Positions 1 through 64,000 of a DNA stretch of 64,000 bases are shown here, in pieces (position 1 is the stretch's first letter; each line of letters opens with the position of its first letter). Origin of the DNA: Chloroflexota bacterium (GTDB lineage Bacteria; Chloroflexota; UBA11872). The DNA is taken from positions 1 through 64,000 of the forward strand of contig JAPOWQ010000053.1 of the NCBI GenBank assembly GCA_026707585.1, in the 5' to 3' direction. A model generated the notes under the pieces. It was given only the letters and a program-made list of their open reading frames with translations, was not told the origin of the DNA and searched no databases. The position numbers and the translations under genes were made by a program.

Positions 1-5
1 ATGCA

Positions 6-902
6 TCATTCTACCGGACTCCGGTCGGTTTGGCAAGTCAAGGTTGTAATCCCGCCCCGGGTGGTCGGATTGACGGGCAGGCGGTGTTCGAGCGCGCCCT
101 TGATGGTGACCCAGGACTTGTGGACGGGCTGGAGGAACTCGTTGAGGTCGGTGGTGACGGGCGCGCGCGGGGAGCCGAGGAGGATGAGTTCGCCGTAGGG
201 CGCGGCGGCGTGGATGGCGGTTTCGGCCACGCCGGCGTGGCCGACGGCTTCGACGACGGTTTGGGCGCCGCCGCCGGTGAGGTCGCGGACTTGCTCTGCG
301 ATGTCTGTCATGTCCTCGCCGATGACTCGCCGGATACCGACTCGACGGGCGAGTTCAAGGCGGGCGGGTACAGGATCAACACCGATGACTCGTGCGCCGT
401 CCAACTGGAATAGCTGGGCGGCGAGGTTGCCGACGAGGCCGAGGCCAAAGACGACGACCCAGTCGTTGACGTGGTTGTCAGCGACCTGGGGGGCGGTGAT
501 GGCGACCATGCCCATGCGGACGGCGGCGGCGAGGTCGCTGGGGACGTCAGCGGGGACGGGGACGACGATGGTGTCGGGGTCGTCCACGGCAACGAGATGG
601 TGGGAGACGTGCTTGCGCTGGGTGAAGACGCGGTCGCCGACGGCCAGGGTGTCGACGGCAGATCCCAGCTCAATTACGCGGCCGCAGTTGGCGTAGCCGG
701 GGCGGGCGGGGAATTGGTTCCAGCTGCCGGGAACGTGGACGCCGGGGTCGAGGCCGGTGAAGTTGGCGAGTTCGGTGCCGGTGCTGATGAACGTGCATTC
801 GGTCTGGACAAGGACTTCGTGGGGGCCGACGGGGCCCGGTATCTCGAATTCTTCGAGGTGGACGACGTTGGCTTCAGGGACGACGGCCGCCCAGCCGGTC
901 AT
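6..902 (-). CDS. Medium-chain zinc-type alcohol dehydrogenase-like oxidoreductase (C-terminus probably lost)
   Basis: The 298-residue protein has the N-terminal GroES-like fold with the CTFISTGTE segment near residue 37. A Rossmann NAD(P)-binding loop, GLGLVGNLAAQ, lies near residue 153. This resembles the BchC-like or threonine-dehydrogenase-like branch of the MDR superfamily; the substrate is unknown. The ATG overlaps the stop of the upstream Gfo/Idh gene by 4 bases, so the two are translationally coupled. Family members usually run to about 330-340 residues. Here the last 20 or so residues after RLPVNPT look unlike the family, and another frame stays open to the window edge. A frameshift or truncation near base 65-80 is therefore possible. 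Confidence 0.75.
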   Translation of the reverse strand: MTGWAAVVPEANVVHLEEFEIPGPVGPHEVLVQTECTFISTGTELANFTGLDPGVHVPGSWNQFPARPGYANCGRVIELGSAVDTLAVGDRVFTQRKHVSHHLVAVDDPDTIVVPVPADVPSDLAAAVRMGMVAITAPQVADNHVNDWVVVFGLGLVGNLAAQLFQLDGARVIGVDPVPARLELARRVGIRRVIGEDMTDIAEQVRDLTGGGAQTVVEAVGHAGVAETAIHAAAPYGELILLGSPRAPVTTDLNEFLQPVHKSWVTIKGALEHRLPVNPTTRGGITTLTCQTDRSPVE

Positions 903-2089
903 TGGGTCGCGCCCAGTTCGGCCAGGGTGAGGCGCCGGCCGCCACGGGCGACGGATTCCTCGGCGGCGATGCCGAGGACGGCGGCCCAGTAGGCGGCATC
1001 CAGGCCGGCGACGGGGTCGCGTTCGCCGCGGAAGACGGATAGAGCGTCGGCCAGGAGGCGGGTGTCGCCGCCGCCGTGGCCGCCGCGGGCTACCTCGACG
1101 GGGCGTTCTTCGTCACGGTCGTCGCGGCGGCCGGTGAGCCGGAATGCGTCCTGGCCGTCGCGGCCTTCGACCTTGCCGTCTTCGCCCCAGACGCCGATTT
1201 CGCGAGTCGTATAGGAGGCGAAGAGGCAGAGGCTGTAGGAGACGCGCTTGCCGCCTTCGTACTCAATGCTGGCGCTGGCGTGGTCGACGGTGTCCTTCTC
1301 GGAGTTGAAGACGCAGGTGTCGAAGATGTAGCCGCTGGTGGCTTCGGCGTCGTAGTACATCTCTTTGAGACGGCCCTGGGTGATGTCGACGTATTCGGGG
1401 CAGGTGTCGGCAGCGTCGCACGTGAGGCAGCGCTCGCCGGCCCAGTCCGTCGGAGTGAAGACGGCGACGCCGCCGGTGGCGCTGACGCTGACGGGGCGGG
1501 CACCGAGCATCCAGCCGGCGATGTCGAGAGCGTGGCAGCTCTTGTGGACAAGAAGGCCGCCGGAGTTGGCTCGCAGACGGTGCCAGCGGCGGAAGTAGCC
1601 GGCACCGTCGCGATTGTCGGTCATCTGGACGAGGCGCGGGTCGCCGATTTCGCCGTTGACGATGGCGTGGTGCATGCGGTCGTAGAAGGGAACGTAGCGG
1701 AGGACGAAGCCGGTCATGAAGCCGCCCGGAGACTGGCGAGCAGTGTCACGGATGCGGTTGCAGTCGTCGATGGTGGTGGCGATGGGTTTTTCGCAGATGA
1801 CGTGCTTGCCGGCCTCGAGGGCGGCTACCGCGTAGGTAGCGTGGGTGGCATCGGGGGTGGTGATGACGACGACGTCGACTTCCGGGTTATCGAGGACGAC
1901 TGACGGGTCGGTGTCGGTGCGATCGACCTCGAAGTGCTTGGCGCCGAGGGCGAGGCGAACGGGGTCCATGTCGCTGAGGGCGACGATATCGGCCTGGTCG
2001 GGGAAGTCGTTGCGAAGGCCGCGGGCGAAGGATCCGAGGCCGCGGCCCCCGGTGCCGATGATTCCGAAGCGAAGACGGTCGGTAGGCAT
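899..2089 (-). CDS. Gfo/Idh/MocA family NAD(P)-dependent oxidoreductase
   Basis: The protein has 396 residues. An N-terminal Rossmann motif, GIIGTGGRG, starts near residue 9. The family signature EKPIATT lies near residue 100 and contains the lysine that normally contacts substrate and cofactor. Members oxidise or reduce sugars, inositols and related polyols, and the actual substrate cannot be read from sequence. A cysteine pair near residues 220-227 (CLTCDAADTC) is unusual and could bind metal. The gene starts one base inside the stop of hisG (TAATG) and overlaps the downstream dehydrogenase, so three genes form one tight operon. Confidence 0.85.
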   Translation of the reverse strand: MPTDRLRFGIIGTGGRGLGSFARGLRNDFPDQADIVALSDMDPVRLALGAKHFEVDRTDTDPSVVLDNPEVDVVVITTPDATHATYAVAALEAGKHVICEKPIATTIDDCNRIRDTARQSPGGFMTGFVLRYVPFYDRMHHAIVNGEIGDPRLVQMTDNRDGAGYFRRWHRLRANSGGLLVHKSCHALDIAGWMLGARPVSVSATGGVAVFTPTDWAGERCLTCDAADTCPEYVDITQGRLKEMYYDAEATSGYIFDTCVFNSEKDTVDHASASIEYEGGKRVSYSLCLFASYTTREIGVWGEDGKVEGRDGQDAFRLTGRRDDRDEERPVEVARGGHGGGDTRLLADALSVFRGERDPVAGLDAAYWAAVLGIAAEESVARGGRRLTLAELGATQ

Positions 2090-2961
2090 TAGAGGAACTT
2101 GTTGAGGGGGAACTCGATGATGCCTTCGGCGCCGGCGTTGACCAAGCGGGGCATCAGCTCGCGAACCTGTTGCTCCTCGACGACGATCTCGACGCTGGCC
2201 CAGGGCTGGCCGTAGAGGTCGGCGACAGTGGGGGCGGTGACGCTGGGGACGAGGGCAATGATCCTGTCCAGGCTGTCCTTGGGGACGTTCATTTTGAGCG
2301 CGACGCGGGATTGGGCGTCCAGGGCGGCCTTGAGCATGGTGGCGACCTGGTCGATCTTGGCCCTTTTGACCGGGTCGGCGTAGGCGGCCTTGTTGGCGAT
2401 GACCTGGGGGCAGGAGGTGAGCATGGTTTCGATTTCGCGGAGGCCGTGGGCGCGGAGGGTGGAGCCGGTTTCGGTGGTTTCGACGATGGCGTCGGCGAGG
2501 CGGCCGGCGACTTTGGCCTCGGTTGCGCCCCAGGAGAACTCGACGTTGGCGGTGATTCCGCGCTCGGCGAGGTAGCAGCGGGTGAAGTTGACCATTTCGG
2601 CGGCAATGGTGGCGCCTTCAAGGTCCTGGACGGTTTGGATCGGGGAGTCCTCGCGCACGGCCAGGACCGCCCGGGTGGGCCGGTTGCTGCGGCGGGAGTA
2701 GGGGAGGACCTGGATGACTTCGACGTCGGACTGGTTTTCGAGGGTCCAGTCCTTGCCGGTGATGCCGGCATCGAAGGTGCCGTGCTCGACGTAGCGGGAC
2801 ATTTCCTGGGCGCGCATGAGGGTGAGGCGCAGGTCGTCGTCGTCGACTTCAGGGAAGTAGTTCCGGGATGCGATGACGATATGCCAGCCGGCGCGCCGAA
2901 AGAGTTCGATCGTCGCGTCTTGCAGGCTGCCGGCGGGGATCCCGAAGTCGAGCGGTGCCAT
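2089..2961 (-). CDS. hisG: ATP phosphoribosyltransferase, long form
   Basis: HisG condenses ATP with PRPP in the first, feedback-controlled step of histidine synthesis. The 290-residue length fits the long form with a C-terminal ACT-like regulatory domain (about residues 215-290, ending in EGIIEFPLNKFL). The PRPP loop reads ADAIVETTETGSTLRA, as in long HisG proteins. I start at the ATG of MAPLDFGIPAG, where homology begins, rather than 7 codons upstream. No other his gene is in the window, and the gene is coupled by a one-base overlap to an oxidoreductase, so it sits outside a normal his operon here. Confidence 0.9.
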   Translation of the reverse strand: MAPLDFGIPAGSLQDATIELFRRAGWHIVIASRNYFPEVDDDDLRLTLMRAQEMSRYVEHGTFDAGITGKDWTLENQSDVEVIQVLPYSRRSNRPTRAVLAVREDSPIQTVQDLEGATIAAEMVNFTRCYLAERGITANVEFSWGATEAKVAGRLADAIVETTETGSTLRAHGLREIETMLTSCPQVIANKAAYADPVKRAKIDQVATMLKAALDAQSRVALKMNVPKDSLDRIIALVPSVTAPTVADLYGQPWASVEIVVEEQQVRELMPRLVNAGAEGIIEFPLNKFL

Positions 2962-2986
2962 GAGCGTGTGGGCCCTCCACAAATAA

Positions 2987-3002
2987 CCGCCCAGATGGGC
3001 GG
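2987..3002 (-). terminator. Weak hairpin downstream of mqnD, upstream of hisG
   Basis: Perfect 6-bp inverted repeat CCGCCC/GGGCGG with a 4-base loop. Read on the minus strand it is followed by TTATTT, so it may be a weak intrinsic terminator ending mqnD transcription before hisG. The T-tract is interrupted and the stem is short, hence low confidence. Confidence 0.4.
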
Positions 3003-3055
3003 CGGGTTCAGGATATCGGGTTGTGGGGGGTGGTTGGCCGGTTAAGCGGAGTGAG

Positions 3056-3886
3056 TTAAGGGGCGGGGACGATGTCGAGGGGGACGGGGTGGGACGTGGT
3101 GCGTTGGTAGAGGGTGGTGAGGGCGGCGTGGCCCTGGGGGCCCATGTTGCGGGTGAGGTCCGTGACGTACATGTCGGTGAAGCGGGTGGTGATGGCTTCG
3201 TCGAGGTCTACGCCGATGGCGCGGGCGTGGGCGAGGGCGCGGGCGGGGTTGGCGCGGGCGTAGTCGATGGAGGCCGCCAGGGCAGCGGCGATGGCGTGGC
3301 ACCAGTCGTCGCCGAGGTCGCGGCGGACGATGTTGATGCCGAGGGGGAGCGGCAGGCCGGTGTCGGCGAACCAGGCTTCGCCGAGGTCGAGGACCTTCGA
3401 AAAGCCGGCCGCGGCGTAGGTGAGCTGGCCTTCGTGGATGACGACGGCGGCCTGGGCGCGACCGTCATTTACGGCGTCGAAGGCCTGGTCGAAGGGGACC
3501 TGGACTGGATGGAAGTTGGGGAGGTACATGCGGGCGAGGCTGAAGGCGGTGGTGTGGGGGCCGGGGACGGCGATGCGGGCGCCGGCGAGGTCCGCAGGGT
3601 CCAGGGGTTGCGGAGCGACGACGACGGGGCCGTAGTTCTCGCCCATGGATGAGCCGCAGGCAGTAATCCGGTAGCGGTGGGCGACGGCGGGGTAGGCGGC
3701 GGCGGAGATCTGGGAGATGTCGAGTTCGGCGGATTGGGCGCGTTCGTTGAGGGACTGGATGTCGTCGTGGACGGCGGTGATTTGGGCGGGTTCAGGACCG
3801 TTGAGGGGGACGAGGCCGGCGGTGAGGGCGTAGAACATGAAGGCGTCGTCGGCGTCGGGGCTGTGGCCGATGGTTAGACGGCGCAT
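3056..3886 (-). CDS. mqnD: 1,4-dihydroxy-6-naphthoate synthase
   Basis: MqnD converts cyclic dehypoxanthinyl futalosine to 1,4-dihydroxy-6-naphthoate in the futalosine menaquinone pathway. The start MRRLTIGHSPDADDAFMFYA matches the conserved family N-terminus. The 276-residue length is normal, although the reading frame continues upstream through non-coding repeat sequence. The segment SMGENYGPVVVA and the periplasmic-binding-like fold pattern support the call. It lies near mqnC, mqnA and mqnE on the same strand, but a repeat-rich gap and a MazG-like gene separate it from them, so it probably has its own promoter. Confidence 0.93.
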   Translation of the reverse strand: MRRLTIGHSPDADDAFMFYALTAGLVPLNGPEPAQITAVHDDIQSLNERAQSAELDISQISAAAYPAVAHRYRITACGSSMGENYGPVVVAPQPLDPADLAGARIAVPGPHTTAFSLARMYLPNFHPVQVPFDQAFDAVNDGRAQAAVVIHEGQLTYAAAGFSKVLDLGEAWFADTGLPLPLGINIVRRDLGDDWCHAIAAALAASIDYARANPARALAHARAIGVDLDEAITTRFTDMYVTDLTRNMGPQGHAALTTLYQRTTSHPVPLDIVPAP

Positions 3887-3941
3887 GGAGTTGGGGGTTG
3901 TTCCTTTGACGGACTCAGGGAGACGCTTGCGTAACCCAGGG

Positions 3942-3988
3942 GTGGGTGCCCGGAAGGCCCTCGCTCTGACTCTCTCGCCGGGAAAGGC
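3942..3988. repeat. Degenerate copy of intergenic hairpin repeat
   Basis: It begins GTGGGTGCCCGGAAGGCCCT and continues with a C/T-rich then G-rich block (CTCTCTCGCCGGGAAAGG). This is a diverged relative of the clearer copies at 4006, 8605 and 12263. Confidence 0.45.
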
Positions 3989-4005
3989 GTTTTCGGAACC
4001 CGAGG

Positions 4006-4087
4006 GTGGTTGCCCGGAAGACCCCTCACCGAATTCGGCCGAAGACGGCCGAGTCTGCCTCTCCCCTTGGAGAGGGTGAAGAGTGGC
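4006..4087. repeat. Copy of intergenic hairpin repeat
   Basis: It begins GTGGTTGCCCGGAAGACCCC, then CTCACC, a 27-base insertion relative to other copies, and the hairpin CCTCTCC-CCTT-GGAGAGG (4058-4075). It lies just 3' of the MazG-like gene on the minus strand. Confidence 0.65.
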
Positions 4088-4198
4088 GCGGCCGGCATTC
4101 GATTGCATCCGGACGTGCTTGCTGGCGTGGCAACCTCGACCGGAAGACCCCTCACCCTCACCGGAGACCACGAATCTGGCCCGGAATCCATCCTGGCA

Positions 4199-4585
4199 TC
4201 ATTCGAGGCCCCTATGGGCTGGAGGCGTGATCACATCGGCGTAGGCGTCGATGCCCGCCGTAGGGTCACGGCCAAGAACATATGCACTCCCGCGCGCATT
4301 CGAGACTCGGTTGAACTTCCGCGTCACCGCCTTGGCAACATCAATCCCCAACCGGGCCGCCAACAAATCCAGGTAGATCAAGACATCCGCAACCTCATCC
4401 TCGATGTCTGCCATCGAGGGCTGGTCTCCCCGGCGGAGCTTCTTGAGCAGGTTGCAAAGCTCCCCAGTCTCCCCGGCCAGAGCCGTCGCCCAATCATTTG
4501 GCGTCCAACTCATCAAGGGGTGGAACACTTCCTCGCACCGGGCAACATTCACCCGCCGAAGCTGCCCCAACGTCAGATCATCCAC
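4199..4585 (-). CDS. MazG-like nucleotide pyrophosphohydrolase
   Basis: The 128-residue all-alpha protein carries the MazG/dUTPase-like metal-binding pattern. GETGELCNLLKKL near residue 38 is followed by IEDEVADVLIYLD near residue 61, which supplies the acidic residues that bind Mg2+. Such small MazG-like proteins hydrolyse non-canonical or excess NTPs to NMP and pyrophosphate. The start follows a plausible Shine-Dalgarno (GGGAG on the minus strand). It lies between mqnD and mqnC on the same strand, but gaps of about 300 bases on each side suggest independent transcription. Confidence 0.8.
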   Translation of the reverse strand: MDDLTLGQLRRVNVARCEEVFHPLMSWTPNDWATALAGETGELCNLLKKLRRGDQPSMADIEDEVADVLIYLDLLAARLGIDVAKAVTRKFNRVSNARGSAYVLGRDPTAGIDAYADVITPPAHRGLE

Positions 4586-4662
4586 CCGTTACTCCCTCCT
4601 GGCCTGTGCACTTCATGACCGACCAGCTGGCCACTATCGATCTCCGACAACCCGCCTAAATG

Positions 4663-4710
4663 TGTAAACCATGTCTGCGAACGTCTGTTAACCATGTGTC
4701 CGGTCTGGAC
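4663..4710. repeat. Tandem TGT(A/T)AACCATGT motifs, possible solo insertion-sequence end
   Basis: TGTAAACCATGT (4663-4674) and TGTTAACCATGT (4686-4697) are spaced 23 bp apart. They are followed by TCCGGTCTGGACA. Repeated motifs of this kind resemble transposase-binding termini of IS481/IS21-type elements. No transposase gene is nearby, so this would be a remnant. The identification is from memory of such ends, not from a search. Confidence 0.35.
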
Positions 4711-4861
4711 ATCCCCCAGGAGAGGGATTAAGAGGCGGCTGCACATATAAGGACGCGGGGCGTTTTGCAACGGTCTCTCAGGGCAGGTTCCTTCGACGGG
4801 CACAGGGCGGGATGCTTCGACGGGCCCAGGGGGAAAAGAGTGGGATGAAGTCGGGCAAGGT

Positions 4862-5962
4862 TTAGGCGGGGAGGGGGTGGGGGGCGAAGGTTTGGAGGAC
4901 CTGGTAGTGGGTGTCGCGTTGGGCTGGGGTGAAGCCGGCTTCGCGAATCATGGTTTGCATTTCTTCGACGGAGGTGCGCACGTAGTGGCCGGCTTCCTGC
5001 ATGACGTTTTCGTCGAAGAGGGTGCCGCCGAAGTCGTCGGCGCCGAAGTGGAGGGCGACCTGGCCGGTTTTCTTGCCTTCGCTGAACCAGGAGGCGTCAA
5101 TGTGCTCGATGTTGTCGAAGTAGAGACGCGAGGCGGCGATGATGCGGAGGTAGTCGTTGGCCTGGGCGCGGAGGCCGCCGAGCTTGCGGCCGAGGGGGGT
5201 GCCGCCGGGGGCGAAGCTCCAGGGGACGAAGGCGTAGAAGCCGCCGGTTTCGTCCTGCAAGTCGCGGACGCGCTGGAAGTGTTCGACGCGACCGTCCACG
5301 GTTTCGCCGTGGCCGTACATCATGGTGGCGGTGCCGCGAAAACCAACCTGCTGTGCGGCGCGGAGGACGGCGATCCACTCGTCGGCGTTCATCTTGAGGG
5401 GGCTGATGCGATGGCGGTCCTCGTTGGTGAGGATTTCGGCGCCGCCGCCGGGGAGGGTGCGCTGGCCGGCGTCCCAGAGGGCCTGGCAGACCCCCGTGTA
5501 GTCGAGGCCGGAGACCTTGGACATTTCGTAGATCTCGGGGGCGGACCAGTAGTGGGGGGTCATGCCGGGGAAGCGTTCGCGGGTGGTGCGGACCATGTCG
5601 AGGTAGTACTCGAGCGGTAGCTCGGGGTTGAGGCCGCCCTGCATGAGGACGGTGGTGCAGCCCATGGCGGCGGCGGCGGCGACCTGGGTCATCATCTGGT
5701 CGACGGTGTGGGTGTAGGCGTCGTCGGCCTTGCTGGTGTGGGGGCGGTAGAAGGCGCAGAAGGAGCAGTAGGCGTCGCAGAGGTTGGTGTAGTTGAGGTT
5801 GGTGTCGACGACGTAGGTGACGACGTCGCCGGGGTGGCGGCGGCGGCGGACTTCGTCGGCGAGGGCGCCGACTTCGAGCAGGGGGGCGTCGGACAGGAGA
5901 TAGCGGGCGTCGGCGGCGGTGAGGCGGTCGCCGTCGTCGGTTTTTTGGACTATGTGGTCCAT
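4862..5962 (-). CDS. mqnC: Cyclic dehypoxanthinyl futalosine synthase (radical SAM)
   Basis: MqnC is a radical SAM enzyme that cyclises dehypoxanthinyl futalosine. The cluster motif CDAYCSFC gives C62, C66 and C69 when counted from the chosen start MDHIVQKTDD, and it binds the SAM-ligating [4Fe-4S] cluster. Further family segments include GGLNPELPLEYY, TLPGGGAEIL and HYWSAPEI. The upstream in-frame extension is unlike the family. The chosen ATG shares one base with the mqnA stop (TGATG), which supports both the start and translational coupling. The product is 366 residues, as expected for the family. Confidence 0.94.
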   Translation of the reverse strand: MDHIVQKTDDGDRLTAADARYLLSDAPLLEVGALADEVRRRRHPGDVVTYVVDTNLNYTNLCDAYCSFCAFYRPHTSKADDAYTHTVDQMMTQVAAAAAMGCTTVLMQGGLNPELPLEYYLDMVRTTRERFPGMTPHYWSAPEIYEMSKVSGLDYTGVCQALWDAGQRTLPGGGAEILTNEDRHRISPLKMNADEWIAVLRAAQQVGFRGTATMMYGHGETVDGRVEHFQRVRDLQDETGGFYAFVPWSFAPGGTPLGRKLGGLRAQANDYLRIIAASRLYFDNIEHIDASWFSEGKKTGQVALHFGADDFGGTLFDENVMQEAGHYVRTSVEEMQTMIREAGFTPAQRDTHYQVLQTFAPHPLPA

Positions 5963-6723
5963 CACGCTACGCGCTCCACGGCGGTGAGGCGGGCGTCGAG
6001 TTCCTGGAAGTGCTCCAGGCCGGCCCAAGCGGTGTCGTCGAATCGGTAGCTAAAGGTGCGGAGGTAGGTGGCGACGGCGTCGGCGGAGAGGCCGAGGTCG
6101 GGGCGGCGGCGGTGGATGGCCGAGGGATCGGTGAGATTTGTGTCGAGGTTGGCGTTGAAGTAGTCCAGGGTGGCGACGCAGGCGTCGGGCGGCACGTCGC
6201 GGCGGGTCATCCAGGAGGCGAAGACGAAGGGGAGGCCGGTCCAGGCGTGCCATTCGGCGGCGAGATCCAGTTGGTAGGGGTGGGTGTGCCGGTTGCGGCG
6301 CTGCAGAAGGGCTTTGTCGCCGATGAGAAGGGCGGCATCGGCTGGCTGGTCGAGGCCGACGAAGGTGGCCCGGCCGATATCGAAGCGGAATTGCAGGAGG
6401 ACCTTGAGGAGGCGGACGGAGGTGGCGGTTTCGTCGATGACGCCGATGCATGCGTCCGCGAGATCCTCGATGGGAACCGTCGAGCGCACAAACACGCTGC
6501 GGGCGGCGCCGGCGGCGGCAATGCCGAGGCCGCCCACGGGGCGGAAAACGTCGGCGTGATCGAAGGCGGCGACGACGGGGAGGGGCGCGATGTCGACGGC
6601 GCCGAGGCGGGCGAGGTCGATCATGCGGCTGGGCACCTCGACGACGGCGTTGGCCCGGACTTCGTCGTCGGCGAAGAAGGGCTCCGTATTGAGGTACGGA
6701 ATGCGGCCGAGCCTAGGCGTCAT
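5962..6723 (-). CDS. mqnA: Chorismate dehydratase
   Basis: MqnA dehydrates chorismate to 3-[(1-carboxyvinyl)oxy]benzoate, the entry step of the futalosine menaquinone pathway. The 253-residue protein opens with RIPYLNTEPFF, the conserved family N-terminus. It has the two-lobed periplasmic-binding-protein-like fold shared with MqnD. It overlaps mqnE upstream by 11 bases and mqnC downstream by one base, so the three are one transcription unit led by the TetR gene. Confidence 0.92.
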   Translation of the reverse strand: MTPRLGRIPYLNTEPFFADDEVRANAVVEVPSRMIDLARLGAVDIAPLPVVAAFDHADVFRPVGGLGIAAAGAARSVFVRSTVPIEDLADACIGVIDETATSVRLLKVLLQFRFDIGRATFVGLDQPADAALLIGDKALLQRRNRHTHPYQLDLAAEWHAWTGLPFVFASWMTRRDVPPDACVATLDYFNANLDTNLTDPSAIHRRRPDLGLSADAVATYLRTFSYRFDDTAWAGLEHFQELDARLTAVERVA

Positions 6724-7819
6724 ACACCTTCACGACGTCGTAGGTGGCGTTGCGTTCGACGGGGACCTTGTCGGCGGAGCGGATGAGGCGAACCATGCGG
6801 TCGCGCTCGAGGCCGAGCGGGCTGGCAGCGAGGGCGGCGTGGGCGATGCGCTCGGTGCCGATGGTGCCGTCGAGGTCGTCGGCGCCGAAGTTGAGGCCGA
6901 TGGAGGCGGTTTGCTCGCCGCTCATGACCCAGTAGGACTTGATGTGGGGGAAGTTGTCGAGCATGAGGCGGGAGGTGGCGAGGGTGCGGAGGTCGTCGAT
7001 GGGGGAGGCCTGGCGGTCGACGAGGAGGGTGGTGCCGAGCTGGTATTCGAGGGGGATGAAGCAGAGCCAGCCGCCTGATTCGTCCTGGGCCTCGCGCAGG
7101 CGCATGAGGTGGCGGACGCGTTCGCGGTGAGTCTCGATGTGGCCGTAGAGCAGGGTGGCGTTGGTGTGGATGCCCATGGAATGGGCGAGGTGGTGGATCT
7201 CGAGCCAGCGGTCGGCGCCGGCCTTGCCGCGGAATAGCTCGCGGCGGACGCGCTCGGAGAAGACCTCGGCGCCGCCGCCGGGCATAGAGTCGAGGCCGGC
7301 GTCAAGGAGGCGTTCGAGGACTTCACGGTCGGGGATCTTGAAGCGCTTGTGGAAGTAGTCGATCTCGGCGGCGGTGAAGGCCTTGATCTGGACGGCCGGG
7401 CGTTCGGCCTTGATGGCGCGCAGGAGGTCCTCGTACCACTCAAACGGAATGGTGGGGTGGTGACCGCCGACGATGTGGACTTCGTGAACGTCGGGGTGGA
7501 TCTGGCCGATGATCTCGTCGATGGAGTACTCGTAGGCGTGGTCATCGCCGACCTTGGCGGCGAAGTCGCAGAACTTGCAGGAGAGGACGCAGATGTTGGT
7601 GGGATTGACGTGGACGTTGAAGGTGAAATAGACGCGGTCGCCGGAGACGCGACGGGCCGCGGCGTCGGCGATGCGGCCGAGGCCGGTGAGGTCGCGAGTG
7701 GAGAGGCAGGTGAGGCCGTCGTCCTCGGAGAGGCGTTCGCCGCGCTGAGACTTGTCCCAGATTGGTTCGAGGGCCGGGTCGCGAAAGCGGATGGCGGGGG
7801 CGGCTGGGGCTTCAAGCAT
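6713..7819 (-). CDS. mqnE: Aminodeoxyfutalosine synthase (radical SAM)
   Basis: MqnE joins the MqnA product to the adenosyl group of SAM to give aminodeoxyfutalosine. The 368-residue protein carries the radical SAM motif CVLSCKFC (C77, C81, C84). Family segments HIVGGHHPTIPFEWYED, SMPGGGAEVF and HTNATLLYGH are present. It overlaps the TetR gene by 8 bases upstream and mqnA by 11 bases downstream. The next two enzymes of the usual route, aminofutalosine deaminase and futalosine hydrolase MqnB, are not in this window. Confidence 0.94.
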   Translation of the reverse strand: MLEAPAAPAIRFRDPALEPIWDKSQRGERLSEDDGLTCLSTRDLTGLGRIADAAARRVSGDRVYFTFNVHVNPTNICVLSCKFCDFAAKVGDDHAYEYSIDEIIGQIHPDVHEVHIVGGHHPTIPFEWYEDLLRAIKAERPAVQIKAFTAAEIDYFHKRFKIPDREVLERLLDAGLDSMPGGGAEVFSERVRRELFRGKAGADRWLEIHHLAHSMGIHTNATLLYGHIETHRERVRHLMRLREAQDESGGWLCFIPLEYQLGTTLLVDRQASPIDDLRTLATSRLMLDNFPHIKSYWVMSGEQTASIGLNFGADDLDGTIGTERIAHAALAASPLGLERDRMVRLIRSADKVPVERNATYDVVKVYDA

Positions 7820-8456
7820 GGAGGGGCACGCGATCTACCTCGGCGGGGCTGAAGCCCACGCTCTGGAGGAGCAACTGGCGCAGGCTGGGGTAGGAGGCGT
7901 GCAGCGATCCGGCGTCGGGATCGTGCAGCCAGTGGACGGCGACTTCGTTGAGGGCTCCGAACCAGGCGGTGGCGATGAGGTGGGTGTCACAGGGCGGAAT
8001 AGCGCCGATCTCGACGGCGCGGTCTAGCTCGCGTTCGATCAAGTCGGCGAACTGGCGGCGGACGAAGATCAGGTCGTCGCTGAAGGCGCGGCCGGCGCCG
8101 GCGACCTCGATGAGGACGATGCGGGCGAGGGAACGGTGCCGGACGAAGACGTCGATGAGACCCAGGAGGGCGGCATCGAGGCGCTCGGCGGGCGAGTTCA
8201 CGTCGTCCATTTTGCGCTGGATGGAGTTGACCAGTTGGTTGGCCAGTTCGCGCACGAGGGCGCGGAAGATGGCGGCCTTGCTGGGGAAGTGGAAGTAGGC
8301 GGCGCCCTTGGAACGTCCGGCACGGTCGACGATGTCGTCGACGGCGGCGCCGTGGTAGCCCTTTTCGCCGAAGACGTTGAGGGCGGCCTCCAGGAGGGCG
8401 AGGCGGGTCGCGTCTTTGCGGCCGGTTGACGAACGGCGGGGGAGTCGAAGGCTCAT
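7812..8456 (-). CDS. TetR/AcrR family transcriptional regulator of the mqn operon
   Basis: The protein is 214 residues from the chosen ATG (MSLRLPRRSSTGRKD). The N-terminal TetR helix-turn-helix reads AALNVFGEKGYHGAAVDDI with GAAYFHFPSK, close to the family consensus. The C-terminal half is the usual variable ligand-binding domain. An in-frame ATG 19 codons upstream is rejected because it would place the start inside or before the 22-bp operator palindrome at 8466-8487. The gene heads and overlaps the mqnE-mqnA-mqnC unit, so it very probably represses itself and menaquinone synthesis. The ligand is unknown. Confidence 0.88.
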   Translation of the reverse strand: MSLRLPRRSSTGRKDATRLALLEAALNVFGEKGYHGAAVDDIVDRAGRSKGAAYFHFPSKAAIFRALVRELANQLVNSIQRKMDDVNSPAERLDAALLGLIDVFVRHRSLARIVLIEVAGAGRAFSDDLIFVRRQFADLIERELDRAVEIGAIPPCDTHLIATAWFGALNEVAVHWLHDPDAGSLHASYPSLRQLLLQSVGFSPAEVDRVPLHA

Positions 8457-8465
8457 GGGATTAAC

Positions 8466-8487
8466 AAACCGACTGGTCAGTCGGTTT
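8466..8487. promoter_or_regulatory. TetR-type operator palindrome
   Basis: A 22-bp inverted repeat, AAACCGACTG-GT-CAGTCGGTTT, has perfect 10-bp arms. It starts 10 bases upstream of the TetR gene's ATG. The core ACTGGTCAGT is typical of TetR/FadR-type operators. Its position would block transcription or initiation of the tetR-mqnE-mqnA-mqnC unit. Confidence 0.8.
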
Positions 8488-8604
8488 TTACCGGAGGGAG
8501 CTGAGGCTGTCAAGCGGGTAGAGGTTCAATTGGCGATCTGTTTGGCGACGATCCCTCGCCCCAACCCTCCCTAGCAAGAATGGCCCTTGCGTGGTTCGGG
8601 GACA

Positions 8605-8650
8605 GTTGCCCGGAAGACCCTCACCCCAACCCTCTCCCACAGGGAGAGGG
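8605..8650. repeat. Intergenic hairpin repeat copy
   Basis: GTTGCCCGGAAGACCCTCAC leads into CCCTCTCCC-ACA-GGGAGAGGG (8630-8650), a perfect 9-bp stem with a 3-base loop. It lies about 100 bases 3' of the 241-residue hypothetical gene on the minus strand. The same left arm occurs at 4006 and 12263. A half-similar stretch (CCCTCGCCCCAACCCTCCCT) precedes it near 8554. Confidence 0.75.
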
Positions 8651-8746
8651 AGCAAGAACCGCCCCGCTTCGAGGACGACGGCCCGCTTCGGAGTTGAACG
8701 AACGATCAACGCGACCCGCCAGCGTCAGGCGGACGCCGGCCAGGGG

Positions 8747-9472
8747 CTAGACGCGGACTTTGGCGAAGCTGAGGCGGAGCTGCTGGAAGTTGTCGGCCGT
8801 GAGGGCCACGGTGGCCGGCATTTCCGTGTCCTTGGTGACGGGAACGGCCCAGGCGCCGAAGCGGTCGCCGATGCTCAGAGCGCGGGTGGTGACCCAGACG
8901 GTGGGCACGGGGGCGTTGGAGGCGAGCAGGGCCCCGGCGAGTCGCTCCGGCCCAGCCAGGCCGGCGGAGAAGATTAGCGAGACGTGGGCGCCGGAGACGG
9001 TTTCGAAGCAGACGTCCCAGAGGGTGCGCATGAAGTTCTGCTCGACCATGCGGGTGGCAGCCGTACGGTGATCGCCCTGGGGCGCGCCCTGCTGGAGGAG
9101 CTGGGCCTCGGTGGCGGAGATCATGACGTCACGGGACTGGTCGAACTGGGGGCGGACGGCGTCAAGGCGGCGCTTGTAGGCCTCGAACGGGTCGTGGTTG
9201 AGGACCGTGATGAGCGCGGCCGGAATGGCGCGCGGGTCCACGGCGAGCAGGGTGGAGATGCGGTAGATCGGACCCTGGGATGGGTCCGGCGCAGGGGCGG
9301 CTTCGGATTCCGGGGCGGCGTCCGGGGCCGCCGGGGCTTCGGGCGCGGCGGGCGGTTCGGGCGCCGCAGGTGGAGGCGCCGGCTCGGCGGCCGGCATGGG
9401 CATTGGGCCGAGCGGCTCGCCGCCGGGACCGAGAAGCTGGGGGATTCCCTCGTTTTGGTCGTCGGTGGTCAT
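8747..9472 (-). CDS. Hypothetical protein with Pro/Ala-rich N-terminal linker
   Basis: I do not recognise this 241-residue protein. Residues about 20-68 are a low-complexity Pro/Ala/Glu linker. Residues about 70-241 form a globular domain beginning YRISTLLAVDPRAIPAAL, with a conserved-looking VSGAHVSLIFSAGLAGPE segment. There is no signal peptide and no membrane segment. The C-terminal domain with its linker could be a cytoplasmic adaptor, but that is a guess. It follows a 61-residue membrane protein by 16 bases on the same strand, and the two are probably co-transcribed. The long open frame with normal local codon bias supports a real gene. Confidence 0.6.
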   Translation of the reverse strand: MTTDDQNEGIPQLLGPGGEPLGPMPMPAAEPAPPPAAPEPPAAPEAPAAPDAAPESEAAPAPDPSQGPIYRISTLLAVDPRAIPAALITVLNHDPFEAYKRRLDAVRPQFDQSRDVMISATEAQLLQQGAPQGDHRTAATRMVEQNFMRTLWDVCFETVSGAHVSLIFSAGLAGPERLAGALLASNAPVPTVWVTTRALSIGDRFGAWAVPVTKDTEMPATVALTADNFQQLRLSFAKVRV

Positions 9473-9488
9473 TTAGGTCAGGTGGCGG

Positions 9489-9674
9489 TCAGAAGCCGCG
9501 GACGATCCAGCGGACCGCGAAGTAGAGGGGCCAGAACATGAACACAACGATCAGAATCAGCGACCACGACGGAAACGGGAAGCCGTCGACGACATCCAGT
9601 GCGAAGAAAAACGCCGAGATGACGAGCCAGCTGATCGTGGAGCTACGGATACGCCCCCAGAGGCCCAGAGTCAT
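9489..9674 (-). CDS. Small two-span membrane protein
   Basis: This 61-residue protein starts MTLGLWGRIRSST and has two hydrophobic spans, about residues 13-28 and 36-57. It ends in a basic tail (RWIVRGF). The function is unknown. It sits 16 bases upstream of the Pro/Ala-rich hypothetical gene on the same strand, which suggests a two-gene unit. Confidence 0.55.
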   Translation of the reverse strand: MTLGLWGRIRSSTISWLVISAFFFALDVVDGFPFPSWSLILIVVFMFWPLYFAVRWIVRGF

Positions 9675-9749
9675 ATAGCGCGAGTCCTTGTTGCGGTGGC
9701 AGGGTGGCCGTTCCGCTCAATCTGCCGCAGATGCGGCGTTGGCGCAACG

Positions 9750-10892
9750 TTACGCGCTGTTCCGCTGCCAGCGAATGACGCCGCCGACGAGGGTCATGCG
9801 GGGGTGGAGGTGCGGATCGAGCAGGACAAGATTGGCCGCAGCGCCAGTTTGGAGGCGGCCGGAATCAAGTCCGATTGAGGCGCGCGGGGCCGCGGAGGCC
9901 ATGTGGAGCGCGGCGGCCGGAGAAACGCCCAGCCAGGCGACGGCTCGGCGTACCGCAGCGTCGAGGGTGAGGGCGCTGCCGGCAAGGCGGCCGGAGGGCA
10001 GGCGGATCGAGTCGCCTTCCACGCGGAGGCGCCGGCCGGCCCAGGTGTAGTCGCCGGGCGGGCAAGCGGCCGGGGGGACGCTATCGGAGACGAGGACGAT
10101 TCGTCCGGTGGTGCGGGTGGCGGCCAGGAGGCGAGCGGGCGCCCTGGCAACGTGGAGGCCGTCCAGGATCAGCTCGGCATCGACATCGCCGCGGTCGAGC
10201 AGGGCGCCGACTGCTCCGGGCGCGCGATGGTGGAAGCCGGGCATGGCGTTGTAGGCGTGGGTGACGCGGGTGACGCCGGCATCGAAAGCCGCCTGCGCCT
10301 GCTCGTGGGTGGCGTTGGTGTGGCCGAGGCTGAGCGTGACGGCGTCGTTGCGAAGTGCGTCAATCTGCGCGGGTGTCAGACGCTCGGCGGCGACCGTCAT
10401 GAGGCGGATTGGCGCGGCGGCCGCAGCGTGCATGTCGCACCAGAGCGCCGGGTCGTAGTCGCGAAATGCGTCCGGCGGGAACATGCCGGGTTGGTCGGGT
10501 GAAAGGAAGGGGCCCTCAGCATGTATGCCAAGAATGCGGGCACCGCCGGGATCGCCCTGAACCGACGCCAGGGCCGCCAGCAGGTCACCTGGCTGCGCGG
10601 CCACGACGGTGGGCAGGAAGCCAGTTACGCCCTGGGATAGGAGATCCAGTGACAGCGGCGCGACATGGCCGGGACGCATGACGTCGGAGCCGCTCCGGCC
10701 GTGGGTGTGCGTGTCGACGAAACCCTGGGCGAGGATGCCGGGGCCATCGACGACGTGCGCGTCGGGCGCTGCTTCGATCGGAGTCGGGCTTACCCTGGTG
10801 ACAACGCCGTTCGACACCAGCACGTGGCGATCGCGATGCATGCGGCCGCCGCTGGCAGCGTCCACATGACGGAAGTGGATGGGCGTCGACAT
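9750..10892 (-). CDS. nagA: N-acetylglucosamine-6-phosphate deacetylase
   Basis: NagA removes acetate from GlcNAc-6-phosphate in amino-sugar and cell-wall recycling. The 380-residue protein (start MSTPIHFRHV) shows the amidohydrolase metal motif HTHG at residues 62-65. EGPFLSPDQPG, HTNATHEQAQAAFDAG and THAYNAM follow in the expected order, and the catalytic-region LVSDSVPP comes later. An upstream ATG gives 15 extra residues with no homology. It is divergent from the aldolase gene across a 127-base gap. There is no nagB beside it. Confidence 0.9.
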   Translation of the reverse strand: MSTPIHFRHVDAASGGRMHRDRHVLVSNGVVTRVSPTPIEAAPDAHVVDGPGILAQGFVDTHTHGRSGSDVMRPGHVAPLSLDLLSQGVTGFLPTVVAAQPGDLLAALASVQGDPGGARILGIHAEGPFLSPDQPGMFPPDAFRDYDPALWCDMHAAAAAPIRLMTVAAERLTPAQIDALRNDAVTLSLGHTNATHEQAQAAFDAGVTRVTHAYNAMPGFHHRAPGAVGALLDRGDVDAELILDGLHVARAPARLLAATRTTGRIVLVSDSVPPAACPPGDYTWAGRRLRVEGDSIRLPSGRLAGSALTLDAAVRRAVAWLGVSPAAALHMASAAPRASIGLDSGRLQTGAAANLVLLDPHLHPRMTLVGGVIRWQRNSA

Positions 10893-11019
10893 AGAGGGAT
10901 GGTGAGTGGCGCGGGGTTCACACGCAACTCTCGGCATGCGACATCCGGCGCGATAGGAGTATCCTGAGGGTTACCCCTTTCGATCAGAACGGCCATTTGG
11001 GACCGGGAGCTTTACTGGC

Positions 11020-12075
11020 GTGCCGTTGATTCCTCTGCGCGTGTTGCTGGACCACGCCGCCGAAAACGATTACGGCGTGGCAGCGTTCAACGTGAACAAC
11101 ATGGAGCAGGTTCAGGCGGTGATGACGGCAGCGAGCCGGACGGATTCGCCGGTGATCATCCAGGCCAGCCGCGGGGCGCGGGCGTATGCGAACGAGGCGT
11201 ACCTGCGGCACTTGATCCTGGCAGCTCTGGAGCTCAATCCCCTGATTCCGGTGGTTATGCACCAGGACCACGGCAACAGCCCGGATACCTGCCTGAGCGC
11301 GATGGACCAGGGATATACGAGCGTGATGATGGACGGCTCCCTGCTCGAAGACGGCTCGACGCCGTCCGACTACGACTACAACGTGGCCGTGACGCGCGAG
11401 GTGGTTGAGCTGGCCCACGAGCGCGGCGTAAGCGTGGAGGGCGAGCTGGGGGTGCTGGGGAGCCTGGAGACCGGGATGGGCGACCAGGAAGACGGGCACG
11501 GCGCGGAAGGCGTGCTGGATCGCGAACAACTGATTACCGATCCGGAGCAGGCCGAGGACTTCGTGGCTCGCACGGGCGTGGACGCGTTAGCGGTGGCGAT
11601 TGGTACGAGCCACGGCGCCTACAAGTTCAGCCACAAGCCAGACGCGGGCGTGCTGGTGATGGACTGCATCCGGGAGATTCATCGGCGCTTGCCGAACACG
11701 CACATCGTCATGCACGGAAGTTCATCCGTTCCGCAACGGCTCCAGGACATCTTCAACGCGTACGGCGGAGAAATGCGGCAGACCTGGGGCGTGCCGGTGG
11801 AGGAGATTCAGGAAGGCATCCGGCACGGGGTGCGCAAGATCAACGTGGACACCGACAACCGGCTAGCGATGACCGGCGCAGTGCGGCGAGTGCTGACCGA
11901 GGAGCGCGGCGAGTTCGACCCGCGGCAGTACCTGACGCCGGCGCGCGAGGCGATGGCGGACGTCTGCGCGGCGCGGATGGAAGCCTTTGGCATGGTGGGC
12001 CAGGCCGGTAGCGTGCCGGTGGTGTCACTGGACGAGATGGCGCACCGATACGCGGGATTAGTGGTCAGTGCCTAG
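11020..12075 (+). CDS. fba: Class II fructose-1,6-bisphosphate aldolase
   Basis: The enzyme is a zinc-dependent aldolase of glycolysis and gluconeogenesis, cleaving fructose-1,6-bisphosphate to DHAP and glyceraldehyde-3-phosphate. The 351-residue protein shows the class II metal region [27 protein letters not shown] and [11 protein letters not shown] follow, then HGSSSVP and [11 protein letters not shown] for the phosphate site. Its length and motifs match the CbbA/FbaA-type subgroup. It starts at GTG with GGGAG about 9 bases upstream. It is monocistronic, and a 300-base gap with a hairpin repeat follows it. Confidence 0.93.
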
Positions 12076-12262
12076 TGGTTAGGGGCTAGTGCGGAGCCGC
12101 TGGCGGTGAGAGTGGGACTGTTGGCGATTGGCAGGTTTCCGGCGCTGAGATCTCCGCCCCTGCGGCATTTGAAGACCCACCGGACGCGCGCTCGGTCGAG
12201 GCCGAGCGGCTCACGGTAGGAAGTTCGCACGGAGACTCTGGAGACCGTTGAATTGCCCGGGT

Positions 12263-12310
12263 GTGGTTGCCCGGAAGACCCTCACCCCAACCCTCTCCCG
12301 CGGGAGAGGG
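12263..12310. repeat. Intergenic hairpin repeat copy between convergent genes
   Basis: GTGGTTGCCCGGAAGACCCT leads into the uninterrupted 20-bp palindrome CCCTCTCCCG/CGGGAGAGGG (12291-12310). A second stem, GCAAGAGCC with GGCTCTTTGC, follows at about 12312-12352. It lies between the convergent ends of fba and the LeuB-type gene and could act as a bidirectional terminator. The rest of the 299-base gap (12076-12374) holds no gene that I can support. Confidence 0.75.
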
Positions 12311-12374
12311 GGCAAGAGCCGCTCCTCCTTCGAGAACGAGGGGCTCTTTGCAAGGGTCTGCTTGGGGTCGCGAG

Positions 12375-13430
12375 CTAGACGAGCGAGGCGACCAGGTCGC
12401 CGACTTCGGCGGTGCCCATGCCCATGCGGCCGGCGCTCATGGACTTGATCTTGCCGCTCTGGAGGGCACTGACGAGGGCGGCCTCGACGCGCGCGGAGCC
12501 GGCGGACTCGCCCAGGTGGTCCAGGAGCATGTGCATGGCGTTGATGGCCGCCAGCGGGTTGATGACGCCCTGGCCGGTGTACTTGGGCGCGGAGCCGCCG
12601 ATCGGCTCGAACATGGAGACGCCTTCGGGGTTGATGTTGCCGCCGGCGGCGATGCCGAGGCCGCCGGAGATGATGGCGCCGATGTCGGTGATGATGTCGC
12701 CGAAGAGGTTTTCGGTCACCACGACGTCGAACCACTCGGGGTTCTTGACGAACCACATGGCGGCGGCGTCGACATGGGCGTACTCGCGGGTGACGTCGGG
12801 GTAGTCGGCGTCGCCGATGTCGTTGAAAGCGCGCCACCAGGTGCCGCCGACGTTGGTGAGCACGTTGGTCTTGGCGACCAGGTGCAACTGTTTGCGCTCA
12901 TTGCGGCGGCGGGTGAGCTCGAAGGCGTAGCGGACGGCGCGCGCGGCACCGCGCCAGGTGGTGCAGTGAATCTGGGTGGAGACCTCGTGGTCGGTGCCCT
13001 CGTATTGCACGCCGCCCATGCCGGTGTACATGCCCTCGGTGTTTTCGCGAACGACGACGAAGTCGATCTCGTCCGGGCCCTTGTCCTTCAACGGGGTCTC
13101 GACGTTGGGGTAGAGCTTGACGGGACGCAGGTTGATGTATTGGTCGAGCTCGAAGCGGGCCTTGAGCAGGATGCCCTTTTCGAGGATGCCGGGGGCGACG
13201 TCCGGGTGGCCGATGGCGCCCAGGAAGATGCCGTCGAAGCCGCGCAGGTCTTCGAGGGCGGAGTCGGGCAAGGTCTCGCCGGTACGGAGGTAACGCTCGC
13301 CACCGAAGTCCAGTTCGGTGAGGTCGTAGGTGAAGCCTTCGGCGGCGGCGGCGGCCTCGAGGACCTTGAGAGCTTCGGCGGTGACTTCGGGTCCGGTTCC
13401 GTCGCCGGCAATTACAGCTATGCGATGCAC
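12375..13430 (-). CDS. leuB: 3-isopropylmalate dehydrogenase-type beta-decarboxylating dehydrogenase
   Basis: The 351-residue protein has the isocitrate/isopropylmalate dehydrogenase fold. The N-terminal motif is VIAGDGTGPEV. The segment ELDQYINLRPVKLYPNVETP contains the substrate-binding arginine region, followed by VVRENTEGMYTG. The NAD-binding EPIGGSAPKYTGQGVINP lies near the C-terminus. It most resembles the actinobacterial-type LeuB, which oxidises 3-isopropylmalate in leucine synthesis. A tartrate/malate-type paralogue is possible because leuA, leuC and leuD are absent nearby. The GTG start at VHRIAVIAGDG fits the family, and longer upstream extensions run into the next gene. Confidence 0.85.
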   Translation of the reverse strand: MHRIAVIAGDGTGPEVTAEALKVLEAAAAAEGFTYDLTELDFGGERYLRTGETLPDSALEDLRGFDGIFLGAIGHPDVAPGILEKGILLKARFELDQYINLRPVKLYPNVETPLKDKGPDEIDFVVVRENTEGMYTGMGGVQYEGTDHEVSTQIHCTTWRGAARAVRYAFELTRRRNERKQLHLVAKTNVLTNVGGTWWRAFNDIGDADYPDVTREYAHVDAAAMWFVKNPEWFDVVVTENLFGDIITDIGAIISGGLGIAAGGNINPEGVSMFEPIGGSAPKYTGQGVINPLAAINAMHMLLDHLGESAGSARVEAALVSALQSGKIKSMSAGRMGMGTAEVGDLVASLV

Positions 13431-13517
13431 AGGGGGCCCTGGCCGATTGCGGCCGCGTAGAGGTAGGCGGGCGAGGATACCGGAGACGCGGGCTTTTGCG
13501 GGTTCTAGACTCACTGC

Positions 13518-14723
13518 ATGTCCAGGATCCTGGCGGCGCCAGACGTGACGGTACGGCGGGTGACGCATCCGCCGGGGGATCATTTCTTCGGGTACTACGA
13601 GAAGACGCCGTGGTCGCCGTGCGGGACGCGGCTGCTGGGGATGCGGGCTGGGTTCAGAGACCGGCAGCCGGGTCCCAAGGACGAGATCGAGCTGGGGCTG
13701 ATCGATCCTGAGGGTCTGGCGCCGTTCGAGCCGTTCGCGACCACGAATGCGTGGTGCTGGCAGCAGGGGACGATGCTGCAGTGGGTGCCGGGGACGACCG
13801 ACCGCGTGGTGTACAACCGGCGGCGGGCAGGTCGGTTTGAGGGCGTGGTGCATGACCTCTCAACCGGTGAGAAGCGGAGTCTCGAACGGGCCGCGTATGC
13901 GGTGGATCCGCGGGGTCGGTATGCGATCGGGCTGAACTTCGCACGGCTGGCTACGCATCGACCCGGCTACGGCTACGAGGGTGTGGCGGACCCGGGGGCG
14001 CACGAAGAGGCGCCGACCCGGGATGGCGTCTGGACGATTGACCTCGAGAACGGTCGCGCAGTGCTGGCGCTATCGCTCGGCGAGATCGTAGGGATGGACC
14101 CCGACGCGAGCATGGCGCGGCAGATTCACTGGCTGAATCATGCGCAGATCAACACGGATGGCTCGCGGGTCGCAGTGCTGCACCGATGGCAGCCGTCCGA
14201 CGGCCCCCGGCAGACACGACTGGTCACGCTGGCGCCCGACGGGTCAGACGCGCGCGTGATCTGGGAGGCGCGGCTGGTGTCGCATTACGACTGGCGGAGC
14301 ACGGACGAAATCCTTGCCTGGGGAGGGGCTCCGGTGGCGCCCAATGCCTTCTGGCGGGTGAGCGACGTTGGGGCCGAGCCGCGGGCCTTTGCGCCCGACG
14401 TGCTGACCGAGGACGGGCATTGCTCGTACTCGCCGGACCGGGCCTGGATCGCGAACGACACGTACCCGGACAGCCAGAACCTGCGGCGGCTGATGATCGT
14501 GCGGGCGGCGGACGGGCTGCGGGTGGACCTGGCGGCGTTTCATGCCCCGCCGGAGTTGGCAGGCCCGCTGCGAGTGGACTTGCATCCGCGCTGGAACCGG
14601 GATGGAACCGCGCTGTCGGTAGATTCCGTGCACGAGGGGACGCGGCAGATGTACACGGTGGACTTGCGAGCGGCGCTGGCGGCTGCAGCGGACATTCCAG
14701 TACGAGTGCATGTCGACTCCTAG
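13518..14723 (+). CDS. Beta-propeller protein (WD40/TolB-like, oligogalacturonate-lyase-like fold)
   Basis: This 401-residue protein has no signal peptide. It has repeated blades marked by segments such as GYYEKTPWSPCGTRLL, YAVDPRGRYAIGLNF, LNHAQINTDGSRVAVLHRW and HPRWNRDGTALSVDSVHEG. The pattern of blade-ending D-G-S/T followed by hydrophobic residues and a charge is that of TolB-like propellers. It lies 41 bases upstream of a sugar-phosphate isomerase-like gene on the same strand, so a role in carbohydrate handling is plausible. The specific function is not known. Confidence 0.65.
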   Translation: MSRILAAPDVTVRRVTHPPGDHFFGYYEKTPWSPCGTRLLGMRAGFRDRQPGPKDEIELGLIDPEGLAPFEPFATTNAWCWQQGTMLQWVPGTTDRVVYNRRRAGRFEGVVHDLSTGEKRSLERAAYAVDPRGRYAIGLNFARLATHRPGYGYEGVADPGAHEEAPTRDGVWTIDLENGRAVLALSLGEIVGMDPDASMARQIHWLNHAQINTDGSRVAVLHRWQPSDGPRQTRLVTLAPDGSDARVIWEARLVSHYDWRSTDEILAWGGAPVAPNAFWRVSDVGAEPRAFAPDVLTEDGHCSYSPDRAWIANDTYPDSQNLRRLMIVRAADGLRVDLAAFHAPPELAGPLRVDLHPRWNRDGTALSVDSVHEGTRQMYTVDLRAALAAAADIPVRVHVDS

Positions 14724-14764
14724 AATGCGCGCCGGCGAGATGGCCGGAAGGCAGGAGAACGTTG

Positions 14765-15631
14765 ATGAGCTGGGGCATGTCCGGAATGTGCGGGGAGATC
14801 GCGGAACCGCTGGATGAGCAGATCGCCGGCCTACGGGTGCTGGGGGTCCCCCGGGCAAACCTGACGAAGCTGCGCCTGACGGCGGACGGGCCGGCGCTCT
14901 CGATCGACGAACTCAGCGATGCGCAGTTGGCCGAGCTACGCCGGCGGCTGGATGGCAGCGGGATCGGCTGCTACTGCGTGACGTCGCCAGTCGCCAAGTA
15001 CGCGGTGGATACGGACGAAGCCAAGGTCGAGCGGCAGCTTGCGCGGTCGATCGAGGCGGCGAACGTGCTGGGCTCGCGGTGGATTCGCGTGTTCTCGTTC
15101 GCGCCGCGCGACGGCTCGACGGCCGCCGAGGACCGGGACGCCGTGAAGGGCGCATTCGAGCGGCTGGTACGGCGGATCGAGACCGACGGGGACGGTGCGG
15201 TGGCGCTGCTGGAGAACAACTACCGGATGTACACGCTGGATGGCGACCGCACGCTGGACATCCTGTCGGACTACGACCCCGGGCAGGTGGCGCTGGCGTT
15301 TGACGCGCACGCCTACGTGGTGAGCGAGACGCGGCCCTTCGACGAGGCGTGGTCCAAGGTCGAGCCGTGGGTGCGGGTGCTGCACCTGAAGGACTACGTG
15401 GTGGCGACGGGCACGATCGTGCCGATCAGCCAGGGCGACGGGCAGTGGCCGCAGATCTTGCAGGCGGTCGATCCCGACGTGATCGAGGACCTGGCGCTGG
15501 AGCCACACCTGAACAATTCGGCGTACGGGGCGGGGCGCGATCACCTGGAGCTGTTCCGGGAAGCGCGGGACGTCGTATTGGCGATGCTGGACGCGACCGG
15601 CCTGCCACGTCCGCCAACCGCTGTGGGTTGA
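14765..15631 (+). CDS. Sugar phosphate isomerase/epimerase family TIM-barrel protein
   Basis: The 288-residue protein is of the xylose-isomerase-like AP_endonuc_2 superfamily. Segments SIEAANVLGSRWIRVFSF, VALLENNYRMYT, ALAFDAHAYVV and RVLHLKDYV carry the acidic and histidine residues that bind the divalent metal at the barrel mouth. The ATG is preceded by AGGAG at good spacing. The long in-frame extension upstream overlaps the propeller gene in another frame and is spurious. Family members act on keto-sugars, inositols or myo-inosose; the substrate is unknown. Confidence 0.8.
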   Translation: MSWGMSGMCGEIAEPLDEQIAGLRVLGVPRANLTKLRLTADGPALSIDELSDAQLAELRRRLDGSGIGCYCVTSPVAKYAVDTDEAKVERQLARSIEAANVLGSRWIRVFSFAPRDGSTAAEDRDAVKGAFERLVRRIETDGDGAVALLENNYRMYTLDGDRTLDILSDYDPGQVALAFDAHAYVVSETRPFDEAWSKVEPWVRVLHLKDYVVATGTIVPISQGDGQWPQILQAVDPDVIEDLALEPHLNNSAYGAGRDHLELFREARDVVLAMLDATGLPRPPTAVG

Positions 15632-15644
15632 CGCAGGCGCGGCT

Positions 15645-17027
15645 CTAGTGGCTGGCGGCGGCTGAGGGGAGTTCCTCGGGCCGCATGGCGTCGCCGACGG
15701 CGCGGACGTCGTCGGCACGGTGGCCGATGATGGCGCCGTCGGCCAGGAGCCGTTGTTGGAGCTGGGTTATGTCAAGCTCTCGGCTGCCGAGGCCGCTGGC
15801 GGCGGAGATTGCGGCGGCAGTGCCGGCGGCCTGGCCCATGCCCATGCAGGTGACGGTGACACGGCTGGAGGCGAGCGCGGCCGATTCGGCGGAGTGGCAG
15901 CGGCCAGCGACCCAGACGTTGGAGAGGCCCTGCGGCGTCAGCGTGCCGTAGGCGATGTCGTAGGGACGGGTGATGACGTGTTCGTGGTAGCCGGAGGCGT
16001 CGACGGGATGCCGGTCCAGCCACCAGGCGCCCAGTGAAACAGCGTCGTCGCAGGCGACAGCGTTCTGAATGTCGCTGGCGGTGAGGACGCGGTCGCCGCG
16101 GATCCGACGAGTTTCGCGCACACCGACGACGGGACCCGAGGTGACGAAGTAGGCGTCCTTGAAGGCCGGGATGTGTTCCTTGAAGAGGTCGAACATGAGG
16201 CGGGCGTCTTTGCGGCCCTGGATTTCGGCGGCCGAGAGGTCGCTGGGATCGGTGCCGTTGCCGGCAAAGCGGGTGGCGTTGAAGTAGTAGTCGCGCTCGG
16301 CGTAGGGGGCCATCCAGGGGCCGCCGTAGAGCTTGAGGCGCCCGTCGGCGACGGCCTGCTTAAGCAGGTCGCTGCAGTGGGCGCGGACTTCGGGCGTGGC
16401 GTCGAAGCCGCCGACGCGGAAGTGCAGGCTCATGGGCTGCTGGGCGTCCAGATCCTGGTCGTAGGGGGCGCCGGCGAAGGCGGCAACATCGGCGTCGCCG
16501 CTGGCGTCGACGATGGCCCGGGGCTGGATGATCCCCAGCCCGCCCTTGTTGGCGACGACGACACCGGTGACCCGGTCGCCCTCGCGGATGGCGTCGGCGA
16601 CGACGGAGTGGTACAGGAGCTGGGCGCCGGATTCCTGCATGAGGCGGTCGGCTTCGAGCTTGAAGCGCTCGATGTCGAAGTGGATGACGTGGCGGTCGAG
16701 GTTGGCGAGTGACTGGCCGACCTCGGCGTTGAAGCGAAAGCGCGAGGAGGCGAGTTCTTCCGCGGCGGTGGTGTGGGCCGCGACGCGGGCCAGGTCGAAT
16801 ACGACGCCGCCGACGACGGGTAGGCCGGAACGCAGGTCCACGAAGCCATCCAGCGAAGCGCCGACGACGCCGGTGATGTAGCCGCCGGCGAAGCCGCCGC
16901 GTTCGACGACCAGGGTGGAGGCGCCGGCGCGTGCAGCGGAGATGGCCGCCACCGTGCCCGCGCAGCCAGCGCCGACAACGAGGACATCGGGCCTGGCGAT
17001 GACTTCGAGTGAGCGGAAGAATTGCAT
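15645..17027 (-). CDS. FAD-dependent oxidoreductase (FAD_oxidored family)
   Basis: The 460-residue protein starts at MQFFRSLEV. An N-terminal dinucleotide motif, VLVVGAGCAGTVAAISAARAG, is followed by the flavin-anchoring VERGGFAGGYITG, typical of the FAD_oxidored (Pfam 12831) family. A second FAD contact, VDASGDADVAAFAGAPY, lies near residue 195. The C-terminal WVAGRCHSAESAALASSRV closes the flavin site. Such proteins occur beside polyol and sugar-acid genes in planctomycete- and Chloroflexota-type genomes; the substrate is unknown. It is convergent with the isomerase gene. The 29-residue upstream extension lacks similarity. Confidence 0.82.
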   Translation of the reverse strand: MQFFRSLEVIARPDVLVVGAGCAGTVAAISAARAGASTLVVERGGFAGGYITGVVGASLDGFVDLRSGLPVVGGVVFDLARVAAHTTAAEELASSRFRFNAEVGQSLANLDRHVIHFDIERFKLEADRLMQESGAQLLYHSVVADAIREGDRVTGVVVANKGGLGIIQPRAIVDASGDADVAAFAGAPYDQDLDAQQPMSLHFRVGGFDATPEVRAHCSDLLKQAVADGRLKLYGGPWMAPYAERDYYFNATRFAGNGTDPSDLSAAEIQGRKDARLMFDLFKEHIPAFKDAYFVTSGPVVGVRETRRIRGDRVLTASDIQNAVACDDAVSLGAWWLDRHPVDASGYHEHVITRPYDIAYGTLTPQGLSNVWVAGRCHSAESAALASSRVTVTCMGMGQAAGTAAAISAASGLGSRELDITQLQQRLLADGAIIGHRADDVRAVGDAMRPEELPSAAASH

Positions 17028-17097
17028 CGGGCTGCGACCTTGGTTTCGGGGGCTGCGCGAGTCTACCGGTGTTCGACGTGCGGGAGTTCCGGCTGGA

Positions 17098-17454
17098 TCA
17101 GGTCCGGGGCTCACCCCCTTCGTCGGGCCAGCCGTGCGCCGAGACCGTTACGCGAATGGCCTGCACATCGTCGGCCTCCAGGCGGGCCGCGACGGCTTCG
17201 AGGATGCCGGGGACGTAGAAGCGCAGGCGGAAGGCGGTGGCGTTGTCCCGGCATTCCAGCCGGGCCTCGGCGCCGATGATGGAGCCGACGCGGCAGCGCG
17301 CCGCGGCCGCAGGGCCGAGCACGTCGCCAAGGACGTCGCGCAGGGCATCGGCGGCGTTCAGGCGTCTTGCGCCGTAGCGAAGATCGGCGCGGTTGGACAA
17401 CCCTTCGACGACTTCGCGAATGCTGCGGGGGCGGCCTTCGCGTCGATCAGCCAC
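17098..17454 (-). CDS. DUF721 (DciA-like) protein beside recF
   Basis: The 118-residue protein starts at a GTG (VADRREGRPRSI) that overlaps the recF stop by 8 bases. The length, its place directly after recF and the C-terminal beta-rich half (ARLECRDNATAFRLRF...) fit the DUF721 family. Some members (DciA) load replicative helicase. Sequence similarity within this family is low, so the helicase-loader role is only an inference from context. Confidence 0.6.
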   Translation of the reverse strand: MADRREGRPRSIREVVEGLSNRADLRYGARRLNAADALRDVLGDVLGPAAAARCRVGSIIGAEARLECRDNATAFRLRFYVPGILEAVAARLEADDVQAIRVTVSAHGWPDEGGEPRT

Positions 17455-18580
17455 TGATGAGATCGATTTCGCCGGCGACGACCTGGTATCGAGGAGCATG
17501 CCGGAGTGCCGTCTCATCCAACTGGTCGGGATCAGCGGTCGTCACGAGTGCCTGGGCGTCGCCGGGCAACTGGTCAATCAGCAGCTGGCGGTGCGTCGGG
17601 TCGAGTTCGGCGGCGAGGTCGTCGAGCAGCAAGACGGGCTGTTCGTCGCGCTGGTGGCGAGCGACGGCATGCTGGCCGAGCTTGAGGGCGAGGGCCGCGA
17701 GGCGGAGCTGGCCGCGAGAGCCGACATGGGCCAGGGGGCGGGCATCGAGCCGGGCCTCGAGGTCATCGCGATGCGGGCCGAGGCCGGAGGTCCCGCGCTG
17801 GATGTCCTGGTTGCGTCGCTTCAGCAGCGCGGCACGGTACGCGTGGGGATCCAGACCGATTCCCGCGCCGCGGTAGGCGAGATCAAGCCGCGCGTCGCCC
17901 CGCATGGCTTCGAAGCCCAGGTTGACGGGCGCACGGACGCGAGCCAGGTAGCGAGCCCTGGCGGCGGTGACTTCGACGGCGGGCTGGGAGATTCGGTGGT
18001 CCCAGAACTCGAGCTCGGTCGGGCGGCCGAGCCCGCCCTGGAGACGGCGGAGCAGGGCGTTGCGGCGGGTGAGAAGGTTCTCGTAGGTGGTGAGATGGGC
18101 CGTGTACGTCGGGTCGACCTGGGCGACGGCGAGGTCGAGCCAGCGGCGGCGGCCGGAGGGAGCGCCGGTCCAGAGGTTGAGGTCCGAGGGCGCGAAGCTG
18201 ACGGCCAGGAGACGGCCGGGAAGATCGGCCAAGCGGGTGAGGACGCCGTCCACGCGCGCGCGGCGGCGCACCCCCGAGCACTCGCCGTCGTCGGGCCGGG
18301 TGCGGGCGACGATCATTTCGACTTCGGCGGTGCCGGGTCCCGTATGGACTTCAGCCCGGAGGCGTGCAAAGCCTTCGGAGGCCGGGGCGTCGAAGCGCAC
18401 CCAGGCGGCCTCGGGGCCGGGTCTCAGGCTCTGGGCGGACGCGAGGATGTGCAGGGCATCCAGCAGGTTGGTCTTGCCCTGGCCGTTGCCACCGACGATG
18501 ACGCTGGGCCCCGGCGGCAATTCCAGCGACAGACGCCGGTAGTTGCGGAAGTTGGCGAGTTGGAGGTGAGCGACGCGCAC
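17447..18580 (-). CDS. recF: DNA replication and repair protein RecF
   Basis: RecF is an SMC-like ATPase that recognises single/double-strand junctions and helps load RecA with RecO and RecR. The 377-residue protein starts at GTG (VRVAHLQLANFRNY). The Walker A GGNGQGKTNLLDAL is near residue 31. The ABC signature SGLGPHRDD follows in the C-terminal half, then Walker B VLLLDDLAAELD. The longer upstream ORF is out of family. The gene is followed by a DUF721 gene, as in many recF regions. No dnaA, dnaN or gyrB is in the window. Confidence 0.93.
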   Translation of the reverse strand: MRVAHLQLANFRNYRRLSLELPPGPSVIVGGNGQGKTNLLDALHILASAQSLRPGPEAAWVRFDAPASEGFARLRAEVHTGPGTAEVEMIVARTRPDDGECSGVRRRARVDGVLTRLADLPGRLLAVSFAPSDLNLWTGAPSGRRRWLDLAVAQVDPTYTAHLTTYENLLTRRNALLRRLQGGLGRPTELEFWDHRISQPAVEVTAARARYLARVRAPVNLGFEAMRGDARLDLAYRGAGIGLDPHAYRAALLKRRNQDIQRGTSGLGPHRDDLEARLDARPLAHVGSRGQLRLAALALKLGQHAVARHQRDEQPVLLLDDLAAELDPTHRQLLIDQLPGDAQALVTTADPDQLDETALRHAPRYQVVAGEIDLISG

Positions 18581-18674
18581 GGGGATCTGCCGGCATTGTC
18601 GCACCGGTAGGGTCGGAGTCCGTGGCGTGCACGGAGGGCTCGAACGGCCGGGCGTCGGCGGACCAGCGGCGCGC

Positions 18675-18956
18675 TTACGCTTCGCGGTCGACCCAGTCCA
18701 GTCGAAGAGCGACGAGCTTTTGGCGCTTCCACACGAGGTAGACCAGCAAACCAAGCGCAAGTAGCACGACCACGGCGCCGTAGAGCAGGAAGGCCGCGAC
18801 CAGGACCCACGACAGCCAGGTCCAGAACACGACCAGCAACACCGTGGCCAGGATCGCGAGGGCGGCCAGCCCCAGAAGGGCCGCCAGGATTTTGCCCTTG
18901 AGAGTGCGCGGGATTATTCTCGCCACGTCAGACGCCCGGTTTGAAAGCTGTAACAA
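18675..18956 (-). CDS. Small membrane protein, unknown function
   Basis: This protein of up to 93 residues has two long hydrophobic spans, about residues 23-46 and 49-74, followed by a basic WKRQKLVALRLDW tail. The family is not recognised. The first ATG lies only 3 bases from the divergent degV start, which leaves no promoter. A GTG at 18926 (VARIIPRTLKGK) may be the true start. It lies about 94 bases upstream of recF on the same strand. Confidence 0.5.
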   Translation of the reverse strand: MLQLSNRASDVARIIPRTLKGKILAALLGLAALAILATVLLVVFWTWLSWVLVAAFLLYGAVVVLLALGLLVYLVWKRQKLVALRLDWVDREA

Positions 18957-18959
18957 GTC

Positions 18960-19802
18960 ATGTCAATCCAAGTCGTTACCGACAGCACCGCTTCACTGCC
19001 CCCCGAGCTTGCGGCGGAACTGGGCATTACGGTCATCCCCACCCACGTGAGTTTCGGGACCACGAGCTACCGCGACGGCGTGGACCTAGAGGTCGACGAA
19101 TTCTATCGGCTGCTGGAAACGTCGCCGGATCACCCGACGACCTCGCAGCCGAACCCGGCCGAGTTTGCGCAGACCTATCGGCAGGTTGGCGGCGACGGTC
19201 CCATCGTGTCGATTCACGTGTCGACGGACCTGAGCAAGACGGTTGAGTCGGCCCGGCGGGGCGCGGCCGAGGTGGATCGGGAAATCCTGGTGCTGGACTC
19301 GCGGCTGGTTGGTCCGGCGATGGGATTCAGCGTGATCGCCGCCGCGCGCGCCGGACGCGAGGGGGCGAGCCTGGAGGAAATCCAGGGCATCGTGGCCGAC
19401 CACGCGGAGCGAGGGCACCTCATCTTCGTGGTCCAGACGCTGGAGTATTTGAAACGGGGCGGACGCATCGGCGGCGCGCAGGCGTTCCTGGGTTCGCTGC
19501 TGAACGTGAAGCCGGTGCTTGAAGTGGCCGACGGCGTGGTGGCGCCGGTGACGCGGGTTCGCACCATGCGCAAGGCCCACGCGGCGATTGCGGACCGGGT
19601 GAGGGAGCAGGCGCCGAACGGCGTGGCCAGCTGGGCCATCCTGCACGCGGATGCTCAAGCCGAACATGACCGCCTGAAACGAGAGCTGGCCGACGGTCTG
19701 AACGCCGATGGCGATACGATCCCCAACCTGGCCATCAGCCCGGTCGTGGGGGCGCACACGGGACCCGGGGCGTTCGGGTTCGCCTTCCTGGCGCGGGCCT
19801 AG
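18960..19802 (+). CDS. DegV family fatty-acid-binding protein
   Basis: The 280-residue protein starts MSIQVVTDSTASLPPELA, the typical DegV opening. PTHVSFGTTSYRDGVDL, TSQPNPAEFAQTY and the lipid-pocket region SIHVSTDLSKT follow. DegV/FakB proteins bind a free fatty acid and present it to fatty-acid kinase FakA for acyl-phosphate formation and phospholipid synthesis. No FakA-like gene is adjacent. It is divergent from a small membrane protein and converges, with a 4-base overlap, on the deacetylase gene. Confidence 0.9.
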   Translation: MSIQVVTDSTASLPPELAAELGITVIPTHVSFGTTSYRDGVDLEVDEFYRLLETSPDHPTTSQPNPAEFAQTYRQVGGDGPIVSIHVSTDLSKTVESARRGAAEVDREILVLDSRLVGPAMGFSVIAAARAGREGASLEEIQGIVADHAERGHLIFVVQTLEYLKRGGRIGGAQAFLGSLLNVKPVLEVADGVVAPVTRVRTMRKAHAAIADRVREQAPNGVASWAILHADAQAEHDRLKRELADGLNADGDTIPNLAISPVVGAHTGPGAFGFAFLARA

Positions 19803-21025
19803 ACGGGCGAGGGCACTGCGTCCACACCGGCAGCCTGCCGGATCTTCTGGACGACGTCGGCCAGCGGCCACCAGGCTTCGACGCCGACGCGCCGGAGCTC
19901 GAAGAGGCGGTCCACGTTGTGCACGATGCCGGGCACGGTAGACACGGCTGCCCGGTAGTCGGCGGCGGCGGCGAGCGCTTTGACGTCCGGGTCGAAGCGG
20001 CCGAGGGGATAGGCGAAGTAGTCAACGCCGTCCACGTCGGCCTCCAGCCACTGGCGCGATTCGACGACCTCGGCCTGGGCGGCGCCGAGATTGGTCCGGT
20101 AGAGCCGCGGCAGGTCGGCGTGGTTGATGGTGTGCGAGCCGACCGTGACGCCCGCCGCGCGCACGGACTGAATGTCGGCCAGCGTCATGTGGCCCTGGCC
20201 GTAGCGATCGAAGCCGGGCAGGACGAAGAAGACGGCGGGCACGCGTAGGTCTTGAAGCACCGGCAGCGCCCCGTCGATCTGGTCCAGCCAGCCGTCGTCG
20301 AACGAGACGACGAACGGCGCGTCGGGCAGCGTGGCCCAGCCTTCGATGGTCGCGACCAGCCGCTCGAAGGAGACGGGGGTGAGGCCGGCATCCATCAGCC
20401 CTTCGAGCTGAGCCTGGAAGGCCGCGGGGCCAGCGATACGGTGGTAGGTGAGGATCGGCGCGTGTACCTCGGACGGTGGATCAGCGGTCAGGCGTTGGAC
20501 CGGGGCCGGGCCGTCGGCGCCGCGAGTGCGCTCGGGCTCGTCAAGCGTGACGAAGAGGTCGCCCAGATGGCCGGGGGTTGGCCGGGCGTCCACGGGCGAG
20601 CGGTCCAGCATTCGGACCAGGTCACGCTCGTAGAGGCGAATGCGCCAGCCGTGCCAATCGAAGGGTGCGCTGGCCGGCGATCCGGCGCGGTCACGACGCG
20701 TTTCGTCACTCCAGAGAGCGGCGAAGGGGCCGTCGGAGCCCCCGGCGGGCGGCGCCTGGAGCGCCCGGGCCATGGCCGCGCCCAGGTCCGCGATCCGCGG
20801 CACGCCGACCTGGTGGGGGCTCGAGCGGCCGGGCACATCCAGCCGCCCGTGATTGAAGTATTGCTGCAACGCGTCGCCAGCGAACAGGCCGGGGGAGATG
20901 GGATAGCCGAGGACCGCGGGCCCGCCCAGCGCTTCCACCGTACGAAGGAACGGGGCTTCAACCGGAATGCCCGACACTTCGCGCCAGCGGGAGCGTCGAT
21001 CAGCCACTTCGCCGCCCGACGTCAA
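19799..21025 (-). CDS. Polysaccharide deacetylase (NodB-like) family protein
   Basis: The 408-residue protein has a C-terminal NodB homology domain, about residues 185-400. Motif 1 FVVSFDDGW supplies the metal aspartates, TVGSHTINHADLPRL the metal histidines, and DYFAYPLGRFD is motif 3. The N-terminal 180 residues are of unknown fold. They contain a LGYPISPGLF...LQQYFNHGRLD segment like repeats seen in secreted Chloroflexota proteins. There is no clear signal peptide. The start is uncertain: an in-frame stop lies just upstream, leaving TTG at 21025 or GTG at 21007. It probably deacetylates a cell-surface N-acetylated glycan. Confidence 0.82.
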   Translation of the reverse strand: MTSGGEVADRRSRWREVSGIPVEAPFLRTVEALGGPAVLGYPISPGLFAGDALQQYFNHGRLDVPGRSSPHQVGVPRIADLGAAMARALQAPPAGGSDGPFAALWSDETRRDRAGSPASAPFDWHGWRIRLYERDLVRMLDRSPVDARPTPGHLGDLFVTLDEPERTRGADGPAPVQRLTADPPSEVHAPILTYHRIAGPAAFQAQLEGLMDAGLTPVSFERLVATIEGWATLPDAPFVVSFDDGWLDQIDGALPVLQDLRVPAVFFVLPGFDRYGQGHMTLADIQSVRAAGVTVGSHTINHADLPRLYRTNLGAAQAEVVESRQWLEADVDGVDYFAYPLGRFDPDVKALAAAADYRAAVSTVPGIVHNVDRLFELRRVGVEAWWPLADVVQKIRQAAGVDAVPSPV

Positions 21026-21110
21026 ATCGGCGCATCAAGCCGGCGACTGCCGCTCGCACCGGCGGCGGCGCACATCGGGACTACCCGCGGACGGGCAGCG
21101 ATTCCGCCGC

Positions 21111-22280
21111 TTACAGGCTCAGGGCCGGTCCAGATGAGGCTGCCGCGCTCTGCTTGGCGACGTCCACGCGGTACTCGTGGGCCATGTTTCGGGGGTCCGT
21201 GACCGACGGATCGCCCTGGAATTCACCGCGCGCGGCGGCCGGCACTGCCATCAGATTGGCGTTGGTGACCTGGGGCGGGACGGCGCACTCGGGGGCGATG
21301 ATGTCTATGCCGGCGGAGACGATGTCCTCAACCTCGAACGCGACATCCTCGGGCCGACCGCTGAGCAGCGTGACGAAGTTGCTGACGTTGCCGACGAGCT
21401 TGAAGTCACCGACGACGGCCTTAGCCTCGTGCGGGTCGTTTTCGGTGGCGAAGTGGAAGGCCTCGAAGCCGGCGTCCTTGATGTACTGCATGCGGTCGAG
21501 CGTCTTGCCGCAGCAGTGAAGGATTACGGGCGAGTTGATTTGCGGCGTGATCTTCTGGTGGACCGGCATCAGGAAGTCGCGGTAGGTCTCGGCGCGGACG
21601 AGGTCGCCGGTGGAGTGGTCGGCCAGGCAGATCGCGTCGGCGCCGGCCTCGATCTGGGCGTTGGCGAAGGCGATGGAGGCGGGCATGAGGCGGTCGAGGC
21701 AGGCATGCACGTAGTCGGGGTCGAGGATGACGTTGATGAGGAATTCCTGCGGCCCGAACATGTGGTAGGAGAGGGTCCACGGGCCCATGACCTTGCCGAT
21801 GACGGCGGCGTCGGGATGGCGTTCGCGCAGGATCTTGATGGAGTCGATGACGGCCTTGGTCTCGCGGCGTTCCAGGAAGTCGTCGGGGATGACGATCTGG
21901 TCGGGCGTGGTCCAGGGGTTGGGCGGGCTGACCGCGGGCATGCGGGGGCCGGAGACGATCTTGCCGGTGCCCTTGTCGAATTCCCAGGGATCCTCGCCCC
22001 ACTCGATGTCGGCGCCCAGGGCAGCGGCGCCGAGGATGATGCTGAAGTAGGGCATGATCGAGTCGTAGCCGTGTTCGGTGTAGCTGCGCTCGGCCAGCAG
22101 GGCGATGGGCGCGGCGTCGTAGTGGGCGTCCGGCCATTCAATGCCAAGGCGGCGCATTTCCTCGTAGGTCGCCAGGGACGTGGGGCTGCCGACGCAGATG
22201 CGATCGACGGGCTTGCCCTGGAGCGCGTTGAGGTAGCGCTCGCGTCCTGTCATCGAGCCGTTTGTTTCCGTTGTACTCAC
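21111..22280 (-). CDS. Uroporphyrinogen decarboxylase-family corrinoid methyltransferase (MtaA/CmuA-like)
   Basis: The 389-residue protein belongs to the UroD superfamily branch that transfers methyl groups from methyl-corrinoid proteins. The zinc pattern H-x-C is seen in ILHCCGKTLD. A later Cys in IIAPECAVPPQV completes the H-x-C-xn-C site of MtaA/MtbA-type enzymes, which true heme-pathway HemE lacks. GTG starts the protein, with GGAG 8 bases upstream and a TATACT -10-like box at 22313-22318. A RACo-type corrinoid activator at 37.7 kb may belong to the same chemistry. The methyl donor is unknown. Confidence 0.78.
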   Translation of the reverse strand: MSTTETNGSMTGRERYLNALQGKPVDRICVGSPTSLATYEEMRRLGIEWPDAHYDAAPIALLAERSYTEHGYDSIMPYFSIILGAAALGADIEWGEDPWEFDKGTGKIVSGPRMPAVSPPNPWTTPDQIVIPDDFLERRETKAVIDSIKILRERHPDAAVIGKVMGPWTLSYHMFGPQEFLINVILDPDYVHACLDRLMPASIAFANAQIEAGADAICLADHSTGDLVRAETYRDFLMPVHQKITPQINSPVILHCCGKTLDRMQYIKDAGFEAFHFATENDPHEAKAVVGDFKLVGNVSNFVTLLSGRPEDVAFEVEDIVSAGIDIIAPECAVPPQVTNANLMAVPAAARGEFQGDPSVTDPRNMAHEYRVDVAKQSAAASSGPALSL

Positions 22281-22312
22281 GCGAACACTCCAAGGCGGGC
22301 CCCATCAGCCGG

Positions 22313-22318
22313 AGTATA
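22313..22318 (-). promoter_or_regulatory. Candidate -10 box of the UroD-family gene
   Basis: TATACT on the minus strand, about 33 bases upstream of the GTG start. No clear -35 box is visible at 17-bp spacing. Confidence 0.35.
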
Positions 22319-22348
22319 AGCGGAGCGGGACTCGCGGCTGACCGATGT

Positions 22349-22363
22349 CCGGTCTTTGACCGG
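22349..22363. promoter_or_regulatory. Inverted repeat in the UroD-family/rny divergent region
   Basis: CCGGTC-TTT-GACCGG has perfect 6-bp arms and a 3-base centre. It lies about 30 bases upstream of the candidate -10 box of the UroD-family gene, a position suited to a regulator site. Confidence 0.35.
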
Positions 22364-22478
22364 CATTTGGGGCGCCGAGTAGCATCGCGTCGCGACGGCG
22401 TCACGTGGCGCCGTTCGACAAGTTTATTGATGCGACTACTTCGACTGTTCGTACGACACACCCTTCTGGAGGCCAGCC

Positions 22479-24029
22479 GTGGAAGCCCTATTAGCGATCG
22501 TCGCCGGTCTGGCGGCGCTCGTAGTAGGGCTCGTGGCGGGCTACTTCTATCAGGTCCGGCTAGCCCAGGCGCGCGGGCGCGAATTCGCGCGCCGGGTGGA
22601 GCACGAACTGGCAGAAGTCGAAGCCCGACAACGAGCCAGTATCAAAGAAACCAGCGCAAAGATTCGCGACGAGCGCGCGAATGCGGAGCGCGAGACGCGC
22701 GAGCGCCGTCGCGAGCTTCGCCAGCAGGAGCGACGTCTCCAGCAGCGTGAGCAAGCGCAGGACAACCGATCGGAGCGACTGGACGACCTTGAGCGCGAGT
22801 TTCTGAAGCGCGACGACGCGCTGGATGCGCGCAAGCGCGCCCTGGACCGACGCGAGACGGACCTGGAAGACCTGCGCGAGCAGCAGGTGGCGGCGCTGGA
22901 GGCGGCGGCCAGCCTGACGCGGGACGAAGCCAAGACGGAGCTACTGGCCTCAGTCGAACGCGAGGTGCGCGAGATCTGCGATGAGCGCGTGCGCGAGATC
23001 ACGGCCGCCGCCGAGGAAACCGCCGAGGCGCGGGCGCGCTGGCTGGTCGGGACTTCGCTGCAGCGGGTCGCGGCGGCGCACACGACCGAGATCACCACGT
23101 CGGTCGTGGACCTGAAGAGCGACGACATGAAGGGGCGCATCATCGGGCGGGAAGGCCGCAACATTCGCGCCCTGGAAGCGGCCACGGGTATCGACATCAT
23201 CATCGACGACACGCCGGAAACGGTGGTCCTGTCGGGCTTCGACCCGGTGCGGCGGGAAGTGGCGCGCGTGGCGCTGCAGCGGCTGACGGAAGACGGCCGG
23301 ATCCATCCGGCGCGGATCGAGGACACGGTGACCAAGGCGCGGTCCGAGGTCGAAGAGATCATCGAGCGGGAAGGCGAGCAGGCGGCCTACGACTCCGGCA
23401 CGGGGACGCTGCCGCGCGACATTCTGCGCTACATGGGTCGCCTGCGGTTCCGCACGAGCTATGGCCAGAACGTGCTGAGTCATTCAGTGGAAGTCTCGCT
23501 GCTGGCGGCCACCATGGCCGCGGAGATTGGCGGACAGGTGGAAGTGGCTCGGCGGGCGGGATTTCTACACGACATCGGCAAGGCCATCGACCACGAGGTG
23601 GAAGGGCCGCACGCACTGATTGGCGGGGCGTTGCTACGACGCTCCGGGGTTAGCGAGGACGTGGCGCATGCCGCCGAGGCGCACCACTTCGAAGTGGAGT
23701 TGCGCAGCTTTGAGGCGTTCGCCGTGGCCGCGGCCGATGCCATTTCAGCTTCGCGCCCCGGGGCTCGGCGGGAGACGGTGACGCGGTACCTGCAGCGACT
23801 GGAGAAGCTTGAGGAGATTGCACGGTCGTTTGACGGCGTGGACAACTGCTACGCGATCCAGGCCGGCCGCGAACTGCGCGTCCTGATTCGACCCGACCAG
23901 GTGGACGAGGCCGGGGTGCAGCGGCTGGCCAACAACATCGCGAAGCGCATCCAGGAGTCGATGGACTACCCCGGCCAGATCAAGATCACGACGATCCGGG
24001 AGACGCGGGCCGTGGATTACGCGCGGTAG
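22479..24029 (+). CDS. rny: Ribonuclease Y
   Basis: RNase Y is a membrane-anchored endoribonuclease that starts mRNA decay. The 516-residue protein has an N-terminal transmembrane helix (residues about 3-22) and a long charged coiled coil (about 25-200). A KH domain follows with GRIIGREGRNIRALE. The HD domain carries HSVEVSLLA and RAGFLHDIGKAIDHE. Length and order match the family exactly. It starts at GTG with TGGAGG upstream. The ArsR-inositol operon follows after a 108-base gap. Confidence 0.96.
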   Translation: MEALLAIVAGLAALVVGLVAGYFYQVRLAQARGREFARRVEHELAEVEARQRASIKETSAKIRDERANAERETRERRRELRQQERRLQQREQAQDNRSERLDDLEREFLKRDDALDARKRALDRRETDLEDLREQQVAALEAAASLTRDEAKTELLASVEREVREICDERVREITAAAEETAEARARWLVGTSLQRVAAAHTTEITTSVVDLKSDDMKGRIIGREGRNIRALEAATGIDIIIDDTPETVVLSGFDPVRREVARVALQRLTEDGRIHPARIEDTVTKARSEVEEIIEREGEQAAYDSGTGTLPRDILRYMGRLRFRTSYGQNVLSHSVEVSLLAATMAAEIGGQVEVARRAGFLHDIGKAIDHEVEGPHALIGGALLRRSGVSEDVAHAAEAHHFEVELRSFEAFAVAAADAISASRPGARRETVTRYLQRLEKLEEIARSFDGVDNCYAIQAGRELRVLIRPDQVDEAGVQRLANNIAKRIQESMDYPGQIKITTIRETRAVDYAR

Positions 24030-24099
24030 CCAGCGCCACCTGGCCGCCGCGCGCAGATCAGGGCTGACCCGGACAAGGCCGGCGGAGCTGTGCTAAAGT

Positions 24100-24113
24100 T
24101 TTGTTTATCAAAC
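24100..24113. promoter_or_regulatory. AT-rich inverted repeat upstream of the ArsR-like gene
   Basis: TTTGTTTATCAAAC, in which TTTG/CAAA and GTTT/AAAC half-sites oppose each other, sits 25 bases before the GTG start in a region otherwise poor in A and T. It could be the promoter and/or self-operator of the ArsR-like protein. It is short and partly low-complexity. Confidence 0.3.
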
Positions 24114-24137
24114 ATAGCTTTATGTGTGAGGCGTGCG

Positions 24138-24482
24138 GTGAAGGCGGACTTGGCCGCAATGCGGGCGTACATCCGCGCGCTGGCTTCACGGACGCGGCTG
24201 GTGACGCTGGATGAACTGGCGTCGGCCGCGGAACTGGACGTGAGCGAGCTGTCACGCCGGGTCGGCGTCAGCCAGCCGCTGATGTCGTGGCACCTGCGAC
24301 GCTTGCGGCGCGCCGGCCTGGTGCGCGCGCGACGGCAGGGTCGCCGCATGCTCTACGCGCTGGACCGACCCACCCTGGGCGCCCGCCACGCGGCGCTCAC
24401 CGATCTGATTGACGAACTTACGGCGGCTGACGCCCGTGATGCTGACGCCGAACCCGCCGAAGCGGCCCGCGCGCTGGCCTAG
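24138..24482 (+). CDS. ArsR-family winged-helix regulator of the inositol-lipid operon
   Basis: The 114-residue protein starts at GTG (VKADLAAMRAYIRALASRTRL). The winged helix includes LDVSELSRRVGVSQPLMSWH with recognition helix LMSWHLRRLRRAGLV and wing RRQGRRMLYALD. No cysteine metal-binding motif is visible, so it is probably not a metal sensor. It ends 18 bases before ino1 on the same strand and is likely the regulator of the five-gene inositol-lipid operon. The ATG 48 bases upstream is possible but lies in the AT-rich promoter-like stretch. Confidence 0.78.
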   Translation: MKADLAAMRAYIRALASRTRLVTLDELASAAELDVSELSRRVGVSQPLMSWHLRRLRRAGLVRARRQGRRMLYALDRPTLGARHAALTDLIDELTAADARDADAEPAEAARALA

Positions 24483-24500
24483 GCCCCGAGGAGGACAAGC

Positions 24501-25601
24501 GTGTCCAAGGTTCGAGTTGGAATCATTGGCGTGGGTAACTGCGCCTCGTCGCTGGTGCAAGGCGTGAACTTCTACCGCGACGCCAGCGACGACGAGTTCA
24601 TCCCCGGCTTGATGCATGCGCAGCTCGGCCCGTATCACGTCGGTGACATCGAGTTTGCGGCCGCCATCGACATCGACCGGGGCAAGGTGGGCAAGGACTT
24701 GTCGGAAGCGATGGCGGCGGCGCCGAACAACACGCCGCAGTTTGCGGAGGTGGGACACCTGGGCGTGCCGGTGGTGCGCGGCATGACGCACGACGGCATT
24801 GGCGCGTACATGGCCGACACGGTGTATAAGGCCGAAGGCGCCACCGACAACATCGTGGAGCTGTTGAAGGACACGCACACGGACGTGGTGGTGAACTTTC
24901 TGCCGGTGGGCAGCGAAGAGGCGACCAAGTGGTACGTGGAACAGATTCTTAACGCCGGGTGCGCGATGGTGAACTGCATGCCGGTGTTCATTGCGCGCGA
25001 GGAGTACTGGCAGGGACGATTCCGCTATGCGGGAGTCCCGATCATCGGCGACGACGTGAAGTCACAGGTGGGCGCCACCATCACGCACCGGGTGTTGACC
25101 CGGCTCTTCCGGGAGCGGGGGGTCAAGGTGCTGCGCACCTACCAGCTGAACGTGGGGGGCAACTCCGACTTCAAGAACATGCTGGAGCGCTCGCGGCTGG
25201 AGTCCAAGAAGATCTCCAAGACCGATGCGGTGACCAGCCAGCTGGAGTACGACATCGGGGCCAAGAACGTACACATCGGACCGAGCGACTTCGTTCCCTG
25301 GCTGGAAGACCGGAAGTGGGCCTATATCCGGATGGAGGGCGTGTCGTTTGGGGGTCAGCCGCTGAATGCCGAACTCAAGCTGGAAGTGGTGGATTCGCCG
25401 AACTCAGCGGGCGTGGTGATTGACGCCCTGCGTTGCTGCAAGATCGCCATGGACCGCGGGCTGAGCGGCACGGTGGAAGGGCCGTCGGCCTACCTGATGA
25501 AGTCGCCGCCAATCCAGTATTCGGACGAAGAGGCGCGCGTGATGACTGACGAGTTCATCCGCACGGCGAACATCGCCGCCGGCGCCAGGAGCGATGCATA
25601 G
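24501..25601 (+). CDS. ino1: Myo-inositol-1-phosphate synthase
   Basis: The enzyme converts glucose-6-phosphate to 1D-myo-inositol-3-phosphate using NAD. The 366-residue protein is of the short actinobacterial/archaeal type. The NAD motif [16 protein letters not shown] is at the N-terminus. [40 protein letters not shown] and the catalytic region [20 protein letters not shown] follow. It starts at GTG with GAGGAGG 7 bases upstream. It heads the genes that build phosphatidylinositol lipids; the next gene follows after 3 bases. Confidence 0.95.
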
Positions 25602-25604
25602 CGC

Positions 25605-26471
25605 GTGATCACCGCAGTTGCCATCGCCGCGCAGGCCGAACGGTGGGTACCCCGCCCGGTGAAGTTCGGCCTGGCCCGGCTGTTCGGGATGCTGGTGTAC
25701 TGGCTGGTTCCACGCATCCGACGGAACACCACCGCCAATATGTCGGTGGTTCTGAAGCTGCCGCCGACCGATCCGCGCGTGCGGGCGCTGGCGATGCGGT
25801 CGGTCATCAATTACGCCGAGTTCATTGTGGACTTTCTGCGCACGTACCGGATGACGCAGGAGGACGTGTTGCGGCGTACGGTCGCCATCGAGGGGCTTCA
25901 CCATCTGCGCGCGTTCCAGGACATGGGACGCGGCGGGATCATGATCACGGCGCACTTCGGCAGCTGGGATTGCTGCGGGGGATTGGTCTCGGTGGATCAG
26001 CCGACGCACGTCGTGGCCGAGACTTTTGGCAGCCGGACGCTGACCGCGTTGCTGGACAACGTGCGGGCGCGCAAGAACCTCAAGACGATTCAGCTGGGGA
26101 ACGCGGCGCGTGGAATCCTGCGGACGTTGCGGCGCGGCGAATTCGTGGCGCTGCTGGCGGACCGGCCGACACCGGGCAAGGGCGTGCAGGTGATGTTCTT
26201 CAACTGCCCGGTGTGGGTGCCGGAGGGCGCGGCGGTGCTGGCTCGGCATACCGGCAGCCCGTTGCTTGTGGGCGGGATGATTCGCTATTCCGACGGCACC
26301 TACTCCGCGCACGGCATGCCGCCGATCGTGATCGACAAGGACAGACCGGCGGCCGAGGCGGTCCAGGAGGCCATGCAACAGGTGATGTGGGACCTGGAGC
26401 GTCTGATTCTCAAGGCGCCGGCCCAGTGGTACATGTTCCGTCCGATGTGGCCGGAGGCGCTTGACGCGTGA
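25605..26471 (+). CDS. Lysophospholipid/PIM acyltransferase (LpxL/HtrB-PatA family)
   Basis: The 288-residue membrane-associated acyltransferase has the HxxxxD catalytic motif in TAHFGSWDCCG (about residue 116) and the second conserved block LLADRPTPGKGVQVMFF. In actinobacteria the homologue PatA acylates phosphatidylinositol mannoside. Here it sits between ino1 and a PimA-like glycosyltransferase, so the same role is a fair inference. It starts at GTG, 3 bases after the ino1 stop, and overlaps the next gene by 4 bases. There is no LPS locus in the window. Confidence 0.85.
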   Translation: MITAVAIAAQAERWVPRPVKFGLARLFGMLVYWLVPRIRRNTTANMSVVLKLPPTDPRVRALAMRSVINYAEFIVDFLRTYRMTQEDVLRRTVAIEGLHHLRAFQDMGRGGIMITAHFGSWDCCGGLVSVDQPTHVVAETFGSRTLTALLDNVRARKNLKTIQLGNAARGILRTLRRGEFVALLADRPTPGKGVQVMFFNCPVWVPEGAAVLARHTGSPLLVGGMIRYSDGTYSAHGMPPIVIDKDRPAAEAVQEAMQQVMWDLERLILKAPAQWYMFRPMWPEALDA

Positions 26472-27655
26472 GGATTCTGCAGGTTTCGCCGTACGACTTC
26501 CCTTACCCGGGGGGCGTGACGCAGCACATATTGAACCTGGAGCGGGAACTACGGGCGCGCGGGCACGACGTGGCCATCATGGCGCCGAGTACCGACAACC
26601 AGGTTGAAGAGAAGTTTCCGGGGTTCGTGCGCATCGGGTCGCGCGTGGTGCCGCTGCCGGTCAACCAGTCGCGGGCGCGATTGACGCTGTCGCCACAGCT
26701 GGTGCCGCGGGTACGGCGCTACCTCCGGCAGCAGCGGTTCGACATCGTGCACTTGCAGGAGCCGCTGGTCCCGGCGCTGCCGTTGACCGTTCTGCAGTAC
26801 TCGACGAGCGTGAATGTGGGCACGTTTCACGCCGCGCGCAATTCGGCGCTCTTCTACCGAACCACCCGACCGCTGATCCGGCGCCTCCAGCGGCGCCTGC
26901 ATGGGAAGATCGCGGTGTCTGAAGCGGCGCGGGAGCTGGTGTTTCGCTCGTATAAGGGCGCCTATCGAATCATTCCGAATGGCATCGACGTTGACTTTTA
27001 CGGGGCACCGCAGCCACCGGCGAGCGACGTGCAGGACGGCAAGCTGAATATCGTGTTCGTGGGCCGGTTGGAGAAGCGCAAGGGGCTGGACTACCTGCTG
27101 CGGGCGATGGCGCTGGTGTGCCAGCTGCGACCGCAGGCCCGGCTGATCGTGATCGGCGCGTTTCGACCTGGCCAGCGCCGCGCCTATTTGCGTCAGGTTC
27201 AGCAGTTCGGTCTGCGGCACGTGGTGTTCAAGGGATTCGTTTCGGACGAAGAGAAGCGACAGTACCTGCAGACCGCCGACATCTTCTGCTGGCCGGCCCT
27301 GGGCGGCGAGAGCCAGGGCATCACGCTGCTGGAAGCCATGGCGGCCGGAACCCCGGTGGTGGCCTCGGACATTCCCGCCTCGCGCACGATGCTGACCGAC
27401 CAGGAGGCGGCGATCCTGGTGCCACCCAAGGATCACGTCGCGCTGGCTCGTGCCCTGATGCGGGTGGCCGACAATCCGCACAAAGCCCAGCGGATGGCGG
27501 AGGCCGGGCGCAGGCGCGCGCACGACTTCACGTGGAGCATCATTGCCGATCGAGTATTGGCCTACTACGAGGAACTCCTCAACGAGGACGAACTTGGCGG
27601 GGCCTACTGGTCCGCCGACGCGGACCTGGTGCGAGCCGGGGGCTCGCCATCGTGA
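26468..27655 (+). CDS. GT4 glycosyltransferase, PimA-like phosphatidylinositol mannosyltransferase
   Basis: The 395-residue GT-B fold protein has an N-terminal acceptor lobe beginning LQVSPYDFPYPGGVTQHILN, which closely follows the PimA opening. The C-terminal nucleotide-sugar lobe has FVGRLEKRKGLDYLL. The E-x7-E motif region GGESQGITLLEAMAAGTPVV completes it. Given its neighbours it probably transfers mannose from GDP-mannose to phosphatidylinositol on the inner face of the membrane. It starts at GTG and overlaps both flanking genes by 4 bases. Confidence 0.85.
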   Translation: MRILQVSPYDFPYPGGVTQHILNLERELRARGHDVAIMAPSTDNQVEEKFPGFVRIGSRVVPLPVNQSRARLTLSPQLVPRVRRYLRQQRFDIVHLQEPLVPALPLTVLQYSTSVNVGTFHAARNSALFYRTTRPLIRRLQRRLHGKIAVSEAARELVFRSYKGAYRIIPNGIDVDFYGAPQPPASDVQDGKLNIVFVGRLEKRKGLDYLLRAMALVCQLRPQARLIVIGAFRPGQRRAYLRQVQQFGLRHVVFKGFVSDEEKRQYLQTADIFCWPALGGESQGITLLEAMAAGTPVVASDIPASRTMLTDQEAAILVPPKDHVALARALMRVADNPHKAQRMAEAGRRRAHDFTWSIIADRVLAYYEELLNEDELGGAYWSADADLVRAGGSPS

Positions 27656-28272
27656 ACAAGGCACATATCGAGGCTAGTACGCGACGGACGGTTGAGCGGA
27701 TGGTGACACCGCTGGCACGGACGGGGATCGATCCAAACGCGCTGACGGTGGCGGGGTTGGCGGTCAGCGCGGTGACGGCGGTCTGCATTGGTTTCGGTTG
27801 GACGCTGGCCGGCGGGCTGCTGGTGCTGGTGACCGGCGGTTTCGACATGCTGGACGGTGCGGTGGCGCGAGTCAGCGGGAACGGGTCAACGTTCGGCGCG
27901 TTTCTGGATTCAACGCTGGACCGGTGGGCGGAGGGGCTGATCTTCACCGGCCTGGTCTGGTATTTCGTGGCGCAGGACGCGCGGATTGAAGTGGTGCTGG
28001 CGGTCACGACGATGGTGGGCTCGATGCTGATCAGCTACACGCGGGCACGCGCCGAGGGTTTGGGTGTGGATTGCGAGATCGGGATTCTGCAGCGGCCGGA
28101 GCGGCTGCTGGTGCTAGGGATCTCGCTGCTCGGACCGGCCTGGCTGTTGAGCGCCGGCTTATGGGTGCTGAGCGTGGTGACGCAAGTCACCGCAGTTCAG
28201 CGGATTCTGCACGTGCATGGCGAACTGGAGCGGCAAGAGGACTCGGCCGCCGCCGACGAGGTGACCGACTAG
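27652..28272 (+). CDS. CDP-alcohol phosphatidyltransferase, probable phosphatidylinositol-phosphate synthase
   Basis: The 206-residue membrane protein has the full CDP-OH-P signature D-x2-D-G-x2-A-R-x8-G-x3-D-x3-D, in DMLDGAVARVSGNG then FGAFLDSTLDR (about residues 67-93). It has about five transmembrane spans. With ino1 in the same operon it most likely joins inositol-3-phosphate to CDP-diacylglycerol to form PI-phosphate. A PgsA role is the main alternative. The GTG start overlaps the glycosyltransferase stop by 4 bases. Confidence 0.86.
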   Translation: MNKAHIEASTRRTVERMVTPLARTGIDPNALTVAGLAVSAVTAVCIGFGWTLAGGLLVLVTGGFDMLDGAVARVSGNGSTFGAFLDSTLDRWAEGLIFTGLVWYFVAQDARIEVVLAVTTMVGSMLISYTRARAEGLGVDCEIGILQRPERLLVLGISLLGPAWLLSAGLWVLSVVTQVTAVQRILHVHGELERQEDSAAADEVTD

Positions 28273-28279
28273 CTCGGAC

Positions 28280-29407
28280 TCAGTCCAGGGGAAGAGCGAC
28301 GGGCTGGCCGCTGAAGTAGGAGGCATAGCCGGCGAGCAGCGTTTCGACCTGGGCGATGCCCGCGTCGGCGTTGTTGATGGACTCCCGGCCTTCGTCGATG
28401 CATGTGATGAACTGGTCGATCAGTACTTCGATGCCGCCAGAGTCCATCGCGTCAACGCGGGTTGCTCCCTTGCCGTCGTCGCCGGGTAGGCCGTAGGTCA
28501 TGGCTACCGGGGGCGATCCGTCGGCCACGAGCGAGCCGCGCGTACCAACGACCGACACCTTGTCCACGCCGCTGCCGGCGTCGGTTTCGCGGCCGTAGCG
28601 ACCAGTGGTGATGGTGGAGGTGACGCCATTTTCGAAGGTCATGTGCATGACGGCAAAGTCTTCGAGGCCGCGGTCGGCGTGGGTGCCCAGCCAGTACTGT
28701 CCGAGTTGTGCGTAGACCGAGGTTACGGGCGAGTGAGCCAGATATTGCACCTGGCCGACCGGATAGAGGCCGATCTCGTGCAGTTCGCGCTTGGCCCAGA
28801 CGTCGTGGCCGGAGCCCGAGGGATCGGCGTCTACCGCGCGGTAGGTGAAGCGCGAAAGGTCCTGCGAAATAGCGGTCGACCAGTCGTCGGGGACCGTGCC
28901 GGCCTGACCCTTGGCAAAGATGAGGTCCCAGTGGATGGTCTTGAGCTCGCCGATCGAGCCGGCGTCCAGCTCAGACTTGATCTGCCGCATCATGCTGGAC
29001 ATGTGGCGTCCGTAGATCACGGTTCGGACGTCGCGTGCGCGGGCAACGTCGGCAATCGCGCGCGCTTCAGCCACGGTAATGGCGTTTGGCTTGTCCATGA
29101 AGACGTGTTTGCCGGCATCCGCCAGGCGGGCCGAGACGCCGCCGCGACGCTCGAGCTGCGGGCAGACGCTGACAATGTCAATCGACGGGTCGTTCGCCAC
29201 GGCGTCGATGCTCTCGATGTAGGGAACGCCGTAGAGGTCGGCCTCGGCGCGGTTGGTTGCGACGACGTAGTCGTCGATTTCGTTGGGGTCGTCCGCCACG
29301 CAGACGACCTCGGTGCGCGGGTGATTGGCGAACGTCGGGGCGTACTGCTGCGGCTGGTGCATGGCGCAACTGACCAGCGCGACTTTGTAGGTCGGCTTGC
29401 TGCCCAC
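28280..29407 (-). CDS. Gfo/Idh/MocA family oxidoreductase
   Basis: The 375-residue protein has a Rossmann-type N-terminus (YKVALVSCAMHQPQQYAPTF) in which the usual GxGxxG is replaced by SCAMHQ. The nucleotide mode is therefore unusual. The conserved MDKPNAITVAEARAIAD holds the lysine of the EKP-type motif, changed here to DKP. The C-terminal substrate domain follows. It starts at GTG. It lies upstream of a PhyH dioxygenase on the same strand but is transcribed away from it. The substrate is unknown. Confidence 0.78.
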   Translation of the reverse strand: MGSKPTYKVALVSCAMHQPQQYAPTFANHPRTEVVCVADDPNEIDDYVVATNRAEADLYGVPYIESIDAVANDPSIDIVSVCPQLERRGGVSARLADAGKHVFMDKPNAITVAEARAIADVARARDVRTVIYGRHMSSMMRQIKSELDAGSIGELKTIHWDLIFAKGQAGTVPDDWSTAISQDLSRFTYRAVDADPSGSGHDVWAKRELHEIGLYPVGQVQYLAHSPVTSVYAQLGQYWLGTHADRGLEDFAVMHMTFENGVTSTITTGRYGRETDAGSGVDKVSVVGTRGSLVADGSPPVAMTYGLPGDDGKGATRVDAMDSGGIEVLIDQFITCIDEGRESINNADAGIAQVETLLAGYASYFSGQPVALPLD

Positions 29408-29506
29408 GGGTCGTACTCCTACGGCGGTGTGTCAGACCAAGCCTGACAAGCCGGCGGCCTGGTCGGCAAATCCGCCGCCCGCCGGCGGACGGAGGTGAGG
29501 CTGAGT

Positions 29507-30298
29507 TTAGTTAGCGACTCGCAGTGGCATGCCCCAGCCAGCGTCGGCTTCGACGTCGTAGGAGAGCTCCACGCCCGTTGCCGGCGCCATGTATTCGTAC
29601 ACGACGCCGCGACGCCCATTAGGAGAGGTGTTCGGCGCCGAATAGTGGTAGGTCAGGCAGTGAAACAGCAACGCACCGCCAGCCTTGAGCTCGGCAGGCA
29701 CAACTTCCGACTGATCAATCAGCGACTCGTGCAAGGGGTCTTCGAAGAGGCCGCGTCGGTGGCTGCCGGGGACGACCTGGATGCAGCCGTTCTCAAGCGT
29801 TGAATCGTCCAGGTAGTACTGGATGGCGACGACCGGCACCTGCTCGGGCTGCAGGTCGGTTCCCCACGGGCGGAGACGGTCGGCTTCCTCGTGCGTGATG
29901 AAGCCTTCCGGCAGGTCCTGGTGCCAGGGCTTGGCGGAGCCTTCGAACGGCGGCTTCACCATCATCTTGGAGTGATGGAACCGGATGTCAGGACCGATGA
30001 GATCTTCCATGAGGTCCAGCACTTCGTCGCGGCGCATCAATTCGTCCCAGATCACCCCGCCGTATTTGTGAATGTGGTTGATTTTGCGGATCGCGAGTCG
30101 CTCGGTGTGGAGCGCATTCGGTTCGCGCTGGAAGTCGCGGTGCTCATGGCTCTGCGCCCAACTCTCCAGAGCGTCCATGCTGGTCCGCAAGGTGGCGATG
30201 TCGTCGTCGCTAAGAAAGTCCGGCAGGACAAGGTATCCGTCGCGCCAGAACGCGTCGACCTGCGCTGGCGTCAAGCGTGCGAGCGTTTGCGTGGCCAT
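29507..30298 (-). CDS. Phytanoyl-CoA dioxygenase (PhyH) family protein
   Basis: The 263-residue Fe(II)/2-oxoglutarate dioxygenase has the iron triad H126-x-D128 in PWHQDLPEG and the distal His218 in YHYSAPNTS. An Arg at about 229-230 would bind 2-oxoglutarate. The fold pattern is complete. The start MATQTLARLTPAQ is preceded by GGGGGA. The long upstream extension overlaps the divergent gene and is spurious. PhyH homologues are numerous in marine and sponge-associated Chloroflexota and Poribacteria. A substrate cannot be assigned. Confidence 0.88.
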   Translation of the reverse strand: MATQTLARLTPAQVDAFWRDGYLVLPDFLSDDDIATLRTSMDALESWAQSHEHRDFQREPNALHTERLAIRKINHIHKYGGVIWDELMRRDEVLDLMEDLIGPDIRFHHSKMMVKPPFEGSAKPWHQDLPEGFITHEEADRLRPWGTDLQPEQVPVVAIQYYLDDSTLENGCIQVVPGSHRRGLFEDPLHESLIDQSEVVPAELKAGGALLFHCLTYHYSAPNTSPNGRRGVVYEYMAPATGVELSYDVEADAGWGMPLRVAN

Positions 30299-30416
30299 AG
30301 TGCATCCCCCTTGGTCGGCACAGCGCCCGATGAGCAAACAGGCGTCACCGACCCTCCGGCTAGACTGATTCTCCCATGATTCCGCGACACTTCCACGCAC
30401 CCGAGCTGGCCCTGTC

Positions 30417-31289
30417 GTGAATTCCGACGCGTCGACCGTCGATCTGGCGACGGATCCGCTGGGCTTCGCAATTGAAGCGCTCGGCGACCGTTCGCGCGGC
30501 GCTCCGGAGGCGGTTGCCGCCGCGCGGCGTGCCCGGGCGATTCTGGATTCCGAGTCGTTCCCGCGGGCGTCGGTCGACGCCGCGCGGGCGCTGGCGCTGG
30601 GCGTACGGGCACTGGCGCTGGGCGGGCAGCCGGTCGCGCCGGCCGTTGCGCGAGAGGCCATCGAAGCCGCGGAGTGCTGGCTGGAAAGCGCCAGTCCGGC
30701 CGAGGAGTCCGCACGAGCGGACGCACAGGAAGCGCGAGGCGTCGCGCGCCTCGCGGTGTCCGAACAGGCGGACGGGCCGGACGCCCGGATGCTGGAAGCG
30801 GCGGCGATGGATTTGCTGGCGGCTGCGCAGTATCGGCAGCAGGCGGGAGACGCCGAAGCCGCGGCGCGGACCGACCTGGAAATTGCCGAAGCGTTCGCGG
30901 TCTATCCGGCCGACGATCGCGCTCCGCTGATCGAGCGAGCGGTGGGGCACGCACGGCGCGCGGCGGGGACGTTGACTCCGGAGGTCGACCCTACGGCCCA
31001 TGCCCGCTGCCAGCTCTTGTTGAGCGGCCTGCTGCTCGACCATCCCAGGAGCGATCCACAGCAGTTTGCGCCGGCGGCGCAAGGGCTGGCCGACACTGCG
31101 CTGACGGTCGTGGACGAGGAGCGAGCGCCGCTGGTGGCCGCGCGGGCCTGGCAGGCACGGGCGCGAGCCCAGGAGATCCGTGGACTCGCGGATCACACCG
31201 CCGCCTATGCACGAGCAGCCGAGCTGCTGGACATTGCAGGGCTAACGGGAGCGAGCCGGCGGCTGCGTCAGCAACACGGTTGCGCGTGA
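30417..31289 (+). CDS. Helical repeat (TPR-like) protein coupled to a halogenase-like flavoprotein
   Basis: This 290-residue, strongly alpha-helical, Ala-rich protein has no signal peptide. Repeated A-x-x-A/R-A patterns about 34-42 residues apart (for example EAIEAAECWLESASPAE and AQYRQQAGDAEAAARTDLEIAEAF) suggest degenerate TPR units. I do not recognise a named family. It starts at GTG, and its stop overlaps the GTG of the flavoprotein gene by 4 bases, so the two are made together and probably interact. Confidence 0.62.
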   Translation: MNSDASTVDLATDPLGFAIEALGDRSRGAPEAVAAARRARAILDSESFPRASVDAARALALGVRALALGGQPVAPAVAREAIEAAECWLESASPAEESARADAQEARGVARLAVSEQADGPDARMLEAAAMDLLAAAQYRQQAGDAEAAARTDLEIAEAFAVYPADDRAPLIERAVGHARRAAGTLTPEVDPTAHARCQLLLSGLLLDHPRSDPQQFAPAAQGLADTALTVVDEERAPLVAARAWQARARAQEIRGLADHTAAYARAAELLDIAGLTGASRRLRQQHGCA

Positions 31290-32974
31290 ACGGCGGATAC
31301 GACGCGCTGATCCTGGGCGGGGGGCCGGCGGGGTCCACGCTGGCCACGTTGCTGGCGCAGGACGGGATGCGGGTGGCGCTGGTTGAACGCGAATACATGC
31401 CACGGCCGCACGTGGGCGAGTCGCTGATTCCCGGCGTGCTGCCGGCGCTGGATGCGAGCGGCGCATTGCCGATAGTCGAGAAGGCTGGGTTCACACAGAA
31501 ATTCGGCGCCACGTATATCTGGGGCCGGACGCGGGAGCCCTGGACGGTGAAGTTCAGCGAGGTGTACCCGGACCAGGCTTTTGCCTGGCAGGTGGACCGG
31601 GCGAGGTTCGACAAGCTGCTGCTGGACCACGCGGCCGCGGAGGGCGCGGAGGTTTGGCAAGGCGTCACCGCGCTGGGGCCTGTTGGGTCGGCGGACGACG
31701 TACAGGGTGCGCGAGTTCGAGCGGCGAACGGGCGCGAGCGCGCTCTGACGGCCGATCTGACCATCGACGCGACGGGACAGGACGCGCTGTTCGGGCGCGT
31801 GTTTCGGACGCGCCGGTACAACACGGCGCTGCGGCACGTGGCCTTGTACGGCCACTGGAGCGGCGGGCGCGACCTGGATGAGGTGCTGGGGTCCGACGAC
31901 ACCAAAGACGCAGGGAACATCCTGATCGTGACGGTGCCGGACGGGTGGATCTGGCACATCCCGATCGCGGACACGATGCGCAGCGTGGGGCTGGTGACCG
32001 ACCCGGAGGCAGTGGCCAGCCTGAGCGCGGCCACGCGCACGGACTACTACCTGGAGCAGGTGCGCGCGTGCCCGGAGATTGCCGCCTTGTTGGAAGGCGG
32101 CGAGTGGGTCAGCGAGCGGGTCGAGGCGCTGAGCGACTGGTCGTTCTTCTGTACCAGGTTCGCCGGGCCCGGCTTTCTGCAGGTGGGAGACGCGGCTTGT
32201 TTCATCGACCCGATCCTGTCGACGGGCGTGACGCTGGCGGTGAACGGGGCGCTGCGGGCGGCGCGGGCGATCCGAACCGGGCGCGCGGCGCCGTGGCTGC
32301 AGGGGCTGGCGATGGATTGGTACGAAACGGAGTACCGGAGCATCGCCACGGACTTCGCGGACCTGGCCGAGCACTGGTATGGGGGGCACGCGGACGCCGA
32401 CGCGTGGTTCTGGCGGGCAAAACGGCTGGCCGATCCGACGCGCAACTTCTCGATGCGGCAGGCCTTCATTCACCTGTCGGCAGGCGTGACCGGCACGGAA
32501 GGCGCGGGCGGACGATTGCGCTCGGCAGGCGGCTATAGCCCACGCCAACTCGAACTGATCTACGACAACCTGGCGACGGACCTGGATTCCAACAGCCAAT
32601 CCAAGATTTCTGACGCCGAGGCGGGATTCGGGGGTGGACCGGCGCGTGCGCCGACCGCTACGAGCGTGCTGCTAGGACGGCCGCGCCTGGGCGAGGCCAT
32701 CAGCTTCCGCCCGCACATGGCCGAGCACGACGAAATCCTGCGCCCGATCACGCGGGTGACCCGGGTTCACCCCAATGCCGGGCCGGAGCACATCGAGTTG
32801 CCGATCGCGGCGCTTGCCGTGCTGGAGCGGCTGGACGGCCGCCGCAGCGGGCTGGACATCGCGGCCGACCTGCGGGAGCGCTACGCGGGCACACCCATCG
32901 AAGCCGACCTGCGCGACCTGGTGGCCGCCACGCTGACGCGCCTGGCCGAGACCGGCGCGGTCGACATCGCGTAG
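31286..32974 (+). CDS. FADH2-dependent halogenase-like protein with C-terminal PqqD-like domain
   Basis: In this 562-residue protein the FAD motif GGGPAGSTLATLLA starts near residue 11. The GESLIPGVLPAL block is near residue 45. GFTQKFGATYIWG has Lys72 in the position of the catalytic lysine of phenol/pyrrole-type flavin halogenases. W221-x-W-x-I-P (WIWHIP) is the halogenase signature, and GDAACFIDPILSTGV is near residue 301. Residues about 490-562 look like a PqqD-type winged helix (LERLDGRRSGLDIAADL), the fold of RiPP recognition elements. A geranylgeranyl-reductase-type function is the alternative. Starts at GTG, overlapping the helical protein gene. Confidence 0.72.
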   Translation: MNGGYDALILGGGPAGSTLATLLAQDGMRVALVEREYMPRPHVGESLIPGVLPALDASGALPIVEKAGFTQKFGATYIWGRTREPWTVKFSEVYPDQAFAWQVDRARFDKLLLDHAAAEGAEVWQGVTALGPVGSADDVQGARVRAANGRERALTADLTIDATGQDALFGRVFRTRRYNTALRHVALYGHWSGGRDLDEVLGSDDTKDAGNILIVTVPDGWIWHIPIADTMRSVGLVTDPEAVASLSAATRTDYYLEQVRACPEIAALLEGGEWVSERVEALSDWSFFCTRFAGPGFLQVGDAACFIDPILSTGVTLAVNGALRAARAIRTGRAAPWLQGLAMDWYETEYRSIATDFADLAEHWYGGHADADAWFWRAKRLADPTRNFSMRQAFIHLSAGVTGTEGAGGRLRSAGGYSPRQLELIYDNLATDLDSNSQSKISDAEAGFGGGPARAPTATSVLLGRPRLGEAISFRPHMAEHDEILRPITRVTRVHPNAGPEHIELPIAALAVLERLDGRRSGLDIAADLRERYAGTPIEADLRDLVAATLTRLAETGAVDIA

Positions 32975-32988
32975 ACCGACGATCAGCG

Positions 32989-33813
32989 TCAGCCGCTGCG
33001 CTTCAGGCGACCGTGGCGCAGGGCATAGCGTTCGGCCCAGCCGAAGACCCAGACGCCGACGGGCATGGTGACGGCGGTGATGAGCATCAGGGGACCGAAG
33101 TGTGGCAGCAGGTCGACCAGGGTGACGCCATCGAGCACGGCGGCGCGCATGGCGTTGAGGACGTAGGTGGCAGGCGAGATCACGGAGAACCACTCCAGCC
33201 AGTCGGGCAGGACCTCGACGGGGTAGTACACGCCGGAGACGAGCAGTAGCGAGGCCTGGACGACCACAGTCATCTGCGAGCCGCGTTCCAGGAACAGCAG
33301 CGGCAGCGCGGCCGCCATGATGCCGATGCCAAGCAGCCCCAGGCTGCCGATCGCCAGCACGGCAAAGGCGCCGACCCAGTTGGCCGCGGCCAGGTCCAGA
33401 CTGAAGAACAGGGCCACGACGACCAGGATCACGACGGCGCGGGCGAACGAGTAGAGCACGGCGAAGGCGGAGCTGCCGGCGATGAACGTGACGCGGCGGA
33501 TGGGGGCCATGAAGGTGCTCTCAATGGTGCCTTCCCAGCGCTCCCAGGAGACCATGAAGGCCACGGAGTCGAAGACGCTGTCGAGGTAGGCCCAGACCAC
33601 GGTGCCGACGACCAGGAACAGGATCAGGCGGTCGGCATCGAACTGCTGGCCGGCCACAACCACGCCGCCGGGCGCGATGTAGGCGACGGTGAGCGCGCTG
33701 ACGATGGAGTGAAAGAGGAATACGACCTCCCAACCCCAGTAGCGGCGCACGGCGCGGAAGTTGCGTTCGACGAAGGCGTATGAGGCGCCCAGTTCACGTC
33801 TCAACGGAACCAT
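32989..33813 (-). CDS. ABC-2 type exporter permease
   Basis: The 274-residue protein has about six transmembrane helices and the ABC2_membrane pattern (VSWERWEGTIESTFMAPI after the second span, then VSGVYYPVEVLPDWLEWFSVISP). It is the membrane subunit of an ATP-driven exporter. It starts 4 bases after the stop of the ATP-binding gene, which fixes the chosen ATG. It converges on the halogenase-like gene with a 14-base gap. The substrate is unknown and could be a lipid-linked glycan, a drug-like compound or the product of the neighbouring flavoprotein. Confidence 0.86.
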   Translation of the reverse strand: MVPLRRELGASYAFVERNFRAVRRYWGWEVVFLFHSIVSALTVAYIAPGGVVVAGQQFDADRLILFLVVGTVVWAYLDSVFDSVAFMVSWERWEGTIESTFMAPIRRVTFIAGSSAFAVLYSFARAVVILVVVALFFSLDLAAANWVGAFAVLAIGSLGLLGIGIMAAALPLLFLERGSQMTVVVQASLLLVSGVYYPVEVLPDWLEWFSVISPATYVLNAMRAAVLDGVTLVDLLPHFGPLMLITAVTMPVGVWVFGWAERYALRHGRLKRSG

Positions 33814-33817
33814 CAGG

Positions 33818-34644
33818 TCAACCTCCTCCGCCGGCGGCGGTTTCGTCGGGTTCATGAACTTCGACGGCGTGGCCGGTGAGCCGGATGAAGGCGTCTTCCA
33901 GGGTCTCGCCCTCGCGGCGGAGGGCGCTGGGTTTGTCTTCAACCAGGATTCGGCCTTTTTCGATCACGGCCAGGCGGTTGCAAAGCTGCTCGGCCTCGTC
34001 CATGTCGTGGGTCATGAGGATCACGGTGGCGTCGTGGGTGTCGCGGACCTCGCGGACGAAGTCCTGGACTTCGCGCTTGGACCGCGGATCGAGGCCCGTG
34101 GTGGGTTCGTCAAGGATCAGGAGCACGGGCGAGGTGAGCAGGGCGCGCGCCACCGCGACCTTCTGCTGCTGGCCGCGGGACATCTGGTCCATGGGGCGGC
34201 GGATCGCCTTCTCCTCGATGTCCAGACGCTTGAGGATTTCGAAGATCTGCTGGTGAGCCTCAGCGGCCGGGAGTCCGTAGATGCGGGCGGTGAAGGTCAG
34301 GTTCCGAGCGGGCTGAGTTTCTTGAAGAACGACGCCTCGACAGAGACGCGGTTCATGAAGCGACGCACGGTGCGGGCCTCGCGGACCACATCGTGGCCGA
34401 AGACCTGGACCGAGCCCGAATCCGGCAGCAGCAGGGTGGCGATGACGCGAGCCAAGGTGGACTTGCCGGATCCGTTGGAGCCGACGATGCCGTAGACCTC
34501 GCCACGCTGGACGTGCAAGTTGATGGCGTCGAGCGCCACGATGGGATCCTTGAGCGGCCGGCCCAGGGCGCGCCGCCACGCGCCGCCAACGCCGGCGGGG
34601 TCGAAGTGTTTGACCAGGTGGTCGATGGATACAGCGGGTTGCAT
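33818..34644 (-). pseudogene. ABC exporter ATP-binding protein, interrupted by a one-base frameshift
   Basis: The first frame (34644 to about 34305) encodes the N-terminal half with Walker A GSNGSGKSTLARVI and stops after EASFFKKLSPLGT. The other frame continues RNLTFTARIYGLPAAEA with signature MSRGQQQKVAVARAL, Walker B LLILDEPTTGLD and H-loop MTHDMDEAEQL. One base is missing near 34304-34308, where the family reads SPLRNL. Joined, the protein would be about 275 residues and complete. The partner permease is intact, so this is either a recent loss or an assembly error. Confidence 0.85.
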
Positions 34645-34670
34645 GGCCTCAATTCCCGAAAGTTCGCGAC

Positions 34671-34718
34671 AAACAAAAAACCGCGGATCGCCCGGTGAGT
34701 TCGGCGCCTGATCCGCGG
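34671..34718 (-). terminator. Intrinsic terminator after the MATE-like gene
   Basis: A perfect 9-bp stem, CCGCGGATC (34681-34689) and GATCCGCGG (34710-34718), is followed on the minus strand by TTTTTTGTTT. This is a canonical Rho-independent terminator. It ends transcription from the nuoB-PHP-MATE unit before the ABC genes begin at 34644. Confidence 0.85.
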
Positions 34719-34888
34719 CGGCGGCGTGCGACGGTCGCGGGTCAGGGCACGGCGGAACTCAGGTAGCTCCGGCCGGGCGTGGCCGGGGTAACGAAGGGGC
34801 ACATCCGCATCAGAATCTGTTCACGTGTGCTTTGGGCCGGAGCGGTTCTCGGGCCGTGAACCTGAGGATAGACAAGCATTTGCGTCTG

Positions 34889-36256
34889 TCAAAAGGAAAA
34901 CGGCGGTTGCCATCCGCGTTCGAGTTGGCGCTGCGCGCCACGGCCCAGGGCAACGGTCGCGATCGCTTCGATGACGAGCGCGCCGCCGATAGCCGTAATG
35001 CCAATGACTCCGCCGGACAGGTCGGTGGCGTTGACGCCGATGAGCAGGATGGCGACAAGTCCGACGAGCCGGATCGCGTTGACGTATACGAGGAGATGGG
35101 CCCGGCGCACGCGCAGGATGGCGCTGGTGAAGATGGCTTCCTGCACAAAGATGGGCGGCAGCAGGGCCAGGATGCGCAGGCCGGTTTCGGTCATCTCCTG
35201 AAGCCGGCCGGTAGCGCCCAGCCAGTCGTGGACGACGAGGCTGGTGAGCGCAGGAATGAACGCGACGACGGCGGAGGGACCCACGGTGATGAGTCCGACG
35301 ATGTTGGCGAAGCGCCGGGCGGCCGCAGGGTTCTCGCCGCGCGCCATGAGGGCCAGCAGGGTTGGCTGCACGCCCCAGAGGGCGATCAGGAAGATCTGGT
35401 TGACGCCAAAGGTGAGCGAAACGGCGGCCACGCTGGCCTCCGGCTCCGGGGCGCGCGTGAGGATGGCGTTGATGACGGGCTGGGTGACGGCGGGCAGAAA
35501 GGCAGCCACCAACAGCGGCCCGAAGAAGCGGAGCAGGGCGCCGTAGGTCGGCGGCGCGCCCGCTGACCGTGCAAGGTCACGGCGCAATGGTCCAGTGGTG
35601 CCCGTGACCAGAACGAGGGTCTCGACGCCGGCCCCGGCGCTAACCGCAATCGCCGCGATGGCCGCGCCGGCCGACGGGTCGAGCCAGAGCACTAACGCGG
35701 CCACGGCAATGACCGCGACCGCACCGGCGCCGGTGCCAATCCAGACCAGGCGCGGGCGGCCAATCCTTAGCGCGACGCCGTACAAGTGCGTGCGAACGAT
35801 GGCGAGAACGGGAAACGGCGCGAGGGCAACCAGGGCGGCTGCGGACTCGGCGCGAAGGGTGCCCGTTGTGGCAAATACGCCGTCGAGCAGCACGTCGAGC
35901 ACGGGTGTGAACGCGACGACGGCGGCCACGAGGCCGCTGAGAAGCGCGAAGAGCGCGACGAAGCGCCGGAGTTGGCTGAGTGAGCCCTGGTCGTCCAGAA
36001 AGACCAGCGTCAATTGCTGGATGCGCATCTGGGGCAGCGCCACCAGGCCCATGACGCCCATGGCGATGGCGTAGCCGCCGATGGCGGCTTCCGGTTCGAC
36101 GCTGCGCGCCATAAGGCCATTGAGTGCGGGCGCGAGGACGTGGGTGATGCCGAGATTCAGAGACGCCGGAATGAGCAGGGTGGTCGCGCGTCGATTGAAC
36201 GATGGCGTCGGGCCGATCCCACCGGATGCCGCGGGTTTCGCGGCCGCGCCGCTCAA
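34889..36256 (-). CDS. MATE/MOP-superfamily multi-span transporter
   Basis: The 455-residue protein has about 12 hydrophobic spans. Its two-fold pattern resembles MOP flippases: the N-half starts RRATTLLIPASLNLGITHVLAPALNGLMARS, here cited by ends only, from about residue 22 to 53. The C-half resumes at LLRFFGPLLVAAFLPAVTQP. It may export drugs or flip lipid-linked precursors; nothing in the sequence selects one. Its ATG overlaps the PHP-esterase stop by 4 bases. Confidence 0.7.
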   Translation of the reverse strand: MSGAAAKPAASGGIGPTPSFNRRATTLLIPASLNLGITHVLAPALNGLMARSVEPEAAIGGYAIAMGVMGLVALPQMRIQQLTLVFLDDQGSLSQLRRFVALFALLSGLVAAVVAFTPVLDVLLDGVFATTGTLRAESAAALVALAPFPVLAIVRTHLYGVALRIGRPRLVWIGTGAGAVAVIAVAALVLWLDPSAGAAIAAIAVSAGAGVETLVLVTGTTGPLRRDLARSAGAPPTYGALLRFFGPLLVAAFLPAVTQPVINAILTRAPEPEASVAAVSLTFGVNQIFLIALWGVQPTLLALMARGENPAAARRFANIVGLITVGPSAVVAFIPALTSLVVHDWLGATGRLQEMTETGLRILALLPPIFVQEAIFTSAILRVRRAHLLVYVNAIRLVGLVAILLIGVNATDLSGGVIGITAIGGALVIEAIATVALGRGAQRQLERGWQPPFSF

Positions 36257-36957
36257 GCCCGGGTCAGGCGTCGGAGCCGTCGCTCGACCTTGGCGGCGTA
36301 GGCGTGCAGTGAACTGCCGAGATGGACCCAGGCAGGGGCCAGGGAGGCGTGCAATTCGGCTTCACGCAGCGACGCCAGGAAGTCCCGCGGGCTGTCCCAG
36401 GGCCGCATGGACTGGCAGCAGTGGCCGATCTCGGCAGCGAGGTGGGAGTCCGATCCAACGGATTTGATCAGGCCGTGTTCGTCGGCGTAGCGGTCGGCGG
36501 CGTCGTTGTCGCGACGACGGAGGGTGCGGCCGTTGAAGACTTCCAGGATGTCGATGTCTTCAACGATCGAATCGACTGCCGCACGGCCGAGAGCCGAGCG
36601 TCGCAGGCCGTCGAATGGGTGGGGGAGCAGCACGATGCCGTCTTGTTCGCGAATGGCGGCCACCGTCTCGGCAGGTGACATGTCACGGGGGATTTCGTGC
36701 GAGAGGAAGAGGCCAATGATGTCGCCCTCGGTGCTCTTGATCTCCTCGCCCAGGATCACGGGAAACGGAAGGCGCTCGGCCATCTCGAAGGCGCCGGCCA
36801 TGGTGTTGTGGTCGGTCACGGCCACGACGTCGATTCCGCGTTCGCGGTTGACGCGCGTGATGGTCGCGGCCGACAGGCGCGAGTCCGGGGACGCATGGGT
36901 GTGCGAATGAAGCTCGACGCGCAGGCGGTGGGGCTGCGGGGCCTCGGCCTCGCTCAC
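36253..36957 (-). CDS. PHP-domain phosphoesterase
   Basis: In this 234-residue protein the PHP metal motifs appear in order. HSHTHASPDS is near residue 17, VAVTDHNTMAGA near residue 45, GEEIKSTEGDIIGLFL near residue 69, LLPHPFDG near residue 112, and VGSDSHLAAEIG near residue 166. Such stand-alone PHP proteins hydrolyse phosphoesters, for example pAp or nucleoside 5',3'-bisphosphates, or histidinol phosphate. The precise substrate is not evident. It starts 7 bases after nuoB and overlaps the MATE-like gene by 4 bases. Confidence 0.84.
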   Translation of the reverse strand: MSEAEAPQPHRLRVELHSHTHASPDSRLSAATITRVNRERGIDVVAVTDHNTMAGAFEMAERLPFPVILGEEIKSTEGDIIGLFLSHEIPRDMSPAETVAAIREQDGIVLLPHPFDGLRRSALGRAAVDSIVEDIDILEVFNGRTLRRRDNDAADRYADEHGLIKSVGSDSHLAAEIGHCCQSMRPWDSPRDFLASLREAELHASLAPAWVHLGSSLHAYAAKVERRLRRLTRA

Positions 36958-36964
36958 GAGGGAA

Positions 36965-37591
<627 letters not shown>

Positions 37592-37719
37592 GGCGTGCTG
37601 CTCCTGGGACCGTTGCGTGGACCGTTCATTGTACCCATGCCTGCCGGTAACAGTGGTCCGGGCGGCGGGCGTGCGAAGATCAGGCCCTACAGCCGCGTGC
37701 GCCGTCCCGGCGGGATTCC

Positions 37720-39573
37720 TTGATCGACCTCGACCCCATTGTCCGTTCACGCTTTCTGCCTGAGGACCGCGAAATCGCGGCCGCCGAGGGCGTCACCATC
37801 CTGGACGCCGCGCAGGCCAACGACATTCCGGTGGAGACGGTCTGTTCGGGCAAGGGTTCGTGCGGCACCTGCCGGGTGCTGATCCGCGAGACCGAGCCGC
37901 CGCTCCCAAACGCGCACGACCGCCGCCGCCTGTCCGACCAGCAATTGGCGCACGGCTGGCGGCTGGCCTGCCAACACCCAATGGTGGAAGGCGCGGTGTA
38001 CACGCACCCGGTGGGGGTGCGGGCCGTGCGGGTGGTGGAGAGTTCGGGTCTGGGCCGAATTCGGCTGGATCCCGACGTTCAGAAGATTTATGTAAAGCCA
38101 GCCGAGCCGACGCTGCACGAGCAGAGCGCCGATTGGTCCCGCATCCAGGACGAGCTGGCGGCGGTGGCGGGCGACCTGGATCCGTCGTTGGGGGCGCTGC
38201 GCAGCCTGGCGGCCATCGGCGAGGACATCGGCCAGGGGATCACCGTGGTGATCGCCGGGAACCGGATCGTCTCGGTGGAACCCGGCGACACGACCGCGCG
38301 TGGATTCGGGCTGGCGTTCGACATTGGCACCACGACGGTCGTGGGCGCGCTGATGAACCTGGTGACCGGTGAGGAAGTGGCCGTGGCGTCCGGCCTGAAC
38401 GGTCAGCACTTGTACGGCGGCGACGTGATCAGCCGGATGAGCGTGACGATGCGCGGACCGGAGTGGGTGGAGCGGCTGACGCAGGCGGTCCTGTCGACGG
38501 TCAACGACATCATCAAGCGATGCCTGGAATCCAGCGGCGTGTCGCGCGAGGAGGTCTACGAACTGACGTTCGTCGGCAACACCGTGATGGAACACCTCCT
38601 GATCGGCGCGGACCCGTCCCGCATTTCGTATTCGCCGTTCGTTCCGACGATGGTCGACCCCATCACGGCCACGGCGGCCGAGATCGGACTGGACGTCTTA
38701 CCTTCGGCCGCGGTCTGGGTATCGCCCAACGTTGCCAGCTATGTGGGCGGCGACATCGTGGGGATGATGCTGAGCGCGAACCTGGGGCGGCGCCGCGGCA
38801 ATGTGCTGGCGATCGACGTGGGCACGAACGGCGAGATCGTGTTGCAGCAGGGCCGCGAGTTGTTCGCCACGGCCGCGCCGGCCGGTCCGGCGTTCGAGGG
38901 CGCCGAAATCTCGCAGGGCATGCGGGCCGCGCCAGGGGCGATCGAGCGCGTGCGCATTGAAGATGACGCGATCGACGTGGACGTAATCGAGAACGCCGAG
39001 CCCATCGGGATCTGCGGGTCGGGGCTGGTCGACGCCGTGGCGGAATTGGTGCGAACCGGACTCGTGACGCCGAACGGGCGCCTGCTCTGGCAGGAAGAAG
39101 CCGAGCAAGCCGTCCCGGCCCACGCCAACCGGATTATCCCGGACCAGACAGGCGGCGCAATTGTGCTGTACGGATCGGTCAACGACCCTGATTCGGCGAT
39201 CAAGCTGCACGCGCAGGACATCCGGCAGCTCCAACTAGCCAAAGGAAGCATCCGCTGCGGCGTGAATGTGCTAATGCGGCATGCAGGCCTGACAGCGGCC
39301 GATCTGGACGAGGTGATCCTGGCAGGGGCATTCGGCAGCTACATCGATCCGGCCGGAGCCATTGCGATTGGCCTGGTCCCGGATGTGGGCCCCGAGGCTA
39401 TCCGCGCGGTGGGCAATGCGGCGGGGCATGGGGCGCGAATGTGCCTGCTGTCGCTGACAGCGCGCGTGCGGGCCATGGATCTCCCGGCCCGCGTGACGTA
39501 CGTGGAACTGTCGGCCGTGCCCGACTTTCAGGACGAATTCGCGTTGGCGATGGGCTTTCCGGCGCCGTCATGA
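37720..39573 (+). CDS. RACo-type corrinoid activator: 2Fe-2S ferredoxin plus ASKHA ATPase (DUF4445)
   Basis: The 617-residue protein begins with an N-terminal plant-type ferredoxin with C42, C48, C51 ([10 protein letters not shown]) and C84. A linker and the ASKHA ATPase core follow, with [40 protein letters not shown] and [12 protein letters not shown]. Proteins of this architecture reductively activate corrinoid methyltransferase proteins by ATP-driven electron transfer. It probably starts at TTG. It is coupled by 4 bases to the TPR lipoprotein. The UroD-family methyltransferase at 21-22 kb is a candidate functional partner. Confidence 0.87.
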
Positions 39574-41591
39574 CCGCTCGGCCCGCGGCGCGCGCACGGT
39601 TCCCGCTTTGTGTCCTGAGGGCGTTGCTCGCGGGGATGGCCCTGGCGGTCGCGGCGGTGGCCTGCGGCGAGGCGCCCGCGGATCCGCCAGCGGTCACGGA
39701 GACGACGAGCGCCCCTTCGCCGACGGCGGCATCCGTGACCACGACCGCGACTACGCCGCCGACGACCGTGACGGCGGCGCCGACGGCGGATGCGCCGCCG
39801 CGGCTCCCGACCGTGGACCTGCGAGCCGGCGGCCCAATCGGACGCGTCACGTCGACTCCAACGCCCAGCGCCGTGATTACGGCGCCGCCGGACTTTGCAC
39901 CGCCAACAAGCAGCCCGGGCGCGGTCTCAACGCCGGCATCGATTCAGGCCGACCTGGAGCGGGCGTTGGAGTTGTTGCAGGCCGGCGACCTGGAAGGGGC
40001 TCGCCAGCTGTTCGAGTCGGCGGCGGACGCCGCACCGCAGGATCCGCGCCCCCTGATGGGAATGGCGCTGGCGGCCCAGTTCGCGGGCGATCTGGAAGGC
40101 GCGCTGGCCGCGGCGAATCGGGCGGTTGAGTTGGCGCCCGAGTTTCTGCCGGCGCTGATCACGCGCGCGGACATTCACCTGTTGTTGGGCGACGCCGGCG
40201 CTGCCGCCGACGACTATACGGCAGCCGTCCGAATCGAGCCTCTCAACGACGCGGCGCACTTTGGGCACGGACAAGCGCTTGCCGCGCAAGACGACGTTGA
40301 AGGCGCGGTGGCAGCGCTTACGCGTGCCATAGACATTTCGGGCAGTAACACCCGCTATCTGATCCGGCGGGCGGGCCTGTATCTGGCGCTCGACGATGGC
40401 GCTGCCGCCGCCGAGGACTACTCAGCCGCACTTCGGATTGACCCGCTCAATTCCGCGGCGCACTTCGGCTACGGGCTGGCCCTGGCCGCGCAAGGCGACC
40501 TGGAAGGCGCCGTGGCGTCGCTTACTCGTGCGATCGATATATCGGGGAATAACGTCGGCTATCTCATCGAGCGTGCACGCCTGTATCTGGCGCTGGAAAA
40601 CATCGAGGCCGCCGTTCAGGACCTGGAGCAGGCAATCGACGCATCCCCCGACGATCCTCGCCCGACTCTCGTTTTGGCCCTGACGTTACAGGCACAAGGC
40701 GACCTCGAGCGAGCGCACGAGGAGGCGACGCGGGCTGTCGAGATCGCTCCGGACTTCGTTCCGGGGCTCTTCACGCGCGGCGATCTTCGGCTGGCGCTGG
40801 GCGACGCGAAGGGTGCCGCGGAGGACTACGACGAAGCCGTGCGAATCGATCCGCTGAATCCGCTGGCGCATGCCGGGCAAGCGCAGGTACGCGACGCGCT
40901 GGGCGACGTCGACGGCGCAATCGAGTCGCTGACACGCGCGCTGGAGATTGCCGGCGATGATCCCGACTACCTCGCCGACCGGGCACTTCTTCACCTTGAC
41001 GTCAACAACGTGGATCAGGCGCTGGCAGACCTGGAGCGAGCGGTCGCGGCCGCGCCGGACCGTGCGGGAACACGCCTGCTGTACGCGGATGTGTTGCGGA
41101 GCGTCGAGCGGCCGGACGACGCTCTTGCGGTGATCAATGCCCTGATCGACGACGAGCCTGGTCTGCCCATTGCGTACCGGGTTCGGGCCGCCATTCGACT
41201 GTCCCAGGGCAACGAGCCCGGCGCACTGGCGGACCTGGCGGCCGCCATCGCGATCGATCCGGAGGACGCCGCAACGTATGCCACGCGCGCGTTGCTGCAC
41301 CACCAGGCCCAGCGTTTCGAGGAAGCGATTGCCGACTACGACCGGTCGCTGGAGCTGCGGCCAGGCGACGCGGTGACCCTCAACAACCGGGCCGACGCGC
41401 GGCTGTTGCTGGGCGACCTGGACCTGGCGCTGGAGGACATCGAGGCGGCGGTGGCGGCGAATCCGGCACTGGGAATCGCGCATTACACCCGCGGGCAGAT
41501 CCTGGATGAACTTGGCCGGGCGGAAGACGCGCAGGCCGCCTACGAGGAAGCGGCGCGGTTAGGGTACGAGCCGCCGGAGGATGTGGGCTAA
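39570..41591 (+). CDS. TPR-repeat lipoprotein
   Basis: The 673-residue protein starts at an ATG overlapping the RACo stop by 4 bases. An N-terminal signal ends in the lipobox AVAAVAC (Cys about residue 31). A Thr/Pro-rich linker follows (about 32-125), then about 15 TPR units to the C-terminus. Two adjacent 67-residue modules (bases about 40201-40401 and 40402-40602) are near-identical, for example LTRAIDISG repeated in both, indicating recent tandem duplication. It is probably a surface-anchored scaffold; partners are unknown. Confidence 0.85.
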   Translation: MTARPAARARFPLCVLRALLAGMALAVAAVACGEAPADPPAVTETTSAPSPTAASVTTTATTPPTTVTAAPTADAPPRLPTVDLRAGGPIGRVTSTPTPSAVITAPPDFAPPTSSPGAVSTPASIQADLERALELLQAGDLEGARQLFESAADAAPQDPRPLMGMALAAQFAGDLEGALAAANRAVELAPEFLPALITRADIHLLLGDAGAAADDYTAAVRIEPLNDAAHFGHGQALAAQDDVEGAVAALTRAIDISGSNTRYLIRRAGLYLALDDGAAAAEDYSAALRIDPLNSAAHFGYGLALAAQGDLEGAVASLTRAIDISGNNVGYLIERARLYLALENIEAAVQDLEQAIDASPDDPRPTLVLALTLQAQGDLERAHEEATRAVEIAPDFVPGLFTRGDLRLALGDAKGAAEDYDEAVRIDPLNPLAHAGQAQVRDALGDVDGAIESLTRALEIAGDDPDYLADRALLHLDVNNVDQALADLERAVAAAPDRAGTRLLYADVLRSVERPDDALAVINALIDDEPGLPIAYRVRAAIRLSQGNEPGALADLAAAIAIDPEDAATYATRALLHHQAQRFEEAIADYDRSLELRPGDAVTLNNRADARLLLGDLDLALEDIEAAVAANPALGIAHYTRGQILDELGRAEDAQAAYEEAARLGYEPPEDVG

Positions 41592-41667
41592 GGAGCAAGC
41601 GATCCTCGCCACCGGCATGACTACGCAGCGAGGCCGCAGCGACGCGAGCGAGACTCACGAATCTTAC

Positions 41668-41676
41668 TTGTACAAT
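41668..41676 (+). promoter_or_regulatory. Palindrome and -10-like box just upstream of vapC
   Basis: TTGTACAA (41668-41675) is a perfect 8-bp palindrome overlapping TACAAT (41671-41676). The ATG of vapC begins 6 bases after TACAAT, so the transcript could be nearly leaderless. The palindrome could be the toxin-antitoxin operator. Confidence 0.4.
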
Positions 41677-41681
41677 TGTCC

Positions 41682-42080
41682 ATGAATGTCACCGTGGACA
41701 CGTCCGCCGTTATCGCCGTCATAGCCAATCAGCCGGAACGTGCCGCGATTGTTGAGCGCACGGTCGGCGCCAGCCTTATTGCCCCGGCGTCTCTGCCTTG
41801 GGAGGTCGGAAACGCCTTTTCGGCAATGCTTCGCCGCAGGCGGATCACGTTGGCGCAAGCGGAAGCCGCGGTGGACCGCTACCAGCGGATGCTGTTCCGG
41901 TTCGTGGACGTGGACATGAAACAGGCGCTTCGGTTGTCGGAGCGCCTGGGCTTGTACGCCTACGACGCTTACGTTCTCGCCTGTGCCCAGCGCATGCGCT
42001 GCCCGCTACTCACCCTGGACAAGCGGCTGGCTGAATCGGCGCCTCTCGCTGACGTGGAGGTCTTGGAGGTCGGCACGTGA
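41682..42080 (+). CDS. vapC: VapC-type PIN-domain toxin ribonuclease
   Basis: The 132-residue protein keeps the PIN acidic residues D6 (TVDTSAV), E41 (PWEVGNAF), D95 (YAYDAYVLA) and D113 (LLTLDKRL), which bind Mg2+ for RNA cleavage. The ATG is chosen over an in-frame TTG two codons upstream. It overlaps the antitoxin gene by 4 bases. The toxin comes first, the reverse of the commonest VapBC order. Confidence 0.87.
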   Translation: MNVTVDTSAVIAVIANQPERAAIVERTVGASLIAPASLPWEVGNAFSAMLRRRRITLAQAEAAVDRYQRMLFRFVDVDMKQALRLSERLGLYAYDAYVLACAQRMRCPLLTLDKRLAESAPLADVEVLEVGT

Positions 42081-42301
42081 AGGTCTACACCTATTCGGAA
42101 GCCAGACAAAACCTTGCGGCTCTGCTGGACGCAGCTCTGCAGGACGGCGCGGTCTTGATTCGCCGACGAAGCGGTCAGTCGTTCGTGGTCCAGCCCGATA
42201 GTTCGACGACATCACCCCTGGACGTCGAGGGTGTTGATCTAGGCGTAACGACTGACGAGATTGTTGCGACGGTCCGCGAGGACCGGGAGCGAAACGGCTG
42301 A
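42077..42301 (+). CDS. Phd/YefM-type antitoxin
   Basis: The 74-residue protein begins MKVYTYSEARQNLAALLDAA, the usual prevent-host-death opening, followed by AVLIRRRSGQSFVVQP. The N-terminal part binds DNA, and the C-terminal acidic tail would wrap the toxin. It starts at GTG inside the vapC stop, so it is made by coupled translation with the toxin. Confidence 0.8.
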   Translation: MKVYTYSEARQNLAALLDAALQDGAVLIRRRSGQSFVVQPDSSTTSPLDVEGVDLGVTTDEIVATVREDRERNG

Positions 42302-42326
42302 GCGGGCCTCGAAAAGGAAGTCTTGA

Positions 42327-42758
42327 TCAGCCCGCGGACGGCTGAGACGAGACTGGTTCGACCCAGACCGCGCCGTCCTGGAAGAACTCTTTTTTCCAGA
42401 TGGGGACGCGGGTCTTGAGGGTGTCGATGATGTAGCGGCAGGCCTCAAAGGCCTCGGCGCGGTGTGGGGCGCCGACGGCGATGGCGACGCTGGCTTCGCC
42501 GATCTGGAGTTCGCCGGTGCGGTGGGAGAGCGCGACGGCGTCCAGGTCCCAGCGCTGTATGGCTTCCTCGACGATCGCGCGCATTTGTGCGACTGCCATC
42601 GACTCGTAGGCCTCGTAGCCGAGTTTGACGACCGGACGGCCTTCGGCGTTGTCGCGCACGACGCCCAGGAACGTGCAGATGCCGCCGTTGGAGGGTTTGT
42701 TGACGTGGTCGATCAACCGGGGCACGTCAATGGGATCCGAGGTGAGTTCGACGATCAT
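42327..42758 (-). CDS. moaE: Molybdopterin synthase catalytic subunit
   Basis: MoaE, with MoaD, inserts the dithiolene sulfurs into precursor Z (cPMP). The 143-residue protein has conserved GGICTFLGVVRD, VVKLGYEAYESMA, HRTGELQIGEASV and the catalytic-region CRYIIDTLKTRVPIWKKEFF with its lysines. It overlaps moaD by 4 bases, and both are on the minus strand. Confidence 0.94.
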   Translation of the reverse strand: MIVELTSDPIDVPRLIDHVNKPSNGGICTFLGVVRDNAEGRPVVKLGYEAYESMAVAQMRAIVEEAIQRWDLDAVALSHRTGELQIGEASVAIAVGAPHRAEAFEACRYIIDTLKTRVPIWKKEFFQDGAVWVEPVSSQPSAG

Positions 42759-43057
42759 CCGCCGGAGACCGGGGGAATCACGGCCAGTTCGTCGCCGTTC
42801 GACAAGGGGGCATCCGCGGACACGAAGGACTCGTTGACGGCGAACGATACGTGCGGCGCACGGGCCGCCAGTTCTGGTACATCAATGGCCATGTCACGCA
42901 GGGCGTCGGCGACGGTTGCGCCGGCGGTCAGGCGGAGGTTTCGTCGACGCTCGCCCATCAGGTCGGCCACCGAGGCAAAAAACAGGACACGCACGCTGAT
43001 CGCGGCGGGCGCCACGAGCGGCGGGGCCGAGGGCGGGGGCTTGGTTTTGGCCATCAT
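42755..43057 (-). CDS. moaD: Molybdopterin synthase sulfur-carrier subunit
   Basis: The protein is of the beta-grasp ubiquitin-like type, about 99-100 residues; the first two codons are both ATG. It ends in VIPPVSGG, and the C-terminal Gly-Gly becomes the thiocarboxylate. RVLFFASVADLMG and LSNGDELAVIPP match MoaD. An N-terminal Pro/Ala tail of about 18 residues is extra. Divergent from moaB across a 73-base region with an inverted repeat. Confidence 0.92.
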   Translation of the reverse strand: MMAKTKPPPSAPPLVAPAAISVRVLFFASVADLMGERRRNLRLTAGATVADALRDMAIDVPELAARAPHVSFAVNESFVSADAPLSNGDELAVIPPVSGG

Positions 43058-43066
43058 TCGAGCCTA

Positions 43067-43088
43067 CCAGCGGCGGATAAACCGCTGG
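43067..43088. promoter_or_regulatory. Inverted repeat between moaD and moaB
   Basis: CCAGCGG (43067-43073) and CCGCTGG (43082-43088) form perfect 7-bp arms around an 8-base centre. They abut TATGAT (43090-43095), a good -10 box for moaB. It could be an operator for the divergent molybdopterin genes. Confidence 0.4.
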
Positions 43089-43130
43089 GTATGATTTTCA
43101 GTCCGAATTCGCAACCAAGGTGAGCGGCGC

Positions 43131-43667
43131 GTGAGTCACGACCACAAGCACGAGGCATCCGCATCGACGCGCGAGCACCGGCACGAGGCCGAGCAGATTG
43201 GCGCGGTGCCGTGCGCCGTCATAGTGATCAGCGATAGTCGCACTGAGCGAACGGACCGGTCCGGGCGCACGGCGGCCTCCCTGATCGAGGGCGGTGGGCA
43301 CGAGGTTATCCACGAGGCCCTGATCCGCAACGAGGCCGGCGAGATTCGGGCGGCGGTCGACGCTGCCATTGAGGCCGGCTGCCGGTTCGTCTTTTGCACG
43401 GGCGGTACCGGGCTTGGCGACCGGGACATCACGGTCGATACCGTGACGCCAATGCTGGAGAAGGTGCTCGACGGCTACGGTGAGTGGTTTCGCAGAGCCA
43501 GCTGGGACCAAATTGGCGCGGCATCGATCCTGTCGCGAGCCGTCGCCGGCAAGTATCGTCGGGCGCTGGTCGTGTGCTCGCCGGGGTCGACGGCGGCGGT
43601 GGAGCTGGCGCTGGGCGACCTGCTGGTGCCGGAACTACGGCACCTGATCCGCGAAGTCTCGCGCTAG
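43131..43667 (+). CDS. moaB: MoaB/MogA-family molybdopterin adenylyltransferase
   Basis: The 178-residue MoCF-fold protein has VIVISDSRTERTDRSG, CTGGTGLGDRDITVD and the C-terminal CSPGSTAAVELAL. It adenylylates molybdopterin before molybdate insertion. The first 20 residues are His-rich (SHDHKHEASASTREHRHEAE), not part of the fold, and could bind metal. It starts at GTG and is divergent from moaD/moaE. Confidence 0.92.
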   Translation: MSHDHKHEASASTREHRHEAEQIGAVPCAVIVISDSRTERTDRSGRTAASLIEGGGHEVIHEALIRNEAGEIRAAVDAAIEAGCRFVFCTGGTGLGDRDITVDTVTPMLEKVLDGYGEWFRRASWDQIGAASILSRAVAGKYRRALVVCSPGSTAAVELALGDLLVPELRHLIREVSR

Positions 43668-43677
43668 GCGGGGATCT

Positions 43678-44211
43678 CTACGACGCGTCCTCGTCGTCCT
43701 CGGCGGGCGCCCAGTTGAGGCCGTCGGGCGGGATCTGTTCGAGTTCGGCAAGGGAGTCCAGGTGGTCGATGAACAGGACGCCGTTCAGGTGGTCGATCTC
43801 GTGCTGGAGAGCCTGGGCCAGCAGGCCGCGGGCGTCGAGACGGGCTGGCCGGCCGTCGATTCCGGTATATGTCACCGTGGCGGTTCGCGCCCGCTCCACC
43901 ATGGCGCGGAAGCCGGGCAACGAGAGGCAACCTTCGGTCATTTGCTCGCGCTCGCCCAACCGGCGCACTTCGGGGTTGACCAGGACGTACGGTACGCCCG
44001 CCTGCGGGTCCTTCTCGTCGGGCGGGAGTTCAATCACGACCAGCCGCAGGAGTTCTCCGACCTGGGGCGCGGCCAGCCCGATGCCAAGATTGGCGTGCAT
44101 GGTGGCGAACATGTCGTCCACCAGCGCTTCGACGTCGGGCGTGACCCGGGGTATCGGTTCCGCGACCTCACGGAGCACGGGGTCGGGGAGTTCAAGAACT
44201 CGACGGTGCAT
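43678..44211 (-). CDS. def: Peptide deformylase
   Basis: The enzyme removes the N-formyl group from nascent proteins. In the 177-residue protein all three motifs are present in order: GIGLAAPQVG, EGCLSLPG and QHEIDHLNG. The metal ligands are the Cys of motif 2 and the two His of HEIDH. Length is normal, with a short acidic C-terminal tail (PAEDDEDAS). It converges on moaB with a 10-base gap. Confidence 0.96.
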   Translation of the reverse strand: MHRRVLELPDPVLREVAEPIPRVTPDVEALVDDMFATMHANLGIGLAAPQVGELLRLVVIELPPDEKDPQAGVPYVLVNPEVRRLGEREQMTEGCLSLPGFRAMVERARTATVTYTGIDGRPARLDARGLLAQALQHEIDHLNGVLFIDHLDSLAELEQIPPDGLNWAPAEDDEDAS

Positions 44212-44296
44212 GGCGCGATGCTAGCAGCGGGCCGCCAGGGCGCCGATCGGTCAAACCTGCGGGTGCTTGCGGCATTGCCGCACTTGCGGCGGCACG

Positions 44297-44875
44297 ATGG
44301 GTACTGCTAACGAGGTGCAGGTCGCAAAGTTGCCGGCGGCTATCCGGACGCGCCGCCTGACGCTGCGCCGCGTGCGCCTGGAGGACGCGGACGACGTCTT
44401 CAGTTTCGCCTGCGAGGACATCTGGATGCGGCTGCTGCCGGAAGCGCGCCAGCCATACCAGCGACATGACGCGGAGCGCTGGGTTGCCCGGCGCTTCCTG
44501 GCGAACTGGCGAACAGAGCCGACCTGGGCCCTTGAGATCGATGGGCGGATGGTGGGTTGGGTCGGGCTGAACATCGAGCCCGAGCACGCGCAGGCCGAAC
44601 TGAGCTACGCGATGCGACCGGACCTTCGAGGTCAGGGCCTGGCGACGGAGGCTGTGCGCGCGGTGGTGGACCGCGTGTTCCTGGACACGCAGCTGGGGCG
44701 CGTGTGGGCCCGCGTCGATCCGCCCAACGTCGCCTCTGTTCGGGTGCTGGAAAAGGGTGGCATGCAGCGGGAGGCAGTGCTGCGCCGCGCCTTTGTGCGC
44801 CAGGGCAACCTGATCGACCTGGCGGTCTACGGCATCCTGCGGCCCGACTGGACGCCGCGGACGCTGGACGCATGA
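44297..44875 (+). CDS. GNAT acetyltransferase (RimJ/RimL-like)
   Basis: The 192-residue GNAT-fold protein has IRTRRLTLRRVRLEDADDV at its start. The acetyl-CoA loop region is AMRPDLRGQGLATEAVRAVVD, and the C-terminal NVASVRVLEKGGMQREA is typical of RimJ/RimL-type N-acetyltransferases. The substrate is unknown. The start is ATG at 44297; a TTG 10 codons upstream is less likely. It overlaps a second, similar GNAT gene by 4 bases, so the pair looks like a tandem duplication. Confidence 0.84.
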   Translation: MGTANEVQVAKLPAAIRTRRLTLRRVRLEDADDVFSFACEDIWMRLLPEARQPYQRHDAERWVARRFLANWRTEPTWALEIDGRMVGWVGLNIEPEHAQAELSYAMRPDLRGQGLATEAVRAVVDRVFLDTQLGRVWARVDPPNVASVRVLEKGGMQREAVLRRAFVRQGNLIDLAVYGILRPDWTPRTLDA

Positions 44876-45432
44876 GCGGCCTGCCGCTGTTGCCGGAACG
44901 CATCGAGACGGAACGGCTGGTACTGCGGCGGTGGACGCTGGCGGATGCCGACGACGTGCTGGCCTTTGCCGCCGATCCGGAGTGGTCGCGGTTCCTGCCG
45001 GTGCCCGAGCCGTACGAGCGGCGCCACGCCGAGGAGTTTGTGGCCGCCCGGATGCTTGAGGACTGGTCGACTAGCCCGGATTGGGCGATTGAGATTGCCG
45101 GACGCGCGTCTGGGGAGATTGCGCTGCGACTCGATCACCAGCATCGAACGGGCGACTTTGGCTACGCGCTGGCCCGGCGGCACTGGGGGCGCGGCTATAT
45201 GACGGAAGCGGCGCGGACCGTCACTGAGGCGGCCTTCGCCACGCTGCCGGATCTGGCACGGGTTCAGGCGGGGGCGAATACCCGAAACACGGCTTCAATC
45301 CGAGTGCTGGAGAAGTTGGGCATGACCCACGAGGGCACGATTCGCCACGCGCCACGCGTAAACAAGCCCGACTCGCGCGAAGCCGGGGTGATTTACGCGG
45401 TCCTGCGGGAGGAGTGGGAGCAGCGCCGCTAG
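44872..45432 (+). CDS. GNAT acetyltransferase (RimJ/RimL-like), tandem paralogue
   Basis: The 186-residue protein is close in layout to the upstream GNAT: IETERLVLRRWTLADADDVL, ALARRHWGRGYMTEAARTV and NTASIRVLEKLGMTHEG. It is coupled through a 4-base overlap. Its stop overlaps the stop of the convergent ccdA gene in a shared CTAG. Confidence 0.84.
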   Translation: MSGLPLLPERIETERLVLRRWTLADADDVLAFAADPEWSRFLPVPEPYERRHAEEFVAARMLEDWSTSPDWAIEIAGRASGEIALRLDHQHRTGDFGYALARRHWGRGYMTEAARTVTEAAFATLPDLARVQAGANTRNTASIRVLEKLGMTHEGTIRHAPRVNKPDSREAGVIYAVLREEWEQRR

Positions 45433-46274
45433 AGGTTCAGTCCGGCGAAGAAGACCCAATAGTAGATGAGATAGCCGCCGGCGCCGACCAGGAACAGCGA
45501 ACTGGCGCGGTGAACGTGCGGGAGGGCGCCGCGCAGGAACCGGGCCACGGCGTCCCGAAAGATGGCCGCGCCGATGGTGACGGCGATTACGACCACGCCC
45601 ATGCCGAGGGCGAAGGCGAGGAACTGGCTGAAGGAGGCCAGGAAGCCGGACGCGCCCAGCGCCCCGCCGACGACGACCAGGAAGATCGGCAGGGTGCAGC
45701 TGAGCGACCCGACCGCGTATCCGAGTCCAAACACAAAGGCGTTGCCGAGGTTGCGCTGCGGCGTGACCTGGATGCGGCTGGCCGCCAGGACGCCAATGTA
45801 GCGGTGGGTGATGAGCAGGTAGGCGCCGAAGACCACCATGAGGACGCCAACCGACAGACCCAGGAAGGGGAACACCCGGCTGAGGAACGTCCCGCCGGCG
45901 GCAATCACCGCGCCAACCGCGGCAAAGATCAGGACGAAGCCGAGCGTGGCCATCAGCCCGACGGCCAGAGCCCGCGACACGCGTCGGAATCCGGACAGTT
46001 GGTCGTATCCGGCTTCCTGCGTTCCGAGTTGGTAGGCGACGTAGCCGGGCAGCATGAAGAAGCCGCAGGGATTGACGCTGGCCACGACGCCGGCGGCGGC
46101 GGCAAAGCCGATCGGCAAGGCCCCGGCGAAGTCCGACACGGCGGCCTCGGCGTTTGCCTGGACGGAGATAAGCGCACCGATCAGGACGGCTACCGCCAAT
46201 CCCGGCAGGCCGTAGCTAAGTGCCGCGCTGAGCCAGGGCCCGCGGGTCGACCGGGAACCCGGAACGACGCTCAT
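45429..46274 (-). CDS. ccdA: CcdA/DsbD-type thiol-disulfide transmembrane transporter
   Basis: The 281-residue protein has an N-terminal hydrophobic segment plus six spans. The reactive cysteines sit in SVNPCGFFMLPGY (span 1) and SLSCTLPIF (span 4), as in CcdA. It moves reducing power from cytoplasmic thioredoxin to outer thioredoxin-like proteins, here very probably the TlpA-like lipoprotein encoded 12 bases upstream. It supports reduction of apocytochrome c. Confidence 0.88.
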   Translation of the reverse strand: MSVVPGSRSTRGPWLSAALSYGLPGLAVAVLIGALISVQANAEAAVSDFAGALPIGFAAAAGVVASVNPCGFFMLPGYVAYQLGTQEAGYDQLSGFRRVSRALAVGLMATLGFVLIFAAVGAVIAAGGTFLSRVFPFLGLSVGVLMVVFGAYLLITHRYIGVLAASRIQVTPQRNLGNAFVFGLGYAVGSLSCTLPIFLVVVGGALGASGFLASFSQFLAFALGMGVVVIAVTIGAAIFRDAVARFLRGALPHVHRASSLFLVGAGGYLIYYWVFFAGLNL

Positions 46275-46286
46275 GGCGCGGTCACC

Positions 46287-46913
46287 TCAGCCTCCTGACG
46301 CCTGGACCAGCTCGTTCATGAATTCGGTGGTGGCAGCCTGGTCCAGGATGCCAGTCCATTGACGATGGATCTGGGACTGGGTCGTGATGAAGAGGGTGGA
46401 CGGCATACCCAGGACCTTGTAACGCTGCATGACGGTGGCGTCCGACGTGGTTCCCACGGGATAGGTTACGCCCAACTCCTCGGCCAGCGCCTCGCCCTCG
46501 GCGCGCGTGCCCAGGTTGATGAGCGGCCCGACGTCCAAACCCACCAGCAACACGCGGTCCCTGGCGGCCTGCCATGCGTGATCGAATTCCGGCATTTCCA
46601 CTCGGCAGGGAGGACACTGGGCAGCCCAAAAATTCAGGACCACTGGCTTGCCGGCGGCGAGGATCTGGCTGAACTGGACGGTCTGACCGCCAACCAGGTC
46701 GGCCCCCTGGTACGCCTCGAAGGCGAAGTCCGGCGCGGGCCGCGTTTCACCCGCAGGGAATCCGGAAACGTCGGTCGTGCCCGCCGCGGCCGGCGCCGGC
46801 GTGGTGGCAGAACCTGCCGCCTCGCCGCAGGCTGCGGTGACCGCGCCAAAGCCGATCGCCGCCAATACGCGACGACGCCCGAGCGCGCCTCTGGTGACGC
46901 GGCCTGCACGCAT
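46287..46913 (-). CDS. TlpA/ResA-like thioredoxin lipoprotein
   Basis: The 208-residue protein starts at ATG (MRAGRVTRGALG), preferred over a TTG 8 codons upstream. The twin-arginine region GRRRVLAAIGFG and lipobox VTAAC suggest Tat export and lipid anchoring. The thioredoxin fold has FWAAQCPPCRVEMPEF with a CPPC active site and the cis-Pro loop GMPSTLFI. It is the likely partner of CcdA in heme-protein maturation. Confidence 0.88.
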   Translation of the reverse strand: MRAGRVTRGALGRRRVLAAIGFGAVTAACGEAAGSATTPAPAAAGTTDVSGFPAGETRPAPDFAFEAYQGADLVGGQTVQFSQILAAGKPVVLNFWAAQCPPCRVEMPEFDHAWQAARDRVLLVGLDVGPLINLGTRAEGEALAEELGVTYPVGTTSDATVMQRYKVLGMPSTLFITTQSQIHRQWTGILDQAATTEFMNELVQASGG

Positions 46914-47078
46914 GCCTTTCCGCCCTTCTGACTTCAAGAGGTCCCTTACAGGAGCATTGTGCGTTCCGCCGCCGGGCCGCGGTAGTGAAATGAGCTACAG
47001 ACCACCAAACAATGGTCCGCGGCTATGCTCGAAACCGCGAACCAGGGAGCCGACCGATAGGCAAGGAGCTTGACGCCT

Positions 47079-47669
47079 GTGGATGCCACGCAGCCGCAGC
47101 GGCTGACGCCGCCGCAACTGGCGGCGGCGATCATCGGCGTGGCCGCGCTGGTGGCTTTGATTGTGGTCATTGGGCTGGTGCTGCGCGGGGGAACCGGACG
47201 CAGCGGGCCGGGGATCATCTCGATTGGCCGCGCGATTGACATCCGGCCGAGGCCGGCGCCCGACTTTGTGCTGACGACGTTTGACGACCAGCGGCTTCAG
47301 CTCTCGGATTACCGGGGCCGGATCGTGGTGCTTAACTTCTGGGCGACCTGGTGTCCGCCGTGCCGCCTGGAGGCGCCGGTGCTGCAACGGGCGGCCGAGC
47401 GCCTGGAGCCCGCCGGCGTGACCATCCTGGGCATTGACGTCTGGGACGAACCGGCGGCGGCCATCGAGTTTCTGAACGAGATGAGCGTGACGTACCCAAA
47501 CGCCGAGGACGCCACGCGGCTCATCCCGGTGGAGTTCGGCGTAACCGGGCTGCCGGAGACCTTCGTTATCGACCGCCGGGGCGTGCTCGTGCGCCGCTGG
47601 GCCGGTCCGCTCACGGACGCAGATCTCGATCAGCTGCTGGCGCCGGTGCTGGCGGCTGCTCCGGCCTAG
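47079..47669 (+). CDS. TlpA-like membrane-anchored thioredoxin
   Basis: The 196-residue protein has one N-terminal transmembrane anchor (about residues 17-36) and a periplasm-facing thioredoxin domain. FWATWCPPCRLEAPV holds the active site, and GLPETFVIDRRG the cis-Pro. The GTG at 47079 follows AAGGAG by 10 bases; a TTG at 47070 would be too close. It is divergent from the TlpA lipoprotein and may be a second CcdA client or a CcmG-like heme-pathway reductant. Confidence 0.88.
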   Translation: MDATQPQRLTPPQLAAAIIGVAALVALIVVIGLVLRGGTGRSGPGIISIGRAIDIRPRPAPDFVLTTFDDQRLQLSDYRGRIVVLNFWATWCPPCRLEAPVLQRAAERLEPAGVTILGIDVWDEPAAAIEFLNEMSVTYPNAEDATRLIPVEFGVTGLPETFVIDRRGVLVRRWAGPLTDADLDQLLAPVLAAAPA

Positions 47670-48010
47670 GCGTCGCGCGTGGGCCGCAGCGTAAACGAGG
47701 ATCGCCCACCCTCGGTCTGAACGGCCAGCGTGCGACCGGCCAGGGCGTCGGCCACCTCCGGCTCGGCCACCAGGATGACCCGGCCGTCGAAGACGACTTT
47801 CCGGTCGCCCTCCCAGACGTCGCTCACCGAGAGGCGCATGCGGTTGGACGTATCCAGGGATATTCGAATCGCGCGCCCAGCGTCGTCGCTCCCGTTTCCG
47901 TCCTGCAACGCCGTGTGAAGGGCGAGGGCGGCCTCGGGCGTGACTGTGAGCTCGCCGGCGGCGGTTGAGGGCTGGTCTGCCGATTCAGGCGTAGAGATCG
48001 CTGACCTCAA
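47666..48010 (-). CDS. HesB/IscA-like domain protein lacking cysteines
   Basis: The 114-residue protein starts at an assumed TTG; the start is uncertain. The fold pattern ELTVTPEAALALHTAL, GRAIRISLDTSNRMRLSVSD, KVVFDGRVILVAEPEVADAL and GGRSSFTLRP follows the HesB-like iron-sulfur scaffold domain. All the cluster-binding cysteines are missing, as in the 'adhesin'-like subgroup, so an iron-sulfur role is doubtful. The start region overlaps the Gfo/Idh stop. Confidence 0.55.
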   Translation of the reverse strand: MRSAISTPESADQPSTAAGELTVTPEAALALHTALQDGNGSDDAGRAIRISLDTSNRMRLSVSDVWEGDRKVVFDGRVILVAEPEVADALAGRTLAVQTEGGRSSFTLRPTRDA

Positions 48011-49055
48011 CCATGCGGCCGCCGTTCGCGGCTGAGCGGTAGGCGGCGTCCAGCAGTTCAACGGAACGATGCCCGAACGTGGCCGGCGAACCATTGGGCT
48101 CGCGGCCCAGGCAAACGTCCACCAGGTTGGCGGCTGTCGCGAAGCGGGGATAGGTATCGCCCGCAGGCAGCCGGTCGCGCTCGATGGACCCGTCGCGGCG
48201 GTGGATCTCCAGCGAGCCGGCGATCGCGTCCAGCAGCACGTAGCCGTGCTCGCCATAGGCGCGGACATCCAACTGGCCGGAATCGCCCACCGGCACGTTG
48301 CCGGTGCTGGAGACTACGCCCAAGGCGCCACCCTCGAAGTCCACTGTCATGGCGTTAACCAGGTCCACGGGCAAGTCGAACGAATTCATCAGCGCGCTGA
48401 CGCGCCGGGCGCGCAGGCCGGTGACGAAGAACATTAGGCCCGACGAATGGGTGATCTGGAGGTGTCCCTGGCCGCCGCCGGAGAGTTCCGGGCGCGCATA
48501 GACATCGCCGGGACCGGCGACGGTCCATTCGAAGACCGGCTGATAGGCGGCGTCGTTGCCGCGGTAGAACTCGACCACCATGGACGAGAACGTGCAGACG
48601 ACGTGCTGGAGGGCGCCAAGCTCGCCGGAAGCGATGACCTCGCGGGCCCGCATGGCGGTACGGGTGAAGTGCCAGGGGTAGCCGATGATGAGTTCCACTG
48701 CTTGCGCCTCGGCGCGTCGAGCCAAGTCGGCGGCGTGGCTGGCGGTCAGCACCATCGGCTTTTCCAGCATGACGTTGAGGCCCGCGTCGAGGCAGCGGGC
48801 TGCAAGGTCGTAGTGCGCCACGTGGGGCACGGCAATGACCACGCCGTCCAGCTCGGTTTCGGCAAGCATGGTTTCGACGTCCACGTAGGCGGCCGGGCCG
48901 GGGAAGGCCGTGGTGGCACGTTCGCAGGCCTCCTCGCTGCGGTCGCAAATCGCGGCCAGGTCGGCATGGGGGTTCTCGATTAGTCCCGGAATATGCGTGT
49001 AGGTGGACCACCAACCGGCGCCAATGACGCCGATGCGAGCCTGGCGAGTGGACAT
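47985..49055 (-). CDS. Gfo/Idh/MocA family oxidoreductase
   Basis: The 356-residue protein has a Rossmann motif, RIGVIGAGWWS, near residue 7. LEKPMVLTASHAADLARRA is near residue 97 with the signature EKP. The C-terminal substrate-binding domain follows. This is the third Gfo/Idh gene in the window, and the three are only distantly alike. It is monocistronic or co-transcribed with the HesB-like gene downstream. The substrate is unknown. Confidence 0.86.
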   Translation of the reverse strand: MSTRQARIGVIGAGWWSTYTHIPGLIENPHADLAAICDRSEEACERATTAFPGPAAYVDVETMLAETELDGVVIAVPHVAHYDLAARCLDAGLNVMLEKPMVLTASHAADLARRAEAQAVELIIGYPWHFTRTAMRAREVIASGELGALQHVVCTFSSMVVEFYRGNDAAYQPVFEWTVAGPGDVYARPELSGGGQGHLQITHSSGLMFFVTGLRARRVSALMNSFDLPVDLVNAMTVDFEGGALGVVSSTGNVPVGDSGQLDVRAYGEHGYVLLDAIAGSLEIHRRDGSIERDRLPAGDTYPRFATAANLVDVCLGREPNGSPATFGHRSVELLDAAYRSAANGGRMVEVSDLYA

Positions 49056-49128
49056 AGGATTTTTGAGCCGTCGGGTCAGCGCGGTGTCGATGGTACGCCG
49101 GACGGCCGCATCACGCCGACTGCGACGG

Positions 49129-50178
49129 TTACGGCCGGTACCCGGTCAACTCCACGTAGCCCAGGCCGGTCTCGCCGCCGTCGCCGCTCACACGTACGGC
49201 GCCTTCCCAATACACCACGCCCGTGCTGGCGCGGGTGTCGAGTTCCTGGTCGCGCAGGAGCGGTTCCAGGCGCAGGTGAAGCCCATGCCCAGGCGTCGTG
49301 ACCGTCCAGCCGGACGGATAGACGATTCCGGTGTGCGGACTGGTCCAGCGGCCGGTGGCTCGCACCTCCAGTTCGTCGGATCGCAGGTGCCTCGCCTCAC
49401 CGGCCGGGCCGACCAACGTGCCGTATTGCAGCACCGTGGCGCCGGACTCGTCGCGAACGACGGACGCGGTGAAGTCTCTCCCGTCATCAAGCTGCACGCT
49501 GTACCAGTCCCAGCCGCCCGAGGTGACGGAGATGAAATCGCCCCACTGGTGGTCGATCCAGGCGGTGCCGATCACCGGCCGCGGCAGCCCCTGGTCCAGC
49601 AGCACGCCGCGAACCTCGGCGCGCGTGTAGGAGTAGTAGTAGCTCCAGCCAAAGGGGGAGAAATCCAGGATGCCGGTCTCGTTGTGAATGGCGGCCGGCT
49701 TGGTCGGAATGAGTTCCACCTGGAGAGCCACGGTGTCCAGACCAGCGGAGATGGAAAAGCCTCCAGGCACCTCGCGCAGGGTCCAGCCGTCCACCGAGAG
49801 GTCGAGGCCGGCCGGCTGTGCTGGCTGCGTCGCGTATGGGTCGGCGACTTCTGTGCGCTCGCCGTAGCGGAATCGCTGGCGGCCGACGTCTGTCACGGCG
49901 AAGTGCGCGGCGTAGCCGGGCGGGGCGCCTCCGCGGATTGACTGGAACAGGGCGAACTCGAAGCCGAAGGGATCACCTTCGGCCGTCTGCAGATGGCCGC
50001 TGACGTACCACCACTCGGTCAGGTTGGCGTGCGGTGCGTCGTCGCGGGGCAGATCGATCGGGGGCAGCGACGCGGCATCGAAACGGCTGGACGGCGGCTC
50101 GGGCAGCGGTGGCGCGGCCTCTCCGCAGGCAGCAAGCAAAACCGCGGCCAGGACCAGGCACAGCGCGCGCCGAATCAC
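49129..50178 (-). CDS. AttH/CrtC-like lipocalin lipoprotein
   Basis: The 349-residue protein has signal-peptide lipobox LLAAC (Cys about residue 18). The domain carries LTEWWYVSGHLQT near residue 53 and WIDHQWGDF with GWDWYSVQLDDGR in the second half. These motifs are seen in AttH and carotenoid 1,2-hydratase-like proteins that bind hydrophobic ligands in paired lipocalin barrels. It overlaps the MMPL transporter by 4 bases, which suggests it receives or carries a lipid moved by that transporter. Confidence 0.82.
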   Translation of the reverse strand: MIRRALCLVLAAVLLAACGEAAPPLPEPPSSRFDAASLPPIDLPRDDAPHANLTEWWYVSGHLQTAEGDPFGFEFALFQSIRGGAPPGYAAHFAVTDVGRQRFRYGERTEVADPYATQPAQPAGLDLSVDGWTLREVPGGFSISAGLDTVALQVELIPTKPAAIHNETGILDFSPFGWSYYYSYTRAEVRGVLLDQGLPRPVIGTAWIDHQWGDFISVTSGGWDWYSVQLDDGRDFTASVVRDESGATVLQYGTLVGPAGEARHLRSDELEVRATGRWTSPHTGIVYPSGWTVTTPGHGLHLRLEPLLRDQELDTRASTGVVYWEGAVRVSGDGGETGLGYVELTGYRP

Positions 50179-52346
50179 GTGGCGCTCCTAAGCCGCGGCC
50201 AGCGCAGGGAGGGCGCCCACCAGTTCCAGCGACCCAGCAGGTGCATGGTGGCCGGCACCAGCAGCGCGCGCACGATGGCGGCGTCCACAAAGACGGCAAT
50301 GGCCGCGCCGAGACCCAGCGCCTTGATCAGCACGATGTCGGCGGTGACGAAAGCCAGGCACACGGCGATGACCACCAGGGCCGCGCTGGTGACCACGCGG
50401 CCGCTGCGTTCCATGCCAATGGCCACGCTCTCGGTGTTGGAGCGGCCTTCGTCGTGCGCTTCCTTGACGCGCGAGAGCAGAAAAACCTCGTAGTCCATGC
50501 TCAGTCCGAAGAGCATGGCGAAGAGAACGACGGGCAACAGGGAATCGATGTAGCCCAGCGGCTCGAAGCGCAGGACGTTCGAAAGCCAGCCGTCCTGGAA
50601 CACCAGCACCAGCGCGCCAAAGCTGGCCAGCAGGCTCAGCACGTTCAGCAGGACCGCTTTCAGGGGCAGCACGACCGACCGGAAGAGCACGGCCAGCACC
50701 ACGTAGGTGATCACGAGGATCAGCAGCACGGCCTTGGGAAAGTCGGTGTAGAGCCGGTCGACGAAGTCCTTGAGTCCGGCCGCACCGCCGCCGACGAGCA
50801 AGTCGAGCCCATTGGCGTCGCGGTAGGCGCGGATGGCTTCGACCAGGCCTTCGGCCTCGGGCGAGGTTGAGGGCACGCTGGGTTCCACCAGCATGAAGGC
50901 GGCGTTCTCGCGGGTGAAAGTCTCCGCCAGCGCCCTGGCCCAGGGGTCTCCAATCCCAGGTGCGTAGCGATAGAGCAGCTGGTACTGCTCAAGTGTGATT
51001 CGCGGGTCGAGGGCGGTGATGCCGCCGACGCTGGCAACGCGCGGATCGGCTTCCAGCGCGCGCGTGAGCGCGTGCTGCGCGGCCACGGCCTCGGGGGCCA
51101 GTGCACCGTCGGGGAAGCGCGCCACGAGGAACAGCGGCGTCTGGTGGCCTTCGCCGAATTCGTCCCTCAGAAACTCGTAGGCCACGCGGGACGGCGAGTC
51201 CGGCGTGAGCACCCTGGCGTCGGGCGCGTTGAGGCGGACGTGCAGGAATGGCAGGCCCAGCACCACGAGGAACAAAGAAACGCTGAGGAAAATTGGCAAC
51301 GGCCGCCGCATGACGGCACGAGCCAGCCTGGCCCACCCATTGCGTGGTCCGACCGATGGTCGCCACACGCGCCACCGGTTGACGCGCGGACCCAGGACGG
51401 CCAACACGGCGGGCACAAGGGTGGTGGCGGCCGAGACGGCAATCAGCACGACCAGCGCGCCGCCGGCGCCGATCGAGCGCAGCATCATGAACTCGAACAC
51501 CATCAGCGACGCCAGCCCCGTAAGGACCGCCGCGCCCGAAAACACCACCGCCTTTCCGGCCGTGGCAACGGTTCGAGGCACCGCGTCTTGGACGGACTGT
51601 CCCGCCGCCAGTTCCTCGCGAAAGCGGCTGACCAGGATCAGCGAGTAGTCGGCGCCGAGCCCCAGCCCCACCAGCGTCACCACATTGAGGGCGAAGATCG
51701 AGAAGCCGACTTGCTGGCCGAACAGCCACAGCAGTGCCAGGCCGATAACCACGCTGGCGCCACCCGCCAGCACCGGAATGCCGGCCGCGACGACAGATCC
51801 GAAGACCAGCACAAGCACGATCAGCGCGAACGGCAGACCCACGGTCTCCGCTCGCTGCAGGTCGGACTCGCTCAGCGTCTGGATGTCGGAGTAGTAGACG
51901 GGGGAGCCGGCGATGTGTACGTCGAGCTCCGACGACACCAGCCGCTCGCGAAGCTCGGGCACGATGCGGTGGGCCACGTCGGGGTGCAGATCGAAGAACA
52001 GGGTGGCGTAGGCCGTGTGGCCGCCAGGCGCGATCTGGGTTGGATTCTCCTGGTAGGTCGAAACCCGCATGACGTCCGGCAAGGCCGCCAATGGGGCCAG
52101 AACGCGAGCCGCCTCCGCCGCGAATGCCTCGTCCGAAACCAGCCACTCGTCGTGGTGAAAGGCGATCTGAATGGGCGAGCCGACGGCGCCGAAGTCCTGC
52201 TCGTAGCGCTCGAACGCTTCCTCGGCCTCGATGCCGTCGGCGGAAAACCCGCCCGCGCGCAGGATCGATCCGACCTGCGGCAGCGCCAGCAAGGAAAGCG
52301 ACGCGGCGAGCAGCCAGGCCGCAATGATCGGCCAGCGCCAGCGCAC
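50175..52346 (-). CDS. MMPL/RND-superfamily lipid transporter
   Basis: The protein is at least 723 residues, with 12 transmembrane spans in two halves. Typical loops are GLGLGADYSLILVSRFREEL and GLSMDYEVFLLSRVKEAHDE (the D-Y pairs carry the proton relay). It exports hydrophobic compounds across the membrane. The listed start is GTG, but the preceding in-frame codons (S-N-A-L-E-A-L-G-R-F-T) fit the family N-terminus and contain no ATG, GTG or TTG. Translation may therefore start at a CTG up to 27 bases upstream. It is coupled to the lipocalin gene. Confidence 0.88.
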   Translation of the reverse strand: MRWRWPIIAAWLLAASLSLLALPQVGSILRAGGFSADGIEAEEAFERYEQDFGAVGSPIQIAFHHDEWLVSDEAFAAEAARVLAPLAALPDVMRVSTYQENPTQIAPGGHTAYATLFFDLHPDVAHRIVPELRERLVSSELDVHIAGSPVYYSDIQTLSESDLQRAETVGLPFALIVLVLVFGSVVAAGIPVLAGGASVVIGLALLWLFGQQVGFSIFALNVVTLVGLGLGADYSLILVSRFREELAAGQSVQDAVPRTVATAGKAVVFSGAAVLTGLASLMVFEFMMLRSIGAGGALVVLIAVSAATTLVPAVLAVLGPRVNRWRVWRPSVGPRNGWARLARAVMRRPLPIFLSVSLFLVVLGLPFLHVRLNAPDARVLTPDSPSRVAYEFLRDEFGEGHQTPLFLVARFPDGALAPEAVAAQHALTRALEADPRVASVGGITALDPRITLEQYQLLYRYAPGIGDPWARALAETFTRENAAFMLVEPSVPSTSPEAEGLVEAIRAYRDANGLDLLVGGGAAGLKDFVDRLYTDFPKAVLLILVITYVVLAVLFRSVVLPLKAVLLNVLSLLASFGALVLVFQDGWLSNVLRFEPLGYIDSLLPVVLFAMLFGLSMDYEVFLLSRVKEAHDEGRSNTESVAIGMERSGRVVTSAALVVIAVCLAFVTADIVLIKALGLGAAIAVFVDAAIVRALLVPATMHLLGRWNWWAPSLRWPRLRSAT

Positions 52347-52578
52347 CGTGAACCGGCCCAGTGCCTCCAGCGCGTTACTCCCGCAGCGTCACGACCCTCT
52401 GCCTGGATTCTAGGCGGGCTCCAGCTTCCCTCTGACCTTCAACGTGAGTTCCGCTACCTTCGCAATTCGCGCGCAGGAATCGTCCTCGACGCGCATATGA
52501 CCGTAGAGGCTGCTACCGTTCGCGCGCTCAACGCAGTCGGCGCCCGAATGACGGCGGCGCCAGAGACGGAGACCGGGA

Positions 52579-53781
52579 TTGAGAAGCGCGGTAACCAGCC
52601 AGGCCGCTGATCCCGCGGCGCGCCTGGGATCGCGCCGCTTCGTCACACTGATCGCGATCATGGGCTTGGGGGTAGCCGGCTGGCTGCCGGTGGTCAATTT
52701 CCTGTCGCTGTTCGTGCGGGACGACCTGGGACGCGGCGTGGCGGGGGCTGGCGTGCTCCTGGTGGCCATGCACGGAGCGCGAGCGGTGCTTGGCGTGTTT
52801 GCGTCCGTGCCCATTGCCCGATTCGGCAGCCAGCGGACGTACGCGTTGGGCCTGGCCGGGCTGGCCGTGCTGGTGGCCGTGATGGTCGTCACGCCGGACC
52901 TGGGGTTGTTCATCGTCGCGGCCCCCTTCGGCGGCCTGGCGCTGGGGTTGCACTGGTCGGCCTCCCAAACCTACGCCATGCAGGTGGCGCCGGCGGCCCG
53001 GCGGGGACTGGCGTCGTCGCTGGTGAGCTTCACGGTCGGGGTGGCGCCCGGCGTTGGCGGGCTGGCGCTGGGGGTGCTGGCCAACGCTTTCGGGTTTCGA
53101 ATCTTTGCGCTGGTCGCCGCGCTGATTATCGGCGCGGCGGCGCTGGCGGCGCTCACGCTGCTGCCGGCCGTGCCGGTGGCGCCGCGCGCCGGCGAAGTCA
53201 AGATCCGCGAGCTACTGCAACTCACGCGTGTGCCGGCAATTCAGATTCTGGCATTCATCCGCGCCTGCACCACCGTGACGTACGGCGCCTTCATCATCCT
53301 GGCCGGGCCAAAGCTGGTGGACGCGGGCGGCGACCTGACGGCCGTGGGGTGGCTGGTGTTCCTCTCAGCCGTCGGCGGGGCCAGCGCGCAGGTGGCGGTG
53401 GGGGCGCTCTCGGACCGCTGGGGTCGCCGCGGCGCGTTGGCCGCGGCGCTGGCTGTTGGGGCGGTCAACACGGCGGTCTACGGACAAATCGACGCGTTTG
53501 GCGCGCTGCTGGCCCTGTGGGTGCCCTACGCGTTCACGCAGAGCGTGTTCCAGGGGCTGATCGTGGCGCTGGCGGCGGACGTGACGCCGCATGGCCGCCT
53601 GGGCCAGGCCATGGCGATTGACTCGACCGCCTATTCGATCGGGGTGGCGCTGGCGGCGCTGCTGGCCATTGCCGCCGGCGACGCCGCGCCCGCCCTCTTG
53701 TTCTGGGCGGGCGCGGCGGCCGGTGTTGCGTCCCTCGTGGCGATCAGTCGACTTCGGGTGCGCGGCGCGATTCAGTCGTGA
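52579..53781 (+). CDS. MFS transporter
   Basis: The 400-residue protein has 12 predicted spans. The inter-helix 2-3 motif is seen as SVPIARFGSQRTYAL. The second-half counterpart is GALSDRWGRRGALAAAL. It is a drug:H+ or metabolite exporter of unknown substrate. It starts at TTG (52579). It is divergent from the MMPL gene across a 232-base gap in which I see no feature. Its last 10 bases overlap the convergent aldehyde dehydrogenase. Confidence 0.84.
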   Translation: MRSAVTSQAADPAARLGSRRFVTLIAIMGLGVAGWLPVVNFLSLFVRDDLGRGVAGAGVLLVAMHGARAVLGVFASVPIARFGSQRTYALGLAGLAVLVAVMVVTPDLGLFIVAAPFGGLALGLHWSASQTYAMQVAPAARRGLASSLVSFTVGVAPGVGGLALGVLANAFGFRIFALVAALIIGAAALAALTLLPAVPVAPRAGEVKIRELLQLTRVPAIQILAFIRACTTVTYGAFIILAGPKLVDAGGDLTAVGWLVFLSAVGGASAQVAVGALSDRWGRRGALAAALAVGAVNTAVYGQIDAFGALLALWVPYAFTQSVFQGLIVALAADVTPHGRLGQAMAIDSTAYSIGVALAALLAIAAGDAAPALLFWAGAAAGVASLVAISRLRVRGAIQS

Positions 53782-55184
53782 ATAACCACCAGCTTGTACT
53801 CGGTCATCTCCTCGACCGCGTACTTGGGGCCCTCCTTGCCCATGCCGCTGTCCTTGAGGCCGCCGTAGGGCATCAGGTCGGTGCGCCACTGGCTGCCCCA
53901 ATTGATGTGGATGTTGCCTGAGTCGACGCTGCGGGCGAAGCGCATCGCGGTGTCGATGTCCTGGGTGAAGATCGCCGCGCTGAGGCCGTAAATCGAGTCG
54001 TTGGCCAGCTCGATCGCCTGGTCCACGTCGTCCACGCGGGTCACACCCATGGCAGGGCCAAACAGCTCCTCGCAGGACACGCGCATCTCGGGGTTGACGC
54101 CGGCCAGCAGGGTCGGCTCGAACAGCTGACCCGAGCGCCCGCCGCCGACCAGCAGTTCGGCGCCCTGGCCCACGGCTTCATCGATCCAGTCGCCGACGCG
54201 CGCGGCGTCGGACTCGCGAATCATCGGACCGACGGACGTGGCCGGATCGAGCGGGTCGCCGGCCGACAGGGCCGCGACGGCGGGAACCAGGGTCTCGACG
54301 AGCTCGTCGTAGACCGGCGCGGGTGCGATCACGCGCTGCGTGGAAATACAGACCTGGCCGGCATTGGCGAAGGCCGTCTGTGGAATCACCGTGCGGACCT
54401 TGTCCATGTCCGCGTCCGGCATCACGATTACCGGCGCGTTGGAGCCGAGCTCCATCGTGACCTTCTTGATCCCGGCCTGCTTGCAGATGCGCTCGCCGAT
54501 GTCGCGGCTGCCGGTGAAGCTGATCTTGCGGACGCGCGGGTCGGACACCAGGGCGTCGCCGATTTCGGCGCCCGAGCCGGTGACGCAGTGCACGGCTTCC
54601 GAGGGCACGCCGGCCTCAAGCAGCAGCTCAACCAGGCGCAGCGCCATCAGCGGCGTGTCGCTGGCCGGCTTGACCACCACCGCGTTGCCGCCGGCCAGGG
54701 CGGGGCCGACCTTGTGGCAGACCAGGTGCAGCGGAAAGTTGAACGGGGTCACGGCGGCGACCACGCCGCAGGGCACGCGCATGGTGAAACCGAACTTGCC
54801 CTTGACGCCGGGGCCGCCCTCAAGCGGAATGACCTCGCCGTCCAGCCGCTTCGCCTCCTCGGCCGAGAGGTAAATGATCTCCGCGGCCCGCTCGACTTCA
54901 ATGCGAGCCTCGGAAATGATCTTGCCCTCTTCGCGCGTCAGGCAGGTCGCCAGGCTTTCGGTGTTGGCCACGATGAGATCGGCCGTTCGGTGCAGCAGTT
55001 CGTAGCGTTCGAAGCCGGTCAGTTCGGCCATCACCCGCGCGCCGCGCACCGCGCTGTCCAGCGCGCGGTCCACGTCGGCCGCCGTGCCGCGCGGCACGGT
55101 GTCGACGACGGAGCCGTCGTAGGGATTGAGCACATCCATGCTCGACTGCCCGTTCGTCCAGGCGCCGGCGATGTACATCTTCAT
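53772..55184 (-). CDS. NAD(P)-dependent aldehyde dehydrogenase
   Basis: The 470-residue protein has the ALDH-fold motifs in order. PFNFPLHLVCHKVGPALAGG is the cofactor site. TFTGSRDIG-like SFTGSRDIGERICKQAG follows, then the catalytic glutamate in TMELGSNAPVIV and the nucleophilic cysteine in NAGQVCIST. It resembles lactaldehyde, phosphonoacetaldehyde and glyceraldehyde-3-phosphate-type ALDHs; the substrate is unknown. Confidence 0.9.
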   Translation of the reverse strand: MKMYIAGAWTNGQSSMDVLNPYDGSVVDTVPRGTAADVDRALDSAVRGARVMAELTGFERYELLHRTADLIVANTESLATCLTREEGKIISEARIEVERAAEIIYLSAEEAKRLDGEVIPLEGGPGVKGKFGFTMRVPCGVVAAVTPFNFPLHLVCHKVGPALAGGNAVVVKPASDTPLMALRLVELLLEAGVPSEAVHCVTGSGAEIGDALVSDPRVRKISFTGSRDIGERICKQAGIKKVTMELGSNAPVIVMPDADMDKVRTVIPQTAFANAGQVCISTQRVIAPAPVYDELVETLVPAVAALSAGDPLDPATSVGPMIRESDAARVGDWIDEAVGQGAELLVGGGRSGQLFEPTLLAGVNPEMRVSCEELFGPAMGVTRVDDVDQAIELANDSIYGLSAAIFTQDIDTAMRFARSVDSGNIHINWGSQWRTDLMPYGGLKDSGMGKEGPKYAVEEMTEYKLVVIHD

Positions 55185-55283
55185 GGCGGTTCCAGTCCTT
55201 TCTGACAGGGTCAGAGCGAGAGCGGGTCAATGCGTGGGTCCGTACGTCCGGACATCGCGAGTCGTGACCGTATTGTGACAGCA

Positions 55284-55301
55284 CCGGCGTGGCTGCGCCG
55301 G
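55284..55301. other. Hairpin in the complex III upstream region
   Basis: CCGGCG-TGGCTG-CGCCGG has a 6-bp stem. TTTTT appears 5 bases later on the plus strand, but no plus-strand gene ends upstream, so a terminator role is unlikely. Confidence 0.3.
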
Positions 55302-55354
55302 AGGCGTTTTTGCGGGCGACTTGGCGTCGGCCTTTCTTGCGGTTCGGGATGATT

Positions 55355-55370
55355 TGTGAAACATTTCACG
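55355..55370. promoter_or_regulatory. CRP/FNR-type palindrome
   Basis: TGTGA-AACATT-TCACG, nested in the perfect palindrome GTGAAA-CA-TTTCAC, matches the CRP/FNR half-site layout (TGTGA-N6-TCACA). It lies 158 bases before the start of the first complex III operon gene and 171 bases before the divergent aldehyde dehydrogenase. Confidence 0.55.
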
Positions 55371-55527
55371 TTGTCGCCCGGCCCGGAGACGAAATTCGCC
55401 TGATGCCGCCCTGCCCTCAATCTGTCGGTCGGGCCAATAGTCAACGCCTCACCCGCGCATCAGGCGTATGGGTCGGATACCATGCGCCGCCGAACGTGTC
55501 ACGCCGGTTGCTGACGGAGACGCACGG

Positions 55528-55824
55528 GTGCAACTGAGCGAACTCTCGGAGGCCGACTGGGTCAGGCTCTCGGAACTGGTCGCGCACCTCTGGTTCTTCG
55601 CCGCGGCGATAGTCGTCACCGGACTCACGTACATGCTGGCCCACGCCATGATCCCGTCGCTGATGGATACCGGCGATTTGCCGGTGGCCGTGGCCCGGCG
55701 CATGCGCGCCCCGCTCTACCTGGTTGTTGCGATGGGGTGCGCTGCGGTCGTCGTACTCGGGATCAAGGGCACGCTGCTGGCACTCGACATTCTGCCCGAG
55801 ATCTACCCGCGGCTGGCGATCTAG
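55528..55824 (+). CDS. Small membrane protein, first gene of the complex III operon
   Basis: The 98-residue protein starts at GTG (VQLSELSEADWVRL). It has two hydrophobic spans, about residues 20-42 and 63-90. It is not a recognised Act subunit. Being 4 bases before actA on the same strand, it may be an extra subunit or assembly factor of the complex. Confidence 0.6.
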   Translation: MQLSELSEADWVRLSELVAHLWFFAAAIVVTGLTYMLAHAMIPSLMDTGDLPVAVARRMRAPLYLVVAMGCAAVVVLGIKGTLLALDILPEIYPRLAI

Positions 55825-55828
55825 CGAG

Positions 55829-56389
55829 ATGCAACACCTGGCGGCCCTCCTACCGCGCGTCACGCTCAAGCAGGCACTCATTGTCGGTGGCGCCACGGCG
55901 CCCCCGCTGGTGGGCGGCGCGGGCGTCTTGGCCATCCTCCTGTATCTGATGGCCGCCGGCGGAACCGCCACCCCCGCGCCCGAGCAGCCAATCGCATTCG
56001 ATCACTCGGTCCATGCCGGTGACGCCGCCATCCCCTGCGAGTTTTGCCACCGGGGCGTCGGCACCCAGGCGGCCGCGACGGTGCCTTCGGTCGAGCAGTG
56101 CATGTTCTGCCACTCGGTGGTGAAGACCGACAGCCCGCAGATTCAATTGCTGCAAGCGCATTGGGACACCAAGACACCGGTCAACTGGGCGCGCGTGCAC
56201 CGCGTGCCGGATCACGTGCGCTTCGTCCACGCCCCGCACATTCAGGCCGGGGTCGCATGCGAGACCTGCCATGGCGACGTGGCGTCGATGGAGGAAGTGA
56301 AACAGGTACGCTCCCTCGCCATGGGCGATTGCCAGGGCTGCCACCGCGAGAACTCCGCCTCGCTGGACTGCGCGACATGTCACAAGTGA
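55829..56389 (+). CDS. actA: Alternative complex III pentaheme cytochrome subunit ActA
   Basis: The 186-residue membrane-anchored cytochrome has one transmembrane helix (about residues 16-42) and five CxxCH heme sites: C70-H74, C91-H95, C144-H148, C168-H172 and C181-H185. Five hemes is the expected number for ActA of alternative complex III, the quinol:electron-acceptor oxidoreductase that replaces cytochrome bc1. It is followed by the actB1 gene after 13 bases. Confidence 0.92.
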   Translation: MQHLAALLPRVTLKQALIVGGATAPPLVGGAGVLAILLYLMAAGGTATPAPEQPIAFDHSVHAGDAAIPCEFCHRGVGTQAAATVPSVEQCMFCHSVVKTDSPQIQLLQAHWDTKTPVNWARVHRVPDHVRFVHAPHIQAGVACETCHGDVASMEEVKQVRSLAMGDCQGCHRENSASLDCATCHK

Positions 56390-56402
56390 TTGGTCTGACG
56401 GC

Positions 56403-58622
56403 ATGAGCGGCATTGCACGACGGCGCTTCCTCATCGGCTCGGCCGCGCTGGCCGGCGGCGCCACGGTCGTCGGCTGCGCCGCCCCCGAGCGGGAGTCGCA
56501 GGTCCAGAGCTTCGTGCTGCAACCGGAACTGTCCCTGCCGGGCCAGGAACTGTGGTTTGCCACGACGTGCGCGCACTCCGCCTGCGGCAACAGCGTCGTG
56601 GTCCGCACGATCGATGGACGCGCAAAGAAGGTCGAGGGTAATCCCGCCTTCCCGGTCAACCAGGGCAAGCTGAACGTTCGCAGCCAGGCGGGGGTGCAGT
56701 CCCTGTACCACCCGGACCGGCTGACGGTTCCCAAGCGTCGTCGCGGCCTGCGCGGCGCGAACGAGTTCGAGGACCTGGAGTGGCCGGCCGGACTTGATCT
56801 GCTCACGGAGAAGATGTCCGAGGCCCGGAGCGTTGTGGTGATCACCGGGCCGATCAGCGGGACCCGGGCACGCATCGCCCGTGACTTCGCGACGGCCTTT
56901 GGCGGCGAGCACGTTGTCTACGAAACCCTGGAATCCACGGTCTGGCGCAAGACCGTGCAGGACGGGCTGGGCGCCCGGCGGCTGCCCTATCTCGACATCG
57001 CCAATGCGCATTCGATTCTCTCGTTTGGCGCCGACTTCCTTTCGACCTGGCTGTCACCCACCCAGTACGGCGTTGGCTACGGCGAATTCCGCCAGGGCCA
57101 CGGAGAGCGCGGACGCCTGATCCAGGTCGAGCCGCGCATGTCCTTGACCGGCGCGAACGCCGATTCGTGGGTGTACGTACATCCAGGCCAGGAAGGCGTG
57201 CTGGCGCTATCGATCGCCCAGGTCATCGCCGCCGAAGGGCTGGCGCCACCTGACAACTGGTTCAACGTCGTTAGCGAAATCGGCGGCCTTGACGCACTCA
57301 ACGCCTATGCGCCGGACCGCGTCAGCGAGCGAATCGGCGTGCCGGTGGAGCGAATCCAGGAGATTGCGCGCGAGTTCGCCGGCCATCAGCCGGGCTTTGC
57401 CATCGCCGGCGGACCGGCCCTGGCCAGCACCAACGGGCTGGACAACGGCCTGGCGGCGATGCTGCTGAATCACATGGTTGGCAGCCTGGGACAACCCGGC
57501 GGGCTGCTGCCGAATCCCGAACTGCGCAGCACGGTGACGCCGCCCACCGAACCGACCTCCTTCGCCGACCTGGCTGGCCGCGGCAATACCTGGCTGGAGG
57601 GTGAGCCCCCGGACGCGGCGATTGTCTTTGAGGCCGATCCGGTCTACGGCATGCCCGAAGCCACGCGCTTCGCCGATGCGCTGGGCAAGATTCCCTTCGT
57701 CGTCGGCATCGGCACGATCATGAGCGAGACGCTGGGCCATGCCGACCTGGTGCTGCCGTCCACCCACCCGTTCGAGGAGTGGGGCGACTACGTGCCCGAT
57801 CCGGCGCCGCGCCAGCACGTGGTGGGGTTGCAGCAGCCGGTGGTGACCCCGTCAATCTCCGGACGGAGCTTCGGCGACATCCTGCTGACCCTGTGGCACG
57901 ACCTGCGCCCGAATCTGGCGCCGCCCTGGGACACCATGCGCGACGCGGTGCGCGCCAGCGCGGCCGACGTCTTCAGGGGCGGTGACTTCCAGGAGCGTTG
58001 GGTGGAGTTGCTGAAGAACGGCGGCGGCTGGAATGACGCTGGGGCGCCCGAGTTCAGATCCTCGCTGAACTGGCACATCAACCTCCTGGCCGAGCCGGCA
58101 TTCAGCGACAACGGGATCGAGTACCCGTTGCACTTGATTCCATTCGAGGGCGTGGCGCTGGGCGCCGGCGACGAAACCGCCAACCCGTGGCTGCAGGCCA
58201 CCCCCGATCCGATTTCCACGGCTACCTGGACGACCTGGGTTGAAATGAATCCGGCAACCGCGGTGGCCCTGAACGTTTCCCGCGGCGACGTTGTGCGAAT
58301 CGAGACGGCGCACGGCGAGTTCGAGGCGGGCGTGTATATCTCGCCTGCCGCCGCGCCCGGCGTGCTGGGCGTGCCGATCGGCCAGGGCCACATGTTCGGC
58401 GGCCGCTGGCGCGAGGACCGCGGTTCAAACGTGCTCGCCAGCCTGGCGCCGCTGACGGTGGCCGGTGCAGGCGGCCTGGCCTGGGCGGCTACCCGCGCCC
58501 GCGTGCGGCCGACGGGTGACTACCGGCAGCTCCCGACCATTGAGGTCCTGCCGAACGCCCGCAACGATGTCGAAGAAGTAATCGTGCAAGTCACGAATGG
58601 CAACGGTGACCATCACAAATGA
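56403..58622 (+). CDS. actB: Alternative complex III subunit ActB, molybdopterin-oxidoreductase-like half
   Basis: The 739-residue protein has a Tat-type leader, RRRFLIGSAALAGG, then Cys25 (VVGCAAPE), which may be lipid-anchored. The fold is that of the DMSO-reductase family catalytic subunit, but the [4Fe-4S] site is degenerate. TTCAHSACG keeps only two cysteines (C56, C61) in the wrong spacing, and the fourth ligand is N91 (GKLNVRSQAG). Loss of this cluster and of the Mo site is a known property of ActB. In most ACIII the iron-sulfur half is fused to it; here it is a separate gene. Confidence 0.9.
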   Translation: MSGIARRRFLIGSAALAGGATVVGCAAPERESQVQSFVLQPELSLPGQELWFATTCAHSACGNSVVVRTIDGRAKKVEGNPAFPVNQGKLNVRSQAGVQSLYHPDRLTVPKRRRGLRGANEFEDLEWPAGLDLLTEKMSEARSVVVITGPISGTRARIARDFATAFGGEHVVYETLESTVWRKTVQDGLGARRLPYLDIANAHSILSFGADFLSTWLSPTQYGVGYGEFRQGHGERGRLIQVEPRMSLTGANADSWVYVHPGQEGVLALSIAQVIAAEGLAPPDNWFNVVSEIGGLDALNAYAPDRVSERIGVPVERIQEIAREFAGHQPGFAIAGGPALASTNGLDNGLAAMLLNHMVGSLGQPGGLLPNPELRSTVTPPTEPTSFADLAGRGNTWLEGEPPDAAIVFEADPVYGMPEATRFADALGKIPFVVGIGTIMSETLGHADLVLPSTHPFEEWGDYVPDPAPRQHVVGLQQPVVTPSISGRSFGDILLTLWHDLRPNLAPPWDTMRDAVRASAADVFRGGDFQERWVELLKNGGGWNDAGAPEFRSSLNWHINLLAEPAFSDNGIEYPLHLIPFEGVALGAGDETANPWLQATPDPISTATWTTWVEMNPATAVALNVSRGDVVRIETAHGEFEAGVYISPAAAPGVLGVPIGQGHMFGGRWREDRGSNVLASLAPLTVAGAGGLAWAATRARVRPTGDYRQLPTIEVLPNARNDVEEVIVQVTNGNGDHHK

Positions 58623-59443
58623 GTAGCTCAGCCAACGAAGCCGCCGCCCGCGCCAGCGCCGTGTCCGAGATGGGGCGGACGATCCCCACGGATGCCGAGG
58701 TCCCTCACTCCGAGGGCGTGCGCTGGGGCATGGTGGTGGACCTGGACCGCTGCACCGGCTGCCAGGCCTGCGTGGTTGCCTGCCAGGCCGAAAACAACAT
58801 CGCCCTCAACGAAGAGCAGCGGGTCCTGGAGCGGCGAGCGAAGACCTGGATCCGCATCGAGCGTTACTGGGAAGGCGAGTTCCCCAACGCTAAGGCGCGC
58901 TTCATCCCGGTGCTTTGCCAGCACTGCGGCAACGCGCCGTGCGAGACGGTCTGCCCGGTCTGGGCGACCTATCACAACCGCGAGGGATTGAACGTCCAGG
59001 TTTACAACCGCTGCATCGGCACGCGGTTCTGCGCTAACGGCTGCCCCTACTCGGTGCGCTACTTCAACTTCTGGAACCCCGAGTGGCCGGAACCGATGAA
59101 CAACCAGCTCAATCCGGATGTGACGGTGCGCACGAAGGGCATCATCGAGAAGTGCACGTTCTGCGTGCAGCGGATCAACCGGGCGCACGTGACGGCGGGC
59201 ACCGAGGGTCGCGAAATCCGACCCGGTGAGGTTCAGCCCGCCTGCGCGCAGTCGTGCCCGACCAGTGCGTTGGTGTTTGCCGACCTCAACAACTCCGAAA
59301 GCTATCCCGCACAGCTGGCGGAGGCCGAGGCCGACCGCAGCTACACGCTGCTGGAGCACTTCGGAACCGACCCGGGAGTCATCTACCTGAAGAAGGTGGA
59401 CCCGCACGCCGAGATTCACGAAGACGAGCACGCGCACGCATGA
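58619..59443 (+). CDS. actB2: Alternative complex III iron-sulfur subunit (ActB C-terminal half as separate gene)
   Basis: The 274-residue four-cluster ferredoxin has Cys sets 45/48/51/55 ([12 protein letters not shown]), 100/103/108/112, 132/138/142 and 179/182/209/213. In the third set the second cysteine is Thr135 ([12 protein letters not shown]), which predicts a [3Fe-4S] cluster. Three [4Fe-4S] plus one [3Fe-4S] is the ActB pattern. The symbol is descriptive. The ATG overlaps the actB1 stop by 4 bases. Confidence 0.9.
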
Positions 59444-60789
59444 TTGCTCCGGAAGCCGCCGGCCTGAAGCTGTCGCTGCGCCCGCCGTACCGGCCGCAGG
59501 CGCTGAACATCTCGCTGAACCATGCGGGGATCGCGTTGCTGGCGGCGCTCGGCGCGCTGGGCGTCGTGATGTACGTCGTCAAGCTGATCACGGCCTGGGG
59601 CGACCGCGCCGAATGGGCCTACCCGACCGTCGTGTTGATGTTCATCCTGTCCACCGCGACCTCGGCTCCGCTGATCGCCTACGCATCGCGGATGGCCAAG
59701 GGGTACTGGGCGCTGCCGCTGCGTCGCATTGCCGCGCTGTACGCCGCACCCTCGCTGCTCAGCTTCGTGTTGCTGATTCCGATCATGGCTTCGCTGCCGC
59801 CGCTGGAAGGGCGCTCCAATCTCTGGTTTGGGTTCAGCGCCGGAGCCCCGTTCCTGACTGACGCGCTGGCGCTCTCGATCCTGCTTTTGACCGGGATGGC
59901 GTTGCTCTGGTTCTCGGCCGTCCCCGATCTGGCCGGTCCGCCGAGCCGCGTGCGCGCCATGGGCCGCTGGCAGCGGCTGCTCTACCTGAACTGGACGGGG
60001 ACGGCGCGGCAGTGGAAGGTCCTGCGCGCCGCCAATCTGACGCTCGGCGCCTTTTACCTGATGGGCTACGCGTTTGTGCACATGCTGCTCACGACGGATC
60101 TCGGCCAGAGCCTCCTGCCGGGCTGGCGATCGGGGATTTTCCCCGTGTACAACGCCGTAACCGGCATCCAGGCCGGAATCGCGCTCACGCTGCTGACGGC
60201 GGCGGTCATGCGCCGCTTCTCGCCCGAAGCGGGCCGCTTTCTCGGCGACGAGCAGGCCTCCGCCCTCGGCAAGATCCTGCTGGCCGCCACGTTGATGTGG
60301 TTCTACTTCTTCTGGTCCGACTTCCTGCTGATCTGGTACGCCCGGCTGCCCAGCGAAGTGGCCGCCATGCAGGTCACCGTAGCCATCACTTACATCCTGC
60401 CGTTCGTGGTGGCGGCCGTGCTGATGCTGGTGTTGCCGCTGGGCCTCCTAATCTTCAACAAGGTCCGGCAGTCGCTGTCGCTGATCGCCGGAGTCTCCTC
60501 GCTGATCGTGGTGGGTTTGATCTTTGACCGGATCCGCTTCTACGTCGCGCCCATGGCCAATCCTGAGCCGTTCGGCCACGCCATGCACGAGTTGCCCGCG
60601 CCATATTGGCCAAACGCGCTCGACATCCTGTTCATGATCGGATTCATCGGGCTGATGTTTGCGGTCTTCGTGTATGCCGCCTCCCGCATCCCGGTGCTCA
60701 ACGGCTGGGAGATGCGCCAGGGTTCAATGCTGCGTAAAGAGCGGACGTTCATGAAGACGCACGTCCTCGTGATCGGGAAGCCGGACTAA
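59440..60789 (+). CDS. Alternative complex III NrfD-like membrane subunit (ActF-like)
   Basis: The 449-residue protein has about ten transmembrane helices and a PsrC/NrfD-type pattern. It is more divergent than the next gene. It keeps segments such as LYLNWTGTARQWKVLRAANL and FYFFWSDFLLIWYARLPSEV. By size and place it is most likely ActF, the second NrfD-like subunit, located before actC instead of at the operon end. Both ends overlap neighbours (ATGA and TAATG). Confidence 0.75.
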   Translation: MIAPEAAGLKLSLRPPYRPQALNISLNHAGIALLAALGALGVVMYVVKLITAWGDRAEWAYPTVVLMFILSTATSAPLIAYASRMAKGYWALPLRRIAALYAAPSLLSFVLLIPIMASLPPLEGRSNLWFGFSAGAPFLTDALALSILLLTGMALLWFSAVPDLAGPPSRVRAMGRWQRLLYLNWTGTARQWKVLRAANLTLGAFYLMGYAFVHMLLTTDLGQSLLPGWRSGIFPVYNAVTGIQAGIALTLLTAAVMRRFSPEAGRFLGDEQASALGKILLAATLMWFYFFWSDFLLIWYARLPSEVAAMQVTVAITYILPFVVAAVLMLVLPLGLLIFNKVRQSLSLIAGVSSLIVVGLIFDRIRFYVAPMANPEPFGHAMHELPAPYWPNALDILFMIGFIGLMFAVFVYAASRIPVLNGWEMRQGSMLRKERTFMKTHVLVIGKPD

Positions 60790-62162
60790 TGCAAGAACCG
60801 GTCATCGCCGACACCAAGACCTCGAACCGCGAGCTCCTGGACTTCGTCTTCGCCTGGCCGGCTTGGTTCTTTGCCGTAGGCGGAGCGCTCAACGGTCTGC
60901 TGGTAGCGGCCTTCGTGGTCGTGATCCTGATGCTGATGTTCGGCCTGCAGTTCCTGGGCTACTCCCACCCGGTGTACTGGGGCTTCCTGATCGTGAACTT
61001 CGTGTTCTGGATCGGGGTCAGCCACGCCGGAATCATGGTCTCGGCCATCCTGCGGCTGACCCAGGCGGAGTGGCGCCGGCCGGTCACGCGCGCGGCCGAG
61101 GTCCTGACGATCTTCTCCCTGCTGACGGCCGTGCAGTTCCCGCTGATCCACTCCGGCCGCCCCTGGCGCACGATGTACTGGACGTTCCCGTACGACTGGA
61201 ACCGCGGCGCCTGGCCCAACCCGCGGTCGCCGCTGGTCTGGGACCCCTCGGCGATCTTCACCTACCTGACGTCAACGATCCTGTTCGTCTACGTCGCGCT
61301 CCTTCCCGACCTGGCGCTGGCGCGCGACCGCGCCCCCAACCCCGTCAGCCGCGCGATTTACGGCGTGCTGGCCATGGGTTTCCGGGGCACCACGCGCCAA
61401 TGGCGGATCCAGACCGTGGCCGGGCTGTTGCTCTCCGCCATCATCCTGCCGATCTTCGTCTCGGTGCACTCCATCGTGTCCTGGGACTTCGCGGTCACCT
61501 CCGTGCCCGGCTGGCACAACACCATCTTTGCCCCCTACTTCGTTATCGGGGCCGTGCACTCCGGCGTGTCGGCGGTCGTCACCGTGATGATCGTGATGCG
61601 CTACGCCTTCGGGCTGAAGCGCTTCATCACCCGCGACCACATCGACTCGCTGGCCCGCTTGCTGATCGTGGTGGCCACAGTCTGGCTGTTCTTCTTCCTG
61701 CTGGACTTCTTCTTCGGCCTCTACGGCACGGAACCGGCCGAGGTCGACACCTGGCAGCGGCGACTGGTCGAACCGCCGTGGGTCGTGATCGCCATCACCT
61801 TCATCATCTGCGCCTACATCATCCCGGTGCCGATGTGGATGTTCCGCGCCATCCGTCGCAACTTCTTCTGGATGTTCGTCACGACCATCCTGGTCAATGT
61901 CGGCATGTGGCTGGAGCGCTACATGGTGGTGGTGCCCGCGCTTGAGCGGAAGAGCGGCCTGACCTTCACGTACGGCGACTACGCCCCCTCGTTATCCGAA
62001 TTCATCCTGGTCGCCGCATCCTTTGCCCTGGTGATTCTCGGATTCCTGACGTTCTCCAAGCTGCTGCCGATCATGCCGGCCGCGGATATCAAGGAAGGCC
62101 AGATCCTGGCCGACCGCATTCGAGTCGGTCGCGCCAACGTGCCGGCCGCCATGCGGGAGTGA
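60789..62162 (+). CDS. actC: Alternative complex III membrane subunit ActC (NrfD/PsrC family)
   Basis: The 457-residue protein has ten helices. The segment SVHSIVSWDFAVTSVPGWHN followed by FAPYFVIGAVHSGVSAV is typical of the quinol-binding ActC. HAGIMVSAILRLTQAEWRRP near the first loop also fits. It shares its first base with the previous stop codon. Confidence 0.92.
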   Translation: MQEPVIADTKTSNRELLDFVFAWPAWFFAVGGALNGLLVAAFVVVILMLMFGLQFLGYSHPVYWGFLIVNFVFWIGVSHAGIMVSAILRLTQAEWRRPVTRAAEVLTIFSLLTAVQFPLIHSGRPWRTMYWTFPYDWNRGAWPNPRSPLVWDPSAIFTYLTSTILFVYVALLPDLALARDRAPNPVSRAIYGVLAMGFRGTTRQWRIQTVAGLLLSAIILPIFVSVHSIVSWDFAVTSVPGWHNTIFAPYFVIGAVHSGVSAVVTVMIVMRYAFGLKRFITRDHIDSLARLLIVVATVWLFFFLLDFFFGLYGTEPAEVDTWQRRLVEPPWVVIAITFIICAYIIPVPMWMFRAIRRNFFWMFVTTILVNVGMWLERYMVVVPALERKSGLTFTYGDYAPSLSEFILVAASFALVILGFLTFSKLLPIMPAADIKEGQILADRIRVGRANVPAAMRE

Positions 62163-62167
62163 GGTCT

Positions 62168-62719
62168 ATGGCAATGCAGTCCCAAGCCAAACGCGAACTG
62201 CTGGCGCTGTACGAGGAGCCGGACCAGGCGGCCGACGCCGTCGAGCGCCTGCACAGCGCCGGATTCGACGACAACGACATCGAGATCCTCAGCAGCACGC
62301 CCTATCCCGAGGGTGCCTTCGGCGAGGGGCACACCAAGCACCGGCTCTTCGCCTTCCCCTTCGCAGGCGCCGCCTGCGGCATGGCCGTCGGCATCGCCTG
62401 GATCGTCGGCGCGCAGGTCTCGCTGCCGATCATCACCGGCGGCAAGCCCATCGTGGCGGTTCCAGCGATCATCCAGATCCTGTATGAAGGCACGCTCCTG
62501 GGCGCCGTGCTCTTCACCGTCCTCGGCGTGCTGTTCGAATCCCGGCTGCCGGACGGCGTGGGTCTCTACGACGACCGGATCTCCGAGGGCTACATCGGTA
62601 TTTCCGTCATGGCGCGCGAGCGCCGGTTGCCGGACGCCCAGATCGCCCTAGAAGAAGCTTCACCCATCGACCTGCTCTCCAAGGAGGGCAGCCTGATGCA
62701 CGCGCCGGGAACCACATGA
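62168..62719 (+). CDS. actD: Alternative complex III subunit ActD (DUF3341)
   Basis: The 183-residue protein has an N-terminal cytoplasmic ferredoxin-like domain (RELLALYEEPDQAADAVERL). Two transmembrane helices lie at about residues 58-80 and 96-118, followed by a short C-terminal tail, as in ActD. The start is ATG with GGGAG 8 bases upstream. A GTG three codons earlier, overlapping the actC stop, is also possible. Confidence 0.88.
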   Translation: MAMQSQAKRELLALYEEPDQAADAVERLHSAGFDDNDIEILSSTPYPEGAFGEGHTKHRLFAFPFAGAACGMAVGIAWIVGAQVSLPIITGGKPIVAVPAIIQILYEGTLLGAVLFTVLGVLFESRLPDGVGLYDDRISEGYIGISVMARERRLPDAQIALEEASPIDLLSKEGSLMHAPGTT

Positions 62720-63270
62720 CGCTCCCCCGCTTGCGGCCCCGCAACCTCGCCGCCCTGGCACTAGGGTTCGTGGCGGCGTTGACGCTCGTGGGCTGCGAGA
62801 CGGGCGCGTATCCGATCGACCTGTTCCCGGAGATGCATTACCAGGCCTCGTACCGGACCCAGGAACCGTCGCACCCCGGCGCGCCGGAGGGCTCGATTCC
62901 GACCATCGGCGGTGAACTGCCCGTGACGGACTTCGTCGCCATGATCGCGAAAGAGAACCCGATGCCGTTCACGGGAGAGACGATCGACGCCGCGCGCGCG
63001 ATCTTCGCAACCAACTGCGCCATGTGCCACGGCGCCAATGCCGACGGCGACAGTTTCGTGGCCAGGCAGTTCGAGCAATACCAGGAAAAGGCGCCGCCGT
63101 CGCTGCGTCGCGCTGAACTGGCGGACCAGCAGGACGGTGCGCTGTTCTGGACGATCACCAACGGCGTCAACCGCATGCCGTCGTTCAGTTCGTTGCTCAC
63201 GGCTGAGGAGCGGTGGTCGCTCGTCACTTACATTCGGTCAATCCAGGAGTCGCCGGCGCCTGACGCCTGA
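62716..63270 (+). CDS. actE: Alternative complex III monoheme cytochrome c subunit ActE
   Basis: The 184-residue lipoprotein has signal and lipobox LTLVGC (C27). The single heme site CAMCH lies at residues 101-105, and the probable axial Met is in NRMPSFSSLL. ActE passes electrons to the outer carrier or oxidase. The ATG overlaps the actD stop by 4 bases. The usual terminal actF is not found after it. Confidence 0.9.
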   Translation: MTLPRLRPRNLAALALGFVAALTLVGCETGAYPIDLFPEMHYQASYRTQEPSHPGAPEGSIPTIGGELPVTDFVAMIAKENPMPFTGETIDAARAIFATNCAMCHGANADGDSFVARQFEQYQEKAPPSLRRAELADQQDGALFWTITNGVNRMPSFSSLLTAEERWSLVTYIRSIQESPAPDA

Positions 63271-63284
63271 GCGAAAGCGGTCCC

Positions 63285-63758
63285 ATGGCCGAGAGCCCGG
63301 TCGCCTTGCTGGTCGTGCTGCGCTACATCCACGTGCTTGCGGCGGCGCTCTGGGTGGGCGGCGGGATCGTCGTTCTGGCCGCGGCCGCCGTGGCCAACAT
63401 GACGCCACTGACAGGCACTTCCAGCGCTCTCCTGGCGCGAACGGTAGGTCGGCTGGTAGGCACGGGATTCGCCGTATTCGTGGTGACAGGCGTGTTGCTG
63501 ACCTTCAATCGCCTCGCGGAACAGTCGATCGACGCGGCCTACGTTGCGGTGCTGGTGAGCAAGTTGTTGCTTGCGCTGGCCATGTTCCGGCTGGCGGTTC
63601 CCGGCCGCCGGCCCGCGGCGACCAAGGCTGCGACGCCAGACCCCCGGCCCTGGTGGCAGAGCCGCACGGCCTTGATCGTTGGCCTTGGGCTTGCGATCTA
63701 CCTGCTGTCGCTCATCCTTAACGAAATGGCCGAACTCAGCTTCCGGAGTGTCGGCTAG
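63285..63758 (+). CDS. CopD-like four-helix membrane protein
   Basis: The 157-residue protein has four hydrophobic spans. The opening LLVVLRYIHVLAAALWVGGG holds the His and W-x-G seen in CopD/DUF2269-type proteins, which bind heme or copper in the membrane. It lies 14 bases after actE on the same strand and is probably co-transcribed, perhaps aiding metal or heme supply to the complex. Confidence 0.7.
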   Translation: MAESPVALLVVLRYIHVLAAALWVGGGIVVLAAAAVANMTPLTGTSSALLARTVGRLVGTGFAVFVVTGVLLTFNRLAEQSIDAAYVAVLVSKLLLALAMFRLAVPGRRPAATKAATPDPRPWWQSRTALIVGLGLAIYLLSLILNEMAELSFRSVG

Positions 63759-63774
63759 GCTGGACCCGGACACG

Positions 63775-64000
63775 ATGAACGCGACGACAACGACTTCAAC
63801 CCGCCCCAGACTGCCAACGAAGCTCCTGCTGCTGGCGGCCGCGCTTATCGCCGCCGTGGGCTTCCTGGTCTGGACCGGCACCCAGGGCGCCACGGTTTAC
63901 TACCACACGGTCGGTGAAGTACGAGACATGGGCTCCGAGGCCTACTACCGCCTGATTCGCGTCAACGGCATCGTCGCCGACGGGTCGATCCAGTCGGCGT
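63775..64000 (+). CDS. ccmE: Cytochrome c-type biogenesis protein CcmE, partial at the window end
   Basis: The open frame from the ATG at 63775 runs to the window edge (75 codons seen). It has a short cytoplasmic N-terminus, one transmembrane helix (LLLLAAALIAAVGFLVWTG) and then the start of the OB-fold, YRLIRVNGIVADGSI. This is the CcmE pattern. CcmE chaperones heme to apocytochrome c in maturation system I. The catalytic His lies beyond the window. Its place beside the complex III genes, with their many heme sites, fits. Confidence 0.8.
   Translation, partial: MNATTTTSTRPRLPTKLLLLAAALIAAVGFLVWTGTQGATVYYHTVGEVRDMGSEAYYRLIRVNGIVADGSIQSA

Follow-up and report, generated by a model that had tools for sequence, protein, structure and literature searches.

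A TetR-family regulator and its putative palindromic operator accompany menaquinone genes of exchangeable pathways in Chloroflexota

The window, a 64,000-nucleotide stretch of a Chloroflexota genome (assembly GCA_026707585.1, contig JAPOWQ010000053.1), carries a tetR gene at the head of a futalosine set: MqnA, MqnE, MqnC and MqnD, two of them PF02621 proteins (Table 1). As an earlier sequence-only reading had noticed, tetR, mqnE, mqnA and mqnC overlap one another on the minus strand (by 8, 11 and 1 bp), and a single shared transcript is therefore very likely. That reading confined the operon to positions 5962-8487; the four overlapping genes stand, but the gene string is longer and runs on to mqnD, which lies beyond a gap of 276 bp and a short ORF resembling MazG. 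The cut-offs for MqnE and MqnC are curated NCBIfam ones, and the protein encoded directly after mqnE was named MqnA rather than MqnD from this position, as in relatives. Classical MenD is absent from the window genome (G000, assembly 95.6% complete), where the best match to the MenD model reaches 74.1 bits against a cut-off of 244.2.

Table 1. Features of the tetR-mqn locus (positions in the window)
Feature	Position	Strand	Basis or remark
-35-like hexamer TTGACA, 17 nt before TAAAAA	8508..8513	-	read from sequence
Weak -10-like hexamer TAAAAA, 3-base overlap with operator	8485..8490	-	4/6 matches to TATAAT
Operator, 22-bp palindrome, consensus AACCGAC-N6-GTCGGTT	8466..8487		kept upstream of orthologous tetR genes
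tetR, TetR-family regulator, 214 aa	7812..8456	-	PF00440 E 1.5e-16; PF17932
mqnE, aminofutalosine synthase	6713..7819	-	TIGR03700 450.1 bits, cut-off 434.55
mqnA	5962..6723	-	PF02621 E 1.8e-40
mqnC, cyclic dehypoxanthinyl futalosine synthase	4862..5962	-	TIGR03699 442.7 bits, cut-off 428.1
MazG-like ORF between mqnC and mqnD	4199..4585	-	PF12643 E 9.7e-7; operon place uncertain
mqnD	3056..3886	-	PF02621 E 1.5e-67; comes after mqnC in relatives

The palindrome before tetR reads AAACCGACTG-GT-CAGTCGGTTT. Its 22-bp length and perfect 10-bp arms are as first described; its distance from the tetR ATG (8456) is 9 bases, not 10. The genome-wide search that the sequence-only reading had proposed finds the site to be unique: there is one perfect copy, every other match has 3 mismatches, and AACCGAC-N6-GTCGGTT occurs once at up to one mismatch. 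No second site is found at mqnD in this genome, where mqnD belongs to the same gene string. When the upstream regions (up to 230 bp) were shuffled by dinucleotides, none of 100 shuffles of the window region gave an equally good match to the consensus, and across all rows 7 of 6,500 shuffles reach two mismatches or fewer. The short core ACTGGTCAGT by itself is not unusual: allowing two mismatches, the window has 35 matches against 31 expected. By hand count, TTGACA with at most one mismatch stands 25-28 nt before the operator in 20 of 21 mqn-linked rows. A mechanical consensus promoter scan with stricter rules listed no promoter here, and this was counted against the repressor reading.

Is the site kept before orthologous operons? 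At up to 2 mismatches in 14 positions it is present in 21 of 21 mqn-linked rows, all from the window's order, and in 28 of 29 men-linked rows, the sole miss (L085) beginning inside tetR at a contig end; three further rows were skipped, and the consensus was derived from the very rows later scored with it. This count used the L-series contig loci plus 16 others. Among 74 later loci, some from the same genomes, 55 score two mismatches or fewer, and 2 of the 19 others have no upstream sequence. In G067 a separate mqn locus has four mismatches, though with a palindrome of its own. The palindrome is thus not missing before the orthologous operons, and its conservation supports the earlier proposal that TetR may control the mqn operon through it.

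Many of the men-linked sites are overlapping repeats with a 4-bp offset, for example AACCGACCGACCGGTCGGTCGGTT.

The TetR orthologue was traced in 111 of 400 Chloroflexota genomes, and menaquinone genes adjoin it in 98 of the 108 carriers whose contig does not end first. The linked genes belong to the futalosine pathway in 33 carriers and to the classical men pathway in 59, while six carriers have late genes together with an SsuA-like binding protein. The remaining 13 comprise three with the site in trans (at men or menA-like genes), seven with an ABC transporter alone, and three at contig ends. These counts take one locus per genome, were summed by hand, and come from genomes that are not independent: the mqn cases fall in six families (f1, f2, f23, f39, f40 and f46), with 22 of the 33 in the window's own order, and the men cases in 21 families. 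"Menaquinone operon with its own TetR", as the locus had been described, holds at mqn but is too narrow, since linkage to men is the commoner state (59 versus 33 of 111); the idea of a TetR tied to the futalosine pathway only was rejected on the same linkage.

Neighbouring genes were found by tblastn with named proteins; clustering every ORF automatically across the loci was dropped, because antisense frames in the GC-rich DNA dominated the result. In one men-linked locus (L076), isochorismate synthase, MenD, MenH and MenB each score over their curated cut-offs. Loci L035-L090 and the G-numbered loci are partly from the same genomes; L090 gave no TetR match in the scan and L087-L089 match the DNA-binding domain only, so that these were used as outgroup or omitted. 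A Rubrobacter-titled locus (L058) does not speak for spread to Actinomycetota, as its contig has the same length as G305:C397, which the search assigns to Chloroflexota.

The exchange of pathways can be followed within single families. The TetRs of family f39 form one clade (99/98) of seven mqn rows and two men rows, and the men genome G193 has exactly the same operator, AACAGACCGGCGCGTCGGTT, as the mqn genomes G179 and G123. In the seven f39 mqn genomes mqnD lies elsewhere, and no operator was found before it. The TetRs of f10 likewise form one clade (100/99), with three men rows and four rows of the candidate importer type. Among 28 genomes checked, six have MenD, nine have the MqnA/MqnD family, 13 have neither and none has both; on this either/or pattern, with the f39 swap, mixed assemblies were rejected as the source of the men and mqn loci. 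In G007 a 4.5-kb contig holds a MenF-MenD pair; it was not counted as genuine for the window's genus, because the sister genomes of G007 are without it.

In both genomes of f14, tetR lies apart from the men cluster and the operator is found upstream of menF-D-H-B, with one mismatch in G049 (C7:776) and perfect in G109 (C155:1346). The only two perfect matches in the whole G109 genome are at tetR and at the men cluster; the first MenF match comes some 840 bp after the latter site, a distance that was counted against the repressor reading. In G116 the operator precedes an operon with a MenA-like gene.

The linkage has exceptions. In family f3, of the window's class, an ABC transporter comes after the TetR gene in seven of eight cases, and no men or mqn gene is within reach, the eighth TetR lying at a contig end; the operator is kept at up to two mismatches in one of seven scorable cases. 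One genome has mqnEACD (G019) and two have menFDHB (G043 and G051) without tetR or the site; the regulator is therefore dispensable.

What might such a regulator sense? Gene order, an operator conserved near the promoter, linkage to two unrelated pathways and exchange within families are features of the sequences themselves; from them we infer binding, repression, the direction of the ligand response and the identity of the ligand. The reading we favour, with a probability of roughly two in three, is a dedicated repressor of menaquinone supply that was kept while the pathway underneath it was replaced, with a late common product as the likely signal. A TetR dimer would bind the 22-bp palindrome, which overlaps the putative -10 element and the presumed start of the tetR-mqnEACD transcript, and would thereby repress its own gene together with the menaquinone pathway. 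Because the regulator stays while two unrelated pathways are exchanged, the sensed signal should be something common to both: the same TetR before unrelated pathways makes a ligand peculiar to the futalosine pathway less likely and a late product of both more so. This would most likely be menaquinone or demethylmenaquinone (or the dihydroxynaphthoate core), acting as a feedback co-repressor, and such a signal could let the regulator persist while the futalosine, men or precursor-import set is exchanged. The sequence-only reading had suggested a menaquinone precursor or an acyl-CoA as ligand. A precursor of the futalosine pathway is unlikely, since the same TetR and operator front men genes more often than mqn genes; a general cellular acyl-CoA still stands as a candidate.

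The structure of the protein bears on this second candidate. TetR has an N-terminal DNA-binding domain (PF00440, 60.4 bits, cut-off 24, residues 21-67), and its AlphaFold2 model (mean pLDDT 89.7) is all-helical and has the TetR fold from end to end; solved TetR structures align with some 190 of its residues at Z 18-21. The nearest solved fold is Bacillus FadR, which aligns over 189 residues at Z 21.4 with an rmsd of 2.7 and 25% identity, in keeping with the label "FadR-type" first given to the palindrome. Bacillus FadR structures rank highest (Z 20.8-21.4, 21-25% identity), including one with stearoyl-CoA (Foldseek rank 1), and FadR chains are among the best PDB profile matches. As the closest fold is that of an acyl-CoA sensor, a general acyl-CoA signal is a live rival: long-chain acyl-CoA, present under either pathway, would relieve repression, giving more menaquinone when beta-oxidation loads the quinone pool, so that the signal would be fatty-acid status. 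This is nevertheless unlikely. The FadR equivalog model (NCBIfam NF053878) scores 68.9 bits, far under its cut-off of 200 (three relatives reach 74-92), the genes adjoining TetR in the 98 carriers are those of menaquinone, and the operator is unlike the Thermus FadR site TTRNACYNRGTNYAA.

Ligand pockets of TetR proteins alter easily, and the TetR of each lineage might have been re-tuned to its own intermediate, to futalosine or dihydroxy-6-naphthoate here and to DHNA or OSB-CoA in men lineages. We consider this improbable: the men and mqn TetRs of f39 are intermixed in one clade, which leaves little room for re-tuning, and in the C-terminal half the AWFGA..E....W core is invariant in all 36 aligned mqn-, men- and menA-linked rows. 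Mere co-location, in which the palindrome would serve autoregulation of tetR, the commonest TetR role, and the mqn genes would have their own promoter, is very improbable given the overlapping genes and the operators before distant men clusters in f14 and before the MenA-like operon in G116.

The proposed repressor of menaquinone supply may also lead to a third route. Families f10, f38 and f29 contribute six genomes in which TetR is joined to an SsuA-like binding protein, accompanied either by menA or by mqnL and mqnP; the gene of this binding protein overlaps menA in G099. No MenD and no gene of the MqnA/MqnD family was found in the six. We propose tentatively, at somewhat less than even odds, that one phylum-wide repressor sensing menaquinone or a dihydroxynaphthoate has been kept through repeated exchange of the futalosine pathway, the classical pathway and dihydroxynaphthoate import by an SsuA/NMT1-like ABC transporter. 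If this is true, the transporter would be an importer of a vitamin K2 precursor. The operator and TetR could serve as bait for missing menaquinone genes, including the candidate precursor importer where both pathways are absent, and the pair might form the basis of a menaquinone biosensor.

A literature search for a menaquinone-linked TetR, regulon or importer gave nothing on point, and no menaquinone-dedicated TetR was found in it. Among known systems, Bacillus FadR/YsiA, an acyl-CoA-responsive member of the TetR family, resembles the regulator in fold over its whole length; the genes adjoining the regulator here are mostly those of menaquinone and not of beta-oxidation, and the FadR cut-off is not reached. 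The overlapping men-linked repeats could seat two dimers, as in a QacR-type double operator; the window site is a single palindrome. Thermus thermophilus PfmR (TTHB023; structure 3vpr) also matches the fold, with a TM of 0.58-0.62 normalised by query length, more weakly than FadR. PfmR binds TACCGACCGNTNGGTN (PMC7022988), a site that shares ACCGAC half-sites with the operator described here; it differs in its shorter spacing and in its fatty-acid and phenylacetate targets. The feedback known for menaquinone is inhibition of MenD by DHNA in the classical synthesis of M. tuberculosis and S. aureus (PMC9835592). That feedback is described as enzyme allostery confined to the classical pathway, with no DNA-binding regulator; as in the repressor proposed here, a late metabolite restrains the pathway that makes it.

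The tetR gene and the futalosine-pathway (mqn) genes mqnE, mqnA and mqnC were earlier described as overlapping. This is borne out: each runs into the next on the minus strand, and mqnD follows after a small MazG-like ORF. The sequence-only reading had also coupled tetR to mqnE, and mqnE lies directly after the TetR gene in 22 of 22 TetR-carrying genomes of families f1 and f2, which cover the window's genus, family and order; TetR identity among them ranges between about 42% and 99%. The mqnC-mqnD spacer (4199-4861) holds the MazG-like ORF and repeat-like DNA, and in close relatives its length ranges from a few bases (locus L039) to about 780 bases (L038). After mqnD comes hisG (2089-2982), a pairing kept in L039, L040, L045 and L047.

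Coordinates of genes and operator sites in the window (start to end) and in two f14 genomes (contig:position)
Feature	Position	Remarks
tetR	8456-7812	minus strand
mqnE	7819-6713	minus strand
mqnA	6723-5962	minus strand
mqnC	5962-4862	minus strand
mqnD	3886-3056	minus strand
palindrome AAACCGACTG-GT-CAGTCGGTTT	8466-8487	upstream of tetR
men-cluster operator, G049	C7:776	f14
men-cluster operator, G109	C155:1346	f14

The palindrome, proposed as the TetR operator, has a single perfect match in the 3.9-Mb assembly, the remaining matches all carrying three mismatches; the broader AACCGAC-N6-GTCGGTT, allowing one mismatch, also occurs once. TTGACA, 17 nt and TAAAAA can be read directly upstream, and the palindrome's first three bases are the last three of TAAAAA, so that protein bound there would lie over the -10 region as well as the start. 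A stricter mechanical scan did not call this arrangement as a promoter. Counted by hand, 20 of the 21 mqn-linked loci have TTGACA (at most one mismatch) at a distance of 25-28 nt upstream of the operator; such a hexamer lies within 40 nt before the operator in 25 of all 56 loci, against 9.7% of shuffles.

How widely is this TetR found? When 400 Chloroflexota genomes, sampled evenly, were screened with a profile of 36 TetRs (E 1e-45 or better), 111 proved to be carriers, and one locus was inspected in each. Menaquinone genes lie in cis in 98 of 108 scorable carriers, the contigs of G036, G362 and G127 ending too early. Futalosine genes adjoin tetR in 33 of the 111 (22 of f1/f2, seven of f39, and G067, G326, G314 and G149, the last with only mqnP, mqnM and mqnL beside tetR). 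Genes of the classical pathway (men) adjoin it in 59, from 21 families; three of these, from f72, have menB-menA, and MenD is absent. In f72 (L215-L217) the order is tetR-menB-menA with menG divergent upstream, no MenD is found in the three genomes, and the classical pathway is incomplete.

The operator, scored as AACCGAC-N6-GTCGGTT with at most two mismatches in 14 positions, is indeed present upstream of orthologous mqn operons (21/21 loci). It is found in 28 of 29 men-linked loci, the sole miss starting inside tetR, and in 55 of 74 loci added later; seven of 6,500 dinucleotide shuffles reach this level. The score fails in G067 (4 mismatches) and G057 (5 mismatches), and only one of seven upstream regions passes in f3, a family of the window's class. 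Families f10 and f54 have shifted variants that retain the GAC-N6-GTC core. At men-linked loci including L030, L065, L066 and L086 the operators are overlapping ACCGACCGACCGGTCGGTCGGT repeats with a 4-bp offset, which look as if fit for two dimers. G057 has a near-match (C37:1192-1211) that immediately precedes a TetR paralogue (C37:1252).

The classical and futalosine routes have no enzyme in common before prenylation. In other Chloroflexota this TetR, at 38-49% identity, is followed by isochorismate synthase, MenD, MenH and MenB instead of mqn genes, a set that is the classical pathway; at L076 all four exceed their curated cut-offs (320 vs 224.75, 478 vs 244.2, 257 vs 208.55 and 509 vs 380, respectively). 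MenA directly follows the TetR gene at L081 (126 bits; cut-off 102.15). The nine TetRs of f39 group in a single supported clade, seven of them mqn and two men, with the men members nested among the mqn ones, and the operator is identical in G193 (men) and in G179 and G123 (mqn). MenD is present in both men genomes and in none of the seven mqn genomes, and the MqnA/MqnD family shows the reverse. Similarly, a single f10 clade unites three men loci with four that carry an SsuA-like binding protein and late menaquinone genes; MenD is found in the three men genomes and not in the other four. MenD and MenF also turn up in one genome of the genus to which the window belongs, on a stray 4.5-kb contig (L137, G007:C34) that is probably contamination.

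In some genomes the operator stands apart from tetR. In both f14 genomes (G049 and G109) tetR is separate from the men cluster, which has its own operator, and the only two perfect matches in G109 are at tetR and at this cluster. Beside tetR these genomes encode a protein resembling a degenerate MqnE/MqnC, the resemblance having been checked for G049. It follows tetR directly (L124 of G049, L171 of G109), has 312-352 aa and is weakly similar (23-27% identity); both genomes rely on the classical pathway. G116 has no menaquinone-type gene beside tetR, and its sole operator match genome-wide precedes an ORF and then a MenA-like prenyltransferase below the MenA cut-off (61.9 vs 102.15). Counting against such dispersed sites, no operator was found before mqnD in the f39 mqn genomes.

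Six carriers (G057, G391, G376, G126, G120 and G099) have an SsuA-like binding protein with menA, mostly plus menG, or with mqnL, mqnP and menG. These genomes lack both pathways (no MenD, no MqnA/MqnD family), and the binding protein clusters with late menaquinone genes. The loci, with an SsuA/NMT1-like protein adjoining TetR, are L132, L200, L202 and L203 in f10, L192 in G120 and L249 in G099. The order in G120 is tetR, mqnL (522.1 vs a cut-off of 495.9), an MqnP-like prenyltransferase (TIGR01475, 319 vs 180.8), binding protein, ATPase and menG. The binding-protein gene of G099 is divergent and overlaps menA (132.5 vs 102.15). Matches of the binding proteins to SsuA_fam are below cut-off only. 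From gene content, binding protein and transporter are a candidate menaquinone-precursor importer, for which a dihydroxynaphthoate is an economical guess as substrate. In f3 an ABC transporter alone follows tetR in 7 of 8 genomes. It is SsuA-like at L120-L122, L126-L128 and L130, and most of these loci have lost the operator. Four f3 genomes from four genera (G030, G036, G038 and G040) give MqnC/MqnD-type hits but have a single PF02621 and one MqnC/MqnE-type protein, a pair that may reflect import of an earlier intermediate, though the assemblies are 77-94% complete.

How might this TetR act, and on what signal? Repression would be the simplest account of the TetR fold, the overlapping genes and a palindrome that lies across the promoter: TetR bound at the palindrome would cover the promoter and repress tetR together with the overlapping menaquinone genes. 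The signal would have to fit every arrangement, whether mqn, men or importer. To our knowledge, futalosine intermediates are absent from men genomes, OSB-CoA and DHNA-CoA are absent from mqn genomes, and, by general pathway chemistry, chorismate is not the starting point in importer genomes. Since futalosine intermediates, OSB-CoA and DHNA-CoA would each be missing from some arrangement, the candidates left over are shared ones: demethylmenaquinone, menaquinone, prenyl diphosphates, or a general metabolite (acyl-CoA, for example). The dihydroxynaphthoate core is possibly another; 1,4-dihydroxy-2-naphthoate and 1,4-dihydroxy-6-naphthoate are isomers that differ between the pathways. End-product co-repression is the usual logic for a biosynthetic operon. 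The AlphaFold2 model of TetR (pLDDT 89.7) has its best fold match in Bacillus FadR (Z 21.4), which has a ligand tunnel of lipid size. Judged from the model, such a fold would suit a polyprenyl quinone and an acyl-CoA equally.

In the open-licence literature no paper was found on a menaquinone-dedicated TetR or regulon, and none on an importer for menaquinone precursors. A paper on futalosine-pathway evolution counts Chloroflexi genomes, mostly with classical genes, and its text makes no mention of TetR (PMC3914697). A TetR autorepressor is of a known kind; what is new here is its retention through the exchange of non-homologous pathways.
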